Of a DNA stretch of 64,000 nt, positions 1-64,000 are shown in pieces; position 1 is the stretch's first letter; each line of letters begins with the position of its first letter. The stretch lies in NCBI GenBank assembly GCA_020850615.1, contig JADZEI010000066.1, forward strand, positions 65,943 to 129,942, read 5' to 3'. The notes under the pieces were generated by a model. It did not search any database. It saw only the letters and a list, made by a program, of their open reading frames with translations, and was not told the DNA's origin. The position numbers and the translations under genes were made by a program. This DNA is from Dehalococcoidia bacterium (GTDB taxonomy: Bacteria; Chloroflexota; Dehalococcoidia; Tepidiformales; Tepidiformaceae).

Positions 1-860
1 TGCCCTCCCTGACAGTCGGGCTACTGATGGCGCGCCTGCGGCCGGGTGTAGCCCGCGCCCCTCGTGGGCGCTGGCGTCAGCCCAACCCATGCCCCGCGTA
101 AGCCATCGCCCGAGGGCAGGAGCGCAGCGACGGCCCGGCCCCGGAGGCGAGGGGCGTGCCCCTGACGCGGGGGCGCGATGGCGCGGCGGCGGCGGTGGTA
201 CCGGGTCGCGAGCCCGGCCCTCCGTGACGGTCGGGCTACTGACTGGCGCCCATCCAGGGGCGAAGCCGTAGCCGCGCCCCTCGTGGGCGCTCGCGCCAGC
301 CCAACACATGTCCCGCGGCAGCCATCGCCCGAGGGCAGGAGCGCAGCGACGGCCCGGCCCCGCAGGCGAGGCACGTGCCCCATGGCGGGCGGTGCGGCGC
401 GCTGCCGCGAGGCGGTAGTACCGGGTCGCGGCCCTGCCCTCCCTGACAGTCGGGCTACTGATGGCGTGCCTGCGGCCGGGTGTAGCCCGCGCCCCTCGTG
501 GGCGCTGGCGTCAGCCCAACACATGCCCCGCGGCAGCCATCGCCCGAGGGCAGGAGCGCAGCGACGGCCCCGCCCCGGAGGCGAGGCACGTGCCCCCATG
601 GCGGGCGATGCGGCGCTGGCGCGGCGGCGGCGGTAGTGCCGGGGCGCGGCCCTGCCCTCCGTGACGGTCGGGCTACTGACTGCGCGCCCATCCAGGGGCG
701 AAGCCGTAGCCGCGCCCCTCGTGGGCGCTGGCGCCAGCCCAACCCATGCCCCGCGTAAGCCTTCGCCCGAGGGCAGGAGCGCAGCGACGGCCCGGCCCCG
801 GAGGCGAGGGGCGTGCCCCATGGCGGGCGATGCGGCGCGCGCTGGCGCCCCCGGAGATGC
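1..860. repeat. four tandem copies of a composite repeat of about 218 bp
   Basis: Four head-to-tail units start near 1, 216, 435 and 653. Each holds a diverged REP-E-like part (gacagtcgggctactgat), a REP-C hairpin (gcgcccctcgtgggcgc) and a conserved tail (cgagggcaggagcgcagcg). Units 1 and 3 share one variant (ctgacagtcggg, then gcctgcggccgggtgtagc). Units 2 and 4 share another (gtgacggtcggg, then catccaggggcgaagccgt). The real period is therefore a two-unit block of about 435 bp that has been duplicated. I see no gene here: the open frames on both strands are Arg/Pro/Ala-rich and follow the repeat period. The array is cut by the left edge and may be longer. Confidence 0.85.
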
Positions 861-936
861 ATAACCTTGAATAGCGGCAGACCTTGTTAAAGGTTACGGC
901 GTAAGGTTGAACAGGTGTGGCCCTTATTCAACCTTA
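861..936. repeat. iterated TTCAA-type motifs at the 3' end of fic
   Basis: Four related motifs lie at 861-873 (ATAACCTTGAATA), 888-897, 901-912 (GTAAGGTTGAACA) and 923-935 (TTATTCAACCTTA). The last two form an 11-bp perfect inverted repeat (GTAAGGTTGAA / TTCAACCTTAC), which could fold as a hairpin. The fic stop codon (934-936) lies inside the last motif. The same motif recurs three times at the other end of the gene (2233-2285). They could be operators, a terminator, or the ends of a small mobile cassette. Confidence 0.7.
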
Positions 937-2232
937 CGGCCGAATGGCGCCGGTGGACCCTACGGCCGTCGTTGGGGCGCGGGCCGGTTTCGGGGGCGCG
1001 ATGGCGGTGTCACCGCGGGGGCTTGCCAACTGCCGCTCCAGGTCGGTGAACACGTCGATCACGGCCCTGGCCTCGAAGGCGCGGTTGCGCTTGCCCACAT
1101 GGATCGCGGAGAGCACACCAGCGGCGACGAGCCGGTCGATGGCTTCGCTCGTCGCCTGGAACGACCTGCCGATAAGCGCGGCGGCGCTCTTGACCGTGAC
1201 AACGGGAGCCCCGGCCAGCACGTCGATGAGCAGTTGGGCGGCGGAACCGCGACGGGGATTGCCTGCGGCGGCGAGCCATTGCGCTCGCAGTTCGGCGACC
1301 CGGGCTTCGTAAGACAACGCGTCGTTCACCGCCCGGAGCGTGGCACCGGCGAAGAGTTGCAGCCACTGGTCGAGCCCACGCCGGGCCGGCTCGGCGGCGG
1401 AGTCCCCGGTATAGCGCGTGGCTGCAAGGCCGCGAACGTAGTTGTCGGACCAGGTGGCGAGGACGAGCGAAACCGGCGGCACGACGCGCGGCGCCAGGCC
1501 CCGGCGCCGGAAGATCATGTGAATCAGTGCTCGCCCGGCGCGGCCGTTGCCGTCGACGAATGGGTGGATGGTCTCGAACTGGGCGTGCGCGATGGCCGCC
1601 TGCATGACGGCCGGCAGGTGGTCCAGACTGCAGAACGCGGCGAGGTCCTCCATGAGCCTGGCCACGTGCTCCGGGGGCGGCGGCACAAAGTCGGCGCCGC
1701 AGGGGTTGAAGCGGTTGCGGCCGATCCAGTTCTGCTCTTCGCGCAACTTCCCGCCGTACGCTTCGAGCCGTGTGCCGGCGAGCAGCTGCCGGTGGACTTC
1801 GAGCATGTCTACCACGGCGATCGGCTGTTCGGGGCCAGTAGTCTCCACGACCCAGCGCATGGCATCGATGTTGCCGAGGATGTCGACGGCGCTGACATCC
1901 CGGCTGACGCCCATGCCTCGCTGGGCCTCGGCGCGCAGAAGGCGGCGGGCGCCGAGCTGGAGCCCTTCGATGTGGGACGACGCGACCGCCTCCGCGCGAA
2001 AGAGGAGCCGCGCGATGCCTTCGCTGGAGACGAGAGAAGCCGATTCGCGGTTGAGCCGCCCGATGGCCCGCTCCGCATCGGCGATGTCGGCGGCGAGCTC
2101 CCCGCCAATCGTGAAGTCACGACCCACCAGCGGGTCAGGGAGATACGCCTCGTAGGTGCAGCCGCGGGCATCGCCCCTGCGAAGGCCAAGGCCGGGGTTC
2201 GCGGGCCAGTACGCTTGAATGAGTCTCGCCAC
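934..2232 (-). CDS. Fic family protein (predicted AMP-transferase) with C-terminal winged helix
   Basis: A 432-residue Fic protein. The catalytic loop HPFVDGNGRAGR is complete at residues 223-234, with the His, Asp/Asn-Gly-Asn and final Arg needed for NMP transfer from ATP to a hydroxyl side chain of a target protein. Residues 85-90 (SSHIEG) match the inhibitory (S/T)xxxE(G/N) motif N-terminal to the Fic core, so this looks like an auto-inhibited class II enzyme. The C-terminal third (about 320-420) has a helix-turn-helix look (AALIGRSFQATSEAIDRL), as in Fic proteins that bind their own promoter. It stands alone, between repeats. The target is unknown. The start at 2232 keeps the Fic N-terminal domain; no strong ribosome site is visible. 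Confidence 0.9.
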   Translation of the reverse strand: MARLIQAYWPANPGLGLRRGDARGCTYEAYLPDPLVGRDFTIGGELAADIADAERAIGRLNRESASLVSSEGIARLLFRAEAVASSHIEGLQLGARRLLRAEAQRGMGVSRDVSAVDILGNIDAMRWVVETTGPEQPIAVVDMLEVHRQLLAGTRLEAYGGKLREEQNWIGRNRFNPCGADFVPPPPEHVARLMEDLAAFCSLDHLPAVMQAAIAHAQFETIHPFVDGNGRAGRALIHMIFRRRGLAPRVVPPVSLVLATWSDNYVRGLAATRYTGDSAAEPARRGLDQWLQLFAGATLRAVNDALSYEARVAELRAQWLAAAGNPRRGSAAQLLIDVLAGAPVVTVKSAAALIGRSFQATSEAIDRLVAAGVLSAIHVGKRNRAFEARAVIDVFTDLERQLASPRGDTAIAPPKPARAPTTAVGSTGAIRP

Positions 2233-2286
2233 TATTCAAGCTTAGCACATAAGGTTGAATAAGGCGCGACGGTGTTCAAGGTTACC
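2233..2286. promoter_or_regulatory. iterated motifs in the fic promoter region
   Basis: Three copies of a 12-bp motif: 2233-2243 (TATTCAAGCTT), 2249-2261 (ATAAGGTTGAATA, reverse orientation) and 2273-2285 (GTGTTCAAGGTTA). They occupy the place of the fic promoter, directly before its start codon, and match the motifs after the gene. Autoregulatory operators for the winged-helix end of Fic are the simplest reading. The outermost TAACCTTGAA (862) and TTCAAGGTTA (2276) are inverted, so cassette ends are also possible. Confidence 0.55.
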
Positions 2287-2475
2287 GCTCCGCCCGGTTC
2301 ACGATGCCGGCCGTGCTCACCGGCTGCCGCGCGGCATGGCACGGACAATCCCGCGGAGCACTGCTCCGCGGCTACGCCTGCGGCGCCGGCGCGGTGCCCC
2401 ACCCGAGCCGCGACCGCGCCCCGCACGGCGCGCCAACCCGGCTGATAACTGGCGATCGATAACTGACAACTGAAA
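2287..2475. repeat. fic-ilvN gap: REP-A copy and heptamer array
   Basis: Holds one REP-A element (about 2342-2388, core gcggagcactgctccgc) and a heptamer array at 2441-2474. On the minus strand the array reads AGTTGTC AGTTATC GATCGCC AGTTATC. The array directly follows the ilvN terminator. No inverted partner array lies nearby. I see no gene. Confidence 0.7.
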
Positions 2476-2476
2476 C

Positions 2477-2496
2477 GGGGCGCCTGGTGGCGCCCC
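2477..2496 (-). terminator. rho-independent terminator of ilvBN
   Basis: A perfect 8-bp stem (GGGGCGCC / GGCGCCCC) with a 4-nt loop lies 31 bp after the ilvN stop. On the minus strand it is followed by GTTTCAGTT, a moderate T tract. Confidence 0.75.
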
Positions 2497-2526
2497 GCTG
2501 GTGGTGGTGTGGCCCCGCCGGACCGG

Positions 2527-3147
2527 TCAGTCGCTGCTGAAGGGCAGCTCCCGGCCTTCGACGCGGCGGCCGGCGCGCTCGTGGATCTCCCGGATTTTCT
2601 CCGGCTCCCGTTCGTGCACCGTCGTCGTCTTCGCCCCGCGGACCATCGCGATCCGGCCGGTGCGCGAAAGTTCGCGGATGCCGTATGGCTCCAGCATCTT
2701 GATCAGCCCGTCGATCTTCGTCTCGTCGCCGACCACCTGGAGGATGAGCGAGCTCGTCGCGATGTCCACCACGTCCGCCCGGAAGACGTTCGCGATGTCG
2801 AGCAGCTCATGCCGGTTCACATTGTTCGCGCGGACCTTAATCAGCGCGAGCTCCCGCGGGATCATCTCTTCGTTCGAAAGGTCGCTCACCTTCACGACGT
2901 CGATCAGCTTGTAGAGCTGCTTTTCGACCTGCTCGATGGGCGCGCCTTCGCCGTCGACGAGGATCGTCATCCGGCTGAGGCCCTTCTCCTCGCTGTGGCC
3001 GACGGTGAGGGATTCAATGTTGAAGCCGCGCCGGCGGAAGAGGCTGGCGACGCGCATGAGCACACCCGGCTTGTCTTCGACGATCGCGACGACGGTGTGG
3101 CTGCCGGCACGGGCGCGGCCGTTGCTGTTCGTGGTGGCCGTGCTCAT
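2527..3147 (-). CDS. ilvN: acetolactate synthase small (regulatory) subunit
   Basis: The regulatory subunit of acetohydroxyacid synthase, the first common enzyme of valine, leucine and isoleucine synthesis. It binds the catalytic IlvB subunit and mediates feedback inhibition. 206 residues. An ACT domain starts at about residue 17 (HTVVAIVEDKPGVLMRVASL), with the family motif RRRGFNIESLTVG. The IlvN-type second domain follows (ELALIKVRA, then DETKIDGLIKMLEPYGI). The ATG at 3147 overlaps the ilvB stop (ATGA), so the two are translationally coupled. The C-terminus is about 30 residues longer than usual and rich in charged residues. Confidence 0.97.
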   Translation of the reverse strand: MSTATTNSNGRARAGSHTVVAIVEDKPGVLMRVASLFRRRGFNIESLTVGHSEEKGLSRMTILVDGEGAPIEQVEKQLYKLIDVVKVSDLSNEEMIPRELALIKVRANNVNRHELLDIANVFRADVVDIATSSLILQVVGDETKIDGLIKMLEPYGIRELSRTGRIAMVRGAKTTTVHEREPEKIREIHERAGRRVEGRELPFSSD

Positions 3148-4838
3148 CGGGCGAGCTCCTCCGCCGGCTGTTCGATCGTCTCCGCCAGCGACGCGCCCGC
3201 GGGCACCATCGGCCAGACATTCTCTTCCTGGTCGATCTGGAAGTCGAGCAGGATGGGGCCCTTGTACTCGCGCGCTTCCTTGATCGCGAGCGGCACTTCG
3301 GCCTTGGTCTCGACGCGGAGCGCGCGGATGCCGTAGGCGTCGGCGAGCTTGCAGAAGTCCGGCTGGGTGATGCCGCAGCTGCTGTAGTTCTTGTCGTAGA
3401 AGAGCTGCTGCCACTGGCGGATCATCCCGAGGTAGCCGTTGTTGAAGATCGCCATCTTCACGGGCAGGCCCTCATCGACGAGGACGGCCATCTCCTGGAT
3501 GTTCATCTGGAAGCTGCCGTCGCCGCAGATGGCCCAGATCTCCTCGTTCGGGAGCGCCATCTGCGCGCCGATCGCGGCCGGGAGCTCGAAGCCCATCGTG
3601 CCCAGGCCGCCCGAGCTGATGAGCTGCCGCGGCTTGTTGTAGAAGTAGTGCTGGCCCGCCCACATCTGGTGCTGGCCCACGCCCGTCACGATCGTCGCGT
3701 TCCCCTGCGTCTCCTCGTACAGCGTCCGGACGACGTACTGCGGCAGCATGCGGCGCGATTCGCGGATGTGCAGGCTCGGGTGCTCTTCGCGGACCTGGTC
3801 GATCCAGCGCAGCCAGTCCGTCCGCACGCCGTGCTGGACGTGGTCGGTGATCTTCGGGAGGACGCGCTTCACGTCGCCCACGATCGGCACCGCCGTCGCG
3901 AAGTTCTTGCCGATCTCGGCCGGGTCGATGTCGATATGGACGATCTTCGCGTTCGGGTTGAAGTCCTTGAAGCGGCCCATCGCCCGGTCGTCGAAGCGCA
4001 TGCCGATGCCGATGACGACGTCGGCGGCGTCGGCGGCCATGTTCGCGTAGAACATGCCGTGCATGCCGAGCCAGCCGTAGGAGAGGACGTGGTTCTCGGG
4101 GAAGCCGCTGATGCCGAGGAAGGTCGTGATCACCGGGATCTGCGCCTTCTCCGCGAGCTCGACGAGCTCCTTCTGCGCTTCGCCCCAGATGACGCCGTGG
4201 CCGGCGATGATGATCGGCCGCTTCGCCTGGTCGATGAGCGCGGCGGCGCGCTTGATCATGCCGTCGTGGCCTTCGGTCGTGGGCTTGTACCCGCGAAGGC
4301 TGAGGTGCTCGGGCCAGTAGAACTCGGCCTCTTCCTGGAACACGTCCTTCGGGATGTCGACGAGCACGGGGCCGGGCCGGCCGGTGGTGGCGATGTGCAC
4401 CGCCTCCCGCATCGCGAGCGGGATCTCGGAGGCCTGCATGACCAGGTAGTTGTGCTTCGTGATCGAATGGGTGATGCCCGTGATGTCCGCTTCCTGGAAG
4501 CCATCGCGGCCGAGGAGGGTGCGGGCGACGTTGCCCGTGAGGGCGAGCACCGGCGTCGAGTCCATCCAACTGGTGGTGATGCCGGTCACGAGGTTCGTCG
4601 CGCCCGGGCCGCTCGTGCCGAGGCACACGCCGAGCCGGCCGCTGGCGCGCGCGTAGCCATCGGCCATGTGCGCGGCGCCCTGTTCGTGCCGGACGAGGAC
4701 GTGCCGGATGCCGGGGAATTGCGGGAGGGTGTCGTAGAGCGGGAGGACCACGCCGCCGGGATACCCGAACATCGTGTCCACACCTTCGCGCTCGAGCGAC
4801 TCGAGCACCATTTGCGCGCCAGTCCTGCGCGGAGCCAT
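3144..4838 (-). CDS. ilvB: acetolactate synthase large subunit
   Basis: The catalytic ThDP- and FAD-dependent subunit of acetohydroxyacid synthase, which condenses two pyruvates, or pyruvate with 2-oxobutyrate. 564 residues in the usual three-domain order: N-terminal Pyr domain (GVDTMFGYPGGVVLPLYD, then the catalytic Glu in VRHEQGAAHMADGYAR), central FAD-binding domain, C-terminal PP domain (GDGSFQMNIQE then NNGYLGMIRQWQ). Start chosen at ATG 4838, where homology begins (MAPRRTGAQMV). The frame stays open 60 codons upstream, but that part is not protein-like. First gene of ilvBN. About 180 nt of leader precede it and could hold attenuation control, though I recognise no T-box or leader peptide. 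Confidence 0.97.
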   Translation of the reverse strand: MAPRRTGAQMVLESLEREGVDTMFGYPGGVVLPLYDTLPQFPGIRHVLVRHEQGAAHMADGYARASGRLGVCLGTSGPGATNLVTGITTSWMDSTPVLALTGNVARTLLGRDGFQEADITGITHSITKHNYLVMQASEIPLAMREAVHIATTGRPGPVLVDIPKDVFQEEAEFYWPEHLSLRGYKPTTEGHDGMIKRAAALIDQAKRPIIIAGHGVIWGEAQKELVELAEKAQIPVITTFLGISGFPENHVLSYGWLGMHGMFYANMAADAADVVIGIGMRFDDRAMGRFKDFNPNAKIVHIDIDPAEIGKNFATAVPIVGDVKRVLPKITDHVQHGVRTDWLRWIDQVREEHPSLHIRESRRMLPQYVVRTLYEETQGNATIVTGVGQHQMWAGQHYFYNKPRQLISSGGLGTMGFELPAAIGAQMALPNEEIWAICGDGSFQMNIQEMAVLVDEGLPVKMAIFNNGYLGMIRQWQQLFYDKNYSSCGITQPDFCKLADAYGIRALRVETKAEVPLAIKEAREYKGPILLDFQIDQEENVWPMVPAGASLAETIEQPAEELAR

Positions 4839-5045
4839 AGGGACCTGCCGCGGCTCGAAGATTCGTACCCGCCCGGCCTCCGGTAAGGAGAGGGCGGCGC
4901 CTGCCACGCCATACGGTCGTGGCCACCCGGCGGCTGCCGTGGGCGCACCGCCGGGCTCGAAGGCAAGCGGGCCAGGCCGGTAAGCCCGGGTTCCCGCCGA
5001 CGGAGCCGTACCGGACATCGTAGCTGTTACGGTTGCGTTACGTCA

Positions 5046-5063
5046 CCCGGGGTAACCCCCGGG
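5046..5063 (-). terminator. hairpin after the kinase gene
   Basis: A 7-bp perfect stem (CCCGGGG / CCCCGGG) 13 bp past the stop of the phosphotransferase gene, without a clear T tract. It is a probable terminator or mRNA end stabiliser that separates this gene from ilvB. Confidence 0.5.
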
Positions 5064-5075
5064 TTTCGCGCACCT

Positions 5076-6188
5076 TCACCGGGGCGGCATGAACTCGATG
5101 CAGTTGAGGTCCACGATCGTCGTCGAGTAGCGCCGGAACATCGTCTCGAAGAGCTGCTGGCCGCGCTCGTTGAACGTCGTCACGTCGACATCGCCGGCGC
5201 CGTTGACCATGTAGGCGATCAGGACGAGGGCGGCGCGGCGGTAGTCCTCCTGGCACTGGGCGAAGGTGTAGTTCGGCACCCCGGCCGCGACCAGCGCCTC
5301 GTGGTAGGCCGCGAGGAGCGCGTCCTGGTTCGCGCGGCGCCACTCCGGCTCGAAGTTCCCGCCCAGGAAGTACACCACGTCCCAGAGCGCGTTCGACCGA
5401 AACGGGATCTGCCAGTCGAGGAGGACCAGCGGCGGCGTCCCCGGCCCGCTGCCGAAGAACATGTTGTCCAGGCGGAAGTCGCCGTGCAGGAACGTCCGGT
5501 GCTCGCCTTCGATGACCCGGATCATCTCCATGTAGCGCCCGTCGAGGCGCTCCGCGATCGCGATGACCTCCGGCGTGACCATGTCGCGATAGACCTCGGG
5601 GAAGAGCGGCAGGCATCGCTCGAACAGGGCCTCCAGGAGGTCGAAGTAGGCATCCCCGTGGCCGGGCACCCAGGCCGAGACGGAGTCCAGGTCGGGGCTG
5701 TCCCACCAGCGCGCGTGGAGCTTCGCCACCTCGCGCAGGGCCGTCTCCGCTTCCTCGAACGAGCACGAGGCGAGCTGGTCGCCCGCGCGCATGCCGTCCA
5801 GGTCCTCGAGCAGGAGCGCGTACTCGCCGCGCTCGTCGTCGGCGCCGGCGTAGTAGCACCCGGGTACGCGGACCGGCGTCGTCGGCGCGACGGCCGTGTA
5901 GAAGCCGTGCTCCTTGCGGTAGACGCCGAGCTCCATGCCGAGCTTGCGGAAGCCCTCGTTCGTGATCGGCACCTTGGCGATGACCGAGGAGAGCGCGCCC
6001 GGCGCGGGCGCGTCGTACTCCAGGCTGAGCCGCGCGACTTCGCCCACGAAGCCCACGCCCTCGCCGATGATCTGCCGCGTGAAGCCGGTGATGCTGGCGC
6101 CGCCGCGGAGCTCCGGCGCCAGCACGTGGTTGAGCCAGGTGGCATCGATATCCGCGGTCCCCCGCGGGATTGCATACGTCGTAGTCAT
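5076..6188 (-). CDS. phosphotransferase of the APH / ecdysteroid-kinase-like fold
   Basis: 370 residues with the aminoglycoside-phosphotransferase-type kinase fold. A glycine-rich N-lobe (GEGVGFVGEVARLSL) is followed by a kinase Lys-like residue in VIAKVP, the catalytic loop HGDFRLDNMFF and the metal-binding LLDWQ. The layout matches the large group annotated as phosphotransferase or oxidoreductase-like kinases (DUF1679/EcKinase type). These phosphorylate small hydroxylated compounds, and in proteobacteria and actinobacteria they often lie near acyl-CoA dehydrogenases. The substrate cannot be told from the sequence; antibiotic resistance should not be assumed. It is a single gene with its own hairpin after it. 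Confidence 0.85.
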   Translation of the reverse strand: MTTTYAIPRGTADIDATWLNHVLAPELRGGASITGFTRQIIGEGVGFVGEVARLSLEYDAPAPGALSSVIAKVPITNEGFRKLGMELGVYRKEHGFYTAVAPTTPVRVPGCYYAGADDERGEYALLLEDLDGMRAGDQLASCSFEEAETALREVAKLHARWWDSPDLDSVSAWVPGHGDAYFDLLEALFERCLPLFPEVYRDMVTPEVIAIAERLDGRYMEMIRVIEGEHRTFLHGDFRLDNMFFGSGPGTPPLVLLDWQIPFRSNALWDVVYFLGGNFEPEWRRANQDALLAAYHEALVAAGVPNYTFAQCQEDYRRAALVLIAYMVNGAGDVDVTTFNERGQQLFETMFRRYSTTIVDLNCIEFMPPR

Positions 6189-6734
6189 CGCCCCTCCCTG
6201 CCGCGCGAATTGCGCACGGCGGGAACGTTAGCGACGCGGCGGCGATGGGCTGTATGACCGGGATCAGTGGCGGGCTGGAGCCGGGAGGGCCGCCCGCTGT
6301 GGACATTGCCGATTGTCGATTGTCGTTGCCGATTGGCCGGCGCGCAGCGGTAGTCCGCCGAGCCCAGCCTCGGCGGCGCGCCAGCCCGACGGATGCCGGA
6401 CCGATAGGCACGGCCACGCCCGGCGACGTGGCTGCCGCGCCAGCGCGAGGCGAAGCCGTAGTCGCGGAGCACCGGCTCCGCGGGATTGTCCGTGCCCCGC
6501 GGCGCGGTAGCAATCGACCACGTCTCGCGCGGGGCTCTCCCTTACGACACATCTCGGAGCCGCGCCCGTGAGGACGCGGGCGCGGGGGCCACCAGCGAGC
6601 TGCTCCGGCGCACCGTCGCCCCGCGGCCGGCCCGTCGCTGCGCTCCCGCCCTCGGACGCGGGCTACCGCGAGGCATGATCCTCGGGGCCGCAGAGCCGAT
6701 GCTCTGCGACTACGCCTGCGGCGCCAGCCCGCCC
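6189..6734. repeat. REP cluster with a heptamer array
   Basis: 546 bp without a gene. Contents: a heptamer array at 6306-6338 (GATTGTC GATTGTC, then GATTGGC); REP-B at about 6344-6395 (ccgccgagcccagcctcggcgg); REP-A at about 6450-6483; and an inverted REP-A with its tail at about 6688-6725, right against the pdxS stop. The filler repeats phrases seen at other sites, such as gctgcgctcccgccctcgg. Confidence 0.8.
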
Positions 6735-7619
<885 letters not shown>

Positions 7620-7717
7620 GGGGAGACTCCTGTACGCGGCGCGGGAGCTGCGCCGGTGGTATTTGGTTCCAAGCGTAGGCACGAAACGGGAGACGCGATA
7701 GGGCCACTTCGGGGGTC

Positions 7718-8364
7718 AGTTGCCGGTTATCGGTTATCAGTTGTCAGCCGGGTGGAGTGGGTCGAGCGCTGACGCGGGGCGTTGATGCCGGGGGTGCGCC
7801 TGCCCTTCCTGACGGTCGGGCTACCGATAGGCGGCGCAGCTGGCGCGACAGGTGGCCGCCAGCATCGGCAGCGCGCGTGTGAGCGACGCCCGCGCGCCCC
7901 CGGGCGACATCGTGGCGCGGCAGCGCGCGACACCCTCACGCACGGGTGTAGGCCGCGGCCCTCGTGGCCGCTAGCGTCTAAGCCCAACGGATGCCGCACC
8001 GATAGGCACGGCCCACCCCGGCGACGCGGCGGCCGCGGAGCCCTCCCCGAGCACCACGGCCCCGCGCCTGCGCGCGACACCCTCGCTCAGCGGCCGGGCG
8101 GTTGCTGCGCTCCCGCCCTCGGTCGAGCGCTGCCGCGGGGCATGCGTTGGGCTGGCGCCAGCGCCCACGAGGGGCGCGGCTACGCCTGCGGCGCGGGCTC
8201 CCGCGGTCCGCGACACCCCACGCCCGCGACGGCATCTCGACGCACGCCACCTGGCATCAGTAGACCCGTGAGGGAGGGCAGGCGCGCTCCCCGCACCCAC
8301 GCCCCCGCGCCAGCGCTCGACCCGTGCCACCTGGCTGATCACTGCCGACTGATAACCGATAGCT
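7718..8364. repeat. REP-filled composite element with heptamer-array terminal inverted repeats
   Basis: The left end (7718-7745) reads AGTTGCC GGTTATC GGTTATC AGTTGTC. The right end (about 8332-8364) is its inverted relative: on the minus strand, GGTTATC AGTCGGC AGTGATC. The match continues inward past the arrays. Left agccgggtggagtgggtcg and right (inverted) agccaggtggcacgggtcg are followed by agcgctg in both, giving about 60-bp inverted ends. Between them lie a REP-E-like copy (7798-7830), REP-D (about 7950-7995), REP-C (inverted, about 8130-8190) and another REP-E-like piece (about 8258-8285). No gene. It fills the whole gap between pdxS and the PIG-L gene. Confidence 0.75.
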
Positions 8365-8367
8365 CGC

Positions 8368-9321
8368 CTACCGCCGCGCCTTCTGCCCCTTCTGCTGGCG
8401 TGCGAGCGCGCCCGCCGGGGCCTGGCCGTTCGGGCTCGCCGTGCCGGCAGCTCCGCTCGCGGCCTGGTCCTCCGGCGGCTTCGGGCGGGCGGGGCGGCGG
8501 ATGCTCCAGCGGCGGAACTTCTCTTCGATGGGCTTGCCCGGCTCACGCTCGTCGCGTTCGGCCCGGTCGCGGGCGAATTCGTCGCGGGTGCGGCCGCCGA
8601 TCTGGCTGGTGTGGCAGAGGATCGCGTCGACCTTCGTCTCCCAGTGCGCCGTTATGTCGACACTGTAGTCCGGGCTGTCCGTCCCCGCGAGCAGGATCTC
8701 GTTCACCTGGTGCGATTCGAGCCCCTCGTCCTCGTGCTCCGGGTGGAACAGCCGGTCCCGCACCACCGGGTAGATGGCGTCCGCCGCGGCGGTGCCGACG
8801 ATGCGGTGGTCGCGGTGGTTGAACGTGTGGCGGAAGGCGTCCCACGTGATCACCACGTCCGGCCGGTAAAGCCGCAGCAGCCGCACGATCTGCGCGCGCA
8901 GGTCGTGGTCGTCGACCGTGAAGCCGTCGGGGAAGCCGAGGAGGATGCACTCGCGGACGCCGAGGACGCGGCAGGCGGCGCGCTGCTCCTCTTCGCGGAT
9001 GGCGGCGAGCTTCTCCGGGTGCATCTCCGGGTCGTGCGTACCCTTGTCGCCGCCCGTGACGACCACGTAGTAGACGTCCCAGCCTTCGGCGCACCACTTC
9101 GCTACCGTGCCGCCGCAGATGAACTCCGCGTCGTCCGGGTGGGCGACGATGACCATCGCGCGGCCGGGCCCCTCGATGGGCGGCAGCTCGGCCGTGGGCG
9201 CGGCGGCCGCAGTGGTCGGGCCCGCGGTCTTCGGCGCCGAACCGCCGCCCTCCTCGCCCTCGCGCAGGATGACCTTCTTCAGCTTCTCCAGGCGGGGCTT
9301 TTTCTTCTTGTCCTTGCTCAT
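8368..9321 (-). CDS. PIG-L / LmbE family N-acetyl-sugar deacetylase
   Basis: A predicted zinc-dependent deacetylase of 317 residues. The zinc motif AHPDDAE (about residues 59-65) and the later NHRDHR are present, with the family element VVVTGGDKGTHDPE between them. Such enzymes deacetylate GlcNAc-type conjugates (mycothiol, bacillithiol and GPI-type pathways) or other amidosugars; the substrate here is unknown. The first 50 residues are a charged Lys/Glu tail plus an Ala/Thr-rich linker, and the last 40 are Pro/Ala/Gln-rich; both look disordered and add to the usual length of about 230. Single gene between the composite repeat and the divergent binding-protein gene. Confidence 0.9.
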   Translation of the reverse strand: MSKDKKKKPRLEKLKKVILREGEEGGGSAPKTAGPTTAAAAPTAELPPIEGPGRAMVIVAHPDDAEFICGGTVAKWCAEGWDVYYVVVTGGDKGTHDPEMHPEKLAAIREEEQRAACRVLGVRECILLGFPDGFTVDDHDLRAQIVRLLRLYRPDVVITWDAFRHTFNHRDHRIVGTAAADAIYPVVRDRLFHPEHEDEGLESHQVNEILLAGTDSPDYSVDITAHWETKVDAILCHTSQIGGRTRDEFARDRAERDEREPGKPIEEKFRRWSIRRPARPKPPEDQAASGAAGTASPNGQAPAGALARQQKGQKARR

Positions 9322-9457
9322 GCGTCCTCGGGCCGGGGTGGGGTCACCGGATCGTACAGCACTGCGGCCGCGCAGGCGGCCCCTCCCTCGCCCCTCCCCC
9401 AGGCGAAAGCACGACGAATAGCGCGTTTATAGCCATTGGTTTTGTCAATCCATCGTC

Positions 9458-9486
9458 TTGACACGGCTTTGGCTCGGTGCACAATT
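9458..9486 (+). promoter_or_regulatory. sigma70-type promoter of the binding-protein gene
   Basis: TTGACA at 9458-9463 and ACAATT at 9481-9486 are 17 bp apart. A ribosome site (GGGAGGA, 9505-9511) and the GTG start at 9520 follow. It is one of the clearest -35/-10 pairs in the window. Confidence 0.65.
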
Positions 9487-9519
9487 GGGCCGAGATTGCA
9501 TACCGGGAGGAAGGTGCTG

Positions 9520-11232
9520 GTGACAAACGGGAACTACTGGACGAGAAGGGCCATGCGGCGGCGTACATTCCTGCATGGTTCGGCCATCGCGGCGGGCGGG
9601 CTCATCGCCGGCGTCGCCTGCGGCGGCGGGGACGACGATGACGATGACGAGGGCGGCTCCACGCCCGCCGCGACCGCCTCGGGCACGGCCACTTCGATCG
9701 CGACTTCGACCGCGCAGCCGAAGCAGGGGGGCGAGCTGCGGCTGCTGTGGGATGTGGCCGAAGCGCACCTCGACCCGCACGCGACCACGCAGCACTTCGG
9801 CGCCGAACTCTGGCGGTCGGCCAGCCACGGCCTCCTGAAGCAGAAGCCGATCACGGAAGAGGCCGAAGCCGACCTCGCCACCAGCTGGGAGAACCCCGAC
9901 CAGCTCACCTACAACTTCAAGATCGACCCGCGCGCGAAGTGGCAGAACAAGGACCCGCTGAACGGCCGCGCGGTCACCGCCGAGGACGTCGTCTACAGCC
10001 TCCAGCGCATTTCGACGCCGGGCGCCGACAAGCCGCGCGCCACCAGCTTCAGCGCCATCGAGTCGTTCAAGGCCCTCGACGCCCAGACGCTCCAGGTGAA
10101 GCTGAAGCAGCCGTTCGTGCCGATCCTCACGCCCCTGTCGGACAAGTGGACCGCGATTGTGCCGCGCGAGGTGGTCGAGAAGTACGGCGACCTCAAGCGC
10201 GGAGAGTCGATCATCGGCTGCGGCGCGTTCATCTGCGAACAGGCCGACCCCGCGGTGGGCGTCACGCTCGTGCGGAACCCGGCCTACTGGAAGCCGGGCA
10301 TGCCCTACCTCGACAAGATCACCTACAAGGTCATCACCGACGCGGAGGCGCAGAAGGCCGCGTTCGTCTCCGGCCAGGTGGACATTTCGTACATCATCCC
10401 GGCGCTGCTGGTCGAACAGTACAAGTCGGACAAGGTGGAGATCCTCGAGCTGCCCCAGGGCGGACTGCCCGTGTCCGTCATCGGCGGGCAGAACGACAAG
10501 CCGCCGTTCAACGACGAGCGGCTGCGGCGGGCGATCAACCTCGCCGCCGACCGGGACCTGATGGCGCAGGCGGCCTTCCCGGGGCAGAAGTACAAGAACG
10601 CCGGCGTCTTCAACCACGACCTCTGGGGCCTGCCGCCGGACGAAGTGGCGAAGATCCCCGGCTACGGCAAGAAGACCGACGCCGAGCTCAAGGAAGCCGC
10701 GGACCTCATCAAGGCGGCCGGCATGGAAGGCCGCGAAATCAGCCTGGTGACCACGAAGGCATACGCGTTCGCCCACATCGACCGGGCGGAGGCGATCGTC
10801 CCGCAGCTGAAGAAGATCGGCCTCGAAATCAAGCTCGACGTCCAGGAATATGCCGCCTTCAAAGACATGGAAACGAAGCGGACGTACGAGATGACGATGG
10901 GCGTCTACAGCGCCAACGGCGACCCGGATACCCCGCTCACGAACCACTTCACGGCCAAGGGTTCGCGCAACTACTTCGGGTATTCGGACGCGAACATGGA
11001 GGCGATGATCGAGAAGCAGCGCCAGGAGTTCAACCCGGAAGCACGCAAGAAGCTCATCTACGACATCCAGCGGGAGCTGATGAAAGGCACGCCGGTGGGC
11101 TACCACGGGTGGTACCTGAACAACTTCATCGGTGTCGCGAAGAAGGTGAAGAACTTCCGCGGCACGCTCCTCGCCGGGGCCTCGAACATGGGCCAGTTCC
11201 ACGCGGAGATGTGGATCGACCCCACGGCGTAG
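9520..11232 (+). CDS. ABC transporter substrate-binding lipoprotein, family 5 (peptide/nickel type)
   Basis: A secreted solute-binding protein of 570 residues. The signal sequence has a Tat-like RRRTFL followed by a lipobox (GLIAGVAC), so it is probably exported folded and lipid-anchored. An Asp-rich, Ser/Thr-rich spacer follows. The SBP_bac_5 body shows the usual features: DLATSWENPDQLTYNFKI, AVTAEDVVYSLQR, and a late domain with NDERLRRAINLAADRD. Start GTG 9520 is favoured by GGGAGGA eight bases upstream; ATG 9553 is the alternative and still keeps the Tat motif. No permease or ATPase gene adjoins it, so its transporter partners must be elsewhere. It is the only plus-strand gene in the first 24 kb. 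Confidence 0.93.
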   Translation: MTNGNYWTRRAMRRRTFLHGSAIAAGGLIAGVACGGGDDDDDDEGGSTPAATASGTATSIATSTAQPKQGGELRLLWDVAEAHLDPHATTQHFGAELWRSASHGLLKQKPITEEAEADLATSWENPDQLTYNFKIDPRAKWQNKDPLNGRAVTAEDVVYSLQRISTPGADKPRATSFSAIESFKALDAQTLQVKLKQPFVPILTPLSDKWTAIVPREVVEKYGDLKRGESIIGCGAFICEQADPAVGVTLVRNPAYWKPGMPYLDKITYKVITDAEAQKAAFVSGQVDISYIIPALLVEQYKSDKVEILELPQGGLPVSVIGGQNDKPPFNDERLRRAINLAADRDLMAQAAFPGQKYKNAGVFNHDLWGLPPDEVAKIPGYGKKTDAELKEAADLIKAAGMEGREISLVTTKAYAFAHIDRAEAIVPQLKKIGLEIKLDVQEYAAFKDMETKRTYEMTMGVYSANGDPDTPLTNHFTAKGSRNYFGYSDANMEAMIEKQRQEFNPEARKKLIYDIQRELMKGTPVGYHGWYLNNFIGVAKKVKNFRGTLLAGASNMGQFHAEMWIDPTA

Positions 11233-11704
11233 GCGCCGGTGACATTGCCGATTGGCGATTGCCGATTGCCGATTGGGCTCCCACGGCGAGTTCCCCCGAA
11301 CGCTCCGCGCCACCTGGCCGCGGGGCGTTTCGCTGTCCGGCCCGGCGCCGCAGGCGTAGTCGCGGAGCATCGGCTCCGCGGCCCCCCAGGAGCATGCCGC
11401 GCGGCAGCCTTCCGGCAACGCCGGTAGTCCGCCGAGCCCTGCCTCGGCGGCGCGCCAGCCAAACCGATGCCCCGCGGCAGCCCTCGACCAAGGGCGGGAG
11501 CACAGCGACCGGCCGGCCGCGAGGCGAGGGTGTCGCGCCCTCGCGCGGGCGTGGTGCGCGCTGGCGCGGCGGCGTTGACACCGGGGCGCGACGGTGCCTC
11601 CGGTGCTACATCCGTTGGGCTGACGCTCGTGTCCACAAGGGGGCACCGGCTACACCCGGCTGCGGCACCTGAACCCGTCCCGCGACGAACTCGCCGCCAC
11701 GCAA
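11233..11704. repeat. REP cluster after the binding-protein gene
   Basis: A heptamer array at 11245-11276 (GATTGGC GATTGCC GATTGCC GATTGGG) starts 13 bp after the stop. REP-A is at about 11351-11382, REP-B at about 11423-11475, and a diverged, inverted REP-C at about 11605-11660 (gttgggctgacgctcg). No gene. A short array (gacagccgacag, 11753-11769) lies on the far side of the thiolase terminator. Confidence 0.75.
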
Positions 11705-11741
11705 GACGGGGCGAGCTGGCTCGCTGCCAACTCGCCCCGTC
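11705..11741 (-). terminator. terminator of the thiolase gene
   Basis: An 11-bp perfect stem (GACGGGGCGAG / CTCGCCCCGTC) with a 15-nt loop, 37 bp past the stop. On the minus strand it is followed by ttgcgtgg, so the T tract is poor. Confidence 0.65.
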
Positions 11742-11777
11742 CGAAACATCATGCCGACAGCCGACAGCTCCCCGCCC

Positions 11778-12953
11778 CTACCCCAGGCGCTCGAAGATTG
11801 TCGCGATGCCCTGGCCGCCGCCGATGCAGAGGCTCACCAGGCCGAACCGCCCGCCCGTCCGCTCGAGCTCGTGCATCATCTTCACGGTCAGGATGGTGCC
11901 GGTCGCGCCGATCGGATGGCCGAGCGCGATCGCGCCGCCGTTCGGGTTCGTCTTCTCCGGGTCCAGGCTGAGCTCGTTCGCGCACGCGCAGGACACGCTC
12001 GCGAACGCCTCGTTCAGCTCGATCACGTCGATCTGGTCGATCGTCATCTGCGCCTTTTCGAGCGCCTTGCGGACCGCCGGGATCGGGCCGCTGCCCATGA
12101 TCGACGGGTCCACGCCGGCCTCGGCGCGGGCGACCATCCGCAGCCGCGGCGTGACGCCGAGCTCGCGCGCCTTCGTCGCCGACATCACGACCATCGCGGC
12201 CGCGCCATCGTTGATGCCGCTGGCGTTGCCCGCGGTGACCATCCCGCCGTCCTTGAAGGCTGCTCGCAGCTTGCCGAGCGCCTCGGCGGTCGTCGCGCGC
12301 GGGTGCTCATCGGTGTCGACGAGCTTCTCTTCCTTGCCCACCTTCACGGGCACGGGGACGATCTGGTCCTTGAAGTAGCCCTTTTCGATGGCGCTGATCG
12401 CGCGGCGCTGGCTTTCGGCGGCGAACTCGTCCTGGGCGGCGCGCGTCACTTCGAACTGCTCGGCCAGGTTCTCCGCGGTGATGCCCATGTGATAGCCCTT
12501 GAAGGGGTCGCTGAGCAGGTGAATGATGCCGTCTTCGACCTGTTCGTGGCCGAGCCGGAAGCCCTGGCGCGCCTTGCGCAGGTAGAACGGCATCCGCGTC
12601 ATGTTCTCCGCGCCGCCCGCGACGACGACGTCGCCATCGCCGGACTGGATGTAGCGGGCAGCCGTGTTGATGGCTTCGAGGCCGCTGCCACAGATGCGGT
12701 TCACGTTCATGGCGGGCTTGCCAATGGGGATGCCCGCCTTCACGGCCGAATGGCGCGAGAGGTAGGCGTCTTCGGCGACCTGGCCGACGATGCCCATGAC
12801 GGTGTGGTCGACCTGCTCGGGGTCGATGCCGGCGCGGGTGACGGCTTCCTTGATGACGGTGGCGCCGAGGTCCGACGCTGGCACGTCGCTAAACGAGCCC
12901 TGGAACCGGCCGATCGCGGTGCGCACACCGCTGACGATGACGACGTCTTCCAT
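11778..12953 (-). CDS. acetyl-CoA C-acetyltransferase (thiolase)
   Basis: 391 residues, the normal length for a thiolase. The nucleophilic Cys lies in NRICGSGLEAI (about residue 90). The second catalytic set is present as NEAFAS, the His of GGAIALGHPIGATG and the Cys of CIGGGQG. The enzyme joins or cleaves acetoacetyl-CoA or longer 3-ketoacyl-CoA; the sequence does not decide between biosynthetic and degradative roles. It is probably part of the acyl-CoA metabolism also shown by the acyl-CoA dehydrogenase, MaoC and enoyl-CoA hydratase genes in this window. Start ATG 12953 (MEDVVIVSGVRT) gives the family's N-terminus; the longer open frame runs into repeat DNA. Confidence 0.95.
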   Translation of the reverse strand: MEDVVIVSGVRTAIGRFQGSFSDVPASDLGATVIKEAVTRAGIDPEQVDHTVMGIVGQVAEDAYLSRHSAVKAGIPIGKPAMNVNRICGSGLEAINTAARYIQSGDGDVVVAGGAENMTRMPFYLRKARQGFRLGHEQVEDGIIHLLSDPFKGYHMGITAENLAEQFEVTRAAQDEFAAESQRRAISAIEKGYFKDQIVPVPVKVGKEEKLVDTDEHPRATTAEALGKLRAAFKDGGMVTAGNASGINDGAAAMVVMSATKARELGVTPRLRMVARAEAGVDPSIMGSGPIPAVRKALEKAQMTIDQIDVIELNEAFASVSCACANELSLDPEKTNPNGGAIALGHPIGATGTILTVKMMHELERTGGRFGLVSLCIGGGQGIATIFERLG

Positions 12954-14027
12954 TCTGTTCCGTGAGTCCTGAGGTGGGATTGCGGCGGCAATTGCGCGGG
13001 CGGCACACACGGGCAGGCCAGCCGTCCGTGCATTGTAGGGCACGCGCCAACCACAACGCCACCGATGGTTCGGGCCCGAAGCATATTCGCCGGCTATGGA
13101 CGCAGCGTCGGCCGCGGCGCAGCCATCAATCGCCGCTATGGAATGTCGCCCGGACCCAGCGGCGAAGCCGGTAGTCCGCCGAGCCCAGCCTCGGCGGCGC
13201 GCGCCAGCCAGACGGATGCCGCCTCGAAGCCGCGGTCGCACCCGGGTACGATCGCCCCGCGCCAGCGCCCGACAGGGCCCCCATCCGGTGTAGCCGGCGC
13301 CCCTTGTGGGCGCGAGCGTCTAAGCCCAGCGGAGGCAGCATTGAAGGTCGCCCCAACCCCGCGACACTGCAGCCGCGCCAGCGCGCGACACCGTCGCCTC
13401 GCGGCCGGGCGGTCGCTGCGCTCCCGCCCTCGGACGCGGCTGCCGCGGGGCATGCGTTGGGCTGGCGCCAGCGCCCACGAGGGGCGCGGCTACGCCTGCG
13501 GCGCCTGTCCCGTCCCTGTGGCGCGTCATCAGTAGTGCCACGGTGACGGAGCGCTCGGGCGCGCCCTGGCGCGTGCGCCCCGCGCCAGCACGACACGCAT
13601 CGGAGCCGCGGCCGTGAGGAAGCGGGCGAGCGTGCCACCAGCGACCGTCCCCCGCGGCAGCCCGCGAGCCCTGGCGCACGGCCGCGTCCCGGGGGCGAAT
13701 TGGTCGCGGGCTATCGTGCGGCATGATCCTGGGGGCCGCGGAGCCGATGCTCCGCGACTACGCCTCCGGCGCCTCGCCGATGGCCCCGCGTCAGCCCTTT
13801 GTACGCGCGTCTATCAGTAGCGCGCGCGTGAGCAAGCGCTCGGCCGCGGCCATGTACCGTCGCCGCCGCGCCAGCGCGCGAGACCCCACGCCCCCGGTTC
13901 CCGGCCGGGCGGTCGCTGCGCTCCCGCCCTCGGTCGAAGGCTGCCGCGGAGCATGGGTTTGGCTGACGCACCGCCGAGGCAGGGCTCGGCAGACTACCGG
14001 CTTCGCCGCCTGCGGCGCCGATGTCCC
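12954..14027. repeat. 1.07-kb REP cluster between thiolase and ridA
   Basis: Nothing gene-like. REP-B at about 13160-13215; REP-C at 13290-13330 and again, inverted, at 13452-13500; REP-E-like pieces at about 13525-13560 and 13808-13850 (atcagtagcgcgcgcgtg); REP-A (inverted) at 13736-13771; REP-B (inverted) at about 13968-14010, right at the ridA stop. Phrases such as gggcggtcgctgcgctcccgc recur between the palindromes. This is the densest REP cluster apart from the left end. Confidence 0.75.
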
Positions 14028-14489
14028 CTACGGCGCGACTTCGAACAGGAACTCCACTTCCACCGGGGCGCCGGCGGGGAGCTGGGCGACGCCGACGGCT
14101 GCGCGGGCGTGGCGGCCGGCGTCGCCGAAGATGTCGATGAGGAGCTGCGACGCGCCGTTGACCACCTTCGGCTGCTCCGTGAAGCCGTCGCCGCTGGCGA
14201 CGAAGCCGCCGACGCGGACCACCTGGGCCACGCGGTCCAGTGACCCGAGGTGCTGGCGCACGAGCGCCAGCGCGTTGATCGCGCACTGGCGGGCGAGGTC
14301 CTGCGCCTCTTCGACGCTGACGCCCTCGCCGAGGCGGCCGGCGCGCGGGAGCAGCCCGCCGATGGTCGGGAGCTGCCCGGAGACGTAGAGCAGGTTGCCG
14401 CTCTGCTTCACTGGCGCGTAGAGGCCGACAGGAGCCGGCGGCTCGGGCAGCGCGATGGCGAGCTCCTGGAGGCGCGCTTCAGCGGTCAT
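14028..14489 (-). CDS. RidA/YjgF family protein
   Basis: 153 residues of the RidA (YjgF/YER057c/UK114) fold. Members hydrolyse reactive enamines and imines from PLP enzymes. The sequence has the family's opening (LYVSGQLPTIGGLLP) and its middle helix region (AQDLARQCAINALALVRQHLG, then LDRVAQVVRVGGFVAS). The C-terminus (GVAQLPAGAPVEVEFLFEV) matches, but the usual catalytic Arg in the RxxV segment is replaced by QLP. It is therefore closer to the RidA paralogues without proven deaminase activity. The gene overlaps the end of parB by 11 bp and is the last gene of the chromosome-partition operon. Confidence 0.88.
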   Translation of the reverse strand: MTAEARLQELAIALPEPPAPVGLYAPVKQSGNLLYVSGQLPTIGGLLPRAGRLGEGVSVEEAQDLARQCAINALALVRQHLGSLDRVAQVVRVGGFVASGDGFTEQPKVVNGASQLLIDIFGDAGRHARAAVGVAQLPAGAPVEVEFLFEVAP

Positions 14490-15786
14490 AGTCGTCGTCC
14501 TCGCGCAGGATCGCGGCCACGACGCCCTCGAACTCCTCGGCGCTGTAGCACTCGATGAGGATGCGCGCGCCCTTCTTCTGGGGCAGCACGCTCACCCGCG
14601 TCGAAAGCGCCCGCTGCAGCCGCGACTCGATGTCGGCGATGGTCGCGTCGCGGCGGGCCGTTTGCGCGCCCGGCGTGTTCGCCGTCGCGGGCGACTCCGC
14701 GAGCGACTTGCGGACGTGTGCCTCGGTGTCGCGGACGCTCATGCGGCGCTTCACCACTTCGCGCCAGGCGTTCATCCGGGCGCGGGCATCGGGCAGGCCG
14801 AGCAGCGCGCGCGCGTGGCCCTCGGTGATTTCGCCGGCGACGAGGCTACGGCGGATCTCCGGCTCGAGCTGGAGCAGGCGGAGCGAGTTCGCGACCGTCA
14901 CGCGGTTCTTGCCGACGCGCTTCGCCGCCTCTTCCTGGGTGAGGCCGTACTCGTCGGTCAGGCGGCGATAGGCCATCGCTTCTTCAATCGGGTTCAGGTC
15001 CGCGCGCTGGATGTTCTCGACGAGGGCGAGCTCGAGCAGCTCGCTCTCCTCGGCCTCGCGGATGATGACCGGGACGCGGTCAAGCCCGGAGAGGCGGGCC
15101 GCCTGGAGGCGCCGCTCGCCGGCGATGAGGCGGTAGCCGTTCGAATCGTCGCGGCTGACGACGAGCGGCTGGATGATGCCGTGCTCGCGGATGCTGTCGG
15201 CGAGCTCGCGCAGCTTCTCAGGCTCGAAGTTCGTGCGCGGCTGGTCCGGGTTTGGCGAAATCAGGTCGACGTCGACGTACTCCGGCTGCCCGCGGCGGTG
15301 CGTCGTGGCGGCGACGGCGGCGGGAGCGGGAGCCGGGGCCGGCGGCGGTGCGGGCGCCGTATACGACGGACGCGCCGGGGGTTCGTACGCGGGCCGCGGA
15401 GCTGGTTCGGGCTCGGGCTGGCGGTACGCCGGGGCCGGTTCGGGCCGTGGCGGTTCGGCGACGGCGGGCGCAGCGACCGGCTCGGCCACGGGCGGGGGCA
15501 CCGGGTCCGGGGCGCGATAGGCTGGCTCCGCGGGCGGGGCAGTCTCGACCGGCCGGGCCACCGGCGCTGCCACGGCCGGGTCTTCGACCGTGGGCGCAGG
15601 AGCCGCGGGCTCGATGGTCGCTTCCGGGGCGGCGAGCTCCTCCGCAGCCGGCGCGGCGTCCTGCTGTTCCGCGGGCGTTTCGGCGGGCGGCGGTGCCGCG
15701 GGGGGCGGGACCGTCGCCGAGCCGGCAAACCCGCCGCCGAAGAGGGCATCGAGGCCCCGTCCGAGTCCGCGCCGTGGCTGTGTCAT
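14479..15786 (-). CDS. parB: chromosome partitioning protein ParB
   Basis: A CTP-dependent DNA clamp that loads on parS sites and spreads. 435 residues, about 150 longer than Bacillus Spo0J. The N-terminal RRGLGRGLDALF peptide, expected to stimulate ParA, is at residues 4-15. A linker of about 130 residues made almost only of Pro, Ala, Glu and Tyr follows. The ParB/Srx domain starts near 165 (VDLISPNPDQPR), with the CTP-binding GERRLQAA box and ENIQRADLNPIEEA. The central HTH is GLTQEEAAKRVGKNRVTVAN. Start ATG 15786 is the family start. It lies downstream of parA (74 bp gap), and matching parS sites lie 5.4 kb away at 21.2 kb. Confidence 0.97.
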   Translation of the reverse strand: MTQPRRGLGRGLDALFGGGFAGSATVPPPAAPPPAETPAEQQDAAPAAEELAAPEATIEPAAPAPTVEDPAVAAPVARPVETAPPAEPAYRAPDPVPPPVAEPVAAPAVAEPPRPEPAPAYRQPEPEPAPRPAYEPPARPSYTAPAPPPAPAPAPAAVAATTHRRGQPEYVDVDLISPNPDQPRTNFEPEKLRELADSIREHGIIQPLVVSRDDSNGYRLIAGERRLQAARLSGLDRVPVIIREAEESELLELALVENIQRADLNPIEEAMAYRRLTDEYGLTQEEAAKRVGKNRVTVANSLRLLQLEPEIRRSLVAGEITEGHARALLGLPDARARMNAWREVVKRRMSVRDTEAHVRKSLAESPATANTPGAQTARRDATIADIESRLQRALSTRVSVLPQKKGARILIECYSAEEFEGVVAAILREDDDYDR

Positions 15787-15859
15787 CCAGTTTCCCTCCC
15801 AAAGAAGCTGGCCGAGAGCCACCGGCCGTAGCCGGAGCGTCCGTTATGTCGCGCCGCCG

Positions 15860-16633
15860 TCATACGGCGACACCCACCCGCGCGAGCATCTCGCCCGCGA
15901 GCGCGTCGTACGCCACGGCAGCCCGCCCACCGGGGTCGTAGCGAAAGATCGATTGGCCGTGGCTCGGCGCCTCGCTCAGGCGCACCGCCCGCGGGATGAT
16001 CGTCTGGAAGGTCTGCGGGAAGTGCGTCCGCACCTCGTCCACCACCTGCTGCGAAAGCCGCGTGCGCGGGTCGTACATCGTCAGCACCACGCCGAGGATG
16101 GCCAGCCCGGGGTTCAGGTTGCGCCGCACCAGGTCGAGCGTCTGCATCAGGCGGCTCAGCCCTTCGAGCGCCATGTACTCGCACTGCACCGGGATCACCA
16201 CGTTGTCGCTCGATGTCAGCGCGTTGATCGTCAGCAGCCCGAGCGACGGCGGGCAGTCGATGAAGATCCAGTCGTAGCGGTCGCGCAGGGCGTTGAGCGC
16301 GTTCGAAAGCCGCCGTTCCCGCGCCATCACCGGCACGAGCTCGACCTCGGCGCCCGCGAGCGCGGTGCTCGCCGGGACGACATCGATCTGCTCGTCCGGC
16401 ACGGGAACCACGCAGTCAGCGGGGGAAATCTCATCGAGCAGCGCCTCGTACACGCCCGGGCGGTCGACGGTGGGGTCGACGCCGGCGGCGCTGGTCGCGT
16501 TCGCCTGCGGGTCGAGGTCCACGAGGAGGACGCGCTGGCCGCGGCGCCCGAGGGCGGCCGCGATGGAGACGGCGGTCGTGGTCTTGCCCACGCCCCCCTT
16601 CTGGTTCACGAACGTCACGATGCGTGCTGCCAT
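15860..16633 (-). CDS. parA: chromosome partitioning ATPase ParA/Soj
   Basis: 257 residues. A deviant Walker A of the MinD/ParA class (KGGVGKTTT, about residues 11-19), Walker A' (LVDLDPQANAT) and Walker B (WIFIDCPPSLG) are all present. It should bind the nucleoid in the ATP form and be released by ParB-stimulated hydrolysis. The start at ATG 16633 overlaps the stop of the upstream kinase gene by one base (TGATG), so the pair is translationally coupled. Confidence 0.97.
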   Translation of the reverse strand: MAARIVTFVNQKGGVGKTTTAVSIAAALGRRGQRVLLVDLDPQANATSAAGVDPTVDRPGVYEALLDEISPADCVVPVPDEQIDVVPASTALAGAEVELVPVMARERRLSNALNALRDRYDWIFIDCPPSLGLLTINALTSSDNVVIPVQCEYMALEGLSRLMQTLDLVRRNLNPGLAILGVVLTMYDPRTRLSQQVVDEVRTHFPQTFQTIIPRAVRLSEAPSHGQSIFRYDPGGRAAVAYDALAGEMLARVGVAV

Positions 16634-17457
16634 CAGGCTGCCACCTTCGCCAGGCGCGCTTCCACTGCCGCCCGTGTTGGGATCCCTTCGATGCCGCGGC
16701 CTTCGACCGCGAGCGCGCCCGCCGCCAGCGCGAACCGGCTCGCCGCGGCCAGGTCGCCGCATTCCGCGTAGCGCACCGCGAACGCGGTCGCGAAGCAGTC
16801 GCCGGCGCCAGTCGGGTCGACCGGGTCCGCGGGCATCGCTGCCAGCCGCCGGGACGTGCCATCTTCGAACATGTGTGCGCCACGATACCCGCGCGTGAGC
16901 AGCACCGCCATGCCCTCCGCCGCGAGCGTACCGGCGAGGGCGTCGGCGGCGCCCGTGTCCTCTTCGCTCAGGAACGCGAGCGCGCCCGCGCGGATGAACG
17001 GCCGCACCTGCGCCAGCGGGTCCGCATGCGGGACGACGCGCCCGGATTCGTCACAGTCGCGGAGCAGGCCCTGGAGCTCGATCGCGACGACGCGCGCGTC
17101 CACCGGCGGGATCGCCGCGAGCTCGTGGTACGCGGGCGCGACGATGAGCACGTCGTAGGCCTCGCCTTCGAGCCCGCGGACATCCAGCGCGGCACCCTCG
17201 GCGAGGAGGAGCTGCGTGCGGTCGCCGGCGGCGGAGTAGGTGTTGGCGTAGCGGGGGACGTCGCCACTGCCGGCCGGGAGCACGTCCAGGCCGGCGAGCG
17301 CGGCGGCGGGGTAGCCGGCAGGGAAGTTCGTGACCAGCGTGACCCGCGCCCCGAGGGCGAGCGCGGTGCGGGCGGTATAGAGGGAGGGGCCGCCGGCCGC
17401 CCAGTCGCCCCCGGGCAGGCGGTCCAGGACCACGTTTCCAACAACGATGACGTGCGT
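16633..17457 (-). CDS. PfkB/ribokinase family carbohydrate kinase with no ordinary start codon
   Basis: A ribokinase-fold sugar or nucleoside kinase. The C-terminal signature DPTGAGDCFATAFA with its catalytic Asp is intact, and a Gly-rich segment (GGPSLYTARTALALGA) lies near the N-terminus. The first GTG (17433) begins inside the conserved start of the fold. The in-frame codons upstream encode THVIVVGN, exactly the expected first strand, yet no ATG, GTG, TTG or CTG lies between 17457 and the next in-frame stop. A strong ribosome site (GGGAGGGAGG) sits just before ACG 17457, so initiation at ACG is the best reading. The substrate is unknown. It sits between jag and parA, an uncommon place for such a gene. 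Confidence 0.8.
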   Translation of the reverse strand, partial: THVIVVGNVVLDRLPGGDWAAGGPSLYTARTALALGARVTLVTNFPAGYPAAALAGLDVLPAGSGDVPRYANTYSAAGDRTQLLLAEGAALDVRGLEGEAYDVLIVAPAYHELAAIPPVDARVVAIELQGLLRDCDESGRVVPHADPLAQVRPFIRAGALAFLSEEDTGAADALAGTLAAEGMAVLLTRGYRGAHMFEDGTSRRLAAMPADPVDPTGAGDCFATAFAVRYAECGDLAAASRFALAAGALAVEGRGIEGIPTRAAVEARLAKVAA

Positions 17458-17476
17458 GGTGCCCTCCCTCCCGGCG

Positions 17477-18643
17477 CTAGCGCCTGGTGCTGATCACGAC
17501 CTTGCGGTTCTCACCGTCGCCGATGCTGTTGGTCTCGAGCTCGGGGTCGTCCGCGAGCGCGAGGTGGATCAGGCGACGCTCCGATGCGGGCATGGGCTCG
17601 AGCGTGATCGGGTTGCCCGTCTGCCGCACGCGGTCGGCCATGCGCTGGGCCAGCGCCATCACCTGCGTCTCGCGGCGGTGGCGATAGTGCTCGACATCGA
17701 TCGATACGCCCGGCCCCTCGGGGTACTGGCGCGTCACAACCAGGTTCACCAGGTACTGGAGCGACATCAGCGTGTCGCCGCGCCGCCCGATGAGCAGGCC
17801 GAGGTCGTCGCCGTTGATGTCGATGACTGCACGCACGCTGCCAAGGCCGTCGCCGGCGGTAAGCGGCTCGCGTAGCGTGAGCTCGGCATTTATGTCCAGC
17901 AGACGCAGGAGGTCGTCGACGACGTGGGCGGCAAAGTCGACTTCGGCCGAGTTGATGTCCGGGTCGACCTTCGGGCCGTCCTCATCGCGGCGGCGACGCT
18001 CGCCGCGCGGGGCACCGGAGCCGGCATCGCCGCCACGCCCGCGTCCGCGGTCGCGGTCGCGGGGCGCTTGCTGCGGGCGGTCGGAGGAGCTGCGCTGCTG
18101 GCGTTTCTCGATCGGGCCCGGCTCGGCTCCGGCGGGCTCATCGAACGTGGGCGCCTTGAGGAAGTCGGCTTCGGTCAGCTTCGGCGTCGCCTGTTCGTAG
18201 CCAGCATGGGCCGGGCGCCGGTCGCGGCCGCCGCGGGGGGCACGGGTGCCGCTGCGGTCACCGCCGTTGCGCGGGGCACGTTCGCCGCGTTCCGGCCGGT
18301 CGCCACCCTGGCGCGCTTCCCCGCCCTGCCGGGGTTCGCCACCCTGGCGCTGCGGTCGCGGTTCGCCGCCCTGGGCACGGCCGCCGCCGCGCTGGCCGCG
18401 TCCGCCTTCGCGCGGGGGCCGCGACTCGGCGGCGCCGGGTTCGCCAGCTGGCGCGGCGCCCACGCGCTGGACGCTGACTCTCGCTTCGCGCGAGCCAACG
18501 CCAAACATGCCTTTGCGCCCTTCGTCCAGGACGGTCATCTCGACGCGCTCGGCTTCGAGGTCGTCCCGGCTGGCGCCGATCATCTTGAGTGCCCGGCTAA
18601 GGGCGTCGTCGACGGTTTTGCCGCTTGCTTCGGCCTGGTCCAT
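17477..18643 (-). CDS. jag: RNA-binding protein Jag/KhpB with long disordered insert
   Basis: 388 residues in three parts. A Jag-N domain (about 1-60, with KTVDDALSRALKMIGASRDD and GMFGVGSREARV) comes first. A linker of about 160 residues, dominated by Arg, Gly, Gln, Glu and Pro with RGG- and RQGG-like repeats, follows. Then a KH domain (LLIGRRGDTLMSLQYLVN, with the GxxG loop) and a C-terminal R3H domain. Bacillus Jag is near 200 residues, so the insert accounts for the extra length. It belongs to the yidC operon: its first 47 bp overlap the 3' end of yidC. Start ATG 18643 (MDQAEASGKTV) is where homology begins. Confidence 0.95.
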   Translation of the reverse strand: MDQAEASGKTVDDALSRALKMIGASRDDLEAERVEMTVLDEGRKGMFGVGSREARVSVQRVGAAPAGEPGAAESRPPREGGRGQRGGGRAQGGEPRPQRQGGEPRQGGEARQGGDRPERGERAPRNGGDRSGTRAPRGGRDRRPAHAGYEQATPKLTEADFLKAPTFDEPAGAEPGPIEKRQQRSSSDRPQQAPRDRDRGRGRGGDAGSGAPRGERRRRDEDGPKVDPDINSAEVDFAAHVVDDLLRLLDINAELTLREPLTAGDGLGSVRAVIDINGDDLGLLIGRRGDTLMSLQYLVNLVVTRQYPEGPGVSIDVEHYRHRRETQVMALAQRMADRVRQTGNPITLEPMPASERRLIHLALADDPELETNSIGDGENRKVVISTRR

Positions 18644-19460
18644 TTGCGGTCCTCGGTTCTCGGACAGGTTCATCCGGGGGACCGGCACGGGTCGACCCTA
18701 CGACGGGCGCGACAGCCGCGGGGGCAGGCGCGCGCACCTTGATGAGGGGGTCGATTTTCAATGCCGGGAACCCGTACGTGACGATGTTGAAGCCGATGCC
18801 GACGATGCTGTTGACGACCCAGTAGAGGCTCACGCCGCTGGGGAAGCTCAACGCAAAGAACGCGAACATCAGCGGCATCATATACGCCATCATCTGCTGC
18901 TGTGCGCGTGCCCGTTCGTCGGTGGCGACCACGACGGTGGTCTTCGTCTGGGCCCACGAAGTGAGGCCCACGAGCGCGACCATGATGTAGTTGGGAGCTC
19001 GCAGGTCCATCCCGAGGAAGCTTTCGCTGATCGGGATGGCGTGCTGGACGAAGTCCCACTTGTAGAGGTGTCCGTTCAGTGCTTCCAGGGCCTCGGGCGA
19101 TTCCGGGAGCACCTTGCGGATGGACACGAAGAGCGCGATCAGGATGGGGAACTGGAGGAGCATGGGCCCGATGCAGCCGAGGGGGTTCACCCCCGACTCC
19201 CGGTACGCCTTCATGATCTCTTCCTGGCGCCGCTTCGGGTCGTTGTACTTCTTGTTGATCTCCTGGACGCGCGGCTGGATCCCCTGCATCGCCCGCGTCT
19301 GGTGGAGCTGGCGAATCTGCAGCGGGTACGTCGCGAGCCGGACGATGATCGTGAACGCGATGATCGCGAGCCCGAAGCTGCCGAACAGCAGCACGTTCAG
19401 GACAACGAGGAAGTTGATGAGGGGGTTGAGGAGGACGGTATCGAAGACGTCGCCGATCAC
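18597..19460 (-). CDS. yidC: membrane protein insertase YidC
   Basis: 287 residues of the short Gram-positive/Chloroflexota-like form, without the large periplasmic domain of enterobacterial YidC. Transmembrane segments lie near residues 13-40, 100-120, 155-175 and 195-235. The hydrophilic-groove Arg is in TIIVRLATYPLQIRQ, followed by the cytoplasmic coiled hairpin IQPRVQEINKKYNDPKRRQEE. The basic C-terminal tail (RSKRQNRRRR) probably contacts ribosomes. The GTG start at 19460 overlaps the stop of the upstream lipoprotein gene (GTGA). Confidence 0.96.
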   Translation of the reverse strand: MIGDVFDTVLLNPLINFLVVLNVLLFGSFGLAIIAFTIIVRLATYPLQIRQLHQTRAMQGIQPRVQEINKKYNDPKRRQEEIMKAYRESGVNPLGCIGPMLLQFPILIALFVSIRKVLPESPEALEALNGHLYKWDFVQHAIPISESFLGMDLRAPNYIMVALVGLTSWAQTKTTVVVATDERARAQQQMMAYMMPLMFAFFALSFPSGVSLYWVVNSIVGIGFNIVTYGFPALKIDPLIKVRAPAPAAVAPVVGSTRAGPPDEPVREPRTANGPGRSKRQNRRRRP

Positions 19461-20608
19461 CGGGCGCCTCCGGAAAGCGGCGTGACCTGCGTCGTCTCGC
19501 CGTTCGCGAGGAACATGTCGCCTTCGGTCGTGATCACCAACGCCTGGCCATCATACTCCGCCAGCCCAGCGCCGATGTTGCCCGATTCGAGGATCGGCAC
19601 CTTCCGGCCGGTGCCGTCGGCGAGCGAGATGAAGCTCACCGTGCCCGCGCGGTCCCCCACGACGAGCGTCTCTCCGAGGATGACGCCGCCGGACTTCACG
19701 CGGCTGTCCGCCTTGAACGGCTCGGGCCACTTCGGCTGGAACCCCGAATCGGTTATGTCGAGCGCATACACCCGGCCCTCGAAGTCGCCGAAGTAGACCG
19801 TGTTCCCCGCGACCGCGGGTTCCGTCCACACCCAGTCAGAGGCGTCGAACGGCTCGCCGACTGCGTTTCCGGTGGTCGCGTCGAGGAGGATCACCTGGTT
19901 GTCGAGCGTCCCAAGGAACAGACGCCCGCCGGGGAGCTCCGCGAGCGAGGTGATGGCGCCCTCAGTCGAAAATGGCTCCGACCATGCCCTGGAGCCGTCC
20001 GACAGGTTCAGCGCGTGCACGTCGCCCTGCATGCTGGCCGTGTAGATCGTGTCCTCCGTGACCGCGACCGGGGCCCAGATGATGCCGCCCACGTCGACTC
20101 CGCCACGTGCCCAGCCATCCGCCGGCGCCCCGTCCGCCTTCTTGAGGGCGTGCACGTGGCCGTCATCGGTCGCGAAGACGAGGACATCGCCCTGGACGAC
20201 GGGCCCGTCGAGCACCTTGCCGCTGAACGACTCCAGCTTCCAGCGGATGCTGCCGTCCGCGAGGTTCAGGGCGAAGATTTTCCCCTCGTAATCGGCCACG
20301 AAGACGACATCGTCGGCCTCATCTGATTCATTCCCCAGGTCGACGACCGGCTGGCCATAGAACGCCTTCGTGGAGATGTCCTCCTGGTCGGCGAAACGGT
20401 CCTTATCGGGGAAGCGCCAGACGACGCTGCCGGTGGCGAGGTCGACCGCGGAGATGCGGCCCTTCTGGAGGGAGACGTAGGCGATGGACGAGTCTGCGGG
20501 CACTTCGGGCGCGGCCCAGCCTTCCGGGTTCTTGACGCCGGTGCAACCTGCGGCGAAGAGGGCGAAGGCGAAGATGAAGGTCGCTGCGAGTGCGACGCGT
20601 CTGCTCAC
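19457..20608 (-). CDS. PQQ-repeat beta-propeller lipoprotein
   Basis: 383 residues: a signal peptide with lipobox (FALFAAGC) and then seven or so PQQ/BamB-like blades. Typical blade strings are GKIFALNLADGSIRWK, GDVHALNLSDGSRAW and GRVYALDITDSG. The fold is like BamB, the outer-membrane assembly scaffold. Here it is translationally coupled to yidC, so a role in membrane or exported-protein assembly is a reasonable inference. The usual order rpmH-rnpA-yidD-yidC is thus interrupted by this gene and by about 700 bp of repeats and parS sites. Start GTG 20608 gives the complete signal peptide. Confidence 0.9.
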   Translation of the reverse strand: MSRRVALAATFIFAFALFAAGCTGVKNPEGWAAPEVPADSSIAYVSLQKGRISAVDLATGSVVWRFPDKDRFADQEDISTKAFYGQPVVDLGNESDEADDVVFVADYEGKIFALNLADGSIRWKLESFSGKVLDGPVVQGDVLVFATDDGHVHALKKADGAPADGWARGGVDVGGIIWAPVAVTEDTIYTASMQGDVHALNLSDGSRAWSEPFSTEGAITSLAELPGGRLFLGTLDNQVILLDATTGNAVGEPFDASDWVWTEPAVAGNTVYFGDFEGRVYALDITDSGFQPKWPEPFKADSRVKSGGVILGETLVVGDRAGTVSFISLADGTGRKVPILESGNIGAGLAEYDGQALVITTEGDMFLANGETTQVTPLSGGAR

Positions 20609-21180
20609 CCGGCCATGGTACGAAGGGATGGCCGAACGGCATAGCGGCGCGGCGAGACCAGGTACTGCGACCGCCATGCACGACATAACGTGAGTGGCGC
20701 TCGTGGGAATGTGTTCCCCGGGGGCGCCAACGCGAAGCGGTAGTCCGCCGAGCCCAGCCTCGGCCGGGCGTCTAAGCCAACCGGATGCCATCGCAGGCAG
20801 CTCAGGCGTGAGGAGCGCCGGGCCACCGCGCCAGCGCGCGCGACTGGGCACCTTGGGCGCAGCCGGCGCCCCTTGTGGGCGCGAGCGTCAGCCGAACGCC
20901 TGTTGCATCGAGGGTTCCCCACCCGGCGACGCAGCATCCTCGCAGCGCCCGTGGATCAGTAGCGCGCGCGTGAGCAAGCGCTCGGCCGCGCCCCGGTTCA
21001 TACGTCTGGGCCAGCAGGCGATGCGGCCGACCCGCATGCCACGGCGTTGTCCCGGGCGCAGCCCTATGGCGCGCGCCCACGCCCAGGAGGACGCGACGCC
21101 ACCAGGGGCCGTTCGGACGCTTAGATTCGCCGCCAGGTCCCGAGCGCCGACGGGCGGAGCCCGGATTCCGTCCGTGCGCC
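20609..21180. repeat. REP cluster upstream of the lipoprotein-yidC operon
   Basis: REP-B at about 20737-20790 (ccgccgagcccagcctcgg), REP-C at about 20862-20905 and a REP-E-like copy at about 20955-20995. The promoter of the PQQ-yidC-jag operon must lie in or beyond this stretch, but I cannot pick one. No gene seen. Confidence 0.7.
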
Positions 21181-21195
21181 GTTTCACGTGAAACG
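21180..21195. promoter_or_regulatory. parS: parS site 1
   Basis: The core GTTTCACGTGAAAC is a perfect palindrome matching the conserved ParB binding site. The outer bases (C...G) differ from the T...A consensus. Confidence 0.92.
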
Positions 21196-21216
21196 ATGGG
21201 CCCCCGCCCGCGCTGC

Positions 21217-21232
21217 TGTTTCACGTGAAACA
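21217..21232. promoter_or_regulatory. parS: parS site 2, perfect consensus
   Basis: TGTTTCACGTGAAACA is the exact 16-bp bacterial parS palindrome, 37 bp from site 1. Confidence 0.97.
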
Positions 21233-21286
21233 TGGGGCACACGGGTGGCTGCAGCGCGCCGCACGGACTCGCCGGAGCCGCACCAG

Positions 21287-21302
21287 TGTTCCACGTGAAA
21301 CA
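21287..21302. promoter_or_regulatory. parS: parS site 3
   Basis: TGTTCCACGTGAAACA is the parS consensus with the common T/C change at position 5. It ends one base before the yidD stop codon. Confidence 0.95.
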
Positions 21303-21515
21303 CTAGGGAACCGGGTCCACGCCCCTTCCGCCGCCCGGCCGGCAGCGCGACAGGCGCTTCACCGCCAGCCAGCTCCCCTTGCACGCGCCGTACCGCTCCA
21401 CGGCCTCGTATGCGTACCGCGAACAGCTCGGCTCGTACCGGCAGGACGGCGGCAGCATCGGCGAAATCGTCGCCTGGTAGCCCCGGATCAGCTTCAGGAC
21501 GAGCCACCGCATCAT
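21303..21515 (-). CDS. yidD: membrane protein insertion efficiency factor YidD
   Basis: 70 residues with the family signature [15 protein letters not shown] and the opening [13 protein letters not shown]. It is a small amphipathic inner-membrane-associated protein linked to YidC-dependent insertion. The first ATG (21515) overlaps the rnpA stop (ATGA). A second Met follows directly, so either may start. Confidence 0.95.
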
Positions 21516-21856
21516 TTCGCACGCCCGCCCAGGTAGCCGGACCGCCGGAGCGCCGCCGCCAGCCCGTCGCGGATGCGGGCGAACTCGGCATCGAGCACCG
21601 CAGGCCGCGCCGTCACGATAACGTCCACCGGCGAGTCGAACCCCAGCAGCCGCGCTGCTTCCTTCAAGCGCCGCTTCACGCGATTCCGCACCACCGAGCT
21701 CTTCGAGAGCTTCTTCCCCACCGCAAATCCCCACCGCGCGTGCCCAACGCCGTTTGGCCGCACGCGGACAACGAAAAGGGGACCGCCAATGACGGTCCCC
21801 TCCTGGTACACCTGGTCGAACTCCGGGCCCTTCTTCAGGCTCCGGGAACGATCCAT
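21512..21856 (-). CDS. rnpA: ribonuclease P protein component
   Basis: 114 residues. It is the protein subunit that helps the RNase P RNA cleave tRNA 5' leaders. The family motif ([24 protein letters not shown]) is complete, with its basic helix. Start ATG 21856 is two bases after the rpmH stop, so rpmH-rnpA-yidD form one tight operon. The longer open frame upstream is the antisense-shifted part of rpmH. Confidence 0.97.
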
Positions 21857-21858
21857 CG

Positions 21859-22002
21859 CTACACCATCGTCAGCCGCTTGCGGCCGCGCAGCCGCCGCGC
21901 CTTCAGGACGAGCCGGCCGGCCCGCGTCGACATCCGCTGGCGGAAGCCATGGACCCTTGAGCGGTGCCGGGTGTGGGGCTGGTAGGTGCGCTTCGTCGCC
22001 AT
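21859..22002 (-). CDS. rpmH: 50S ribosomal protein L34
   Basis: 47 residues: starts [20 protein letters not shown] and ends RGRKRLTMV, with the universal L34 core [18 protein letters not shown]. The whole protein is basic. It is the first gene of rpmH-rnpA-yidD. In most bacteria dnaA lies next to it on the other strand; here a lytic transglycosylase gene ends 65 bp upstream on the same strand instead. Confidence 0.97.
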
Positions 22003-22066
22003 GGCGAACTCCAATCTGAATCAACGTGAAGAGACAGGGTACCGCACCCGAACGTCAATGGCGAAT

Positions 22067-24346
22067 TCACTCACCACGCCATGCGCGCAGGTAATGCGCG
22101 TAGTTCTCCATCGCGATCACCACGTAGTTCCGCGTCTCGTTGTACTCCACGGCCTCCACGAAGTCGGCCATCGGTTGTCCCTGGACGCGATCGACCCACC
22201 GCGCTGCGGCGACGGGGCCGGCGTTGTACGCCGCGAGAGCATAGTACGGGCTCCCGAACTTCCGGAGCTGCCCGCCGATGTAGTCCGCGCCGAACGCCAG
22301 GCTCACCGAGGGCCGGAACAGGTGTTCCGGATCGAAGCCGTCGTACCCCATCGACTGCGCGATCGCTTCACCGGTCACGGGGATGACCTGGGTGAGCCCC
22401 AGCGCGCCCGCGTGCGACCCCGCATCCGCATCCCAGTAGCTCTCCGTCCGGACCAGCGCGGCCAGGTAGAGCGGGTCGATGTTGTTCGTCCGGGCCACAC
22501 GGTCGACCGTGGCGACATAACGTAGCGGATAGGCCACCCGCAGGAGCGCCGGCGGCACCTCGTGCGAGGCCGCGCCCATCGCCTGCCGGAGTTGCACCGC
22601 GAGGCCTGCGGCCGTGCTGGCCAGCCCGGCCTCGTGCGCGGCCCGCATCGCCCGCGCCGTCGACCAGGCGTCGCCGTCGACGACGGTGGCGAGCACCTCG
22701 GTGTCCGCCGCGTCCACGAGGCCGAGGGCGGCGAGCTCCGGTGCAGCTGTTGCGGCGGCGTCGAGCGTCCCCGGGCCTGCCTTCGCAGCCACCCAGGCAC
22801 CGATCGCTCCCCAATCCGGCGGTCCGCCGGCGTCGACCGGCTGGTAGTCCACATTCGGTGAACCACCCTGCCCGAGCCGGATGCGCGCCTCGGTCGCATA
22901 GAAGTCGAGTGGCCCGGCATCGATGGCGGCCCCGTACGAGCTGCGCGCGCCGTCCGCATCGCCGACGTCTTCGAGCGCGCGCCCCTGCCAGTAGAGCAGC
23001 CGTGCCTGCGGCGGCACGCCGAGCCCTTCCCACGTGGCGATAGCGCCCTGTGGGTCGCCCGCCGCGAGGAGCGTGTACCCGGCGCGGAAGGCCGACTCGG
23101 ACGTGAATTCGCCGTCCGGGCCGCCGCTGACCAGCGCGGCGTACCGCGCCGACGCATCGGCCGGCCGGTCGAGCGCCTCCGTGACCCGCGCGGCCCAGTA
23201 CGCCGCGCGGTGCGCGTAGGTGCCGCCCGCGCCCGCCGCGGTCGCGGCGTCGTAGGCAGCGACCGCGTCCTCCAGGCGCCCCAGGTCCTCGTACGCGGCG
23301 CCGAGGTAGAACCACCGGAACGACGCGTCGAACGCGGTCAGCCCTGCTTGCTGCACGGCGGGTTCGAGGACGGCCACGGTGGCGTCGAGCTGCCCGTGGC
23401 GATACCGCACCAGGCCCTCCTGGCCGGGGTCCACCCCCGCGCCTTCTTCGGCGAGCCGCGCAATGGCGAGCGGAGCCTGCCGCGAGCCGGGGAAGTTCGC
23501 CACAACCGAGGTCAGCTGCGCGACGAACGTCGCGGAATCGCCCGCTGCGAGCGCTGCCTCGGCCAGCGCGGCACGGTCGGCGGGCCCGCCGGTCACGTTC
23601 ACGATGGCGACGAGCAGGTCGAGCTCCGCCGCGGAATCGTCCGCGGCCCGCGCGAGCGCCAGCCGCTCGCGGAGCGCCGTCTCGCGGACCGAGGGCGGCG
23701 TCCCGGGCTTCGCCACGAGCGTGGCCCAGAGCGCTTCCGCTGCGGCACGGTCGCCCGCGCCCCCGACGGCGCGCGCGTACTGCGCATCGATAAAGGGCTG
23801 GAGCGCCCCCGATTGCCCGCTTTCGGCCGCCGCCTTCAGCGCGTCGACCGCGCCTGCGAAGTCGCCGGCGTCGTTCAGGCGCAGCCCGAGCAGGTACGCG
23901 GCCTGCCCCGCGAGCGCGCTACCGGGCACTGCCTCGCCGGCCGCGCCGCGGAGCCGTTCGACCGCCGCCAGGGGGTCACCGGCGCGCCCGAAGGCGATGC
24001 CGGCGCCGAGCAGGGCTTCCGCCCGGGCGGACGGTTGCGCCGTTGCGATGCGGTCGAAGTCGGACGCGGCCTCTTCGTAGCGGCCCTCCTCGAGCTTCGC
24101 GCGGGCCTCGCCGATCTCGGCGGTCGAGGGCGTGACGGCGTTGCCGGGCGTGGGCGTTGCGGTGCCCACGGCCGGTGGCGGCGAGCTCGCCTGGGTCTCC
24201 GACGGCGCGGCCGTCGCGGTTTGAGTTGGGCTCGCGGTGTCCTTCCCGCCGCCGGAACAGGCGCCGAGGAATAGGGCAACCGCAGACAGCACGGCGATGG
24301 CGGGGGGCGCCGCCGTGACGGATTTGAGATTGCGTATGGAGTGCAC
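22067..24346 (-). CDS. soluble lytic murein transglycosylase lipoprotein with TPR-like repeats
   Basis: 759 residues. A lipoprotein signal (LFLGACSGGG) and a Thr/Pro spacer come first. Then about 450 residues of Ala-rich helical repeats follow (YEEAASDFDRIATAQPSARAEA and similar), like the superhelical U/L domains of Slt70. The C-terminal SLT domain has the catalytic Glu in VRTESYWDADAGSHAGALGL, followed by QVIP, and the late motif YYALAAYNAG. It cleaves peptidoglycan glycan strands to 1,6-anhydro products at the cell envelope. Single gene, divergent from alr across 77 bp. Confidence 0.94.
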   Translation of the reverse strand: MHSIRNLKSVTAAPPAIAVLSAVALFLGACSGGGKDTASPTQTATAAPSETQASSPPPAVGTATPTPGNAVTPSTAEIGEARAKLEEGRYEEAASDFDRIATAQPSARAEALLGAGIAFGRAGDPLAAVERLRGAAGEAVPGSALAGQAAYLLGLRLNDAGDFAGAVDALKAAAESGQSGALQPFIDAQYARAVGGAGDRAAAEALWATLVAKPGTPPSVRETALRERLALARAADDSAAELDLLVAIVNVTGGPADRAALAEAALAAGDSATFVAQLTSVVANFPGSRQAPLAIARLAEEGAGVDPGQEGLVRYRHGQLDATVAVLEPAVQQAGLTAFDASFRWFYLGAAYEDLGRLEDAVAAYDAATAAGAGGTYAHRAAYWAARVTEALDRPADASARYAALVSGGPDGEFTSESAFRAGYTLLAAGDPQGAIATWEGLGVPPQARLLYWQGRALEDVGDADGARSSYGAAIDAGPLDFYATEARIRLGQGGSPNVDYQPVDAGGPPDWGAIGAWVAAKAGPGTLDAAATAAPELAALGLVDAADTEVLATVVDGDAWSTARAMRAAHEAGLASTAAGLAVQLRQAMGAASHEVPPALLRVAYPLRYVATVDRVARTNNIDPLYLAALVRTESYWDADAGSHAGALGLTQVIPVTGEAIAQSMGYDGFDPEHLFRPSVSLAFGADYIGGQLRKFGSPYYALAAYNAGPVAAARWVDRVQGQPMADFVEAVEYNETRNYVVIAMENYAHYLRAWRGE

Positions 24347-24423
24347 GACCCGGATGCTAGGCAGCAGGGAAGAGGCGCGTCAAAGGCACGCACTTTCCAT
24401 AACGCAAGGCGGCTTTACCTCCC

Positions 24424-25617
24424 TTGACCGATCCCACCCCGCCCGCCGCTACCGCCGAGCCCGCAAACGCCACCGCGGCCGGCCTTCGGCTCGAAGATGT
24501 CACCAGGTCGCTGAACGCCTGGGTCGAAGTCGACCTCGACGCCCTCGCCGGGAACGTGCGGGCGCTGCGCGAGACGGTCGGCCCCGGGGTCGAGCTCATC
24601 GCCGTCGTGAAGGCGAACGCCTACGGCGCCGGCGTCGAAGGCGTCGCGCCCGCGCTCGAAGCGGCCGGCGTCGAGCGCTTCGCTGTCGTCTGGGCGGCCG
24701 AGGCGCTGAACCTGCGGCGGCTCGGCATCACGCGGCCAATCATCGTCCTCGGCCACGCCTTCCCCACCGACGCGGAGGCGGCCGTCGCCAACGGCATCAC
24801 GCTCACGGTGCACTCGCCGAAGCTGGCGATGGCCGTTTCGAAGGCGGCGCGCAAGGCCGGCACCCGCGCGCGCGTCCACATCCAGGTCGACAGCGGCCTC
24901 CACCGGGACGGAGTCACGCCCGACCAAGCGGTCGCCCTCGCCCACCTGATCTCCGGGCTGCCCGGCGTCGAGCTCGAAGGGCTGAGCACGCACATGGCCA
25001 ACGCCGACGAGGAGGACGACTCGTTCGCGGACGAGCAGGGCCGCGTCTTCCGCGCCGCGCTGGAGCAGCTCGACTGGGTGCCGTACCGCCATGCCGCGAA
25101 TTCTGCGACCGCCATCCGCCGTGGCGAGCTCCGCTTCGGCGGCGTCCGCATCGGCCTCGCGATGCACGGCGTGCTCCCGCCGAACACGGCCGACCCCGGC
25201 CTGGCACCCGTCCTGTCGGTGAAAGCGCGGCTGGCCCGCGTGGTCGACGTCGCGCCGGGCGAGGGCGTGAGCTACGGGCTGACCTGGCGCGCCGAGCGCC
25301 CGTCCCGCGCCGGCCTGGTGCCCATCGGCTACGCGGACGGCTGGTCGCGCCATCTTTCGAACCGGGGCGAAGTGCTCGTCGGCGGTCGCCGCTGCCCGAT
25401 GATTGGCCGCGTCTGCATGGACCAGTTCCTCGTCGACGTAACCGAGCTGCCCGGCGCGGCCGAAGGCGACGAAGCCGTCCTCCTCGGCGCCCAGGGCAGC
25501 GAGCGCATCACCGCCGACGACGTCGCGGCCCGCTCCGGCACCATCTCCTGGGACGTTCTCGCCTCGCTCCAGGCCCGCCTCCCGCGCATCTTCCACCGCG
25601 GCGGCATCGTCCAGTAG
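24424..25617 (+). CDS. alr: alanine racemase
   Basis: The PLP-dependent enzyme making D-alanine for peptidoglycan. 397 residues. The PLP Lys is in AVVKANAYGAG (about residue 63). The second catalytic Tyr is in GVSYGLTW, and the C-terminal beta domain has IGRVCMDQFLVDV. The N-terminal 30 residues are a poorly conserved Ala/Thr/Pro tail. The start is uncertain: TTG 24424 has no clear ribosome site, and no ATG or GTG lies between it and the conserved part. A large inverted repeat follows the gene. Confidence 0.95.
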   Translation: MTDPTPPAATAEPANATAAGLRLEDVTRSLNAWVEVDLDALAGNVRALRETVGPGVELIAVVKANAYGAGVEGVAPALEAAGVERFAVVWAAEALNLRRLGITRPIIVLGHAFPTDAEAAVANGITLTVHSPKLAMAVSKAARKAGTRARVHIQVDSGLHRDGVTPDQAVALAHLISGLPGVELEGLSTHMANADEEDDSFADEQGRVFRAALEQLDWVPYRHAANSATAIRRGELRFGGVRIGLAMHGVLPPNTADPGLAPVLSVKARLARVVDVAPGEGVSYGLTWRAERPSRAGLVPIGYADGWSRHLSNRGEVLVGGRRCPMIGRVCMDQFLVDVTELPGAAEGDEAVLLGAQGSERITADDVAARSGTISWDVLASLQARLPRIFHRGGIVQ

Positions 25618-25622
25618 GTTCC

Positions 25623-25773
25623 CCGTTGTCCGTTGTCCGTTGTCCGTTGTCCGAAGGGAGTCTCGCCCAGTCCCGGGGCCCGGTCACTGACATGGGCCGC
25701 GGTGCGCGCCCGCGTGCGTCGGCCGGAGACGGATGGGGCGATTCGGACAACGGACAACGCAGAACGGACAACG
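25623..25773. repeat. inverted pair of heptamer arrays
   Basis: Left array 25623-25653 reads CGTTGTC four times, starting six bases after the alr stop. Right array 25743-25773 is its reverse complement (GGACAACG repeats). About 90 bp of non-repeated sequence lies between. The two could form a hairpin of about 30 bp with mismatches. Confidence 0.85.
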
Positions 25774-25776
25774 AAA

Positions 25777-25821
25777 CCCCGGCCCCGGCACGCGAGGGGG
25801 ATCGGTGCGCCGGGGCCGGGG
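25777..25821. terminator. long GC hairpin between convergent genes
   Basis: A perfect 13-bp stem (CCCCGGCCCCGGC / GCCGGGGCCGGGG) with a 19-nt loop lies between alr and the convergent small gene at 25882. It is probably a bidirectional terminator. A 14-bp direct repeat (cgcgagggggatcg) occurs in the loop and again at about 25841. Confidence 0.6.
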
Positions 25822-25881
25822 TAGGAGAGGAACGGCCGCCCGCGAGGGGGATCGGGAGGACGGCCGGTCACCACATGGTTG

Positions 25882-26094
25882 TTACCGCGCCTGCGGCTGG
25901 CTTGCGGGTTCGAACCCCGCTTCGGGCAGCTCGACCCAGCCTGTGAGCGCGACCCGCAGCCGTTCGCCCAGGGCGAGCCGGCGGCGGTGATACCGGTACT
26001 CGTGCAGCTCGCGCAGGCGGGCTGCCGTCACCCAGTCCCGCTGCAGGTCCTGGATGCGCGCTTCGGCGTGACTCTGGAGGTCGATGGATTGCAT
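25882..26094 (-). CDS. small hypothetical protein
   Basis: 70 residues, rich in Arg, Glu and Leu, and mostly helical in appearance (SHAEARIQDLQRDWVTAARL). ATG 26094 has a good ribosome site (GGGAG, seven bases upstream). It resembles the short helical proteins of high-GC bacteria with the pattern heptad-Arg-Asp-Leu, whose function is unknown to me. The C-terminus (EAGFEPASQ) is encoded by DNA that reads as a tRNA T-arm on the other strand, so the last residues could be accidental. Confidence 0.55.
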   Translation of the reverse strand: MQSIDLQSHAEARIQDLQRDWVTAARLRELHEYRYHRRRLALGERLRVALTGWVELPEAGFEPASQPQAR

Positions 26095-26274
26095 TGGTGT
26101 GCTCCCGTGCAAGATTCCCGACCCCCGAGGCCATGACCGTACCCGCGCCACGGTATCCCGCACTATGAACGCTCTCACACTGCGAAACCGCGCCGCCGCA
26201 GCGCCGCTCTCCGACTGATGACTGAGGACTGCCGCCCCGGGCCTGCCGTACACTTCGCCGCGACGGAGGAACTG

Positions 26275-26970
26275 ATGACGACCCCCACGCAGCCCGAACA
26301 GCTCATCGCCGACCTGCCCCTGCTCGCGCGCCTGCCCCCGGAAGACATGCGCGCGCTCGCTTCGAAGGGCCGCATGCGTAGCTTCCCCTCGGGCACCACG
26401 ATCTTCTCCGAAGGCGAGAAGGGCGATTCGCTGCACGTCGTCGTCGATGGCCGCGTGCGGATCACGGTCACCAGCGGCTCGGGCGACGAAGCGACGGTCG
26501 CGATGGTCGGGCCGGGGGACTGCTTCGGCGAGTTCTCGCTGCTCGACGGCCGCCCCCGCTCCGCCTCCGCTATCGCCTCCGCGCCGACGAAGACGTTCAT
26601 GGTCACGCGCGACGCCTTCCGGGAGTGGGTGAGCGAACGGCCCGGCGCGGCGCTGGCCATCCTCGAGACGCTGAGCCTGCGCCTCCGCCGCACGGACGAG
26701 ACCCTGGCCGACCTCGCGTTCCTGGACCTGGCGCACCGGCTGGCGAAGCAGCTCATCACGCTCGCCTCGATGCACACGGCCGACGGCCCGCCGAAGATGG
26801 AACCGCCCATCCGGATCGCGGTCACCCAGGGCGAGCTCGCCTCCATGCTCGGAGTGAGCCGCGAAAGCGTGAACAAGCAGCTGAACCAGTTCATGCGCGA
26901 AGGCTGGCTCACCCTCAGCCGCGGCGCCGTCATCCTCCAGAAGCCCGAAGCCCTCCGCACGTTCGCGTAA
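26275..26970 (+). CDS. Crp/Fnr family transcriptional regulator
   Basis: 231 residues. A cyclic-nucleotide-binding domain comes first (FPSGTTIFSEGEKGDSLHVVVDG, then PGDCFGEFSLLDGRPRSASA), followed by the dimer helix and a C-terminal Crp-type HTH (TQGELASMLGVSRESVNKQLNQ). The phosphate-binding loop GEFSLLDGRPRSA is the Crp type, so a cyclic nucleotide effector is likely. No Fnr-type Cys cluster is seen. ATG 26275 has GGAGG six bases upstream and is preferred over the frame's earlier ATG at 26218. Targets are unknown. Confidence 0.94.
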   Translation: MTTPTQPEQLIADLPLLARLPPEDMRALASKGRMRSFPSGTTIFSEGEKGDSLHVVVDGRVRITVTSGSGDEATVAMVGPGDCFGEFSLLDGRPRSASAIASAPTKTFMVTRDAFREWVSERPGAALAILETLSLRLRRTDETLADLAFLDLAHRLAKQLITLASMHTADGPPKMEPPIRIAVTQGELASMLGVSRESVNKQLNQFMREGWLTLSRGAVILQKPEALRTFA

Positions 26971-27035
26971 GGCGCGGGGCGGCGGGTGGGCGCCGAACAG
27001 GCCGCGCAGCCGTGTATTGGTGGCCCTGCAGGACG

Positions 27036-27103
27036 CGCGCAGCGGTAGTCCGCCGAGCCCAGCCTCGGCGGAGCGTCTAAGCCCAACGGATGCCTCATCG
27101 AAG
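27036..27103 (+). repeat. REP-B copy upstream of the first RAYT gene
   Basis: GTAG at about 27045 is followed by the palindrome CCGCCGAG-cccagc-CTCGGCGG (one mismatch in the flank) and the tail gcgtctaagcccaacggatgcc. It is in the same orientation as the transposase gene that starts 43 bp further on; the two copies after the gene are inverted. Confidence 0.85.
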
Positions 27104-27146
27104 GTGGGCCCCGAACCAGCGACTCTCACGGTGGTAGGCTTGCGCC

Positions 27147-27608
27147 GTGCCGAACTGGGACTTCGCCAAACCGATCCGGCTGCCCCGCGAGGCCTACTCC
27201 GACCGTGACCGGGCGTTTCATGTGGTCATCCGCGCGCTGCCCGGGCAGTCACCGTTCCGGGGTGACGCCGGCCAGCTGGTCTGGGATGCGCTTCTCCGGG
27301 AACGTGATCGGTCGTCCATCACACTCCTCGCCGCCTGCCTGTTGCCGGACCACCTGCACATCCTCGTCCGCCCTGGCGATGTGCTCCTTTTTCGCTGGGT
27401 GCAGTCGTTCAAGTCGTTCACCACGGCGCTGCGCCGCCACGCCGATGAGCGCGCGTTCTCGTGGCAGCCGCGCTTCTATGACCGGGCCGTAAGAGCCGGC
27501 GAGCTATGGACGGTGATCCGGTACATCACGGGCAACCCGGTCGAGGCGCGCCTCGTGGCAGAGGGCGACGAGTGGCCGTGGGTGTGGGTGAGTCCTGAGC
27601 TTGGGTGA
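27147..27608 (+). CDS. REP-associated tyrosine transposase (RAYT), IS200/Y1 fold
   Basis: 153 residues. The HUH metal motif is H69-L-H71 in LLPDHLHILVRP. The C-terminal half has the RAYT pattern WQPRFYDRAVRAGELWTVIRY, followed by ITGNPVEARLV, with a conserved Tyr (Y126, or Y111) as the likely nucleophile. Such enzymes cut single-stranded DNA at the GTAG next to REP hairpins. Flanked by REP-B copies, one upstream and two inverted downstream, so gene and repeats form a REPtron. GTG 27147 is the start; no strong ribosome site is seen. It looks intact. An ordinary IS200/IS605 element is less likely, because no tnpB and no single pair of ends is present. Confidence 0.9.
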   Translation: MPNWDFAKPIRLPREAYSDRDRAFHVVIRALPGQSPFRGDAGQLVWDALLRERDRSSITLLAACLLPDHLHILVRPGDVLLFRWVQSFKSFTTALRRHADERAFSWQPRFYDRAVRAGELWTVIRYITGNPVEARLVAEGDEWPWVWVSPELG

Positions 27609-27634
27609 TTGGCTGCCAGGGTGCGGCGGGTGGT

Positions 27635-27812
27635 CGCCTTCGATGAGAGTGCCGTTTGGCTGACGCGCCGCCGAGGCTGGGCTCGGCTGACTACCGCTTC
27701 GCGGCTGCTGGGCCGCGGGCGTCGCTGGTTCGGGGCCCGCCTTCGACGAGGCATCCGTCTGGCTGACGCGCCGCCGAGGCTGGGCTCGGCGGATTACCGC
27801 TGCGCGGCTTGG
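27635..27812 (-). repeat. two inverted REP-B copies after the first RAYT gene
   Basis: Copies at about 27635-27713 and 27740-27812, both on the minus strand. Each has the hairpin ccgccgaggctgggctcgg and ends near ctaccgct or ttaccgct (the GTAG foot on the minus strand; one copy has GTAA). Both keep the outer tag cgatgag or cgacgag, also found in the upstream copy. Confidence 0.85.
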
Positions 27813-27836
27813 CCGCCCCTACCCGGCCCCGCGCGC

Positions 27837-28613
27837 CTACCCCAGGCCGAACAGCGCGTCCAGGCCCTCGACCAGGTGGTCCTGGGCCATCACGGCGCGG
27901 GTGGCGGCGACGACGCCGGGCATGAACGATTCGCGGCCGGTCGTGTCGTGGCGGATGGTCAGCGTCTGGCCGAGGCCACCGAAGATGACTTCCTGGTGGG
28001 CGACGAAGCCGGGCATGCGGACGGAGTGGATCGCGATGCCGCCGAGCTCGGCCCCGCGCGCGCCGGGCACCGTCTCCTTCTCCGTCGGCGGGTAGACGAA
28101 GGGGTCCTTGCGGGCCGCGCGCATGAGCTCGGCGGTGGTCTTCGCGGTGCCGCTGGGCGCGTCGACCTTCTGGTCGTGGTGCAGCTCGATGATCTCGGCG
28201 TTTTCGAAGAAGCGAGCGGCCTGGCGGGCGAAGTGCATCATAAGCACCGCGCCGATGGCGAAGTTGGCCGCGAGCACCACGCCCGTCTTCTTCGCGGCCG
28301 CTTCAGCCCTGAGCCACGCCACGAAGTCGCTCGACAGGCCAGTTGTGCCGATGACCAGCCGCACGCCGGACGCGAGCGCCGCCTGCGCGAGCTTCGGCGT
28401 CCAGGCGGCGTTCGTGAAATCGATGACCACGTCCGGCTTCGTTGCCGCGATGCAGGCTGCGGCGTCCGTGTACACCGGGAGCCCGTCGAGCTCCGCGGCC
28501 GGCCGCATCGCGTCCAGGTAGGCGACGGGCTCCATGCCCTCTGCCGCGGCCACCGCCGCGGCCACCTGCCGGCCCATCTTCCCGGACCCCGAAACAACGA
28601 CGCGTATCGACAT
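27837..28613 (-). CDS. dapB: 4-hydroxy-tetrahydrodipicolinate reductase
   Basis: An NAD(P)H-dependent step of the diaminopimelate/lysine pathway. 258 residues. The Rossmann start is RVVVSGSGKMGRQVAAAV. The substrate-binding signature ELHHDQKVDAPSGTA, with its catalytic His and Lys, is complete. The GTTGLS and ANFAIGAVLM segments also fit the family. ATG 28613 begins at the conserved strand. The rest of the dap pathway is not in the window; the gene probably shares a transcript with the small membrane protein 84 bp upstream. Confidence 0.96.
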   Translation of the reverse strand: MSIRVVVSGSGKMGRQVAAAVAAAEGMEPVAYLDAMRPAAELDGLPVYTDAAACIAATKPDVVIDFTNAAWTPKLAQAALASGVRLVIGTTGLSSDFVAWLRAEAAAKKTGVVLAANFAIGAVLMMHFARQAARFFENAEIIELHHDQKVDAPSGTAKTTAELMRAARKDPFVYPPTEKETVPGARGAELGGIAIHSVRMPGFVAHQEVIFGGLGQTLTIRHDTTGRESFMPGVVAATRAVMAQDHLVEGLDALFGLG

Positions 28614-28659
28614 GGCGGCGATTGTATCCCGCCTGCAGCTCATCCGCTGCGGACGCCGA

Positions 28660-28694
28660 CTCTACGCCTCTACGCCTTCACGCCTGTACGCCTT
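28660..28694. repeat. octamer array
   Basis: Four units of eight bases. On the minus strand they read GGCGTACA, GGCGTGAA, GGCGTAGA, GGCGTAGA. The same unit forms the array at 42492-42527. It is distinct from the heptamer family. Confidence 0.7.
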
Positions 28695-28696
28695 CG

Positions 28697-28855
28697 CTAT
28701 CCCGGCGTCGCGAGCGCCATTGCGGCGAAGGTGATCCCCATCGCGGCGATGCCGACCGGGAGGTAGGCCCCGTTGAGCATGCGCTGCCCGCCGGTGCTCA
28801 CGGCGAACGCGATGAAGAACAGTTGGAGGAGCGACGCGATAACCAGGGCATCCAT
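28697..28855 (-). CDS. 52-residue two-helix membrane protein
   Basis: Not recognised as a family. The protein starts MDALVIASLLQLFFIAFAVS, has a short polar turn (TGGQRMLNGAYLP) and then a second hydrophobic helix (VGIAAMGITFAAMALATP). Two transmembrane helices with a loop are clear by eye. ATG 28855 has GGCGAGG eight bases upstream. The stop is TAG, and the gene lies just upstream of dapB in the same direction. The good start site and clean hydrophobic pattern support a real gene. Confidence 0.6.
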   Translation of the reverse strand: MDALVIASLLQLFFIAFAVSTGGQRMLNGAYLPVGIAAMGITFAAMALATPG

Positions 28856-29200
28856 ATATGCGGCCTCGCCAGGGGGAGCGTTGCCTCAACCCTACGGGCG
28901 CGCGCGGCCCGGACTCCTAACATCCGCGGGCTCGCCGTTCATGTTCCATTACAGGCGCGGGCGCATGGCGGGGAAACACAATGGCCGGGTCTCGCACCGG
29001 AGGCGTGACGTCGTAACCAGTGGAGGCGATCCTCGCCGAGAAGCGGGTTCCCCTCTCCCTCAGGGAGAGGGGCCAGGGGTGAGGGTGCGGCGGTGGCTCG
29101 ATGACGTCTGCACCCTGTTCAGAGCAGCGGGCGGCCCCCTCCCCGCCGCCGAGCGCGGCCGGCGCCGGGCCTGTTCGAGGCGGCCCGCTATACTCGAACC
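28856..29200. other. gap with one hairpin repeat
   Basis: 345 bp, no gene seen. At about 29049-29072 lies the hairpin cccctctccct-cagggagagggg, followed by gccaggggtgaggg. It belongs to the same kind as the ctctcccgtgcgcgggagag hairpins at 59.3-59.7 kb. The rest is ordinary GC-rich sequence. Confidence 0.5.
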
Positions 29201-29566
29201 ATGACCCGCAGCACCACCGTGACCGTCGACGCCGCCGGCCGCCTCACGCTCCCTGCCCCCGCGCTGGCCGCGCTCGGCATCGAGGGCGCGGGCGAGCTCC
29301 ACCTCAGCATCGAAGGCGGGGCGGTCGTGCTCCGCGGGGACGCGGCGGCCGCGCCCGCCCGCATGGAGGACGCCTTCGCCGGCTTCGCGCGCCAGGTGAC
29401 CGGCGGGCTTTCGCCCAGGCAACTTGATACGTTCCTCGGCACCGCGCCCGCGGACGACTTCGCCGCCTACCAGGAGCTGCCGGAGGACGACTTCGAGCCC
29501 GAGCCGGTCCCCCTCTCCGGCGACGAGCTCGACTTCGTGCGCGGCCTGCTGAACGGCAAGCAGTAG
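29201..29566 (+). CDS. AbrB/MazE-type DNA-binding protein, orphan antitoxin-like
   Basis: 121 residues. The first 45 form a SpoVT/AbrB swapped-hairpin domain (TVTVDAAGRLTLPAPALAALGI, then LHLSIEGGAVVL). The remaining 75 residues are acidic, with PEDDFEPEPVPLSGDELDF, which in antitoxins usually wraps the toxin. No toxin gene adjoins it: the next gene is an acyl-CoA dehydrogenase. It may be a stand-alone regulator or a leftover antitoxin. Confidence 0.8.
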   Translation: MTRSTTVTVDAAGRLTLPAPALAALGIEGAGELHLSIEGGAVVLRGDAAAAPARMEDAFAGFARQVTGGLSPRQLDTFLGTAPADDFAAYQELPEDDFEPEPVPLSGDELDFVRGLLNGKQ

Positions 29567-29687
29567 CGGCAGCCTGCGCCCCCGCGGTGCTTTGCCGCGA
29601 CGCTCGCATGGTCATAGCCCGCGAACCGCCGGATAATGCGTTGGCCGCTCGCGCGGTCCCCCGTTACCCCTTTCCGGAAGGTGCCCC

Positions 29688-30860
29688 ATGGCCCGCGACT
29701 TTGCCGCCGACATCGCCGACCCGATTGCCCGCGAAATCGTCTCCAACGTGGGGACGTGGGTGGACAAGGAGGTCAAGCCGAACGCCGACCACTTCGAGCA
29801 CGCGGACGAGTTCCCGACGCCGCTCCTGAACGGCATGTCGGACATGGGCCTCTTCGGGATCAAGATCCCGGAGGCGTACGGCGGCCTGGACCTCTCGTTC
29901 GAATGCTACGCCGGCGTCTGCATCGAGCTCGCGCGCGGCTGGATGAGCCTCGCCGGCATCATCAACACGCACGTCCTCGTCGGCTACGCCATCAGCGAAT
30001 ACGGCACGCAGGCCCAGAAGGACGAGTATCTGCCGAAGTTCGTGAAGCCGGACATGCGCTGCGCCCTGAGCATCACCGAACCGGACGCCGGCTCCGACGC
30101 CCAGGCGATCAAGACCACGGCCAAGCGCGACGGCGACGACTACATCATCAACGGCCAGAAGATGTGGGTGACGAACGGCCACCGCGCCGGCGTCTACCTC
30201 GTGATGACGAAGACGGACGTCACCGCCGAGCCGCGCCACAAGGGCATCACCGCCTTCCTCGTGCCGCACGAAACGCCCGGCTTCATCAAGGGCAAGAAGT
30301 TCGAGAAGCTCGGCTACAAGGGCGTCGAAACGACGGAGCTCGCCTTCGACGACGCCCGCGTGCCGGCCACGGCAGTGCTCGGCGGGGCCGAGGGGCGCGG
30401 CTTCCAGCACATCATGAGCGCGCTCGAAGTCGGGCGGATCAACGTCGCCGCGCGCGGAGTGGGCGTGGCCCAGGCCGCCTTCGATGACGCGATCCGGTAC
30501 GCGCAGAAGCGGGTTGCGTTCGGCAAGCCGATCTTCGAGCACCAGGCCCAGCAGCTCCGCATCGCCGAGATGGCGACGAAGATCCGGGCCGCGCGCCTCC
30601 TCACGCTCGATGCCGCGCGCAAGAAGGACAGCGGCATCCGCAGCGACCTCGACGCGGGCATGGCGAAGCTGTTTTCGACGGAGATCGCGCAGGAAGTGGT
30701 GCTCGATGCGATGCGCATCCACGGCGGCGTGGCGTATTCGAAGGAGCTCCCGGTCGAGCGCTACTACCGCGACGCGCCCCTGATGATCATCGCGGAGGGC
30801 ACGAGCGACATCCAGAAGACGGTCATCGCGCGCAACATCGTGCGCGAATACCCCGTGTAG
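29688..30860 (+). CDS. acyl-CoA dehydrogenase
   Basis: A FAD-dependent desaturation of an acyl-CoA at C2-C3. 390 residues in the family order: N-terminal helices, middle beta domain (CALSITEPDAGSDAQAIKT, the first signature), then the C-terminal helical bundle (QAQQLRIAEMATKIRAAR). The second signature RYYRDAPLMIIAEGTSDIQ supplies the usual position for the catalytic base: the Glu in IAEGTSDIQ, the placement of short- and medium-chain enzymes. The acyl substrate is unknown. It is followed after 119 bp by a MaoC-type hydratase, which fits a beta-oxidation-like unit. Confidence 0.96.
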   Translation: MARDFAADIADPIAREIVSNVGTWVDKEVKPNADHFEHADEFPTPLLNGMSDMGLFGIKIPEAYGGLDLSFECYAGVCIELARGWMSLAGIINTHVLVGYAISEYGTQAQKDEYLPKFVKPDMRCALSITEPDAGSDAQAIKTTAKRDGDDYIINGQKMWVTNGHRAGVYLVMTKTDVTAEPRHKGITAFLVPHETPGFIKGKKFEKLGYKGVETTELAFDDARVPATAVLGGAEGRGFQHIMSALEVGRINVAARGVGVAQAAFDDAIRYAQKRVAFGKPIFEHQAQQLRIAEMATKIRAARLLTLDAARKKDSGIRSDLDAGMAKLFSTEIAQEVVLDAMRIHGGVAYSKELPVERYYRDAPLMIIAEGTSDIQKTVIARNIVREYPV

Positions 30861-30862
30861 GA

Positions 30863-30954
30863 ATTGTCGATTTCCGATTGACGATTGTCGATTCAACACT
30901 TCGCCGCGCTGGGGCCACACCCAATCGGCAATCGACAATCGACAATCGTCAATG
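30863..30954. repeat. inverted pair of heptamer arrays
   Basis: Left array 30863-30893 (units GATTGTC, GATTGAC, GATTTCC) starts two bases after the acyl-CoA dehydrogenase stop. Right array 30922-30954 is the reverse complement (CAATCGA repeats). Only about 28 bp lie between them, so the pair can form a compact hairpin between two co-directional genes. Confidence 0.85.
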
Positions 30955-30979
30955 ACCAGCTCTCGGGAGGTTCCCCCTA

Positions 30980-31453
30980 ATGACGGTTCACGACGGTCGC
31001 GACAAGTTCGGGCGGTACTACGAAGATTTCGTCGTCGGCGATGTGTACAAGCACTGGCCGAGCAAGACGATCACGGAGGCAGAAGACCACCTCTTCTGCG
31101 ACATCACGATGAACCACCACCCGCTCCACTCGGACCGCTGGTATGCCGAGGAGGAGACGCACTTCAAGCAGAACGTGGTGGTGGGCAACCTGGTCTATTC
31201 GCTCGTGCTCGGCATGAGCGTCGCCGACGTCTCGGGCAAGGCCATCGCGAACCTGGAGATCGAGAGCCTGAAGCACTCGAAGCCCACCTTCCACGGCGAC
31301 ACGGTCCGGGCCGAAACGCTCGTCCTCGACAAGAACGAGACCTCCGACGGCAAGCGGGGCATCGTCACGGTGGAGACGCGCGGGGTGAACCAGCGCGGCG
31401 AAGAAGTGTGCTACTTCCGCCGCAAGGTCATGGTCCCGAAGCGCCCGGCGTAG
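30980..31453 (+). CDS. MaoC family dehydratase
   Basis: 157 residues with a hot-dog fold of the MaoC/(R)-enoyl-CoA hydratase type. The catalytic Asp/His pair is in FCDITMNHHPLHSD (hydratase 2 motif). GRYYEDFVVGDVYKHWPSKTIT is the usual N-terminus of the actinobacterial-like mesaconyl/beta-methylmalyl-CoA dehydratase-related group, but the exact substrate cannot be assigned. A good ribosome site (GGGAGG) precedes ATG 30980. It lies with the acyl-CoA dehydrogenase. Confidence 0.92.
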   Translation: MTVHDGRDKFGRYYEDFVVGDVYKHWPSKTITEAEDHLFCDITMNHHPLHSDRWYAEEETHFKQNVVVGNLVYSLVLGMSVADVSGKAIANLEIESLKHSKPTFHGDTVRAETLVLDKNETSDGKRGIVTVETRGVNQRGEEVCYFRRKVMVPKRPA

Positions 31454-31760
31454 GCGAAGCCGGGGGGTAGCGAGGGGCGAAGCCGTAGTCGCGGAGCATC
31501 GGCTCCGCGGCCCCGAGGATCAGGCCGCGCGGTAGCCCGCGACGTCCGCCACCGGTGCCGAGGGCGGGAGCGGAGCGACCGGCCGGCTCGCCGGGCGATG
31601 CGCGTCGCGGGCGGGCGGCGTCGCGCGCTGGTGCGCTACGGCCTGGCCTGCTGCGCGGCCCGGCTGTCCTGGTTCGCTACCGCCGCCTATCGGTGTGGCA
31701 TCCGTTGGGCTTGGACGCGCCGCCGAGGCTGGGCTCGGCGGACTACCGCTGCGCGGCCGG
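31454..31760. repeat. REP-A and REP-B between maoC-like and F420-oxidoreductase genes
   Basis: REP-A at about 31473-31511 and an inverted REP-B at about 31700-31752 (ccgccgaggctgggctcggcgg). The latter ends only a few bases before the possible starts of the next gene. No gene between. Confidence 0.75.
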
Positions 31761-32204
31761 GTGCGGCACCCTGTGCCCGTGTTCGAGGCGTGGCATTTGG
31801 CGTTGCTGGCGAGCTGCCGGACGGGGCACCTTGCGACGGTTGGCGCGGGCGGGCGGCCGCACCTGGTGCCGGTGTGCTACGCCGTGGTGGGCGGGCGCAT
31901 CGCTATCGCCGTCGACGAGAAGCCGAAGCGGGGCGGGGAACTCGCCCGCGTGCGCAACATCCGCCGCGATGCGCGCGTCACGTTCCTGGTGGACCGCTAC
32001 GACGACGCGGACTGGTCGCGGCTGGCGTGGTTGCGGATCGAGGGCGACGCCGCCGTGGTCGAGCGCGGTGCCCTGGAACCGGCGGTGCTCGCGGCCCTTC
32101 GCGACCGGTACCCGCAGTACCGCGCGATGGACCTGGAGTCGCGGCCGCTCATCCTGGTCGCGCCGCGGCGGGTCGTGGCCTGGCGGGCAGCTCCGGAGGG
32201 GTAG
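31761..32204 (+). CDS. PPOX-class F420-dependent oxidoreductase (TIGR03668-like)
   Basis: 147 residues of the split-barrel flavin/F420-binding fold. The opening LLASCRTGHLATVGAGGRPHLVPVCYAV and DEKPKRGGELARVRNIRRD match the F420-dependent PPOX-like group, which reduces small molecules with the deazaflavin F420. The start is uncertain: GTG 31761, 31773 and 31779 are all possible, and a REP-B element lies directly upstream with no clear ribosome site. The C-terminus ends at a normal place (APRRVVAWR). Confidence 0.85.
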   Translation: MRHPVPVFEAWHLALLASCRTGHLATVGAGGRPHLVPVCYAVVGGRIAIAVDEKPKRGGELARVRNIRRDARVTFLVDRYDDADWSRLAWLRIEGDAAVVERGALEPAVLAALRDRYPQYRAMDLESRPLILVAPRRVVAWRAAPEG

Positions 32205-32247
32205 GCGTGGCCGGCAGCTACCCCACGATGCTGCCGGCCGCGCCGTC

Positions 32248-32928
32248 TCAGTGCGCCTCGTCCACGTACCGCTCAACCGTGTCCTTCGGCACCGAAAGGA
32301 TGACGCCCCGGTCGGAGAGCTCGGCGAGCCACTCCGCCGGGATCGCGGTTTCGGACTTGAAGATGAAGCCCTGCTTCATCACGAGGCGGGTGGGCACGCC
32401 GCGCTCGCTGTCGAACTCGAGCGTGGCCACTTCGCCCACCTTCTCGTAGTCGGAGCTCAGCACCTCGTCGCCTTCCTTGATGGCGGGTCGCCACATGCCG
32501 GCCGAGGTCTCCGAAGGTGGCGCGCTCTCGCCGCCCGGGTAGCCCAGCGGCTTGCCCGCCTGGAAGAAGAAGATCGGCCCCGCTGCGGTCGCGTATTCAT
32601 ACGGCATGTTGTGGCCGCTCGCGCGGTCGAACCCCGGCGGGCCCGAATAGTCCGGGTCCGGCGTCCGGTAGCGGGCAGCGTCGAAGCCGTCGCACTCCGA
32701 GAACTGCTCCTCGTCCAGGTCGGTGTAGAGCACCGAACCGTCGCTGCGCTGGACGCAGGAGAGCGGGAGGAGCCGCTCGCTGCCGAAGATGGTGCCGTGC
32801 TTCACGACGAGCTCGCTCACGGTGTCGGTATCGGCGTCGACGACGACGCCGCGGATGTCGCCAAGCTTGCCATCGCGGCCGTGGACTTCCTGGCCGATGG
32901 CGACGGTGAATTCGCTGCGGTTCTCCAT
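32248..32928 (-). CDS. PRC-barrel domain protein (two domains)
   Basis: 226 residues with two similar beta-barrel modules. One lies at about 8-75 (IGQEVHGRDGKLGDIRGVVVDADT, then ELVVKHGTIFGSERLLPLS), the other at about 150-222 (EGDEVLSSDYEKVGEVATLEFD, then RLVMKQGFIFKSETAIPAEW). They are joined by a Pro/Gly-rich linker. PRC barrels bind other proteins or RNA-related partners; no catalytic motif is visible. ATG 32928 has AGGAGG ten bases upstream. Its partners are unknown. It stands alone between convergent and divergent genes. Confidence 0.85.
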   Translation of the reverse strand: MENRSEFTVAIGQEVHGRDGKLGDIRGVVVDADTDTVSELVVKHGTIFGSERLLPLSCVQRSDGSVLYTDLDEEQFSECDGFDAARYRTPDPDYSGPPGFDRASGHNMPYEYATAAGPIFFFQAGKPLGYPGGESAPPSETSAGMWRPAIKEGDEVLSSDYEKVGEVATLEFDSERGVPTRLVMKQGFIFKSETAIPAEWLAELSDRGVILSVPKDTVERYVDEAH

Positions 32929-33035
32929 GGGTGTGCCTCCTGTGGTACCACCGTAGGAGGCGCGCGCTTACGCCCGCCGGTGCGGTGTTCGCGGCATCGT
33001 CAAAACGGCATGTCAGCGGCCCGGGTGCGCCGGGA

Positions 33036-34019
33036 TCAGTCGGAAAGCGCGGCCGCTTCCGCCTCGCTGATGGCCGGGACGAGCCCGCGGCGCCGCAAGT
33101 CCGCCGTCCGCACGAGCGCGTAGAGCGCGTCCACCGCCGGAGCGGCCACGCCGAGCTCGCGGGCGCGCCGGGCCACGTTCCCGTGGATCGCTTCCACTTC
33201 GAGCGGGCGCCCCGCGACATAATCGAGCGCCATGCTCGTCCGGTAGTCGCCCATCGTGTCGGTGAGCGCGAAGAGCTGGGCGACGATGCCGCCGGGGTCC
33301 AGGCGGCTCGCTTTCCCCGCGGCGGCGAGGTCCGCGTTCGCGACCGCGACGACCTCGCGCATGACGCGCTCGGCGAGCGGCCGGAGCTCCTCGTCGCGGC
33401 AGATCAGCTCGGTGCCGATGCCGCCGCCGGCGACGCTGAGCCCGTTGAAGGGCACGTTCCAGCAGAGCTTCTCCCAGCGGGCCGCGCGCAGGGCCGGCGC
33501 CGCGACCACATCGAACCGCGCGCCCGCGAGCATCGCGCGGAGCTCCTCCACCTGCGCGGCGTCGTCGAGGTGGTGGCCGATTGTGACGCGCCCGTAGCGA
33601 AGGTGGTGGACCACGCCCGGCTGGCCGCGGTTGATGCACACGAACGCCATCCCGCCGAAGACGCGCTCCGGTCCGAACCAGCCCGCGATCTGCTCCTCCA
33701 CGCCGAGGCCGTTCATCAGCGCGAGGATGCGCGTATCGGGCCCGATGCAGGGCGCGATGAGCTCCGGCGCCGCGCCGAAGGCCGTGCTCTTGAGCGAACA
33801 GATGACCCAGTCGGCCGGCCCGATCTCCTCGCTCGAAGCGAACGCTGACACGTGCTCGAGCCGGAAATCGCCCTCCGGGCTGCGGATGTCGAGCCCGCTG
33901 GCGCGCACGGCCGCGAGGTCCCGCCGCATCAGGAAGCGGACGTCGTGCCCCGCCCGCGCGAGCAACCCGCCGTAGTAGCAACCCACGGCCCCCGAGCCGA
34001 TCACCGCGATCTTCGCCAT
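33036..34019 (-). CDS. 2-dehydropantoate 2-reductase family protein (PanE/ApbA)
   Basis: 327 residues. The NADP-binding start is AKIAVIGSGAVGCYYGGLLARAG. The conserved catalytic Lys lies in LRAARWEKLCWNVPFNGLS, and the C-terminal helical domain carries the family element TSMALDYVAGRPLEVEAIHGN. Ketopantoate reduction for pantothenate and CoA synthesis is the classic role, but many paralogues act on other ketoacids. No panB or panC is near. ATG 34019 starts the Rossmann strand; the much longer open frame upstream is antisense to three other genes. Divergent from the inositol-phosphatase-family gene across 72 bp. Confidence 0.92.
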   Translation of the reverse strand: MAKIAVIGSGAVGCYYGGLLARAGHDVRFLMRRDLAAVRASGLDIRSPEGDFRLEHVSAFASSEEIGPADWVICSLKSTAFGAAPELIAPCIGPDTRILALMNGLGVEEQIAGWFGPERVFGGMAFVCINRGQPGVVHHLRYGRVTIGHHLDDAAQVEELRAMLAGARFDVVAAPALRAARWEKLCWNVPFNGLSVAGGGIGTELICRDEELRPLAERVMREVVAVANADLAAAGKASRLDPGGIVAQLFALTDTMGDYRTSMALDYVAGRPLEVEAIHGNVARRARELGVAAPAVDALYALVRTADLRRRGLVPAISEAEAAALSD

Positions 34020-34091
34020 CGCGCCAATGGTAGCGCCGCGGCCCGCGCAGCGCCGGTTCGCCCGCACGGCCGGGCGCGGTACGCTGCGCCC

Positions 34092-34880
34092 ATGGATGAC
34101 GTCCGCCCGGAGGCGCTGCTCGAGCTCGCGACCGCGATCGCGCTCGAAGCCGGCGGGCTGGTCGCCCGCGGTCGCCTGGCGGAGCGCGCGCTCATCGGCA
34201 CGAAGTCCACGCTCACGGATATGGTCACCGAGGTGGACCACGCCTCGGAGGCGCTGATCGTCCGCCGCATCCTCGAAGCGCGTCCCGGCGACGGGATCCT
34301 CGGCGAGGAGGGCACCGCGCGCGAAGGGACGACCGGGCTGCGCTGGGTGATCGACCCGCTCGACGGCACGACGAACTTCCTCTACGGCTTCCCCGCCTAC
34401 GCCGTCTCGATCGCGGTCGAAGGCCCGGGCGGCGCCATCGCCGGTGTGGTGCGCGATGCGGCCCGCGGCGAGACCTTCGCTGCCGCCCTCGGCCATGGCG
34501 CGACCGCCGACGGCGCGCCGATCCGGGTGAACGATGCGCCGGTCGCCGCGCACGCGCTCATCGGCACGGGGTTCGGCTACTCGCCGGAGCGGCGCGCGGG
34601 CCAGGCGGCCGTGCTCGCGGAGCTCCTGCCCCACATCCGCTCGGCGGCGCTGGACCTCTGCTCCGTGGCCTGCGGGCGGCTGGACGGCTACTACGAGCAG
34701 GGCATCCAGCCGTGGGACCACGCGGCCGGCGCGCTGATCGTGCGCGAAGCCGGTGGACGCACCGGCTGGGTCCCCCGCGCCTTCGCCCGCGACCTCGACC
34801 CGCCCCTCCTCCTCGCCGCCGGCCCCGCGCTCTTCGAGGCGCTGACCGCCCTGTTTGGAGGCGTAGGGGCGAAGCCGTAG
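34092..34880 (+). CDS. inositol monophosphatase family protein
   Basis: 262 residues. The lithium-sensitive metal-dependent phosphatase motifs are complete: GEEG (metal Glu), WVIDPLDGTTNFLYGFP, and the late WDHAAGALIVREAGG. The substrate may be inositol-1-phosphate, a histidinol-phosphate or a nucleotide 3'-phosphate; the sequence alone does not decide. The stop codon TAG is the GTAG foot of a REP-A element (gaagccGTAGccgcggagc), so the last five residues or so (VGAKP) are encoded by the repeat. Confidence 0.93.
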   Translation: MDDVRPEALLELATAIALEAGGLVARGRLAERALIGTKSTLTDMVTEVDHASEALIVRRILEARPGDGILGEEGTAREGTTGLRWVIDPLDGTTNFLYGFPAYAVSIAVEGPGGAIAGVVRDAARGETFAAALGHGATADGAPIRVNDAPVAAHALIGTGFGYSPERRAGQAAVLAELLPHIRSAALDLCSVACGRLDGYYEQGIQPWDHAAGALIVREAGGRTGWVPRAFARDLDPPLLLAAGPALFEALTALFGGVGAKP

Positions 34881-35285
34881 CCGCGGAGCATTGCTCCGCG
34901 GGATTGTCCGTGCCATGCCGCGCGGTAGCACGCGACGTGCCCGCCGGGGGGACGCGCGCACCCTCACCCCGGCCCTCTCCCGCTGCGGCGGGCGAGGGAG
35001 CCGACTTTCACCACGAATCGCACCCGCGCACCAAAGCCAGCCGGCGCGCGATTGCACCCCAGCATCGCACCCACACTCGCCGACAGCCGACAGCCGACAG
35101 CCGACAGCCGACAGCCGACAGCCGACAGCCGACCGCCGACAGCTGACAGCCAACCGCCGCCCGGCCCGGCGATTGGGGCCGGTTGGGCCGTGACAGGCCC
35201 GGCGCGGGCCCGAAGCATTGCGCGGATGCCCGGCGTGGCTGGCCGCGACCCTTCGGCGCGGAGCCCGGCAGACGAGAGGGAAACG
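34864..35285. repeat. REP-A, hairpin repeat and the longest heptamer array
   Basis: REP-A at 34864-34902 overlaps the end of the previous gene. A gagg/cctc hairpin repeat lies at about 34964-35000 (ctctcccgctgcggcgggcgag). The heptamer array 35080-35153 has about ten units, on the minus strand mostly GGCTGTC. The array is oriented opposite to the one at 37011, so the two bracket the ThDP-enzyme gene. No other gene seen. Confidence 0.75.
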
Positions 35286-37010
35286 ATGGCGAAGTTGGAT
35301 GCGGGCCAGCTCCTGGCCCGGACACTGGTAGAAGCGGGCGTGCACGACGTGTTCGCCCTTCATGGCGGTCACCTGGATGCGTTCCTGCAGGGGTGCACCC
35401 AGGAGGGCATCCGCCTCATCGACGTGCGGCACGAGGCGACCGCGGGGCACGCGGCCGAGGGCTATGCCCGCACGACCGGGCGCATCGGTGTCTGCACGGT
35501 CACGGCCGGGCCCGGGTTCACGAACGCCTACACGGCGATCGCCGACGCCTACCTGGATTCGATCCCGGTGCTGTTCATCACGAGCAGCCCGCCGCTGCGC
35601 GAGACCGAGTGGAACTCGCTCCAGGGCGGCTTCGACCAGGTGGCGGCCGCGCTGCCGGTGACGAAGTGGGCGCACCGTGTGACCAACGGCGAGCGCCTGC
35701 CGGACCTGGTCTCGCTGGCGATGCGGAAGGCGTTCTCCGGACGGCCGGGCCCGGTGCTCCTCGATGTGCCGATCGACGTGATGTTCCGGCCGATCGACGA
35801 GCGCGCCATCACGCGGCCGACGGTGTTCGCAGTGAACCGCCCGGCGCCGGCCCCGGCCGACGTGGCGCGGCTGGTCGAGTTGCTCCAGGGCGCCGAGCGG
35901 CCCGCGCTCGTGCTCGGTGGGGGCACGCTCTTCCCGCCCTGCGCCGAAGAGGTGCGGCGCTTCGCCGATGCCACCAACATCCCGGTGTTCACCACCGGCA
36001 AGGCGCACGGCATGTTGCCGCCGGACCACGCCTCGAACTTCGGCGGGATGGGTGCGCTCGGGCTGGCCTCGGCGATGGGCATGGCCCCGGACCTGGTGAT
36101 CCTGCTCGGCGCGCGCCAGGGCATGTACACCGGCGGCCGCGGCACTGCGACCATCCCGGCCGGGGCGAAGATCGTCCAGGTCGACATCGAGCCTGCGGAG
36201 ATCGGGCGCATCCGGCCCGTGGACCTGCCCATCGCGGCCGGCTGCCAGGAGCTGCTCCGCGCGCTCCTCGCTGAGCCCAAATCACTGCCGGACTTCGCCG
36301 GCTGGCGGACGAAGGTGCGCGAGCTTCTGCCCGTGATGCAGGCGGCGTTCGCCTCGCTCCCGGCGAAGGCGGAGAGCGGGCGCATCCACCCGTTCCACGC
36401 CCTCAAGTCCGTGTTCGACGCGATCGGCCCGGAGGCGATCATCACGAGCGATGGCGGCGAGTCGGGCGTCTGGGCCGGCCAGTTCTTCCGCACGGGCGTG
36501 CCCGGCGGCGTGCTGACGAACGGCTACCTGGGCACGCTCGGCTGCGGGACGGGCTTCGCGATCGGCGCGCAGGTGGCGCACCCGGGGCGGCGCGTCGTCC
36601 AGATTGCGGGCGACGGCGCTTTCGGGTTCCACCTCCAGGAGCTCGACACGATGGTCCGCCACAACCTGCCGATCGTCACGGTCGTCGCGAATAACACCAT
36701 CTGGGGGATGTCGACACACGGCCAGGAGGGCATCTGGGGCGCCGGCCAGACCGTGGCCGCGACGCTCCGCGACACCGACTACGACCGCGTCGCGGTCGCC
36801 TTCGGCGGCTATGGCGAGCGCGTGAAGAACTTCGAGGAGGTCGCCCCGGCGGTGCAGCGCTCGCTCGACGCGAACCTGGCCGCGGTCGTGAACCTGGAGA
36901 TCGCACCCGACGTGGTGCACCCGCTGATGGTGCAGATGATGGCGCCGCCGGCGGACCCCACGGACATCGTCATCCCCTACTACGAGAACATCCCAGTGTT
37001 CGCGGACTAG
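35286..37010 (+). CDS. benzaldehyde-lyase-like ThDP-dependent enzyme
   Basis: 574 residues in the usual Pyr, central and PP domains of the acetolactate synthase superfamily. Compared with Pseudomonas benzaldehyde lyase (from memory), it keeps His29 (LHGGHLDAF), Glu50 (RHEATAGHAAEGYAR) and Gln113 (SLQGGFDQ) at identical positions, plus TKWAHRV. The PP domain has GDGAFGFHLQELDTMVRHNLP and VVANNTIWG. It should make or cleave C-C bonds of 2-hydroxyketones or 2-hydroxyacyl compounds. A 2-hydroxyacyl-CoA lyase or true acetolactate synthase is less likely. ATG 35286 follows gagaggga; the open frame upstream is repeat DNA. Single gene, bracketed by heptamer arrays. Confidence 0.87.
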   Translation: MAKLDAGQLLARTLVEAGVHDVFALHGGHLDAFLQGCTQEGIRLIDVRHEATAGHAAEGYARTTGRIGVCTVTAGPGFTNAYTAIADAYLDSIPVLFITSSPPLRETEWNSLQGGFDQVAAALPVTKWAHRVTNGERLPDLVSLAMRKAFSGRPGPVLLDVPIDVMFRPIDERAITRPTVFAVNRPAPAPADVARLVELLQGAERPALVLGGGTLFPPCAEEVRRFADATNIPVFTTGKAHGMLPPDHASNFGGMGALGLASAMGMAPDLVILLGARQGMYTGGRGTATIPAGAKIVQVDIEPAEIGRIRPVDLPIAAGCQELLRALLAEPKSLPDFAGWRTKVRELLPVMQAAFASLPAKAESGRIHPFHALKSVFDAIGPEAIITSDGGESGVWAGQFFRTGVPGGVLTNGYLGTLGCGTGFAIGAQVAHPGRRVVQIAGDGAFGFHLQELDTMVRHNLPIVTVVANNTIWGMSTHGQEGIWGAGQTVAATLRDTDYDRVAVAFGGYGERVKNFEEVAPAVQRSLDANLAAVVNLEIAPDVVHPLMVQMMAPPADPTDIVIPYYENIPVFAD

Positions 37011-37158
37011 GCTGTCGGCCGTCGGCCGTCGGCTATCGGCTATCGGCTATCGGCTAAGTTGCGGGTTCGGAGGCCGTCCGCGCGCCTCCGGGACATCCCA
37101 CGCCCGCCCGGCCGGTGTCACGGCGGGCCAACAGCCAACAGCCAATAGCCAAGAGCCC
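37011..37158. repeat. inverted pair of heptamer arrays between convergent genes
   Basis: Left array 37011-37056 reads GGCTGTC GGCCGTC GGCCGTC GGCTATC (three times). It begins right after the stop of the ThDP enzyme. Right array 37128-37158 (AACAGCC AACAGCC AATAGCC AAGAGCC) is inverted and ends three bases before the next gene's stop. The pair fills the whole convergent gap, the place of a bidirectional terminator. Confidence 0.85.
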
Positions 37159-37160
37159 CG

Positions 37161-37733
37161 TCAGTTTCGGCTTGGCGGCGCCGGCGACTCCGCGTCTTCG
37201 CCCACTTCCAGGAGGTCCTGGAAGAGCGAGCGGAACTGGACCATGGCCTGGCGGAGCTGCTCCGTCGTGGCCTTGCCCTGGGCGTCGGCCACGGAGATGG
37301 CGTGCGCGCTGCGGTAGTTCGCGACCACGGCCGGGTGGTCCACCGAGACGTCGGCGGCGCGCTGTTCGAAGTCGGCCATGGGGTAGCCGCGGAGCTGCAT
37401 CACCTCGGTGATCAGCAGGTCGGCGTGGCCCACGGCGGAACGCGGATCATCGACGAAGCGCTCCTGGGCCATGCGCCAGGAGCGGACGAGGCGGTCGCGG
37501 TCGTCGCGGTCGAGCGGCGTGATGGAAAGCTGCTTGACGCGCTTTTCGCGGTCATTGAGCTCGCGTTCGGCCTTGCCGCGGCCGCGTTCTTTCACTTCGT
37601 GGTCGTATTCCTGGCCGAAGCGGTCGCGCATGCGCGCGGTGCGCCGGCGGCGCATCCACATCCACGTGACCAGGGCGAGCAGGACGAGGACGGCGGCGCC
37701 GGCGCCAATCGCGTACCACATCCACATTTCCAT
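37161..37733 (-). CDS. membrane-anchored hypothetical protein
   Basis: 190 residues. One N-terminal transmembrane helix (MWYAIGAGAAVLVLLALVTWMW) is followed by a basic stretch (RRRRTARM) and a soluble helical domain (RFGQEYDHEVKERGRGKAER and DRDRLVRSWRMAQERFVDDP). The C-terminal half has the string DLLITEVMQLRGYPMADFEQ, which I recall from unassigned proteins of actinobacteria and acidobacteria. ATG 37733 has GGAGGT six bases upstream. Function unknown. Confidence 0.82.
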   Translation of the reverse strand: MEMWMWYAIGAGAAVLVLLALVTWMWMRRRRTARMRDRFGQEYDHEVKERGRGKAERELNDREKRVKQLSITPLDRDDRDRLVRSWRMAQERFVDDPRSAVGHADLLITEVMQLRGYPMADFEQRAADVSVDHPAVVANYRSAHAISVADAQGKATTEQLRQAMVQFRSLFQDLLEVGEDAESPAPPSRN

Positions 37734-37916
37734 TCGAACACCTCCGGGGGCGAGCAACCCGGATCCAGCCTATGCGCGGGTGAGCGGCAGCCGGGTGACC
37801 GCCACCGCGGGCGGCGTGACAGGAGCCTTGCAACGTCCCCCGGGCGGCCACCATATGGGCGATATACAAGGGAGTACCGATCGGCTAGCTGACTTAACCG
37901 GAGCGACATCGGCGGT

Positions 37917-37925
37917 TGATATAAT
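37917..37925 (+). promoter_or_regulatory. extended -10 promoter of the moxR operon
   Basis: TGATATAAT is an extended -10 element (TGN followed by the exact consensus TATAAT), 90 bp before the moxR start. No good -35 is seen, as expected for this class. Confidence 0.6.
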
Positions 37926-38014
37926 CCGCGGCACCGGCCCCGGAACCCCGTTCGGGAACACGCGGCCGTGCTGTCGCGTTTCTTATTTCGAACCCCCCTC
38001 CGGAGTCGCTGTCC

Positions 38015-38965
38015 GTGGAAGACCCGAAGATCGTCGCTGAGCGGATCATCACCAACGTCGAGCGTGTCATCATCGGCAAGGAGCGGGAGCTGCGGCTCGC
38101 CGTCACCGCCCTCCTCTGCAACGGCCACATGCTAATCGAGGACGTGCCCGGCGTCGGCAAGACGATGCTCGCGCGTGCCATCGCGGTTTCGACCGGCTGC
38201 ACGTTCCGGCGCATCCAGTTCACGCCGGACCTGCTCCCCAGCGACGTCACCGGCGTCTCTATCTACAACCAGAAGGAAGGCGACTTCGAGTTCCGCGCCG
38301 GGCCGATCGTGGCCCAGGTCGTGCTCGCGGACGAAGTGAACCGGGCCACACCGAAGACGCAGTCGGCGCTGCTCGAAGCGATGGAGGAGCGCCAGGTCAC
38401 GGTCGACGGCGTGACGCACAAGATGCCCTCGCCGTTCATGGTGATGGCGACGCAGAACCCGATCGAGTACGAAGGGACGTTCCCGCTGCCGGAAGCACAG
38501 CTCGACCGCTTCCTCATCCGCATCCACCTCGGCTACCCCTCGAAGGTGGATGAAGTGGCGGTACTTGATGCGCAGCAGACGGTCCACCCGGTCGACCAGA
38601 TCCAGCAGGTGACGGACGCGAACGAGATCCTCCAGCTGCAGAAGGCGGTCAAGGAGATCTACGTCGACCCGCTGATCAAGCAGTACATCGTCGAGCTGGC
38701 TTCGGCCACGCGGGAGCACGAGTCGGTCTACCTGGGGGCGAGCCCGCGCGGCTCGCTCGCGCTGTTCCGCACGGCGCAGGCCAAGGCCCTGCTCGAAGGG
38801 CGCGACTTCGTGACCCCGGACGACGTGAAGGAGCTGGCGCTGGTGACGCTCGGCCACCGCGTCATCCTCAGCCCCGGCGCGAAGGTGAAGGGCACCACCG
38901 TCGCCGATGTGGTCGCCGCCTGCCTGAACCGCGTCCCCGTGCCGGGCGCGCGCGTGCGCAGCTAA
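38015..38965 (+). CDS. MoxR family AAA+ ATPase
   Basis: 316 residues. Walker A is [15 protein letters not shown], Walker B is [24 protein letters not shown], and sensor 1 is [26 protein letters not shown]. MoxR ATPases act as chaperones that activate or mature partner proteins, commonly with DUF58/VWA proteins encoded next door. It starts with GTG 38015 and is followed four bases after its stop by the DUF58 gene. First gene of the moxR-DUF58-transglutaminase-like operon. Confidence 0.95.
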
Positions 38966-38969
38966 CCCC

Positions 38970-40217
38970 ATGCGCTCGGGCCTTCGCTGGGCACTGTCGC
39001 CGGAGCATCGCACCCTCACGCTGGTGGTGGTGGTCCTCGCGGTGTGCGCGTTCATCGCGATGGGCTCCGGGTTCTGGCTGCTCTTCCGCCTGGCCTACGT
39101 CCTCGCCCTCGCGATCCCGGTCTGCTGGCTCATCGCCCAGTACAACCTGCGCCACCTCGAAGTGAGTGTGGACCGGCGGACGGACCGGGCGCAGGTGGGC
39201 CAGGAGGCGCAGGAGATCATCGAGATCCGGAACCGGTTCTGGCTGCCGAAGCTCTGGCTCGACGTCGAAGACCCCGCGACCATGCCGGGCCACCGCTCGC
39301 GCCGGATCGTCGTCGTCCCGCCGCGGCGGTCGCGGAACTGGGTGGTCGATACGCACCTGACGCGGCGCGGCCTCTACGACTGGGGCCCGCTGCGCATCGT
39401 CAGCAGCGACCCGTTCGGGCTCTTCCGGTTGAAGCGGGAGTTCGGCGGGCGCCAGCAAATCCTGGTCTACCCGCCGGTGGTGGACCTGCCGCACTTCCAG
39501 GCGCCGCCGGCGAACCTGCCGGGCGAAGGGCGGTTCCGGCGCCGGACGCACTACGTGACCCCCAACGCCAGCGGCATCCGCGAATACGCCCCGGGCGACG
39601 CCTTCAACCGCATCCACTGGCGCAGCACCGCCCGCACCGGCGAGCTCATGGTCAAGACGTTCGAGCTCGACCCCGCGAGCGACATCTACGTGGTCCTGGA
39701 CCTGGAGCGGCGGGTGAACGCGGGCAAGGGCGAAGAGAGCACCGAGGAATACGGCGTCCGCGCGGCCGCGAGCATCGCCCGGCACTACCTGGTGCAGAAC
39801 CGGTCGGTCGGGCTGATCACCTTCGGGCGGGACCTGCGCGTTATCGAGCCGGAGCGCGGCCAGCAGCAGATGACCCGCATCCTCGAGACGCTCGCGACCG
39901 TGTACGCGGTGGGCGATGCGCCGCTGGGCAACCTGCTCATCGAAGAGCAGCGCCGCTTCGGCCGCCACACCACGCTGATCGTCGTCACCTCCTCCACCGA
40001 TGACCTCTGGGTCACGCCGATGCTCTCGCTCACGCAGCGCGGGGTGCGCGCGGCGGTCGTGCTGGTGGACCCGTCGACCTTCGGGTCGGACCGTTCGGCC
40101 CTCCTGATGTACGGGGAGCTGACCGCGAGCGATATCCTTACCTATGTCGTGAGCAAGGGAGACGACCTCACCCTTGCCCTCAGCCCGGCCGCAGGAGCTT
40201 CTGTATGGCAGGAATGA
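38970..40217 (+). CDS. DUF58 domain protein (VWA-like, membrane anchored)
   Basis: 415 residues. Two N-terminal transmembrane helices (about 15-55) are followed by an Ig-like part and the DUF58 signature IREYAPGDAFNRIHWRSTARTGELMVK. The last 130 residues form a VWA-like domain starting at DIYVVLDLERRVN. Members are the usual partners of MoxR ATPases. The 3' end overlaps the next gene by 13 bp, so the three genes are coupled. Confidence 0.93.
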   Translation: MRSGLRWALSPEHRTLTLVVVVLAVCAFIAMGSGFWLLFRLAYVLALAIPVCWLIAQYNLRHLEVSVDRRTDRAQVGQEAQEIIEIRNRFWLPKLWLDVEDPATMPGHRSRRIVVVPPRRSRNWVVDTHLTRRGLYDWGPLRIVSSDPFGLFRLKREFGGRQQILVYPPVVDLPHFQAPPANLPGEGRFRRRTHYVTPNASGIREYAPGDAFNRIHWRSTARTGELMVKTFELDPASDIYVVLDLERRVNAGKGEESTEEYGVRAAASIARHYLVQNRSVGLITFGRDLRVIEPERGQQQMTRILETLATVYAVGDAPLGNLLIEEQRRFGRHTTLIVVTSSTDDLWVTPMLSLTQRGVRAAVVLVDPSTFGSDRSALLMYGELTASDILTYVVSKGDDLTLALSPAAGASVWQE

Positions 40218-42514
40218 ACCCCCCGATGAACCGCAGCGCCGGCCAGCGGATCAGTACCGCGGCCGTTTCCGCCCCCCGCCTGGTGATGAGCTGGGAGGAC
40301 TGGCTGACGTTCGGTGCGGCGTTCATCGCGTTCATCGCCGTCGCCGTCTCGATCCAGCAGGCGGACTGGGTGCGCGACCCGCAGGAGATGCCCGCGCTCG
40401 TCCCGAACGCGGTCTGCGCGCTGCTCATCGGCATGATCGCGGCGCGCGTGCGCGTCCCCTCGGTGCTCGTCCACCCGGTGGCGCTCGCGCTCGGGTTCGC
40501 GGTCGTGGTCCTCAGCGTGCAGACGTTCGCCGATGGCGACTCGGCCTGGCTGCGCATCCAGGACACCAAGGCGCGCATGGAGGAGTGGATCGACGTCGTC
40601 CGCGCCGGGGACATCTCGAACGACACCCTGCCGTTCGTGATGCTCGTGCACTCGGTGACGTTCCTCGCGGTCTACCTCGGTTCGTACGTCATCTTCCGCT
40701 GGCACAACCCGTGGGTGGCGCTGCTGCCGGCGAGCATCGTGCTCCTCACGAACATCGCGTTCCTCGATGGGCAGCCGAGCACCGCGTTCGTGGTCTTTCT
40801 CTTCGCGGCGATCCTGCTCGTGGCGCGGCTGCACCTGCAGCGCAACCAGGAGAAGTGGAAGCGCGCCGGCGTCGAATACCCGGACTTCATCAGCCTGAGC
40901 GCGATCCAGCTGACCGTCATGGTCGCGGCCGGGCTCATGGTCGCGGCCTGGCTGGTGCCGCTCGGCACGCAGCAGAAGGCCGTCGAAGGCGTCTACGACA
41001 AGGTCACGGCGCCGTTCGACAACGAGAACGACACGCTTGTGCGGCTGTTCCACAACATCGATTCGCGCAAGGGCGCGAACTTCCACTCGTTCGGCTCGAC
41101 CCTGCCGATCCGCGGCGACGTCAAGCTCGGGACGAAGCAGCTCTACGAGGTGAAGGCGGGCGAAGCCGGCCTCATCCGGGGCACGAGCTACGACGTCTAC
41201 ACCGGCGCCGGCTGGAAGACCGGCGACCGCGACGCCGAGCGCGTCGACGGCGGCGAGCTGGGGCCCTCGCCCGCGGTGGTCGAATACCTGGAGCGCACGC
41301 CCTCGATCCTCTCGGTCACGGTGCTCGACACGGACGGGACGATCCTGAGCTCGGGCATGCCGCTGGGAACGAACCGCGACGCCGTGATCGAGACGCCCGA
41401 GGGCTACGACGGCGACATCGAGCAGATCAAGAGCCGCCGCGGCCTCGACAACGGCGACACCTACAACACGCTCGGTTCGCAGAGCAAAGCCACGCCGGAG
41501 CAGCTCCGCGCCGCTTCGACCGCCTACCCCGAGTGGGTGACCGAACGCTACCTGCAGCTCCCGGACGACCTGCCCGAGCGGGTGCGCACCGAAGCCGCCC
41601 TGCGCGCGCAGGAGGGTGCGAACGCGTACGACAAGGCCGCGCTGATCGAGGCCTACCTGCGCAGCTTCCCCTATAACCTGCAGGTCCCCGCGGCCCCGCC
41701 GAAGACGGACGCGGTCGACTACTTCCTCTTCGAGCTCAAGGCCGGCTACTTCGACTACCACGCCTCGGCGATGGTGGTGATGCTGCGGACGCTCGGCATC
41801 CCTTCGCGGCTGGCGGTGGGCTACGTCCTGGACCCCAAGGAAGTCACCGAGACCACGTACATGGTCCGCAAGGACGACGCCTACAGCTGGGTCGAAGTGT
41901 TCGTTCCCGAGTACGGCTGGATCGTGTTCAACCCGACGCCGAACCAGCCCTCGGCGGCGGACGGCGGCGGCTTCGGCAGCTCCGACTTCGAAGGCGACGT
42001 GCTCGACCCGTCGACGCTTGAAGGGCTGTTCGGCGACCCGAACGCCTTCCCCGGCAGCGAGATCCCGCCCGAGATCCTCGGGCCGCTCACGGAGACTCCG
42101 GTCGAGGTCGAGCAGGGCACCAACTGGATGGTGTTCGTGTGGATCGCGGCCGGTGTCGTTGGGGTGCTGGCGGTGGTCGGCGCGGGCAGCCAGCTCGCCT
42201 GGAACTGGGGCCTGGGCGGGCTCCAGGGGCGCGCCCGGCTCTGGGCGAAGGTGCACCGCGTGGCCGGCTGGGCCGGGCTCGGCAGCCGCCCGGAGGAAAC
42301 GCCGCGCGAGTGGTCGCGCCGGGTCGGCTCGGCGATCGAACGCGAAGGAGAGGCGGTGCAGCTCGCCTCGGCCTACGAGGAGTCGCGCTACGGCCGCCCG
42401 GACCTCCAGCGGATGAGCGACGACCAGGCGGAGGGCGCCTACAAGCAGCTCCGCAACTCCCTCTTCGGCCGCGTCTTCCGGAGGAAGGACAGGCGGAAAG
42501 GCGCAAAGGCGTAG
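40205..42514 (+). CDS. TgpA-like transglutaminase-fold membrane protein lacking the catalytic triad
   Basis: 769 residues in the order of TgpA/DUF3488 proteins: about five N-terminal transmembrane helices (30-260), a large extracytoplasmic region with the transglutaminase core (about 470-590), one more helix (about 640-660) and a cytoplasmic DUF4129-like tail. In active members the core has Cys in GYC, His in AHAW and Asp/Glu in the FxPTP strand. Here these read GYFDYHAS (Phe516), DAYSWVEV (Tyr560) and FNPTP (Asn576). All three are replaced while the surrounding fold motifs are intact, so a non-enzymatic role is likely. The C-terminal RRKGAKA is encoded by an octamer array. Confidence 0.88.
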   Translation: MAGMNPPMNRSAGQRISTAAVSAPRLVMSWEDWLTFGAAFIAFIAVAVSIQQADWVRDPQEMPALVPNAVCALLIGMIAARVRVPSVLVHPVALALGFAVVVLSVQTFADGDSAWLRIQDTKARMEEWIDVVRAGDISNDTLPFVMLVHSVTFLAVYLGSYVIFRWHNPWVALLPASIVLLTNIAFLDGQPSTAFVVFLFAAILLVARLHLQRNQEKWKRAGVEYPDFISLSAIQLTVMVAAGLMVAAWLVPLGTQQKAVEGVYDKVTAPFDNENDTLVRLFHNIDSRKGANFHSFGSTLPIRGDVKLGTKQLYEVKAGEAGLIRGTSYDVYTGAGWKTGDRDAERVDGGELGPSPAVVEYLERTPSILSVTVLDTDGTILSSGMPLGTNRDAVIETPEGYDGDIEQIKSRRGLDNGDTYNTLGSQSKATPEQLRAASTAYPEWVTERYLQLPDDLPERVRTEAALRAQEGANAYDKAALIEAYLRSFPYNLQVPAAPPKTDAVDYFLFELKAGYFDYHASAMVVMLRTLGIPSRLAVGYVLDPKEVTETTYMVRKDDAYSWVEVFVPEYGWIVFNPTPNQPSAADGGGFGSSDFEGDVLDPSTLEGLFGDPNAFPGSEIPPEILGPLTETPVEVEQGTNWMVFVWIAAGVVGVLAVVGAGSQLAWNWGLGGLQGRARLWAKVHRVAGWAGLGSRPEETPREWSRRVGSAIEREGEAVQLASAYEESRYGRPDLQRMSDDQAEGAYKQLRNSLFGRVFRRKDRRKGAKA

Positions 42515-42527
42515 AGGCGCGGAGTGG
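42492..42527 (+). repeat. octamer array across a stop codon
   Basis: Units GGCGGAAA, GGCGCAAA, GGCGTAGA, GGCGCGGA. The third unit supplies the TAG stop of the transglutaminase-fold gene. It is the same unit as at 28660-28694. Confidence 0.7.
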
Positions 42528-42567
42528 CGTCCGCCGCGAAGGGGACGCCCGATACCCGGAAACACGA

Positions 42568-42600
42568 AAGCGGCCTGCGGGAGAATCCCGCAGGCCGCTT
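42568..42600. terminator. bidirectional rho-independent terminator
   Basis: A 14-bp perfect stem (AAGCGGCCTGCGGG and its complement) with loop agaat. CTGTTTGT follows on the plus strand, and the A-rich left side gives Ts on the minus strand. It separates the convergent transglutaminase-fold and DUF378 genes and is the best terminator in the window. Confidence 0.92.
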
Positions 42601-42621
42601 CTGTTTGTGGCGGGGTTGTGC

Positions 42622-42828
42622 TCAGTCGAGGATCGCCGGGATGGAGAGGACGGAGACGAGGCCGGCGACCATGACCAGGATGTAGACCAGCCGGGAGGCG
42701 GGGTTGACTTCGCCGAACCGGTTCCCGGTGACGGCGGCCACGAGGTCGAACCGGGCGAGGCCCACGAGGCCCCAGTTCAGGGCGCCGACAACGGCGAGGA
42801 TGATGGCTCCGGCGATCACGAAATCCAT
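42622..42828 (-). CDS. DUF378 small membrane protein
   Basis: 68 residues with two transmembrane helices. The family pattern is clear: IAGAIILAVVGALNWGLVGL, then FDLVAAVTG and SRLVYILVMVAGLVSV. Function is unknown in all members. ATG 42828 has a strong ribosome site (GGAAGGAA). Confidence 0.93.
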   Translation of the reverse strand: MDFVIAGAIILAVVGALNWGLVGLARFDLVAAVTGNRFGEVNPASRLVYILVMVAGLVSVLSIPAILD

Positions 42829-43118
42829 GGGTTCCTTCCTTTGCGATGAAGCCGCGCGGCTCCGGGTTGCCTGCCCAGCGTGGCGTCCGCGTCCCTATCG
42901 TGTCAAGCAATTGTCTAAGAGTTGTATGAGTTCGTAACGCAATGCCCTGGGGTGCGGCCCGGGGGGCCCGGCCCATCGAGGGCCGCGCTGCCCGACCGCC
43001 ATTAGGGGTTTTCCCTGCCCCGGATCGGGGGAGTTGCCGACATAGGTTCCTCGTAAACGCGGGCATTGTCGCTTTTGCAGGGCGGCGGGCTACACCCCCG
43101 TCGCCGAGGAGCTCCGGC

Positions 43119-44546
43119 ATGCCCCAGCACATCCCGGACCGGCTCTGGCGCGTCCGCTTCGTTGCGCTTGGCATTGGCGCGGTCATCGTCATGGCCGTCG
43201 TCGCGCTGCCCTGGTACGGCATGCACGGCGTCGAACAGGAATCGCGCACGAGCACGGCCCTCACGGCCTATCTCGGCCAGCTCGACCACGCCGCGCGCGC
43301 GGTCGCCGGCGTGGGGTCTGTCGCCCTTCGCGAATACGAACAGGAGCGCACCCCGGACGCGCGCGAACGGCTCCACGAGGCGCGCGCCGAAGCGCGGACT
43401 ACGCTCACCGCACTCGAGCGCTCGGCCGGCGGGCCGCACTTCCCGTTCTCCGACGCCGAAGCCCGCTACCTCGCGGCCGCCCGCGCCTTCCTGGGCCTGA
43501 CCGAGGACCGCGAAGGCTGGATCGCCGCAGGCCACACGCCGGCCGCGTATCCGCGCACCCGGGACTACCTCGGAGCGCAGACGGAGACCCTGCAGACGCA
43601 CGCCGAGATCACCCGGGCGGTCACGGGCGATGCGGTGGCCGCGAGCGCCCGCGAGGCGGACGCGATCACGCGCGCCCGCGGGTTCGTCATCGTGAGCGCG
43701 GCCATCGCGCTCGCCGGGTTCGCCGCGTTCGGCTGGATCGAGATGCGGGCCGGCCGCCGGGACCTTGCGGCCACCCAGGCGCGGGCCACCTACCTCGAGC
43801 AGGTGGCCGAAAGCCGCGCCGACCTGGTGAACCTCGCCTCGCACGAGCTGCGCAACCCGCTCACCGTGATGACCCTCACCGCCGAGGCGCTCCAGCGCTC
43901 GGCCGCCCGCCGGGGCGACGAGCAGCTCGCGAGCCTCGCCGGGTCGGGCGTTACGGCGGCGCGCCGCGCGGAAGCGCTCGTGGCCGAGCTCCTCGACCTG
44001 AGCCGCCTCGACGCGGACCGGCTGGACCTCACCCTGCAGCCGGTACCCGTCCACACCGCCATCGAGGACGCGCTCCGCCTGACCGCCGAGACCCGCGGCG
44101 CCCGCCCCGTCCGGGTCAGCGGCGATGCCGGGCTCGCAGTCACGGCCGACCCCGGCCGGTTCGGGATTATCGTCCGCAACCTGGTCGACAACGCGTTCAA
44201 GTACTCGCCGGACGGCAGCCCGGTCACGGTCACGACCAGCATCCGCGGCAACACCGCCGTGGTCGCGGTCGAAGACCAGGGCCCCGGTGTGCGGCCGGGC
44301 GACGCCGAGCGCGTGTTCTCGCGGTTCGAACGCCTGGCGCCGACGAAGCACATCGGCGGCATCGGCATCGGCCTCCACCTCTCGCGCGAGCTGGCCCGGC
44401 GGATGGGTGGGGACGTCCAGGTCCGCGCCAGCGAGTCGGGCGGCGGCTGTTTCGAGCTCTCCTTGCCGCTGGCCGCGCCGCCGGCGGGTCCGCGCGGCAG
44501 CGATGCCCGCCAGCCCATCCAGACCTCCGGGACGGTGACCGCATGA
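43119..44546 (+). CDS. sensor histidine kinase
   Basis: 475 residues. A transmembrane helix at about 10-30 and another at about 185-205 bracket an extracytoplasmic helical sensor (CHASE3-like, with ESRTSTALTAYLGQLDHAARAV). The HisKA domain has the phospho-acceptor His in LASHELRNPLTVM. The ATPase domain has N (RNLVDNAFKYS), G1 (VEDQGPGV) and G2 (GGIGIGLHLS) boxes. Start ATG 43119 has GAGGAG upstream. The stop overlaps the start of the response regulator (ATGA), so the pair is coupled. The signal is unknown. Confidence 0.95.
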   Translation: MPQHIPDRLWRVRFVALGIGAVIVMAVVALPWYGMHGVEQESRTSTALTAYLGQLDHAARAVAGVGSVALREYEQERTPDARERLHEARAEARTTLTALERSAGGPHFPFSDAEARYLAAARAFLGLTEDREGWIAAGHTPAAYPRTRDYLGAQTETLQTHAEITRAVTGDAVAASAREADAITRARGFVIVSAAIALAGFAAFGWIEMRAGRRDLAATQARATYLEQVAESRADLVNLASHELRNPLTVMTLTAEALQRSAARRGDEQLASLAGSGVTAARRAEALVAELLDLSRLDADRLDLTLQPVPVHTAIEDALRLTAETRGARPVRVSGDAGLAVTADPGRFGIIVRNLVDNAFKYSPDGSPVTVTTSIRGNTAVVAVEDQGPGVRPGDAERVFSRFERLAPTKHIGGIGIGLHLSRELARRMGGDVQVRASESGGGCFELSLPLAAPPAGPRGSDARQPIQTSGTVTA

Positions 44547-44938
44547 CCGACGCCATGATGCTCTCCCGAGCGGCCGTGACCGGCGGATGCACGATCCTCA
44601 TCGTCGAGGACGAGCTCCCGCTGCGCCGGCTGATGACGATGATGCTCGAAGAGGAGGGCTTCCAGGTTCGGACTGCCGCCGATGGCGCGGCCGGGCTCGC
44701 CAGCATCGAGGAACAGGGCCGGCCGGACCTCGTCCTGCTCGACCTGATGATGCCCGTGCTCGACGGGCGGGGCTTCCTGCGCGAGGCCCGCGCCCGGGGC
44801 CAAGACCTGCGCGTGGTCGTCGTGAGCGCCAGCCCCGAAGCCGAGGACCTTGTGCGCGAATTCGGCTGCGCGGGGCACCTGCAGAAGCCCTACGACTTCG
44901 AGGGCCTGTTGCGGGCGATCGCCCTCGCCGTGGCCTGA
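44543..44938 (+). CDS. single-domain response regulator
   Basis: 131 residues, a receiver domain only. The acidic pair is in ILIVEDELPLR, the phosphorylated Asp in LVLLDLMMPVLDG, the Ser/Thr switch in VVVSAS, and the Lys in LQKPYDF. With no output domain it must act through a partner protein or in a phosphorelay. It is coupled to the histidine kinase by a 4-bp overlap. Confidence 0.94.
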   Translation: MTDAMMLSRAAVTGGCTILIVEDELPLRRLMTMMLEEEGFQVRTAADGAAGLASIEEQGRPDLVLLDLMMPVLDGRGFLREARARGQDLRVVVVSASPEAEDLVREFGCAGHLQKPYDFEGLLRAIALAVA

Positions 44939-45004
44939 CGGTCGACCCCGGCCCCGGTTCGGGCGACACTGGGGGCACACCTCCAACCCGCCCCGGGGAC
45001 AACC

Positions 45005-46102
45005 ATGCAACTTGGCATCATCGGTCTTGCCCGCTCCGGCAAGACGACCGTGTTCAACGCCGTGACGCGCGGCTCCGCCCAGGTGGGCGCCTACAGCGCC
45101 AGCTCCCAGCCCAACGTCGGCGTCGTGAACGTGCCCGATGCGCGGGTGGACCGCCTCGCCGAGCTCTACAAGCCGAAGAAGGTCACCTACGCGACGATCC
45201 AGTACGTCGACTTCCCGGCGGCCGGGGAGTCGTTCGGCAAGGGCGAAGGGCCGGCCGGCAAGTTCATCAACGACCTCGCCCGCACGGATGCGCTCATCCA
45301 CGTGATCCGCGCCTTCGAAGACGAGACGGTGCCTCACCCCGAGGTCATCATCGACCCCCACCGCGACGTCGTGACCATGGACCTCGAGCTCGCCTTCGCC
45401 GACCTGGCGATCATCGAGCGCCGCCTGGGCCGCCTGGAGACGGAGATCCGGTCGATGAAGGCCGGCGAACGGGAGCCGTCGCAGCGCCTGAAGGACCTCC
45501 TGACGCGGATGAAGGGCGAGCTCGAGAACGAGACGCCGATCCGCGCCCAGGGGCTCACGGCGGAGGACTGGAAGCTGCTCGAAGGCTCGCAGTTCCTGAC
45601 CGCGAAGCCGATGCTCCTGGTGATCAACATCGGCGAGGACGACCTGGCCCGTCGCGCCGAGCTCGAAGCAGAGTACCGCGGCCGCTACGGCGCCACTGGC
45701 CGCGATGTCGCCGTCTTCTGCGGCAAGTTCGAGATGGAGCTGAACGACCTCGACGAGGAGGCCGCGGCCGAGTTCCGCGCCTCCGTGGGCGTGACGGAAA
45801 GCGGCATGGCGGAGGCGATCCGCGCGAGCTACGCGCTCCTCGGGCTGATCAGCTTCCTCACCGCCGGGCCGGATGAGTGCCGCGCCTGGACCGTCGAGGC
45901 CGGCTCCCCCGCGCCCGTCGCCGCGGGCAAGATCCACAGCGACCTGCAGCGCGGGTTCATCCGCGCCGAGGTGATCAGGTTCGAGGACCTGGTCGCCGCC
46001 GGGAGCGAGGCCGAGGCGAAGAAGCGCGGCGTCCTCCGCACGGAGGGCAAGCAGTACATCGTCCACGACGGTGATGTGCTGAACATCCTCTTCAACGTGT
46101 AG
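45005..46102 (+). CDS. ychF: redox-regulated/ribosome-associated ATPase YchF
   Basis: 365 residues of the Obg family. The P-loop is GLARSGKTTVFNAV and the switch region is SSQPNVGVVNVPD. The G4 motif is NIGE rather than NKxD, which is why YchF prefers ATP. A coiled-coil insertion (about 130-200) and the C-terminal TGS domain (ending with KQYIVHDGDVLNILFNV) complete the family layout. It binds ribosomes and influences stress responses. ATG 45005 is the family start. Confidence 0.96.
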   Translation: MQLGIIGLARSGKTTVFNAVTRGSAQVGAYSASSQPNVGVVNVPDARVDRLAELYKPKKVTYATIQYVDFPAAGESFGKGEGPAGKFINDLARTDALIHVIRAFEDETVPHPEVIIDPHRDVVTMDLELAFADLAIIERRLGRLETEIRSMKAGEREPSQRLKDLLTRMKGELENETPIRAQGLTAEDWKLLEGSQFLTAKPMLLVINIGEDDLARRAELEAEYRGRYGATGRDVAVFCGKFEMELNDLDEEAAAEFRASVGVTESGMAEAIRASYALLGLISFLTAGPDECRAWTVEAGSPAPVAAGKIHSDLQRGFIRAEVIRFEDLVAAGSEAEAKKRGVLRTEGKQYIVHDGDVLNILFNV

Positions 46103-46135
46103 CGGGCGCCCGCGCTGGGAAGGTATGGTCTGCGC

Positions 46136-46789
46136 GTGAGCACCGAGAAGGTCCTGTTCGCGATCGATGGCGACGGCTTGGCAACGATCACGCTGAACCG
46201 GCCGGAGCGGCTGAACGCGATCAACATGGAGATGCGCGACCTGCTCTGGACGTACCTCGAGGCCTGCCGCGACACGCCGGACGTGCGGCTCATCCTCTTT
46301 CGCGGCGAAGGCACGGCGTTCAGCGCGGGGGCCGACATCTCCGAGTTCGGGACCGCGCCGTCGATCATGGAATCGCGCGATGCTCGCCGCGAGCGGGACG
46401 TGTGGGGCGAGCTGCTCGGGCACCGCTGCATCACGGTCGCGGCGATGCACGGCTACTGCTACGGCGCCGGGCTCGAGCTGCCGCTCTGCTGCGACATCCG
46501 CATCGCCGAAGAGGGCACGCGCTTCGCCCTGCCGGAGGTCACGCTCGGGTACGTCCCCAGCGCGGGCGGCACCCAGACGCTGCCCCGGATCGTCCCGCCG
46601 GGCGTCGCCGCGCACATGATCCTCTCGGGCGAACCGGTGGGCATCGCCGAAGCGCAGCGCTGGGGCCTCGTCGACGCCGTCGCGCCGCCCGGCCAGCTCG
46701 ATGCCACGGTCCAGCGCGAAGTGCGCCGCCTGCTCGCCTTCCCGGAGGGCGCGGCCACCCGCCGCCGCCAGCGCATGGTCACGGCCTGA
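46136..46789 (+). CDS. enoyl-CoA hydratase/isomerase family protein (short)
   Basis: 217 residues, about 40 shorter than usual. The crotonase core is intact: NRPERLNAINMEM, the first oxyanion loop FSAGADISEFG, AMHGYCYGAGLELPLCCDIRIAEE, and PEVTLGYVPSAGGTQTLPRI. One catalytic Glu (in GYCYGAGLELPL, the position of the first Glu) and the second (PEVTLG) are present, so hydratase activity is possible. The missing part is the C-terminal helical domain that normally closes the active site or builds the trimer. GTG 46136 is the start. Confidence 0.92.
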   Translation: MSTEKVLFAIDGDGLATITLNRPERLNAINMEMRDLLWTYLEACRDTPDVRLILFRGEGTAFSAGADISEFGTAPSIMESRDARRERDVWGELLGHRCITVAAMHGYCYGAGLELPLCCDIRIAEEGTRFALPEVTLGYVPSAGGTQTLPRIVPPGVAAHMILSGEPVGIAEAQRWGLVDAVAPPGQLDATVQREVRRLLAFPEGAATRRRQRMVTA

Positions 46790-46839
46790 CAGTTTCCCAC
46801 GATGGGGGCCGAAAGCCCGCGCCGCGGTACGCTCCTGAC

Positions 46840-47421
46840 ATGGACGACGACGAGGGCTACGAACCGATCCAGCGGCCGCCGATCCTGCTCGGTTGCGGGC
46901 TGATGGCGCTGCTGGTGGTGGCCGTCGCGTTCATCGGCGGCTTCTGCGTCGTCTTCCTCGAATCCGGGACCGACGCGAAGGCCGTGCTCGACGTGCCCGC
47001 CCGTTACGGCATCGGCACCGTGACCTTCGTGCCCGACGAGAACGTCTACCTCGTGCGCCTCGCCGACGGCACGTTCGTCGCCCTGAGTGACCTCGATGCC
47101 TACAACCGGGCCCGGCCGGGCGCGCGCTGCCGCGTGTCGCCCATCGGCACGACCGACCCGGAGCTGGCGCGCCTGCTCCAGGAACACCGGGACGAGTTCA
47201 GCCCCGCGGCCTCGGCGGCGAACTACCTCTTCCGCGACCCCTGCGCGGGCACGCTCTACGACATAACGGGCGTCCGCGTCGGCACCCCCGGCCCCAACCT
47301 CGACCGCCACGAAGTCGGCATCGACGAGAAGTCCGGCAAGGTCACGGTCGACGTCGCGAACCGCATCTGCACCACGAGAGAGGGCTCGGACTACTTCGCG
47401 CCGGTGGAGTGCCCGGAGTAG
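46840..47421 (+). CDS. membrane-anchored protein with a degenerate Rieske-like domain
   Basis: 193 residues. An acidic N-terminus precedes one transmembrane helix (LLGCGLMALLVVAVAFIGGF). The rest follows the outline of a small Rieske domain: GTFVALSDLDAYNRARPGARCRV in the first cluster-binding loop and NYLFRDPCAGTLYDITG in the second, then GPNLDRHEV. In real Rieske proteins the loops read CxH and CxxH; here both His are missing (CRV, CAG), although two Cys remain. A 2Fe-2S centre of the Rieske type is therefore not expected. Function unknown. Confidence 0.7.
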   Translation: MDDDEGYEPIQRPPILLGCGLMALLVVAVAFIGGFCVVFLESGTDAKAVLDVPARYGIGTVTFVPDENVYLVRLADGTFVALSDLDAYNRARPGARCRVSPIGTTDPELARLLQEHRDEFSPAASAANYLFRDPCAGTLYDITGVRVGTPGPNLDRHEVGIDEKSGKVTVDVANRICTTREGSDYFAPVECPE

Positions 47422-47464
47422 TCCGACGGGACGGGCCGCGCAGCGGCTCTGGTACACTGCGGCC

Positions 47465-47770
47465 ATGGGGCGGTATACGGTCATCCTTTCGCCGGACCCG
47501 GAGCGCGGCGGGTTCACCGTGAGCGTCCCCGCGATGCGAGGCGCGGTGAGCCAGGGCGACACGCGCGACGAAACGCTCGCGAACATCCGCGAGGCGATGG
47601 AGGGCTGGCTGGCCGTGGCGCGAGACCACGGCGAGGACGCGCTCCACGAGACGCCCGAGCTCGTCGCGAAGGAGATCGCGTGGGAGCTGGCCGCCCGGGC
47701 CGAGGAGGGCTGGGACCTCCTCGTGGAGACCGCGGTGGTCGAGCTGCAGGTCGCTGCGGTGGCGGCGTAG
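47465..47770 (+). CDS. hicB: HicB family antitoxin
   Basis: 101 residues. The HicB fold is clear: YTVILSPDPERGGFTVSVPAMRGAVSQGDTRDETLANIREAMEGWL. The C-terminal part lacks an evident ribbon-helix-helix or HTH DNA-binding domain. In HicAB systems it neutralises the mRNA interferase HicA. Here the following hicA is broken (next entry), so this is an orphan antitoxin. Confidence 0.9.
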   Translation: MGRYTVILSPDPERGGFTVSVPAMRGAVSQGDTRDETLANIREAMEGWLAVARDHGEDALHETPELVAKEIAWELAARAEEGWDLLVETAVVELQVAAVAA

Positions 47771-47774
47771 GCGC

Positions 47775-47852
47775 GTGAGCCGGCTCGCGGGATACTCGGG
47801 GCGGGAGGTCATGCGCGTCGCGGAACGCCCCGATCGGCGTAACAACGCCTAA
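47775..47852 (+). pseudogene. hicA: hicA fragment truncated by a REP-C element
   Basis: GTG 47775, four bases after the hicB stop, starts 25 codons that read SRLAGYSGREVMRVAERPDRR and end in TAA at 47850. The opening matches the N-terminal helix of HicA toxins (xxSGREVxRxxER). The rest of HicA, including the catalytic His in GSH, is absent, and from about 47848 the sequence is a REP-C element (cgggtgtagccggcgcccc). The toxin gene was therefore cut by repeat insertion or an exchange next to it. Confidence 0.7.
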
Positions 47853-48171
47853 CCGGGTGTAGCCGGCGCCCCTTGTGGGCGCGAGCGTCAGCCCAACGCA
47901 TGCCCCACCGCCAGGCACCGCCCCCCGTGTACCCACCGCCCCAGGCCAGCGCGCGACCACGTCTGCGCCGGGGGCGCGCCCATCGCGCCACGCGGCCGGG
48001 CGGTCGCGGAGCTCCCGTCCTCGGGTTGCGGGCTGCCGCGGTGCATTCGTTTGGCTGGCGCCAGCGCCCACGAGGGGCGCGGCTACGTTCCTCCGGGCTG
48101 CCGCGGGGCATGGCACGGAGCACCGCGCGTGAACGGGTCACAATCGCGACGTTGGCGGCTAAACTAGGGGA
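47848..48171. repeat. REP-C pair after the broken hicA
   Basis: REP-C at about 47853-47905 (gcgccccttgtgggcgc) and an inverted REP-C at about 48050-48090 (agcgcccacgaggggcgc). About 140 bp of GC-rich spacer without a gene lie between. A possible promoter region (ttggcggctaaact) leads into the next small gene. Confidence 0.7.
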
Positions 48172-48369
48172 GTGACCGTCAAAGAACGCCTCCACGAGTT
48201 GATCGACGAGCTCTCCGAGGCCGCCGCCGCCCTGCTGGAAGAGCTCGGGAGCGATGACGGCGATGCGTGCCTGACGCCCGAGGAGCTCGCCGAGCTTGCG
48301 TCTGCCGAGGAAGAGGTTGCACGCGGTGACGTAGTGGACGGCGAAGCGTTTCTCGCCGCGCTGCGGTAG
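48172..48369 (+). CDS. small antitoxin-like protein
   Basis: 65 residues, acidic and helical: VKERLHELIDELSEAAAALLEEL, then TPEELAELASAEEEVARGD. It has the look of the short type II antitoxins that pair with RelE- or PIN-type toxins (N-terminal helix, hinge, toxin-binding helix EEEVARGDVVDGEAFLAAL). No toxin gene follows. Its stop codon TAG is the GTAG foot of a REP-B element, so the 3' end of the gene or operon may have been replaced. GTG 48172 is close behind AGGGGA, perhaps a leaderless start. Confidence 0.65.
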   Translation: MTVKERLHELIDELSEAAAALLEELGSDDGDACLTPEELAELASAEEEVARGDVVDGEAFLAALR

Positions 48370-48769
48370 TCCGCCGAGCCCAGCCTCGGCGGCGCGTCTA
48401 AGCCCAGCGCATGCCCCGCGGCCCGGCACCGCCCCACCACGGCGACGACGACGCGGAGCGCGCCCGCCATCAGTGGCGCGACCGGCCGAGGGAGCGCTCC
48501 GCGTGCACCTGGCACCACCGCCCCGCGCCAGCGCGCGACCACGTCCGCGCCGGGGGCGCGCCCATCGCGCACCCGGCCGGGCGGTTGCTGCGCTCCCCGC
48601 CCTCGGTCGGGGCTGCCGCGGTGCATCCGTTTGGCTGGCGCCAGCGCCCACGAGGGGCGCGGCTACGCTACGCCGGGCTGCCGCGGGGCATGGCACGGAC
48701 AATCCGGCGGCGCTGCCCGGTGACATCCCGCGTCGGGGGGTGGGGCGCGCGGCGGGGTATGCTGGCCGC
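48362..48769. repeat. REP-B, REP-E and REP-C cluster upstream of ogt
   Basis: REP-B at about 48364-48415, beginning inside the previous gene's stop. REP-E at about 48468-48505 (catcagtggcgcgacc). REP-C (inverted) at about 48620-48668. The remainder, up to the next start, holds no gene. Confidence 0.75.
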
Positions 48770-49291
48770 ATGGTTGCTGAATCACCTGCTATCGCCATCG
48801 CCGAGACGCCCATGGGGTTCGCCGGTGTCGCGCTCAGCGACGCCGGGATCCGGTACGCGACGCTGTTCCACCGCACCCGCGAGGCCGCGCTCGGCGAGCT
48901 GCGCGCCCATGGCGCTGTCGAACGCGACCACCCGCTCGCGGCCCGCGCCATCGAGCTGCTCGAGGCGTACGGCCGCGGCGAGGGCGACCTCGGCGACTTC
49001 CCGGTCGACCTGCCGGCCTGCAGCGACCTCCAGCGGCGCGCCTGGCTCGCGCTACGCGACATCCCGAAGGGCGAGACGCGCAGCTATGGCTGGCTCGCGC
49101 GCCACGTCGGCGAAGGCGCCGGCGCCTCCCGCGCAATCGGCACGGCCATGGGCAAGAATCCGGTGCCGCTCTGGCTGCCCTGCCACCGCGTGGTCGCGAG
49201 CGATGGCACCCTGCACGGCTTCGGCGGCGGCCTGGCCATGAAGCAGGCGCTGCTGGAGCTGGAAGGCGCCCTCCCCGCACGAATGGTGTAG
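48770..49291 (+). CDS. ogt: methylated-DNA-[protein]-cysteine S-methyltransferase
   Basis: 173 residues. It is a suicide repair enzyme that moves the alkyl group from O6-alkylguanine to its own Cys. The active site is LPCHRVVASDGTLHGFGGG. The DNA-binding helix is in GETRSYGWLARHVGEGAGASRAIG, with the Arg finger. ATG 48770 is the start; longer open frames upstream pass through REP DNA. Confidence 0.95.
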   Translation: MVAESPAIAIAETPMGFAGVALSDAGIRYATLFHRTREAALGELRAHGAVERDHPLAARAIELLEAYGRGEGDLGDFPVDLPACSDLQRRAWLALRDIPKGETRSYGWLARHVGEGAGASRAIGTAMGKNPVPLWLPCHRVVASDGTLHGFGGGLAMKQALLELEGALPARMV

Positions 49292-49294
49292 GCG

Positions 49295-49415
49295 GGTTAT
49301 CAGTTATCAGTCGTCAGTTATCAGCCGGGGTCAACGGGCTCGCCTGGGGAGGATGCCCCGCCTCAGAGTGACGCCGTCACGAATGGCTGATCACTGATAA
49401 CTGACGACCGATAAC
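49295..49415. repeat. inverted pair of heptamer arrays
   Basis: Left array 49295-49325 (GGTTATC AGTTATC AGTCGTC AGTTATC) starts three bases after the ogt stop. Right array 49385-49415 is inverted (GATAACTGACGACCGATAAC). About 59 bp lie between. It sits between two co-directional genes. Confidence 0.85.
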
Positions 49416-49436
49416 CTCTTGCCGTACGCTTGGGGC

Positions 49437-50117
49437 ATGGAAGTCGCGAACGAGATCATGGTCCGGGGCATCGTTGTCGGGGTGTTCCAGGAAAACTGCT
49501 GGGTCATCGGCAACCGCCGCACGGGCGAGGGCATCTGCATCGACCCGGGTGACCAGCCGGAGGAGATCCTCGCCCTCGCGCGGGACCTCGGCGTCAACAT
49601 CAAGCTCATCGCCAACACCCACGCCCACATCGACCACGTCCTCGGCGTGCGCGGCGTGCACAGCGCGACCGGTTCGAAGTTCTACCTGCACGACCAGGAC
49701 CTGGACCTCCTCCGCCACGGCTTCGCCAGTTCGGCCCAGCGCTTTGGGCTCGACCCGAGCCAGCCGCCCCCGGATCCGGACGCCTTCCTCGAAGACGGCG
49801 ACATCCTCGAGGTCGCGGGGCTGCAGCTCCGCGTCATCACCACCCCGGGGCATACCCCCGGCAGCGTGAGCTTCTACACGGATGGCCTGCTCTTCAGCGG
49901 CGACACCCTCTTCCGCGCCTCCATCGGCCGGACGGACATGCCCGGCGGCAGCTTCGAACAGGAGATGGAGAGCATCTGGAACAAGCTCCTCGTCCTGCCC
50001 GACGAGACGGTGGTGCTGCCCGGCCACATGGACGAAACGCAGATCGCGTTCGAAAAGAAGCACAATCCCTTCGTGCTCGAATGGATGTTCCGCAAGAAGG
50101 TCGAAGCCGAGGGCTGA
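49437..50117 (+). CDS. metallo-beta-lactamase fold hydrolase (glyoxalase II-like)
   Basis: 226 residues. The metal motif is THAHIDHVLG (HxHxDH), followed by PGHTPGS, the bridging Asp in LFSGDTLFRASIGRTD, and the final His in LPGHMDET. The arrangement is that of the YcbL/glyoxalase II-like group, which hydrolyses thioesters such as S-lactoylglutathione or related conjugates. The substrate is not proven. ATG 49437 is chosen over an earlier TTG because the conserved part begins there. Confidence 0.9.
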   Translation: MEVANEIMVRGIVVGVFQENCWVIGNRRTGEGICIDPGDQPEEILALARDLGVNIKLIANTHAHIDHVLGVRGVHSATGSKFYLHDQDLDLLRHGFASSAQRFGLDPSQPPPDPDAFLEDGDILEVAGLQLRVITTPGHTPGSVSFYTDGLLFSGDTLFRASIGRTDMPGGSFEQEMESIWNKLLVLPDETVVLPGHMDETQIAFEKKHNPFVLEWMFRKKVEAEG

Positions 50118-50172
50118 TCCAGGGGCCCCCCGGGCGCTGTACGATGCGGGCGTCACTGTCAGGCGGTGTGTG

Positions 50173-51591
50173 ATGGTACGTACCCGGGTTGGTCTTATCG
50201 CGATTCTCGTGGCGCTGCTCGCGAGTGGCGGCGCGCTGGTTGCCTTCGAACCCACACCCCCGGCGCGCGCGGCCACCACGCTGACCTGGGTGGGCCCGGA
50301 CATGGGCCTCTGGAGCGAGGCCGCGAACTGGGACCCGGCCCAGGCGCCCGAAGACGGCGACACCCTGGTCTTCGGCCCGCTCGCGGCGTCGGAGACGACG
50401 GAGAACGACCTCGGCGTGCTTCACCTCGCCGAGCTGCGCGTCCAATCGGCCGACAACGTCACCATCACCGGCGACGGTTTCGATGCGGCGCTGCTGCGCG
50501 CGGACGACGGGACGCTCGCCATCCGCGTGCCGGTCGACCTCTCAGCCGACCTCTCGGTCCTCACGGAGATGGCCGGCGATGTCATCACCATCGCCGCGCC
50601 GGGCGGCCTGCTCGACGTGAACAACCGCACGGTGACGGTCGAGGCCGGGAGTGCGGGCGTCTTCGCGGTCGATGCCCCGTTCGCCGGGACCGGCACGGTC
50701 ACGGTCGAAGGCGGCGTGTTCGAAATCGACCGGCCGGCGACGTTCTCCGGGTTCCTGGAGGCGGAATCGGGCGTGCTGCGGTACAGCTTCGCGACCGCCC
50801 CGCCCTGCGGCTCCACCCCCGCCGCGCACGTGACGGTCGGCGAGGAGGGCGAGCTGCGGGTGCTCTGCACGGCGGCGATCGCATCGCTGAACGCGAGCGG
50901 GCGAGTTTCGCTGTCAGAACGGCTGGTCGACCACGAGGGCGACCTGTCCATCCTGGGCACGGGCGCGAACGTCATCACCGGCCAGCTGCGCTACGAAGCG
51001 GCGGGAGCGTTGCGCTGCTGTGGCACGGGCGGGTTGCTCACGATCTCCGCGGCCGTGTTCGGCGATGACGGCGTCGCGGCGGTGCAGCGCGGCACCTGGG
51101 ACATCGTCCAGTCCATCTTCCCGGCGACCATCACGTTCCAGGTCACCGAAGGCGGCGTGCTCGAAGGGAGGGGCACGGCCGGCGCGGGGCTCAGCTTCGG
51201 CGCGACCGTCTCGCCAGGTGGCGCGGGCGCCACGGCCATCCTCCGTTCCGAAGAGTGGCTCTTCGCGACCAACTCGACCTACCGCGCCGACGTCATCGGC
51301 ACGTCGTTCGACCGGTTCGTGCTGAACTCGGGGCTGGTCATCGAGCCGCACGTGACGCTGGACCTGCACGTCACGGGCACGGCGCCGCTGGGGACGGTGG
51401 TCACCATCGCGCGCAGCGGCGGCGCGATCACCGGCACATTCGACGATCTGCCCGAAGGGACGCGGTTCACCGAGGGCGGCCAGCTCTGGGAGATCAGCTA
51501 CGAAGCGAACGACGGCCGCGACATCACGCTGACGCGGGTCTCGGACGGGCCGGTGCCGCGCGCCCGCATCCCGATGATCGCCCGGGACTGA
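50173..51591 (+). CDS. secreted beta-strand repeat protein
   Basis: 472 residues. A signal peptide (VGLIAILVALLASGGALVAF, then PARAA) comes first. The mature part is made of short beta strands rich in Thr, Gly, Val and Asp, resembling the autotransporter-type beta-helix with 'TLTWVGPDMGLWSEAANWDPAQ' near its start, a known motif of beta-strand repeat exoproteins. Later blocks repeat a pattern like GTGTVTVEGGVFEID and GTWDIV. No catalytic residues, sortase motif or outer-membrane barrel is visible. It is probably a surface or extracellular structural protein. ATG 50173 gives a complete signal peptide. Confidence 0.82.
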   Translation: MVRTRVGLIAILVALLASGGALVAFEPTPPARAATTLTWVGPDMGLWSEAANWDPAQAPEDGDTLVFGPLAASETTENDLGVLHLAELRVQSADNVTITGDGFDAALLRADDGTLAIRVPVDLSADLSVLTEMAGDVITIAAPGGLLDVNNRTVTVEAGSAGVFAVDAPFAGTGTVTVEGGVFEIDRPATFSGFLEAESGVLRYSFATAPPCGSTPAAHVTVGEEGELRVLCTAAIASLNASGRVSLSERLVDHEGDLSILGTGANVITGQLRYEAAGALRCCGTGGLLTISAAVFGDDGVAAVQRGTWDIVQSIFPATITFQVTEGGVLEGRGTAGAGLSFGATVSPGGAGATAILRSEEWLFATNSTYRADVIGTSFDRFVLNSGLVIEPHVTLDLHVTGTAPLGTVVTIARSGGAITGTFDDLPEGTRFTEGGQLWEISYEANDGRDITLTRVSDGPVPRARIPMIARD

Positions 51592-51600
51592 CCGCGGCGG

Positions 51601-52065
51601 CTACTTCCGCGCGAACCGCGTGACGCCCTTGCCCGGCTTCCAGGTCTGGACGACGAGGTCGTCGCCGTCGACCGTGGTCAGCACCACCTCCTCGATGTCG
51701 AACCGGAAGAGGTGGAACGGCTCGTCCGGGACGTCCGGGTGGCGCGCCGCCTCGATGGCGACGGCATCGGTGACCTCGATCGCGCGGCCTGCGAGCTTGG
51801 CGTCGCCGCCCTCCATGGAACCGTCGCCCGGGTTCGCGTGGAGGGCGAAGCGCGGGTCGCGCTGGAGGTCGCGGGCCTTGCGCGCGTTGAGCATCGACCC
51901 GCAGGTGAGCCAGTCGCCGTGCCACGCGACCTCGGTGCCGCTGACGCGCGGCGAACCATCGGCGCGGAGGGTCGCGAGGACGTGGTGCTTGGTGGCCGCG
52001 AACCGCGCGTGGACGGCGGCGGCGAGCTCGGGCGCTTCGTCGGTGAATTGCTTCCACGTTGCCAT
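51601..52065 (-). CDS. pyridoxamine 5'-phosphate oxidase family protein
   Basis: 154 residues, a split barrel of the PPOX-like group: HHVLATLRADGSPRVSGTEVAW, RKARDLQRDPRFALHANPGD and EVVLTTVDGDDLVVQTWKPG. Members bind FMN, F420 or haem. True pyridoxal oxidase activity is not implied. ATG 52065 (MATWKQF) begins the conserved part; the frame upstream is REP DNA. Its stop and that of the preceding secreted-protein gene converge within about ten bases. Confidence 0.87.
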   Translation of the reverse strand: MATWKQFTDEAPELAAAVHARFAATKHHVLATLRADGSPRVSGTEVAWHGDWLTCGSMLNARKARDLQRDPRFALHANPGDGSMEGGDAKLAGRAIEVTDAVAIEAARHPDVPDEPFHLFRFDIEEVVLTTVDGDDLVVQTWKPGKGVTRFARK

Positions 52066-52539
52066 AAGGCGGAGCAGTGTACGGCGAAATCGCGACACCT
52101 GTCGTCGCGCGCGGTGCAGGCAGGCGCCGCAGGTGTAGCCGCGGAGCACTGCTCCGCGGGATTGTCCGAACCATGCCGCGCGGGAGCGTGGGGCGAAGCC
52201 GTAGTCGCAGAGCATCGGCTCTGCGGCCCCCAGAACCATGCCGCGCGGTAGCCACGACCGAGGGCGGGAGCGTAGCGACGGCCCGGTCGCGGGGCGACAT
52301 GGTATCGCGTAGCGCGCGACCCGGGTCGCCCCGGGCGAGGGGTGTCGTGACCGTGTCGCTCGCTCCGCGGTGGCGTCGTTGCCGGGGTGTGGCCCCGCAC
52401 CCTGGCGGTGGGCAGCCGTTGGGCTTAGACGCTAGCGGCCACGAGGGCCGCGGGCTACACCCGGCCGTGACGGAGTCGCTCGCTCCGCGGTGGCGGCGTC
52501 GCGGGGGTGGGGCGGCCGGGCCTGCGGCGGCCGGCCGCC
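52066..52539. repeat. REP-A pair and REP-D between PPOX-like gene and rimO
   Basis: REP-A at about 52131-52170 and again at about 52192-52231. REP-D (inverted) at about 52408-52465 (cttagacgctagcggcc, then acgagggccgcgggctac). A phrase (gtgtcgctcgctccgcggtgg) occurs twice. No gene. Confidence 0.75.
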
Positions 52540-53844
52540 CTACACCACGCGGCCGAAGAGGTCGTAGTCGGCGGCTTCTTCGATGTGGACGCGGATGCGG
52601 GCGCCGGGCGTGGCCTGGCCGCTGGCGAACACGAGGCCGTCGACTTCGGGCGCTTCGCGGTAGGTGCGGCCGGCGACGACGGGGTCGCCGTCTTCGTCTT
52701 CGCCCGTGCCTTCGACGAGCAGGTCCAGCTCGCGGCCGACGAACCGGCGCGCGCGCTTCGCGGCGATCTTCATCTGCTGGCGCATGAACCGGTCGCGGCG
52801 CTCGTGCTTCACCTCGTCCGGCACCTGGTCCGCCATCTCGTAGGCGCCGGTCCATTGCTGGAGCGAGTAGGTGAAGCAGCCGGCGTGGTCGAACTCGATC
52901 GCCTTCGCGAACCCGAGCAGCTCGCGGAACTCGGCGTCGGTTTCGCCCGGGAAGCCGGCGATGAACGACGTGCGCAGGACGATGTCGGGCATGGCGGCGC
53001 GCAGCTCGCGCACGAATCCGTGCACCTTCTCGATGTTGTGGGGCCGTTTCATCCGCCGGAGCGTGGCTTCGCTGCCGTGCTGGAGCGGCACGTCGAGGTA
53101 GTGCACGACGTTCGGGATCGTGGCCATCGCTTCGATGAGCTGGGGCGAAACGCGGCTCGGGTAGGCGTACATCAGCCGCAGCCACACCTCCGGGCCCACG
53201 GCGTCGGAGAGCATGCGCAGCAGGCCGGGGAGCCCCTGGCCCACGGGCTTGCCGAGGTCCTCGCCCCAGGCCGTGGTGTCCTGGCCGACGAGGACGAGCT
53301 CCTTCGCGCCCGCTTCGACGAGTCGCTGGGCTTCGCGCATGAGCAGCCCCGCCGGCGCCGACCGCAGCCCGCCCTTGATCTTCGGGATGACGCAGAACGT
53401 GCAGGGCGCGTCGCAGCCGTCGCTGATCTTGAGGTAGGCGCTCGGGCCCGTGACCTTCGCCGCCGATTCCGGGATGTCGTAGACGGCGTCGACGTCGACG
53501 CTCAGCAGGCGGGCGACGTCCTGCCACTGTCCGACGCCGAAGATGTGGTCGACGCCGGAGACCTCTTCGCGCACCTGGCGGCCGTAGAGCTGGGTCATGC
53601 AGCCGGCGACGATGAGCGTCTGCCCCTCGCGCTTGCCCGCGGCGAGGGCGCGCACTGCCTCCATCGACTGTTCCTGGCTCTGTTCGATGAAGCCGCAGGT
53701 GTTCACGATGATCGCGTCGGCCGCACCGGCTTCGGCGACGGGCACGAGCTGGCCGCCGGTGAGCAGCCGTTCGAGGTGCTCGCTGTCGACGTCGTTCTTC
53801 GGGCAGCCGAGCGTGACCACGTGGTAGGTCTTCGGGACCGCCAT
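52540..53844 (-). CDS. rimO: ribosomal protein S12 methylthiotransferase RimO
   Basis: A radical SAM enzyme that adds a methylthio group to an Asp of ribosomal protein S12. 434 residues. The N-terminal MTTase domain (VVTLGCPKNDVDSEHL) has cluster Cys in LGCPKN, VNTCGF and AGCMTQ. The radical SAM cluster motif is CDAPCTFCVIP. The C-terminal TRAM domain starts near RRFVGRELDLLVEGT. ATG 53844 overlaps the stop of the upstream PASTA/HTH gene by one base, so the genes are coupled. Confidence 0.96.
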   Translation of the reverse strand: MAVPKTYHVVTLGCPKNDVDSEHLERLLTGGQLVPVAEAGAADAIIVNTCGFIEQSQEQSMEAVRALAAGKREGQTLIVAGCMTQLYGRQVREEVSGVDHIFGVGQWQDVARLLSVDVDAVYDIPESAAKVTGPSAYLKISDGCDAPCTFCVIPKIKGGLRSAPAGLLMREAQRLVEAGAKELVLVGQDTTAWGEDLGKPVGQGLPGLLRMLSDAVGPEVWLRLMYAYPSRVSPQLIEAMATIPNVVHYLDVPLQHGSEATLRRMKRPHNIEKVHGFVRELRAAMPDIVLRTSFIAGFPGETDAEFRELLGFAKAIEFDHAGCFTYSLQQWTGAYEMADQVPDEVKHERRDRFMRQQMKIAAKRARRFVGRELDLLVEGTGEDEDGDPVVAGRTYREAPEVDGLVFASGQATPGARIRVHIEEAADYDLFGRVV

Positions 53845-54827
53845 CAGGGGCCGTCGCTCACGGCGATGGTGACGGTGCCGCCTTCGGCCAGGCTCGTGCC
53901 GCCCTGGGGGGTCTGTTCGAAGACGGTGCCTTGCGCGGCGGCGTCGGTGCCGTTGATCTGGTTCACCTCGTAGCCCGCCGCCTCGAGCAGCTTCTTCGCC
54001 TCCGCGACCGGCACGCCGACGACATCGGGGACGGTGCCGGGGACCGCGCTGGTGGTGGTCGCGGTGGTGGTGGCCGTGCTTGTGCGCGTGGTCGTCGAAG
54101 TCGAGGTGCTGTTGCTGTCGTCGCCGCCGGCGGTGCCCCCGGGCGTCTCGCTGTCGCCGCCCAGGCTCGAAATCACGAATGCGAGCAGGACCACGCCGAT
54201 CACGCCGGCGATCGCGACGATCGCGACGACCATCGAGCGGGTCTGAGCCGCGGGGTCGGGGTTGATCCGCCGCACCGGGGCGGGGACGCCGATATCGACG
54301 CCGATCATCGGCTCGTAGGGCGCGGCTTCCATGCCGATCGCGGGCTCGCGCTGCGGTGGCGGCGCGGCCTGGGGGCGGCGCTCGTCGCGGCGGGGTTCCG
54401 CCTGTGGTGGCGCGCTCCGGAAGCGGGAGTCGTCGCGGTACTCGGGTTCGCGGGGCCGCTCCTGGCGGGACTCGGGCTTCGCGGGCTTCGGGCGCGGCGG
54501 CGCGGCGGGACGGTTCCAGCTCGGCCGCGCGGGGCTGGTGGCCGGCAGCGGCGACTCCCGGGAGGCGCGGGGCTGGCGGGCGGAGGCGCCGTCGTACTCG
54601 TCCTCGCGCGGGAACAGCGCGAGCATCTCCTGGGGGTCCAGGCCCAGGTATTGCGAATACGAACGGAGGAACCCGCGGGCATAGACCGGCGCGGGGATGA
54701 CGTCGAACTGCTCGGTTTCGAGCGCGAGCAGGTACCGGCGCGAGATCCGCGTGTCGCGCTCGGCATCTTCCAGTGTGAGGCCGCGGGCTTCGCGCGAGCG
54801 CACGAGCCACGTCCCGAGTTCACCCAT
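53844..54827 (-). CDS. RodZ-like HTH membrane protein with a C-terminal PASTA domain
   Basis: 327 residues. An N-terminal RodZ-type HTH (LGTWLVRSREARGLTLEDAERDT, then ISRRYLLALETEQFDVIPAP, then YARGFLRSYSQYLGLDP) is followed by a Pro/Arg-rich linker (80-200), one transmembrane helix (VVAIVAIAGVIGVVLLAFVI, about 205-225) and a Ser/Thr-rich stalk. One PASTA domain (VPDVVGVPVAEAKKLLEAAGY, about 265-327) ends it. RodZ anchors MreB in cell-shape control and PASTA domains sense peptidoglycan, so it probably links cytoskeleton or DNA-binding functions to the wall. The fusion is known in high-GC Gram-positives and Chloroflexota. Upstream of and coupled to rimO. Confidence 0.9.
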   Translation of the reverse strand: MGELGTWLVRSREARGLTLEDAERDTRISRRYLLALETEQFDVIPAPVYARGFLRSYSQYLGLDPQEMLALFPREDEYDGASARQPRASRESPLPATSPARPSWNRPAAPPRPKPAKPESRQERPREPEYRDDSRFRSAPPQAEPRRDERRPQAAPPPQREPAIGMEAAPYEPMIGVDIGVPAPVRRINPDPAAQTRSMVVAIVAIAGVIGVVLLAFVISSLGGDSETPGGTAGGDDSNSTSTSTTTRTSTATTTATTTSAVPGTVPDVVGVPVAEAKKLLEAAGYEVNQINGTDAAAQGTVFEQTPQGGTSLAEGGTVTIAVSDGP

Positions 54828-54906
54828 AACGTATAGCGTAGGACGGTGGCCGCGTAGGGGCATGGTGGGGGTCAGGAGCGCCTGACCGCGGTGGGGTGCG
54901 CGGCGG

Positions 54907-55470
54907 TCAGAACAACCGGGCGACGGGCAGCTCGAAGCCCCCGGCGGCGAACCCCGCGTGGTCGCTCGTGAGCGTGGAACCGGCTTCGAGCGTGTCCGTG
55001 CGGCCGTCCTCGTAGTGGACGACGACGCGGCGCTGCGCCGGGTACACGAGCCAGACGCGTTGGCACCCCGCGGCCAGGTACTCGGCGACCTTGGGCAACA
55101 GACGGGCCGGCCCATCGGATGGCGACACGACTTCGACGGCGAGGGCCGGGGCACCTTCGACATAACCGGAAGGGAGCTCGCTCCCGCCGGTGACAACGGC
55201 CACATCAGGCGCGCGAACGATGTCCGGGCCGCGGTGGAGGACGAAGCCGGTATTCGAAACCACGCGGCCGAGGTTCTCCCGTGCAACGAACGCGTCGAGG
55301 GCGGCCCCGAGGGTGATCGTGACACCCCTGTGCCGTCCGCCCGGCGGTGGCGTCATCTCAACCCTCCCGCAGGCAAGCTCCATCCGCCAGTCCGGCGGGT
55401 CGTCGGGGAGCTGCGCGAATTCTTCGGCCGTGAGGAGTTGCTCCTTCGCCGTGGTCACCATGCGACCCAT
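54907..55470 (-). CDS. Uma2 family endonuclease-fold protein
   Basis: 187 residues of the DUF820/Uma2 group, a PD-(D/E)xK-like fold. Signature pieces are TAEEFAQLPDD, ELACGRVEMTPPPGGRHR, RAPDVAVV, ALAVEVVSPSD and WLVYPAQRRVVVHY. The metal-binding Asp (PDV) and Glu-x-x (VEVVS) are present. Function is unknown, although such proteins are numerous in Chloroflexota and cyanobacteria. The start could be 55470 or the second ATG at 55461. Confidence 0.9.
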   Translation of the reverse strand: MGRMVTTAKEQLLTAEEFAQLPDDPPDWRMELACGRVEMTPPPGGRHRGVTITLGAALDAFVARENLGRVVSNTGFVLHRGPDIVRAPDVAVVTGGSELPSGYVEGAPALAVEVVSPSDGPARLLPKVAEYLAAGCQRVWLVYPAQRRVVVHYEDGRTDTLEAGSTLTSDHAGFAAGGFELPVARLF

Positions 55471-55702
55471 GGTACACCCCGCGCGGGGGCGGCGGCGCCA
55501 TCAGTGGCGCGACCAATAGGGAGCGCTCCGCCGCGCCCCTGCACCCACTGCCGGGAACGGGCAGCACCTTCCCCCGTGCGCCGCGCACCCGGTATGGGCG
55601 TCGCACCAAACGGCGGACCATCAGTGGCGCGACCAATAGGGAGCGCTCCGCCGCAAGCCAGCACCATGCTGCCGGGAATAGATAGCACTTCAGCCCGAGC
55701 GT
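55471..55702 (+). repeat. two REP-E copies upstream of the second RAYT gene
   Basis: Copies at 55499-55534 and 55619-55654, exactly 120 bp apart. They are identical over 36 bp (starting catcagtggcgcgaccaata and ending gagcgctccgccgc). Their structure is a GTGG foot, GCGC, an 11-nt loop and GCGC. Both lie in the orientation of the following transposase gene. Confidence 0.9.
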
Positions 55703-56215
55703 ATGCTTCGCCCCGCGGTGAACGACCCCCTGGCGTATCTGATCACCTTCAGCTGCTACGGGACCTGGCTCCACGGTGACGAACGGGGGTCGTTCGATCG
55801 CGACAACCGGACCTTCGGGGAGCCACCCGTACCTGTCGACGCAGCGCGGCGCGACTGGGAGCGCCGCCAACTCCGAAAAACACCGTGGTATCTCGACAAA
55901 CGCCAGCGGGACCTGGTCGAACGAACAATCGCGGAGGTTTGCGACCGGCGCGAATGGTACCTCTCTGCCGTCAACGCGCGTACCAATCATGTGCACGCCG
56001 TCGTGTCGGGCGTACAGTCGCCCGAGGCGATGATGACCGCGTTCAAGGCGTGGAGCACGCGAGTGTTGCGTGAACACGGGTTGGCGACGTCCACGGACCG
56101 GGTGTGGTCGCGGCATGGCAGCACGGTGTACCTGTGGACGGAGAAATCGGTGGCTGATGCCGTGTACTACGTGGTTTGGCGACAGGACGAGGACCGGTGG
56201 GATACGGAACAGTGA
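55703..56215 (+). CDS. REP-associated tyrosine transposase (RAYT), second type
   Basis: 170 residues. The HUH motif is H96-V-H98 in ARTNHVHAVVSG. A typical N-terminus (LITFSCYGTWLHGDERGSFDRDN) and a C-terminal Tyr pair (DAVYYVVWRQDE, Y155/Y156) complete the Y1 transposase pattern. It differs strongly from the transposase at 27147 and belongs to another RAYT group. Two REP-E copies precede it and one inverted copy follows, giving a second, complete REPtron. It looks intact. ATG 55703 is a plausible start, though no strong ribosome site is seen. Confidence 0.88.
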   Translation: MLRPAVNDPLAYLITFSCYGTWLHGDERGSFDRDNRTFGEPPVPVDAARRDWERRQLRKTPWYLDKRQRDLVERTIAEVCDRREWYLSAVNARTNHVHAVVSGVQSPEAMMTAFKAWSTRVLREHGLATSTDRVWSRHGSTVYLWTEKSVADAVYYVVWRQDEDRWDTEQ

Positions 56216-56313
56216 GCCTGGCGGGGTAGTCGCTGGTCCCGGGACGGTGGTGCTGGTTTGCGGCGGAGCGCTCCCCATTGGTCGCGCCACTGATTGTGCC
56301 ACCCAATCGCCCG
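56216..56313 (-). repeat. inverted REP-E copy after the second RAYT gene
   Basis: 56261-56294 carries the reverse complement of the upstream copies (ggagcgctccccattggtcg, then cgccactgat), with one change in the loop. Homology extends about 25 bp further outward (caccatgctgg-like), matching the second upstream copy. The right end touches the tetR stop. Confidence 0.88.
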
Positions 56314-56880
56314 CTACCCCGCGACGATGCCGCCGGCGAGGACGCGTTCGCAGAGGCGCTGGGCTGTGGGGGCGTCCCACTTTTCGCGGAGGACGAGGTA
56401 GCAGTCCATCTGCTGCTCCAGGTAGTCCATCAGGAACTCGGCGGGGATGTCCTGGCCGATGACGCCGGCGGCCTGGGCGCGGCACAGCAGGCGGTCCGCC
56501 TGCGCGCGGACGCGGTCCTTTTCGGCGATGGCGATGTCGATCGCAGTGGCGTGCAGGGCGTGGGCGAGCTGGCGGTGCACTTCGACCACCTGCCAGAACG
56601 TGCGCATCAGCGCGAGCACCGCTTCGCGCGGGTCCTCCAGCTGGTCCGCCGCCTCCACCGCCGCGCCCACTTCGGCGATGATCTCGCGGACCATCTCGAC
56701 GACGAGGTCGTCCTTGGTCGGGAAGTTCCGGTAGAGCGTGCCCATGCCGACGCCGGAGCGCGCGCAGATTTCGCGCATGTCCGCATCGATGCCGCGCTCG
56801 GCGAAGACTTCACGCGCGGCCGCGAGGATGCGCTGGCGGTTCGCGCGGGCGTCGGCCCGGCCGGGGCCTTGACTATCCAT
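56314..56880 (-). CDS. TetR family repressor
   Basis: 188 residues. An N-terminal TetR HTH (RQRILAAAREVFAERGIDADMR, then EICARSGVGMGTLYRNFPTKDDL) is followed by a helical ligand-binding domain. It is divergent from the MMPL transporter gene. Two matching palindromes lie between the genes, so it probably represses both. ATG 56880 (MDSQGPG) is the likely start; a TTG at 56910 would add ten residues. Confidence 0.93.
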   Translation of the reverse strand: MDSQGPGRADARANRQRILAAAREVFAERGIDADMREICARSGVGMGTLYRNFPTKDDLVVEMVREIIAEVGAAVEAADQLEDPREAVLALMRTFWQVVEVHRQLAHALHATAIDIAIAEKDRVRAQADRLLCRAQAAGVIGQDIPAEFLMDYLEQQMDCYLVLREKWDAPTAQRLCERVLAGGIVAG

Positions 56881-56912
56881 TGACAAGCTCGATAGCCGGG
56901 GAACTTGCAAAG

Positions 56913-56928
56913 CGGAACATTTGCTCCG
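56913..56928. promoter_or_regulatory. TetR operator half 1
   Basis: CGGAACATTTGCTCCG, an imperfect palindrome (CGGAxC-N4-GxTCCG) 33 bp upstream of the tetR start. It matches the second copy 29 bp away. Confidence 0.65.
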
Positions 56929-56941
56929 ATTCTATCACAGG

Positions 56942-56957
56942 CGGAACAATAGTTCCG
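56942..56957. promoter_or_regulatory. TetR operator half 2
   Basis: CGGAACAATAGTTCCG, a perfect palindrome except for the four central bases. With the first copy it sits 120-165 bp before the MMPL start. Confidence 0.72.
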
Positions 56958-57076
56958 GTTCACCGCAGGGCGATCGTGCCATCTTTCCGCCATCCGGACC
57001 ACGCGAAGGGTCGTTTTCCCGGCGCGCCGTTCGATTCCCTTATTACATAGCTCCCGCGCCCCTGGAGGCTCCCCCG

Positions 57077-59260
57077 ATGAGTTGGCTCGAACGATGGGCC
57101 CGTTTCTCCCACCGCAACCGCGGCAAGGTCATCCTCGGCTGGGTGCTGGTCCTGGCCGCGCTCGTCGGGCTCGCACAGGCCTTCGGCGGCGAATACGAGA
57201 ACAGCGTCTCCCTCCCTGGTTCGGAAACCCAGGAGGGCATGGACATCCTCCAGGCGAGCTTCCCTGCCCGCGCGGGCGACTCGGCCGACCTGGTCTTCCA
57301 GTCCGAAGCGGGCCTCGCCGACGCGAGCATCCGCCAGCGCATCGAGCAGCTCCTCGCCGATGTCGCGACCATCCCCGGCGTGGTCGGCGTGGAATCGCCC
57401 TACGAGACGCCGGGCGCGATCAACCAGGACGGCACCATCGGCCGCGCCGCAGTCCGCTGGGAATCGCTCTCGATGGACACCCCGAAGGGCGACATCGAGT
57501 CCATGCTCGAAAAGATCGACGCGGCGGAGGGCGAGGGGCTGCGGATCGAAGCCGGCGGCGACATCGTGGCCCAGGCGGAGTTCCCCGAGTTCGGCTCCGA
57601 AGGGCTCGGCCTGATCGCGGCCGTGATCATCCTCTTTATAGCGTTCGGTTCCGTGGTCGCGATGGGCCTGCCGATTGGCGCGGCCCTCTTCGGGCTCGGC
57701 GCGGGCACCATGCTCGTCGCGCTCGCCACCCGCTTCATGACGTTCCCGGACTGGACCGCGCAGTTCATGGCGATGATCGGCATCGGCGTCGGCATCGACT
57801 ACAGCCTGCTCGTCGTCACGCGCTTCCGGGAGGGCCTCCATTCCGGCCGCAGCGTCGAGGACTCGGTCGCGCTCGCGGTGACCACCTCCGGGCGGGCGGT
57901 GATGTTCGCGGGCGTGGTCGTCGCGATCGCGTTCTTCGGGCTCTACGCGATGGGCCTGCCGTTCATCGCCGCGGTGGGCACGGGGGGCGCGATCGTGGTC
58001 GCCTGCGCGGTCATCGTCGCGATCACGCTCATGCCGGCGTTCCTCTCGCTCGTCGGCCACCGCGTGGACAGCTGGCGCGTGCCCTTCCTCCATTCGACCG
58101 AGGGCGTGGACGAGAAGAGCGGCTGGTACCGCTTTTCGAGCGCCATCCAGAAGCAGCCGCTGCCCTGGTTCGCGGTCGGCGTGGTGAGCCTGCTGGTGCT
58201 CGCTTCGCCCGTGCTCGACATGACGCTCGGGTTCACGGACGCGGGCAACAACCCGCCGGAGCGCCGCACCCGCCAGGCCTACGACCTCCTCGCCGAGGCG
58301 TTCGGGCCCGGGTTCAACGGGCCGCTCATCGTCGTGACCGAGCTCAACGGCGCCGGCGAGGCCGAGCTCGCCCGCGTCTCCCAGGCCATCGCCGCCGACC
58401 CCAACGTCGCCGCGGTGACGCCGCCGGCCGTCAGCCCCGCGGGCGACGCGGCGGTGTGGACGCTGTTCGCGAAGACGAAGCCGCAGGACGAGGCCACCGG
58501 CGCGCTGGTCCACCGCCTGCGCGACGACATCCTCCCTTCGGCGACGGCGGGGACGGCGCTGGACCCGAAGGTGACCGGCAGCAACGCCGGCAGCATCGAC
58601 GCCGGCGACCGCATCGCCGAGCGGATGCCGCTGCTCTTCGGCGCGGTCATCAGCCTGAGCTTCCTGCTGTTGATGATGGTGTTCCGGTCGGTCCTGGTGG
58701 CGCTCAAGGCCGCGATCATGAACCTTCTCTCGATCGGCGCGGCCTATGGCGTGGTCGTGGCGGTGTTCCAGTGGGGCTGGTTCGGCGGGCTGCTCGGCGT
58801 CGATAAGGGGCCGGTCGAAACCTTCCTGCCGATGATGTTCTTCGCGATCCTCTTCGGCCTGTCGATGGACTACGAGGTCTTCCTCATCAGCCGCATCCGG
58901 GAGGAGTACATCCGCTCGGGGAACAACGCCCTGGCCGTGCGCAACGGGCTCGCGGCGACGGCGCGCGTCATCACGGCGGCGGCCGCGATCATGGTCGCGG
59001 TGTTCCTCGCCTTTGTGCTGGGCGAAGACCGCATCGTGAAGGAGCTCGGGCTCGGCATGGCGACGGCCATCTTCGTCGACGCCACGGTCGTCCGGCTCAT
59101 CCTCGTCCCGGCGACGATGGAGCTGCTCGGCGACGCGAACTGGTGGCTGCCGAAGTGGCTGGACCGCCTCCTCCCGCACGTGAACCTGGAGGGCGTCGAA
59201 GCCCACGAAGTGCACCCGGACGCGACAGGCGGCGCGACGGCGCCGGCGGGCGGCAAGTAG
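57077..59260 (+). CDS. MMPL family RND transporter
   Basis: 727 residues in the MmpL-like two-bundle layout: one N-terminal helix, an extracytoplasmic domain (about 35-180), five helices with GIGVGIDYSLLVVTRFREGL, a second extracytoplasmic domain (about 370-510) and five more helices with GLSMDYEVFLISRIREEY. The GxxxDY motifs in helices 4 and 10 carry the proton-relay Asp. It exports lipids or hydrophobic drugs; the substrate is unknown. ATG 57077 has GGAGG upstream. Probably controlled by the divergent TetR. Confidence 0.95.
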   Translation: MSWLERWARFSHRNRGKVILGWVLVLAALVGLAQAFGGEYENSVSLPGSETQEGMDILQASFPARAGDSADLVFQSEAGLADASIRQRIEQLLADVATIPGVVGVESPYETPGAINQDGTIGRAAVRWESLSMDTPKGDIESMLEKIDAAEGEGLRIEAGGDIVAQAEFPEFGSEGLGLIAAVIILFIAFGSVVAMGLPIGAALFGLGAGTMLVALATRFMTFPDWTAQFMAMIGIGVGIDYSLLVVTRFREGLHSGRSVEDSVALAVTTSGRAVMFAGVVVAIAFFGLYAMGLPFIAAVGTGGAIVVACAVIVAITLMPAFLSLVGHRVDSWRVPFLHSTEGVDEKSGWYRFSSAIQKQPLPWFAVGVVSLLVLASPVLDMTLGFTDAGNNPPERRTRQAYDLLAEAFGPGFNGPLIVVTELNGAGEAELARVSQAIAADPNVAAVTPPAVSPAGDAAVWTLFAKTKPQDEATGALVHRLRDDILPSATAGTALDPKVTGSNAGSIDAGDRIAERMPLLFGAVISLSFLLLMMVFRSVLVALKAAIMNLLSIGAAYGVVVAVFQWGWFGGLLGVDKGPVETFLPMMFFAILFGLSMDYEVFLISRIREEYIRSGNNALAVRNGLAATARVITAAAAIMVAVFLAFVLGEDRIVKELGLGMATAIFVDATVVRLILVPATMELLGDANWWLPKWLDRLLPHVNLEGVEAHEVHPDATGGATAPAGGK

Positions 59261-59860
59261 CGCGAACCCTCACCCCCGTCCCCTCTCCCGTGCGCGGGAG
59301 AGGGGTGCCCGGGATGGCGAGATGGTGGCGCAAAGGTGTAGCCCGCGGCCCTTGTGGCCGCTAGCGTCTAAGCCCAACGGATGCCCCACCGCCAGGCACC
59401 GCGCCACCCCGGCGACGCGGGCACCGCGCAGCGCGCACCCTCACCCCCGTCCCCTCTGCTCTGAAAATGGCCCCGTGGTTCCGGGCATCGGGATCGTTGT
59501 TCGTCGACTCTCCCTGCCGAAAGTCGATTTTCATCCGCCATCCTGGCCCTTTGCCATCGTGTCTCCCGTGCGCGGGAGAGGGGTGCCCGGGATGGCGTGA
59601 TGGTGGCGCGAAGGTGTAGCCCGCGGCCCTTGTGGCCGCTAGCGTCTAAGCCCAACGGACGCCCACCGCCAGGCACGGCCCCACCCCGGCGCGCACCCTC
59701 ACCCCCATCCCCTCTCCCGTGCGCGGGAGAGGGGTGCCCGGGATGGCGAGATGGCGGCGCAAAAGTGTAGCCCGCGGCCCTTGTGGCCGCTAGCGTCTAA
59801 GCCCAACGGATGCCCCGCCGCCAGGCACCGCGCCACCCCGGCGACGCGGCCACCGCGCAG
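59261..59860 (+). repeat. three tandem copies of a hairpin-plus-REP-D unit
   Basis: Each unit has accctcacccc-type sequence, the hairpin ctctcccgtgcgcgggagag, gtgcccgggatggcg, then REP-D (gcggcccttgtggccgc, then tagcgtctaagcccaacgg) and a tail gccaggc. Units begin at about 59270, 59445 and 59695. The middle one is split within its hairpin by a 117-bp insert (59458-59574). No gene. Confidence 0.8.
59458..59574. mobile_element. 117-bp insert in a repeat unit (possible miniature element)
   Basis: The copies on either side read cccctctcccgtg. Here 'cccctct' is separated from 'tctcccgtg' by about 114 bp of less GC-rich sequence, so TCT is duplicated at both ends. That is what a 3-bp target-site duplication would look like. 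No clear inverted ends and no coding sequence are seen. Confidence 0.45.
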
Positions 59861-60214
59861 CGCGCACCGCACGGCGCCATCGGTGGCGCGACCAATAGGG
59901 AGCGCTCGGCCGCGAACCCGTACCATCGCCCCGCGCAGCCGCGACACCCGCCGCACGCGGCCGGGCGGGGCGCTGCGCTCCCGCCCTCGGGTGGGGGCTG
60001 CCGCGGGGCATGGGTTGGGCTGACGCCAGGGCCCACGAGGGGCCCGGGCTACACCCCGGCCACGTGCGCCCGTTGCTGGGAGCCAACAGCCACGAGCCGC
60101 CCCGCCCCCCTTTGTCCAAAAAACATCTCCGGGGCGTTAACTGCGGCGCACCTTCCCACGTTGTTTACCGGTAGCAAGCCGTACGTTGCCCGCCGCAAGG
60201 TGGGCATTGAGGTG
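59861..60214. repeat. REP-E and REP-C, then unique less GC-rich sequence
   Basis: REP-E at about 59875-59912 (one mismatch to the copies around the second RAYT) and an inverted REP-C at about 60010-60055. From 60120 the sequence is less GC-rich and not repeated elsewhere in the window. It includes a GNRA-loop hairpin (TGCCCGCC-gcaa-GGTGGGCA, about 60187-60206). No gene. Confidence 0.6.
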
Positions 60215-60243
60215 TTGACCCTTGGTATATGCGTCGGTACCTT
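60215..60243 (+). promoter_or_regulatory. possible promoter of the surface-protein gene
   Basis: TTGACC (60215-60220) and TACCTT (60238-60243) are spaced 17 bp apart in a less GC-rich stretch. If used, it gives the downstream gene a leader of about 680 nt. A nearer promoter is not excluded. Confidence 0.4.
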
Positions 60244-60366
60244 TCGACGGTCTTTACCGGTCGGCCCGCGATGGCCGGGGGCTCAACGTCCCTGGTGCAT
60301 TGGGAGTACGTGTGACCAACGACGGCTCGAGCTTCGCCACTTCGGTGGCAGCTGATTCAAAAGCGC

Positions 60367-60422
60367 CCGCTCAACCGGGTTCCCTTCCTTGCTGGATGGG
60401 AACCCGCTCTTATGTTGAGCGG
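60367..60422. other. long two-part stem-loop
   Basis: The outer stem CCGCTCAAC / GTTGAGCGG (9 bp perfect) encloses an inner stem GGGTTCCC / GGGAACCC (8 bp perfect) with loop ttccttgctggat. The inner stem is offset by an 8-nt bulge. No T tract follows. It is a structured RNA or DNA site rather than an ordinary terminator. Confidence 0.6.
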
Positions 60423-60497
60423 ATTCGCCTCATGCATATCCCAGCGAAAGGAGGGCGTGCCATCTCGCGCTGAGTTTCGAGGCGCCTTTGGGCTGCC

Positions 60498-60660
60498 GGC
60501 TTTCGGCCATCGGCCGTCGGCTACTGGCTTTCAACCGTGATTCACGGGTGGGGAGCTGGACCAAGGTGGGGCAGCGCAATCGGGCTGGAGGCGAATGGCA
60601 ACGGATGGAGGTCACCCCGCATAGGTTGGCCGATAGCCGATAGCCGATAGCCGAAAGCCA
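60498..60660. repeat. inverted pair of heptamer arrays in the surface-protein leader
   Basis: Left array 60498-60533 (GGCTTTC GGCCATC GGCCGTC GGCTACT GGCTTTC) and right array 60624-60660, inverted (GATAGCC three times, then GAAAGCC). About 90 bp lie between. Confidence 0.85.
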
Positions 60661-60826
60661 CCGGGACGCGACGCGAGAGGAAAGACCCAAACCTGATTCC
60701 GACATGAGGGAAGGCCCGGACCCGCCCGGAACCACGCGCCGGGGGACGGCGGGACGACGAGCGGGCGACCTCACCAGCAACGGCTTCTTCGCTGTGGCCC
60801 TGCCAGGCCCGCGGAGATATGCAGTT

Positions 60827-60898
60827 CGCCCGCAGTCCGGGCGAGTCCGGATGAAAGACCCCCGCCAAAACAACATGGCGGGCCCCGCGAAAGCGGGG
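60827..60898 (+). promoter_or_regulatory. three stem-loops in the 5' leader of the surface-protein gene
   Basis: Stem 1: CGCCCG-cagtc-CGGGCG (60827-60843). Stem 2: CCCGCC with a 10-nt A-rich loop and GGCGGG (60861-60882). Stem 3: CCCCGC-GAAA-GCGGGG (60883-60898), stacked directly on stem 2. A short A-rich stretch and then the ribosome site follow. Possible roles are mRNA stabilisation, attenuation or a riboswitch; no known riboswitch consensus is recognised. Confidence 0.6.
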
Positions 60899-60930
60899 AA
60901 AACAGTCATATGACTGGAGAGGTACAAGAC

Positions 60931-63900
60931 TTGAGTATTCAGACTGTCCAGGCGAAGAAGCGCAGCGGCGGCCTCACGCTGCTGGTTGCGCTTCTCGTGA
61001 TGGCGGCGGGAGCGATGTACACGTTCCGCGATGCAAGCGCGAACGTCACTGCAGCGGACTTCGACCTCACCGGTGGCTGTGCTGCTACCGCACAAGTCGG
61101 AGATACATGCTCCTACACCGTCGCCATCTCGGCCCTCACCCAGCCTTCCGTTGGTGACATCCAGATCGTTGTCAATCTTGATGACGACCTGGGCAACATC
61201 ACCAACATCAACAGCACCGGCCTGCCGAGCAACGCTGCCTGCGTCGTTTCGGGCGCTGGCAACGACGTCATCACTTGTACGCTCGATGGGCCGATCCCGG
61301 CCGCTGCCACCGGCACCTTGACGTTCGACGCGGTTGTCAAGGGTCCCGGCGACATTACAGCCGGCCAGGGCGTATGCACGGCAAATGACCTCGGCAGTGC
61401 CCAGGGGCCGCAGCCTTGCGACAACGCTCTCCCCGCCGTGACGGTGGAGGGGCCTAACTTCAGCACGGTCCTGAAGGACACGGTTGACCAGTTCCAGACG
61501 GTTCCGCTCGACCCGGTCTATCTGACCGAGCGTTTCGTCTACCAGGTCACCATCTTCAATGGCGACGCTGCTAACGGCGCTGAGGATCTCAGCTTCAGCG
61601 ACACGCTCCCGGCGTCCGTCGATGCCGTCAGCGCCACCGCCACGATTAGCGGCGGAGCTGCCGCGACGGGCAATGCCGCGAGCTGCGGCATCGCCTCCGA
61701 TGTGGTGACCTGCACCGGTCTCGACATTGCGGCCAACACGGTCGCCGTCGACGGTACGGCGCCGTTCACCGCTTCGGCCAACCAAATCGTGATCTCGATC
61801 CCCGTTCAGATGCGCGGCGATGCCACCTTCGGTGGCAGCGGTACGGTCTCGTCGACGGACATCACGAATACCGGCACGTTCACCTGCAATAGCGACGGTG
61901 CGCTGAGCGGCGCGCTTCTCGTGTGCGACGATGGAAGCCCGTCGCTCACGCAGACGTACGTCGCCACCGACAGCAACCTGACCCCGCAGCGCGTCCTTCT
62001 CAACGACGACAACACCGCCGTTGAGGACACCGCATCGTGCTCGATCAGCACGAGCAACTTCGCTGGCGGTCGTGTCGTCGGTAACGTCACGTCGCTGACC
62101 GATACCGACCTCACCGACTGGTCTATCTCGCCTGCCACGTACACCGCGGCTAGCGTGTCCGGCGCGGCTGGGGCGGAGCAGACCCTGGCCTTCACTCCGT
62201 CCGAGGACGGCACGTACACCATCACGTTCTTCTGGAACGCCCAGAACAACAGCGCTGGTGGTGCGGTTGTCGAAGCGACGGCGACCTGCGACGTCGCAGC
62301 GGCTGCGGCCGTCAACGACGACACCGAGGACCTGTTCCACATCGACCCGTTCGGCGACCCGTCGACGCTCATCGATGTTGAGAACAACGTCATCGGCTAC
62401 CTTCACGAAGTCTGCGCTGCCAACATGCCGGTTGACAGCCTGTTCCCGACGTTCGTCGACCAGGTCCATGGCCAGGGCGAGGAGCAGGGGTACAACTTCA
62501 AGATCCAGGCGACCTCTGGCACGCCGAACATCATCGGCCCCGTCATCTCCACGCTCGTGGACTGCGATGGCGACGGCTTCGCCGATGACTCGACGATCAC
62601 CTGGTACTCGACGCAGACCGGCGAACAGTCGATCGAAGTCGTGAACGACAGCGGCGAAGTCATCATGGACAGCTCCGGGATGACCGCGCCGTTCACCGAG
62701 CCGCTGATCAAGGAATGGAACACCCTCCTTCCGACGACGATCACGGCCGTCGACATTGAAGACGGCAGCGATGCCGGCGGCAGTGTCGCGGAAGAGCTCG
62801 CGGCGGCCACCAACTACGACGGCCAGACCGTCAGCCTTGGCGCCGTCCTCAACCCGGCCACGGGCATCTATGAAGTCGACTCCAAGGTCTTCTACGAGAA
62901 CGTCCCTGGCTCGCACATCACGAACACGGGCTCGACCCTTGTCACGATTGCGACGGGTGCAACGGTCACCTTCACGGTCGACTCGGACTGCGGCTACGTC
63001 GCGCTCCTGGACGACACGGAATACGCCGACGCCCTCACCGCCTACAACGACGGCACCGTCGACGATACCTATGTCGAAGGCGACTACGTCCGGACGATCC
63101 GCGTGACGTCCGTCGGCGAGTCGATCTCGTTCGCGGTCACGTCCTACGACGCTGACATGAACAGCGACGAGTGGGACTGCTCGATCCTCGACATCATCGA
63201 GGTCGACATCCAGGCTGCGTACCCGGCTTCGGTGCTCGGTTCGGTCGTCCCGACCAACCCGGCGCTGGAGACGATCCGGTTCCAGCTGACGCATCGCCCG
63301 GCCGCCAAGCAGGTCCTCCTCGCGTGGGCCGGCCAGCGCATCATCCTCGAGCACGACTGGCGTCTCGTCCCGGGTGACCTCCCGGACCTGACCCCGGCGT
63401 ATGGCAACTTCGACCTGGACAACTGCCCGTTCCCGGTGGGCACGGACATCACCTACGTCAAGGGCAGCGGCCCCGGCAACTTCCTGACCGGCCTCGATGT
63501 TGACATCAACGGCTCGGACCAGGCCTGGGTTGAGCTTGCCTTCAGCCATGTCGACCAGATCGGCGACGTGCCTGGCTACCCGCAGAACGCCTGCATCACC
63601 CGCGTCCTGTACGAGTCGGAAGACCCGGGCCAGGTCGACATCGAAGCCTTCGTGGATGAAACGAACACCGTCGATTACTCCAAGGTCGCGTTCGTCATCT
63701 ACTACATGAAGTTCAACACCGTTGACCTCAGCCTCGTGACCCAGGTCTCGAAGCCGACGCACAACGGCTCGGCCGCCGGCTACCGCGATTACGCGCCCGG
63801 CAACCCGTGGGACGCCACTGCCGACGATGCCGATGGCACCGCCGACTGGAACGTTTCGCGCGACATCCTCGTCCGCGGTCGCGTGAGCGGCTGGTTCGTG

Positions 63901-64000
63901 AACGAGAACCCCTCGGGCCGCGCCGCCGACACGAGCGACGAATTCAACGTCCTCCCGGCGAACCGCTGGATCATGCCGATCGACTGGCCGATGCTGGCCG
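60931..64000 (+). CDS. large secreted surface (S-layer-like) protein, 3' end beyond the window
   Basis: At least 1,023 residues, with no stop before the right edge. A basic N-terminus and signal helix (KKRSGGLTLLVALLVMAAGA) precede a mature part rich in Asp, Thr, Val and Gly. It starts with two DUF11-like beta domains (CSYTVAISALTQPSVGDIQI; TERFVYQVTIFNGDAANGAE). Paired Cys recur, and a calcium-loop-like DCDGDGFADD lies near residue 545. TTG 60931 has GGAGAGG eight bases upstream; ATG 60910 in frame is the alternative. Codons at the start use more T in third position than neighbouring genes. Long leader and size fit an abundant S-layer or cell-wall protein, but no SLH domain or sorting signal is visible in this part. 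Confidence 0.8.
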   Translation, partial: MSIQTVQAKKRSGGLTLLVALLVMAAGAMYTFRDASANVTAADFDLTGGCAATAQVGDTCSYTVAISALTQPSVGDIQIVVNLDDDLGNITNINSTGLPSNAACVVSGAGNDVITCTLDGPIPAAATGTLTFDAVVKGPGDITAGQGVCTANDLGSAQGPQPCDNALPAVTVEGPNFSTVLKDTVDQFQTVPLDPVYLTERFVYQVTIFNGDAANGAEDLSFSDTLPASVDAVSATATISGGAAATGNAASCGIASDVVTCTGLDIAANTVAVDGTAPFTASANQIVISIPVQMRGDATFGGSGTVSSTDITNTGTFTCNSDGALSGALLVCDDGSPSLTQTYVATDSNLTPQRVLLNDDNTAVEDTASCSISTSNFAGGRVVGNVTSLTDTDLTDWSISPATYTAASVSGAAGAEQTLAFTPSEDGTYTITFFWNAQNNSAGGAVVEATATCDVAAAAAVNDDTEDLFHIDPFGDPSTLIDVENNVIGYLHEVCAANMPVDSLFPTFVDQVHGQGEEQGYNFKIQATSGTPNIIGPVISTLVDCDGDGFADDSTITWYSTQTGEQSIEVVNDSGEVIMDSSGMTAPFTEPLIKEWNTLLPTTITAVDIEDGSDAGGSVAEELAAATNYDGQTVSLGAVLNPATGIYEVDSKVFYENVPGSHITNTGSTLVTIATGATVTFTVDSDCGYVALLDDTEYADALTAYNDGTVDDTYVEGDYVRTIRVTSVGESISFAVTSYDADMNSDEWDCSILDIIEVDIQAAYPASVLGSVVPTNPALETIRFQLTHRPAAKQVLLAWAGQRIILEHDWRLVPGDLPDLTPAYGNFDLDNCPFPVGTDITYVKGSGPGNFLTGLDVDINGSDQAWVELAFSHVDQIGDVPGYPQNACITRVLYESEDPGQVDIEAFVDETNTVDYSKVAFVIYYMKFNTVDLSLVTQVSKPTHNGSAAGYRDYAPGNPWDATADDADGTADWNVSRDILVRGRVSGWFVNENPSGRAADTSDEFNVLPANRWIMPIDWPMLA

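Follow-up and report, generated by a model that had tools for sequence, protein, structure and literature searches.

How a single mRNA can live long enough for its product to coat a whole cell with surface protein is known for a few model species only. The right-hand end of the window (the whole 64,000-nucleotide stretch of DNA that was analysed) raises this question for Tepidiformaceae: what does the long leader ahead of a gene for a large exported protein do? Judged from its sequence, the interval 60215–60930 would comprise a promoter and a 5′ leader of about 680 nt belonging to this surface-protein gene. The elements that need to be considered are the following (window positions):

60135–60170, plus strand: boxes CGTTAAC (60135–60141) and ACGTTGTTTACCG (60158–60170), conserved ahead of the promoter in the leader alignment
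60215–60243, plus strand: promoter, TTGACC (60215–60220), 17-nt spacer, TACCTT (60238–60243)
60367–60422, plus strand: module A, a two-part hairpin with a CTCTTAT bulge
60447–60454, plus strand: AAAGGAGG, an invariant start-codon-less Shine-Dalgarno (SD) sequence, STAB-SD-like
60498–60659, no strand given: REP-like inverted repeat (GCCGATAGCCGATA...), inserted in this genome's copy, not conserved
60697–60851, plus strand: module B, the core RNA, a three-way junction
60716–60721/60845–60850, plus strand: helix P1 of module B
60723–60730/60836–60843, plus strand: helix P1b of module B
60737–60740/60748–60751, plus strand: helix P2 of module B
60761–60767/60827–60833, plus strand: helix P3 of module B
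60706–60709/60769–60772, plus strand: GAGG/CCTC, probable pseudoknot of module B, outside the covariance models
60861–60916, plus strand: three spacer hairpins
60912–60933, plus strand: ribosome-binding site (RBS) GACTGGAGAGGTA and TTG start, a conserved RBS-start pattern
60931–64000, continuing past the window to about 65952, plus strand: gene of a 1673-residue exported protein, probably an S-layer protein

Promoter, inserted repeats and the surface-protein gene

A promoter-like pair had been proposed by an earlier reading made from the sequence alone (the sequence-only reading), and it is found in place, with identical spacing in relatives wherever the site is recognised; the −10 element there is TACCTT or, in some, TAAGGT or TAGGCT. 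The aligned leaders follow one order, namely TTGACC, the 17-nt spacer, the −10, the modules, GACTGGAGAGGTA and TTG, and the transcript is predicted from the promoter to start near 60250. A simple sigma-70 scan missed this promoter, as its −10 departs strongly from the consensus, and the promoter call therefore rests on conservation. The upstream boxes, CGTTAAC and CGTTnTTACC, which lie about 50–80 nt before the −35 and are recognisable in genus g13 too, are possibly a direct-repeat operator for some regulator.

When the leader was used in a DNA search, matches were found in many genomes of the family, in blocks at about 60337–60474 and 60664–60860 together with the promoter and the RBS, while the repeat-rich stretch between the two blocks had no syntenic match in relatives. 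Further copies of the REP-like repeat inserted there are present elsewhere in the genome, and the repeat is absent from relatives' leaders. The description of the leader as long, structured and partly repeat-built is therefore to be divided: the structure is conserved, whereas the repeat part is a genome-specific insertion outside the conserved RNA. REP-like repeats were accordingly ruled out as functional parts of the leader. The emphasis that had been placed on the repeats and on the stems before the RBS concerned elements that do exist but are the least conserved parts of the leader, and that reading did not name the two elements that matter most, AAAGGAGG and the three-way junction. Other repeat-like inserts occupy the corresponding leader position in two further copies (G011 and L026). 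At 59260–59868, in the interval that separates an RND/MmpL-like transporter gene from the leader, there are also three copies of a 180-nt intergenic repeat, the later ones matching the first at 71% and 97%, with the palindrome CCCTCTCCCGTGCGCGGGAGAGGG.

The strong ribosome site (GGAGAGG, 60916–60922) and the TTG start at 60931, both suggested previously, are borne out by the conserved N-terminus and by the string GACTGGAGAGGTA-n-TTGAGTA, of which 14 genomes of the family each have exactly one occurrence. Genus g13 has a different RBS with the same TTG start, and the most divergent copy, in G012, apparently uses ATG instead. The encoded protein begins with a signal-like segment. The impression that its codons differ from those of the neighbouring genes proved to be real: the gene shares with ribosomal genes a depletion of GGG, CGG and GTG, GGT, GCT, GTT and CGT are enriched, and the gene scores above all but one of the 15 window genes on a highly-expressed-gene index, which should be read bearing in mind its small reference set (S12, S7 and EF-G).

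The domain claims fared less well. For DUF11, model TIGR01451 scored 15.8 bits against a 24-bit cut-off and no Pfam family was matched, so that DUF11-like domains were not upheld; a motif resembling a calcium loop is indeed present once (DCDGDGFADD, residue 544), but four homologues lack it. Four downstream proteins showed no SLH domain, and an AlphaFold model of the C-terminal 894 residues (pLDDT 32) was unusable. Tepidiforma cells carry a tetragonal S-layer whose lattice has been imaged (PMC10284905). Taking export, the codon use of highly expressed genes and this documented S-layer together, the 1673-residue protein is likely to be the S-layer protein of Tepidiformaceae, and the leader thereby marks the gene that is likely to encode the S-layer in Tepidiforma. 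An abundant S-layer mRNA leader or a riboswitch had been suspected here; the conserved, structured leader and a probably very abundant surface-protein mRNA stand, while the S-layer identity comes from context.

Homologues in three other genera match at about 40–48% over most of their length, and at about 60–72% in the last 380 residues in those pairs that were aligned there. The g13 protein is quite different, having 606–648 residues of which about 45–75 at the C-terminus are in common with the others, and yet the g13 leader core is 64–67% identical to that of the window, with the key positions invariant. As the protein body differs while the leader core is kept, the RNA has outlasted a replacement of the protein body.

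Two structured modules and an invariant Shine-Dalgarno sequence

The two-part stem-loop that had been noticed at 60367–60422 corresponds to module A, which is conserved and, in an alignment of 10 sequences, displays compensatory changes at 3 pairs: three pair types are seen at each of two positions, and a double change at one further pair. In module B, the P1/P1b/P3 junction was recovered by RNAalifold unaided, and the inverted heptamer pair that had been pointed out, GCGGGCG/CGCCCGC, is helix P3 of this conserved core. A P1 pair changes from C-G to U-A in genus g14, a P3 pair from G-C to A-U in two genera, and the GAGG/CCUC pseudoknot from A-U to G-C, mainly in genus g13; the L026 copy, for its part, breaks the covarying P1 pair. 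The unpaired joining segments of the core contain invariant nucleotides. Both modules, as predicted from these alignments, show compensatory changes, though few of them are independent. The covariation score of the core was reached by no shuffle, while the number of core pairs with double changes did not stand out from the shuffles (125/500), owing to the very high conservation of the sequence, the shuffles being uncorrected for relatedness. Folding energies are lower than random, with an MFE z of −4.4 for the full leader and a mean z of −4.1 for the core against dinucleotide shuffles over 22 homologues.

Some alternative pairings were considered and set aside. For a bistable switch (1:2+3:4 versus 2:3+1:4), constrained folding placed the junction fold lower in all 23 copies, by 2.7 to 13.3 kcal/mol. 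Pairing of CCGCC with GGCGG as P2 was abandoned and the structure revised, as folding places CCGCC in P1b. A long-range GGCGC/GCGCC pairing is indicated by a single double change (in G017) and is not claimed. The three consecutive stem-loops reported ahead of the ribosome site (60861–60882, 60883–60898 and 60903–60916) are all present; counterparts of the first two, differing in sequence, are seen in G022 and G016, and other genera have different stems.

Between the two modules, AAAGGAGG is unchanged in 23 of 23 distinct copies while its flanks vary. It is the perfect complement of the anti-SD sequence CCUCCUUU, as taken from the 16S tails of G013, G032 and G025, and pairs with it at −12.4 kcal/mol as compared with −7.8 for the true RBS, i.e. 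about 4.6 kcal/mol better. No conserved start codon or frame follows it across the 23 copies, and an upstream open reading frame was dropped as a candidate for this reason. Its distance to the predicted transcript start is 27–29 nt in genus g13 and 143–333 nt elsewhere, and about 290–610 nt, with variable inserted repeats, separate it from the start codon. In silico, its accessibility is only slightly above the leader average.

Distribution within the family

Two covariance models of the core RNA (R1 and R2), built from 22 sequences, detected the RNA in 23 of the 38 genomes of Tepidiformaceae, always as a single copy, and wherever this was checked the copy precedes the surface-protein gene. 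Records named Tepidiforma flava and 'Tepidiformaceae bacterium' carry the leader as well. Outside the family, no match was obtained in a class sample (294 genomes) or a Chloroflexota phylum sample (400 genomes), with filters strict enough that divergent copies could be missed. In four genomes without a leader match (G004, G005, G010 and G026) the homologous gene lies at a contig end with its upstream region unassembled, and in some others no full-length homologue of the gene was seen. A full Tepidiformaceae-type leader, with the surface-protein gene and its neighbours, is also found on contig PQAJ01000076 (L026) of a metagenome-assembled genome labelled Holophagae, which is likely mislabelled or misbinned.

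No Rfam covariance model matched the leader at its gathering threshold or with a plausible E-value, nor did Rfam or the literature searched, mostly outside subscription papers, yield an earlier description. Conservation of the stems among homologous genes had been set in advance as one test of the sequence-only reading, and both conservation and compensatory changes were found. By these comparisons of sequence, the leader is established as an undescribed, conserved and structured element, single-copy, family-specific as far as searched, and tied to one surface-protein gene.

It should be noted that the one control leader compared, that of the S12 operon, is likewise conserved across the family, and conservation alone would therefore not carry the case. 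What gives it weight is that base pairs change in a compensatory manner, that the SD lacking a start codon is invariant and that the protein was replaced behind an unchanged RNA. The S12-operon upstream region of the same genome (L126:3184–3914, minus strand) has blocks of 60–180 nt at 80–93% identity across the family, for which no Rfam family or tRNA accounts; it is a poor conservation control and a second leader worth study.

Candidate roles of the leader

The reading that we favour, with a probability of roughly 45%, is that the leader docks ribosomes and stabilises, at the 5′ end, the mRNA of a surface protein made in very large amounts; it is drawn by analogy. In bacteria without RNase E, a strong SD in the leaders of long-lived mRNAs is described as an mRNA stabiliser even if no start codon follows it (PMC3997798), and on the cry3A mRNA of Bacillus thuringiensis a 30S subunit bound at such a STAB-SD blocks RNase J1 (PMC4113751). 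Here, a 30S subunit would dock on AAAGGAGG and, together with the hairpin and the three-way junction, would block the 5′-to-3′ exonuclease RNase J, while the docked subunit and the leader fold might shield sites from RNase Y. With decay blocked, this long message, whose protein would be extremely abundant, would survive, and translation would then be initiated at the downstream GACTGGAGAGGTA/TTG site. RNase J is present in 38 of 38 family genomes and RNase Y exceeds the cut-off in 35 of 38, with RNase E/G over the cut-off in none of the 38; RNase J and RNase Y without recognisable RNase E/G are the setting of the Bacillus STAB-SD.

Three features of a STAB-SD are seen with AAAGGAGG, namely strong 16S complementarity, no start codon or ORF behind it and a host with RNase J. 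As for cry3A (PMC4113751, PMC3997798), the mRNA of a very abundant protein has a start-codon-less SD in its long leader, the host has RNase J but no RNase E, and in g13 the SD is near the predicted 5′ end; the cry3A product is a crystal-forming protein, and here a surface protein, probably of the S-layer, is encoded. Unlike cry3A, the SD of this other phylum is embedded in a conserved leader that also contains a hairpin module and a three-way-junction RNA, and stabilisation is putative. We counted in favour of a stabiliser the single-copy leader, the compensatory changes, the invariance of AAAGGAGG, the RNase set, the codon use and the g13 protein replacement. Against it stands the distance of AAAGGAGG from the predicted start outside g13, which is far for a plain 5′ block, and there processing or module A would therefore have to protect the 5′ end. 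The merely slight gain in predicted accessibility of AAAGGAGG over the leader average counts against it too. Why a simple stabiliser should need so invariant a junction RNA is also not obvious.

A rival reading, which we regard as possible but doubtful, takes the core for a sensor tuning S-layer synthesis, be it the aptamer of a riboswitch or a site to which a protein binds, for instance the surface protein itself. Invariant unpaired joining nucleotides and a probable pseudoknot are typical of ligand-binding RNAs, and a published riboswitch candidate, the SLH motif, lies before S-layer-homology genes of Synergistaceae and Firmicutes (PMC6429828). Like it, the present RNA is structured and upstream of cell-surface layer genes; unlike it, the four proteins examined here have no SLH domain, and for the published motif no Chloroflexota members are reported. 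Moreover, the coding strand of the leader has no intrinsic terminator, no conserved element hides the RBS, no expression platform is visible, the junction is favoured over a bistable fold in 23 of 23 copies, usually by several kcal/mol, and one gene per genome would be controlled. A leader acting mainly as a translation enhancer, with AAAGGAGG as a ribosome standby site feeding the TTG and the fold joining both sites, is improbable in our view. It would suit the arrangement in which the true RBS is preceded by an SD stronger than itself, the near-universal TTG start and the closing of the core by P1, by which AAAGGAGG and the RBS come closer together, but AAAGGAGG is about 290–610 nt away from the start codon, with variable inserted repeats in between. 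Very improbable, finally, is conservation at the DNA level (promoter or operator) or structure arising by chance in intergenic DNA that is GC-rich and full of repeats, the RNA having no function: the promoter and upstream boxes are conserved too, the window copy holds REP-like repeats and the S12 leader is also conserved, but compensatory changes in both modules, non-random folding and the lack of the inserted repeats in relatives' leaders speak for an RNA.

The leader represents an RNA family not described before, and since the lineage has cultured members (Tepidiforma), the proposed stabilisation by ribosome docking is open to test. Should stabilisation be confirmed, the STAB-SD principle would extend to another phylum, paired with an elaborate RNA fold. 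A bolder proposal, somewhat less probable than a sensor as such, is a new class of pseudoknotted regulatory RNA that would sense the envelope state or free surface protein and adjust S-layer synthesis, with a built-in ribosome-docking site. The slpA mRNA leader of Lactobacillus acidophilus (Boot et al. 1996, cited in PMC6482533) is also among the closest known systems; the organism is unrelated, and the text consulted describes no start-codon-less SD or junction RNA there.

Beyond the surface-protein gene, the next gene downstream (L065:5087–5749) encodes a small exported protein that has a membrane segment at its C-terminal end and an RRGR tail, and is followed on the opposite strand by a large sensor histidine kinase; the order is the same in L026, and a similar gene starts after the homologous surface-protein genes. 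The C-terminal domain of the surface protein itself (YGWDAAAQxWLGYFPxxVxVPGANDLxxLxxGxAYWIAI, L065:4830–5050), which has no Pfam match, ends many other large proteins of the family and is possibly a shared cell-surface domain.
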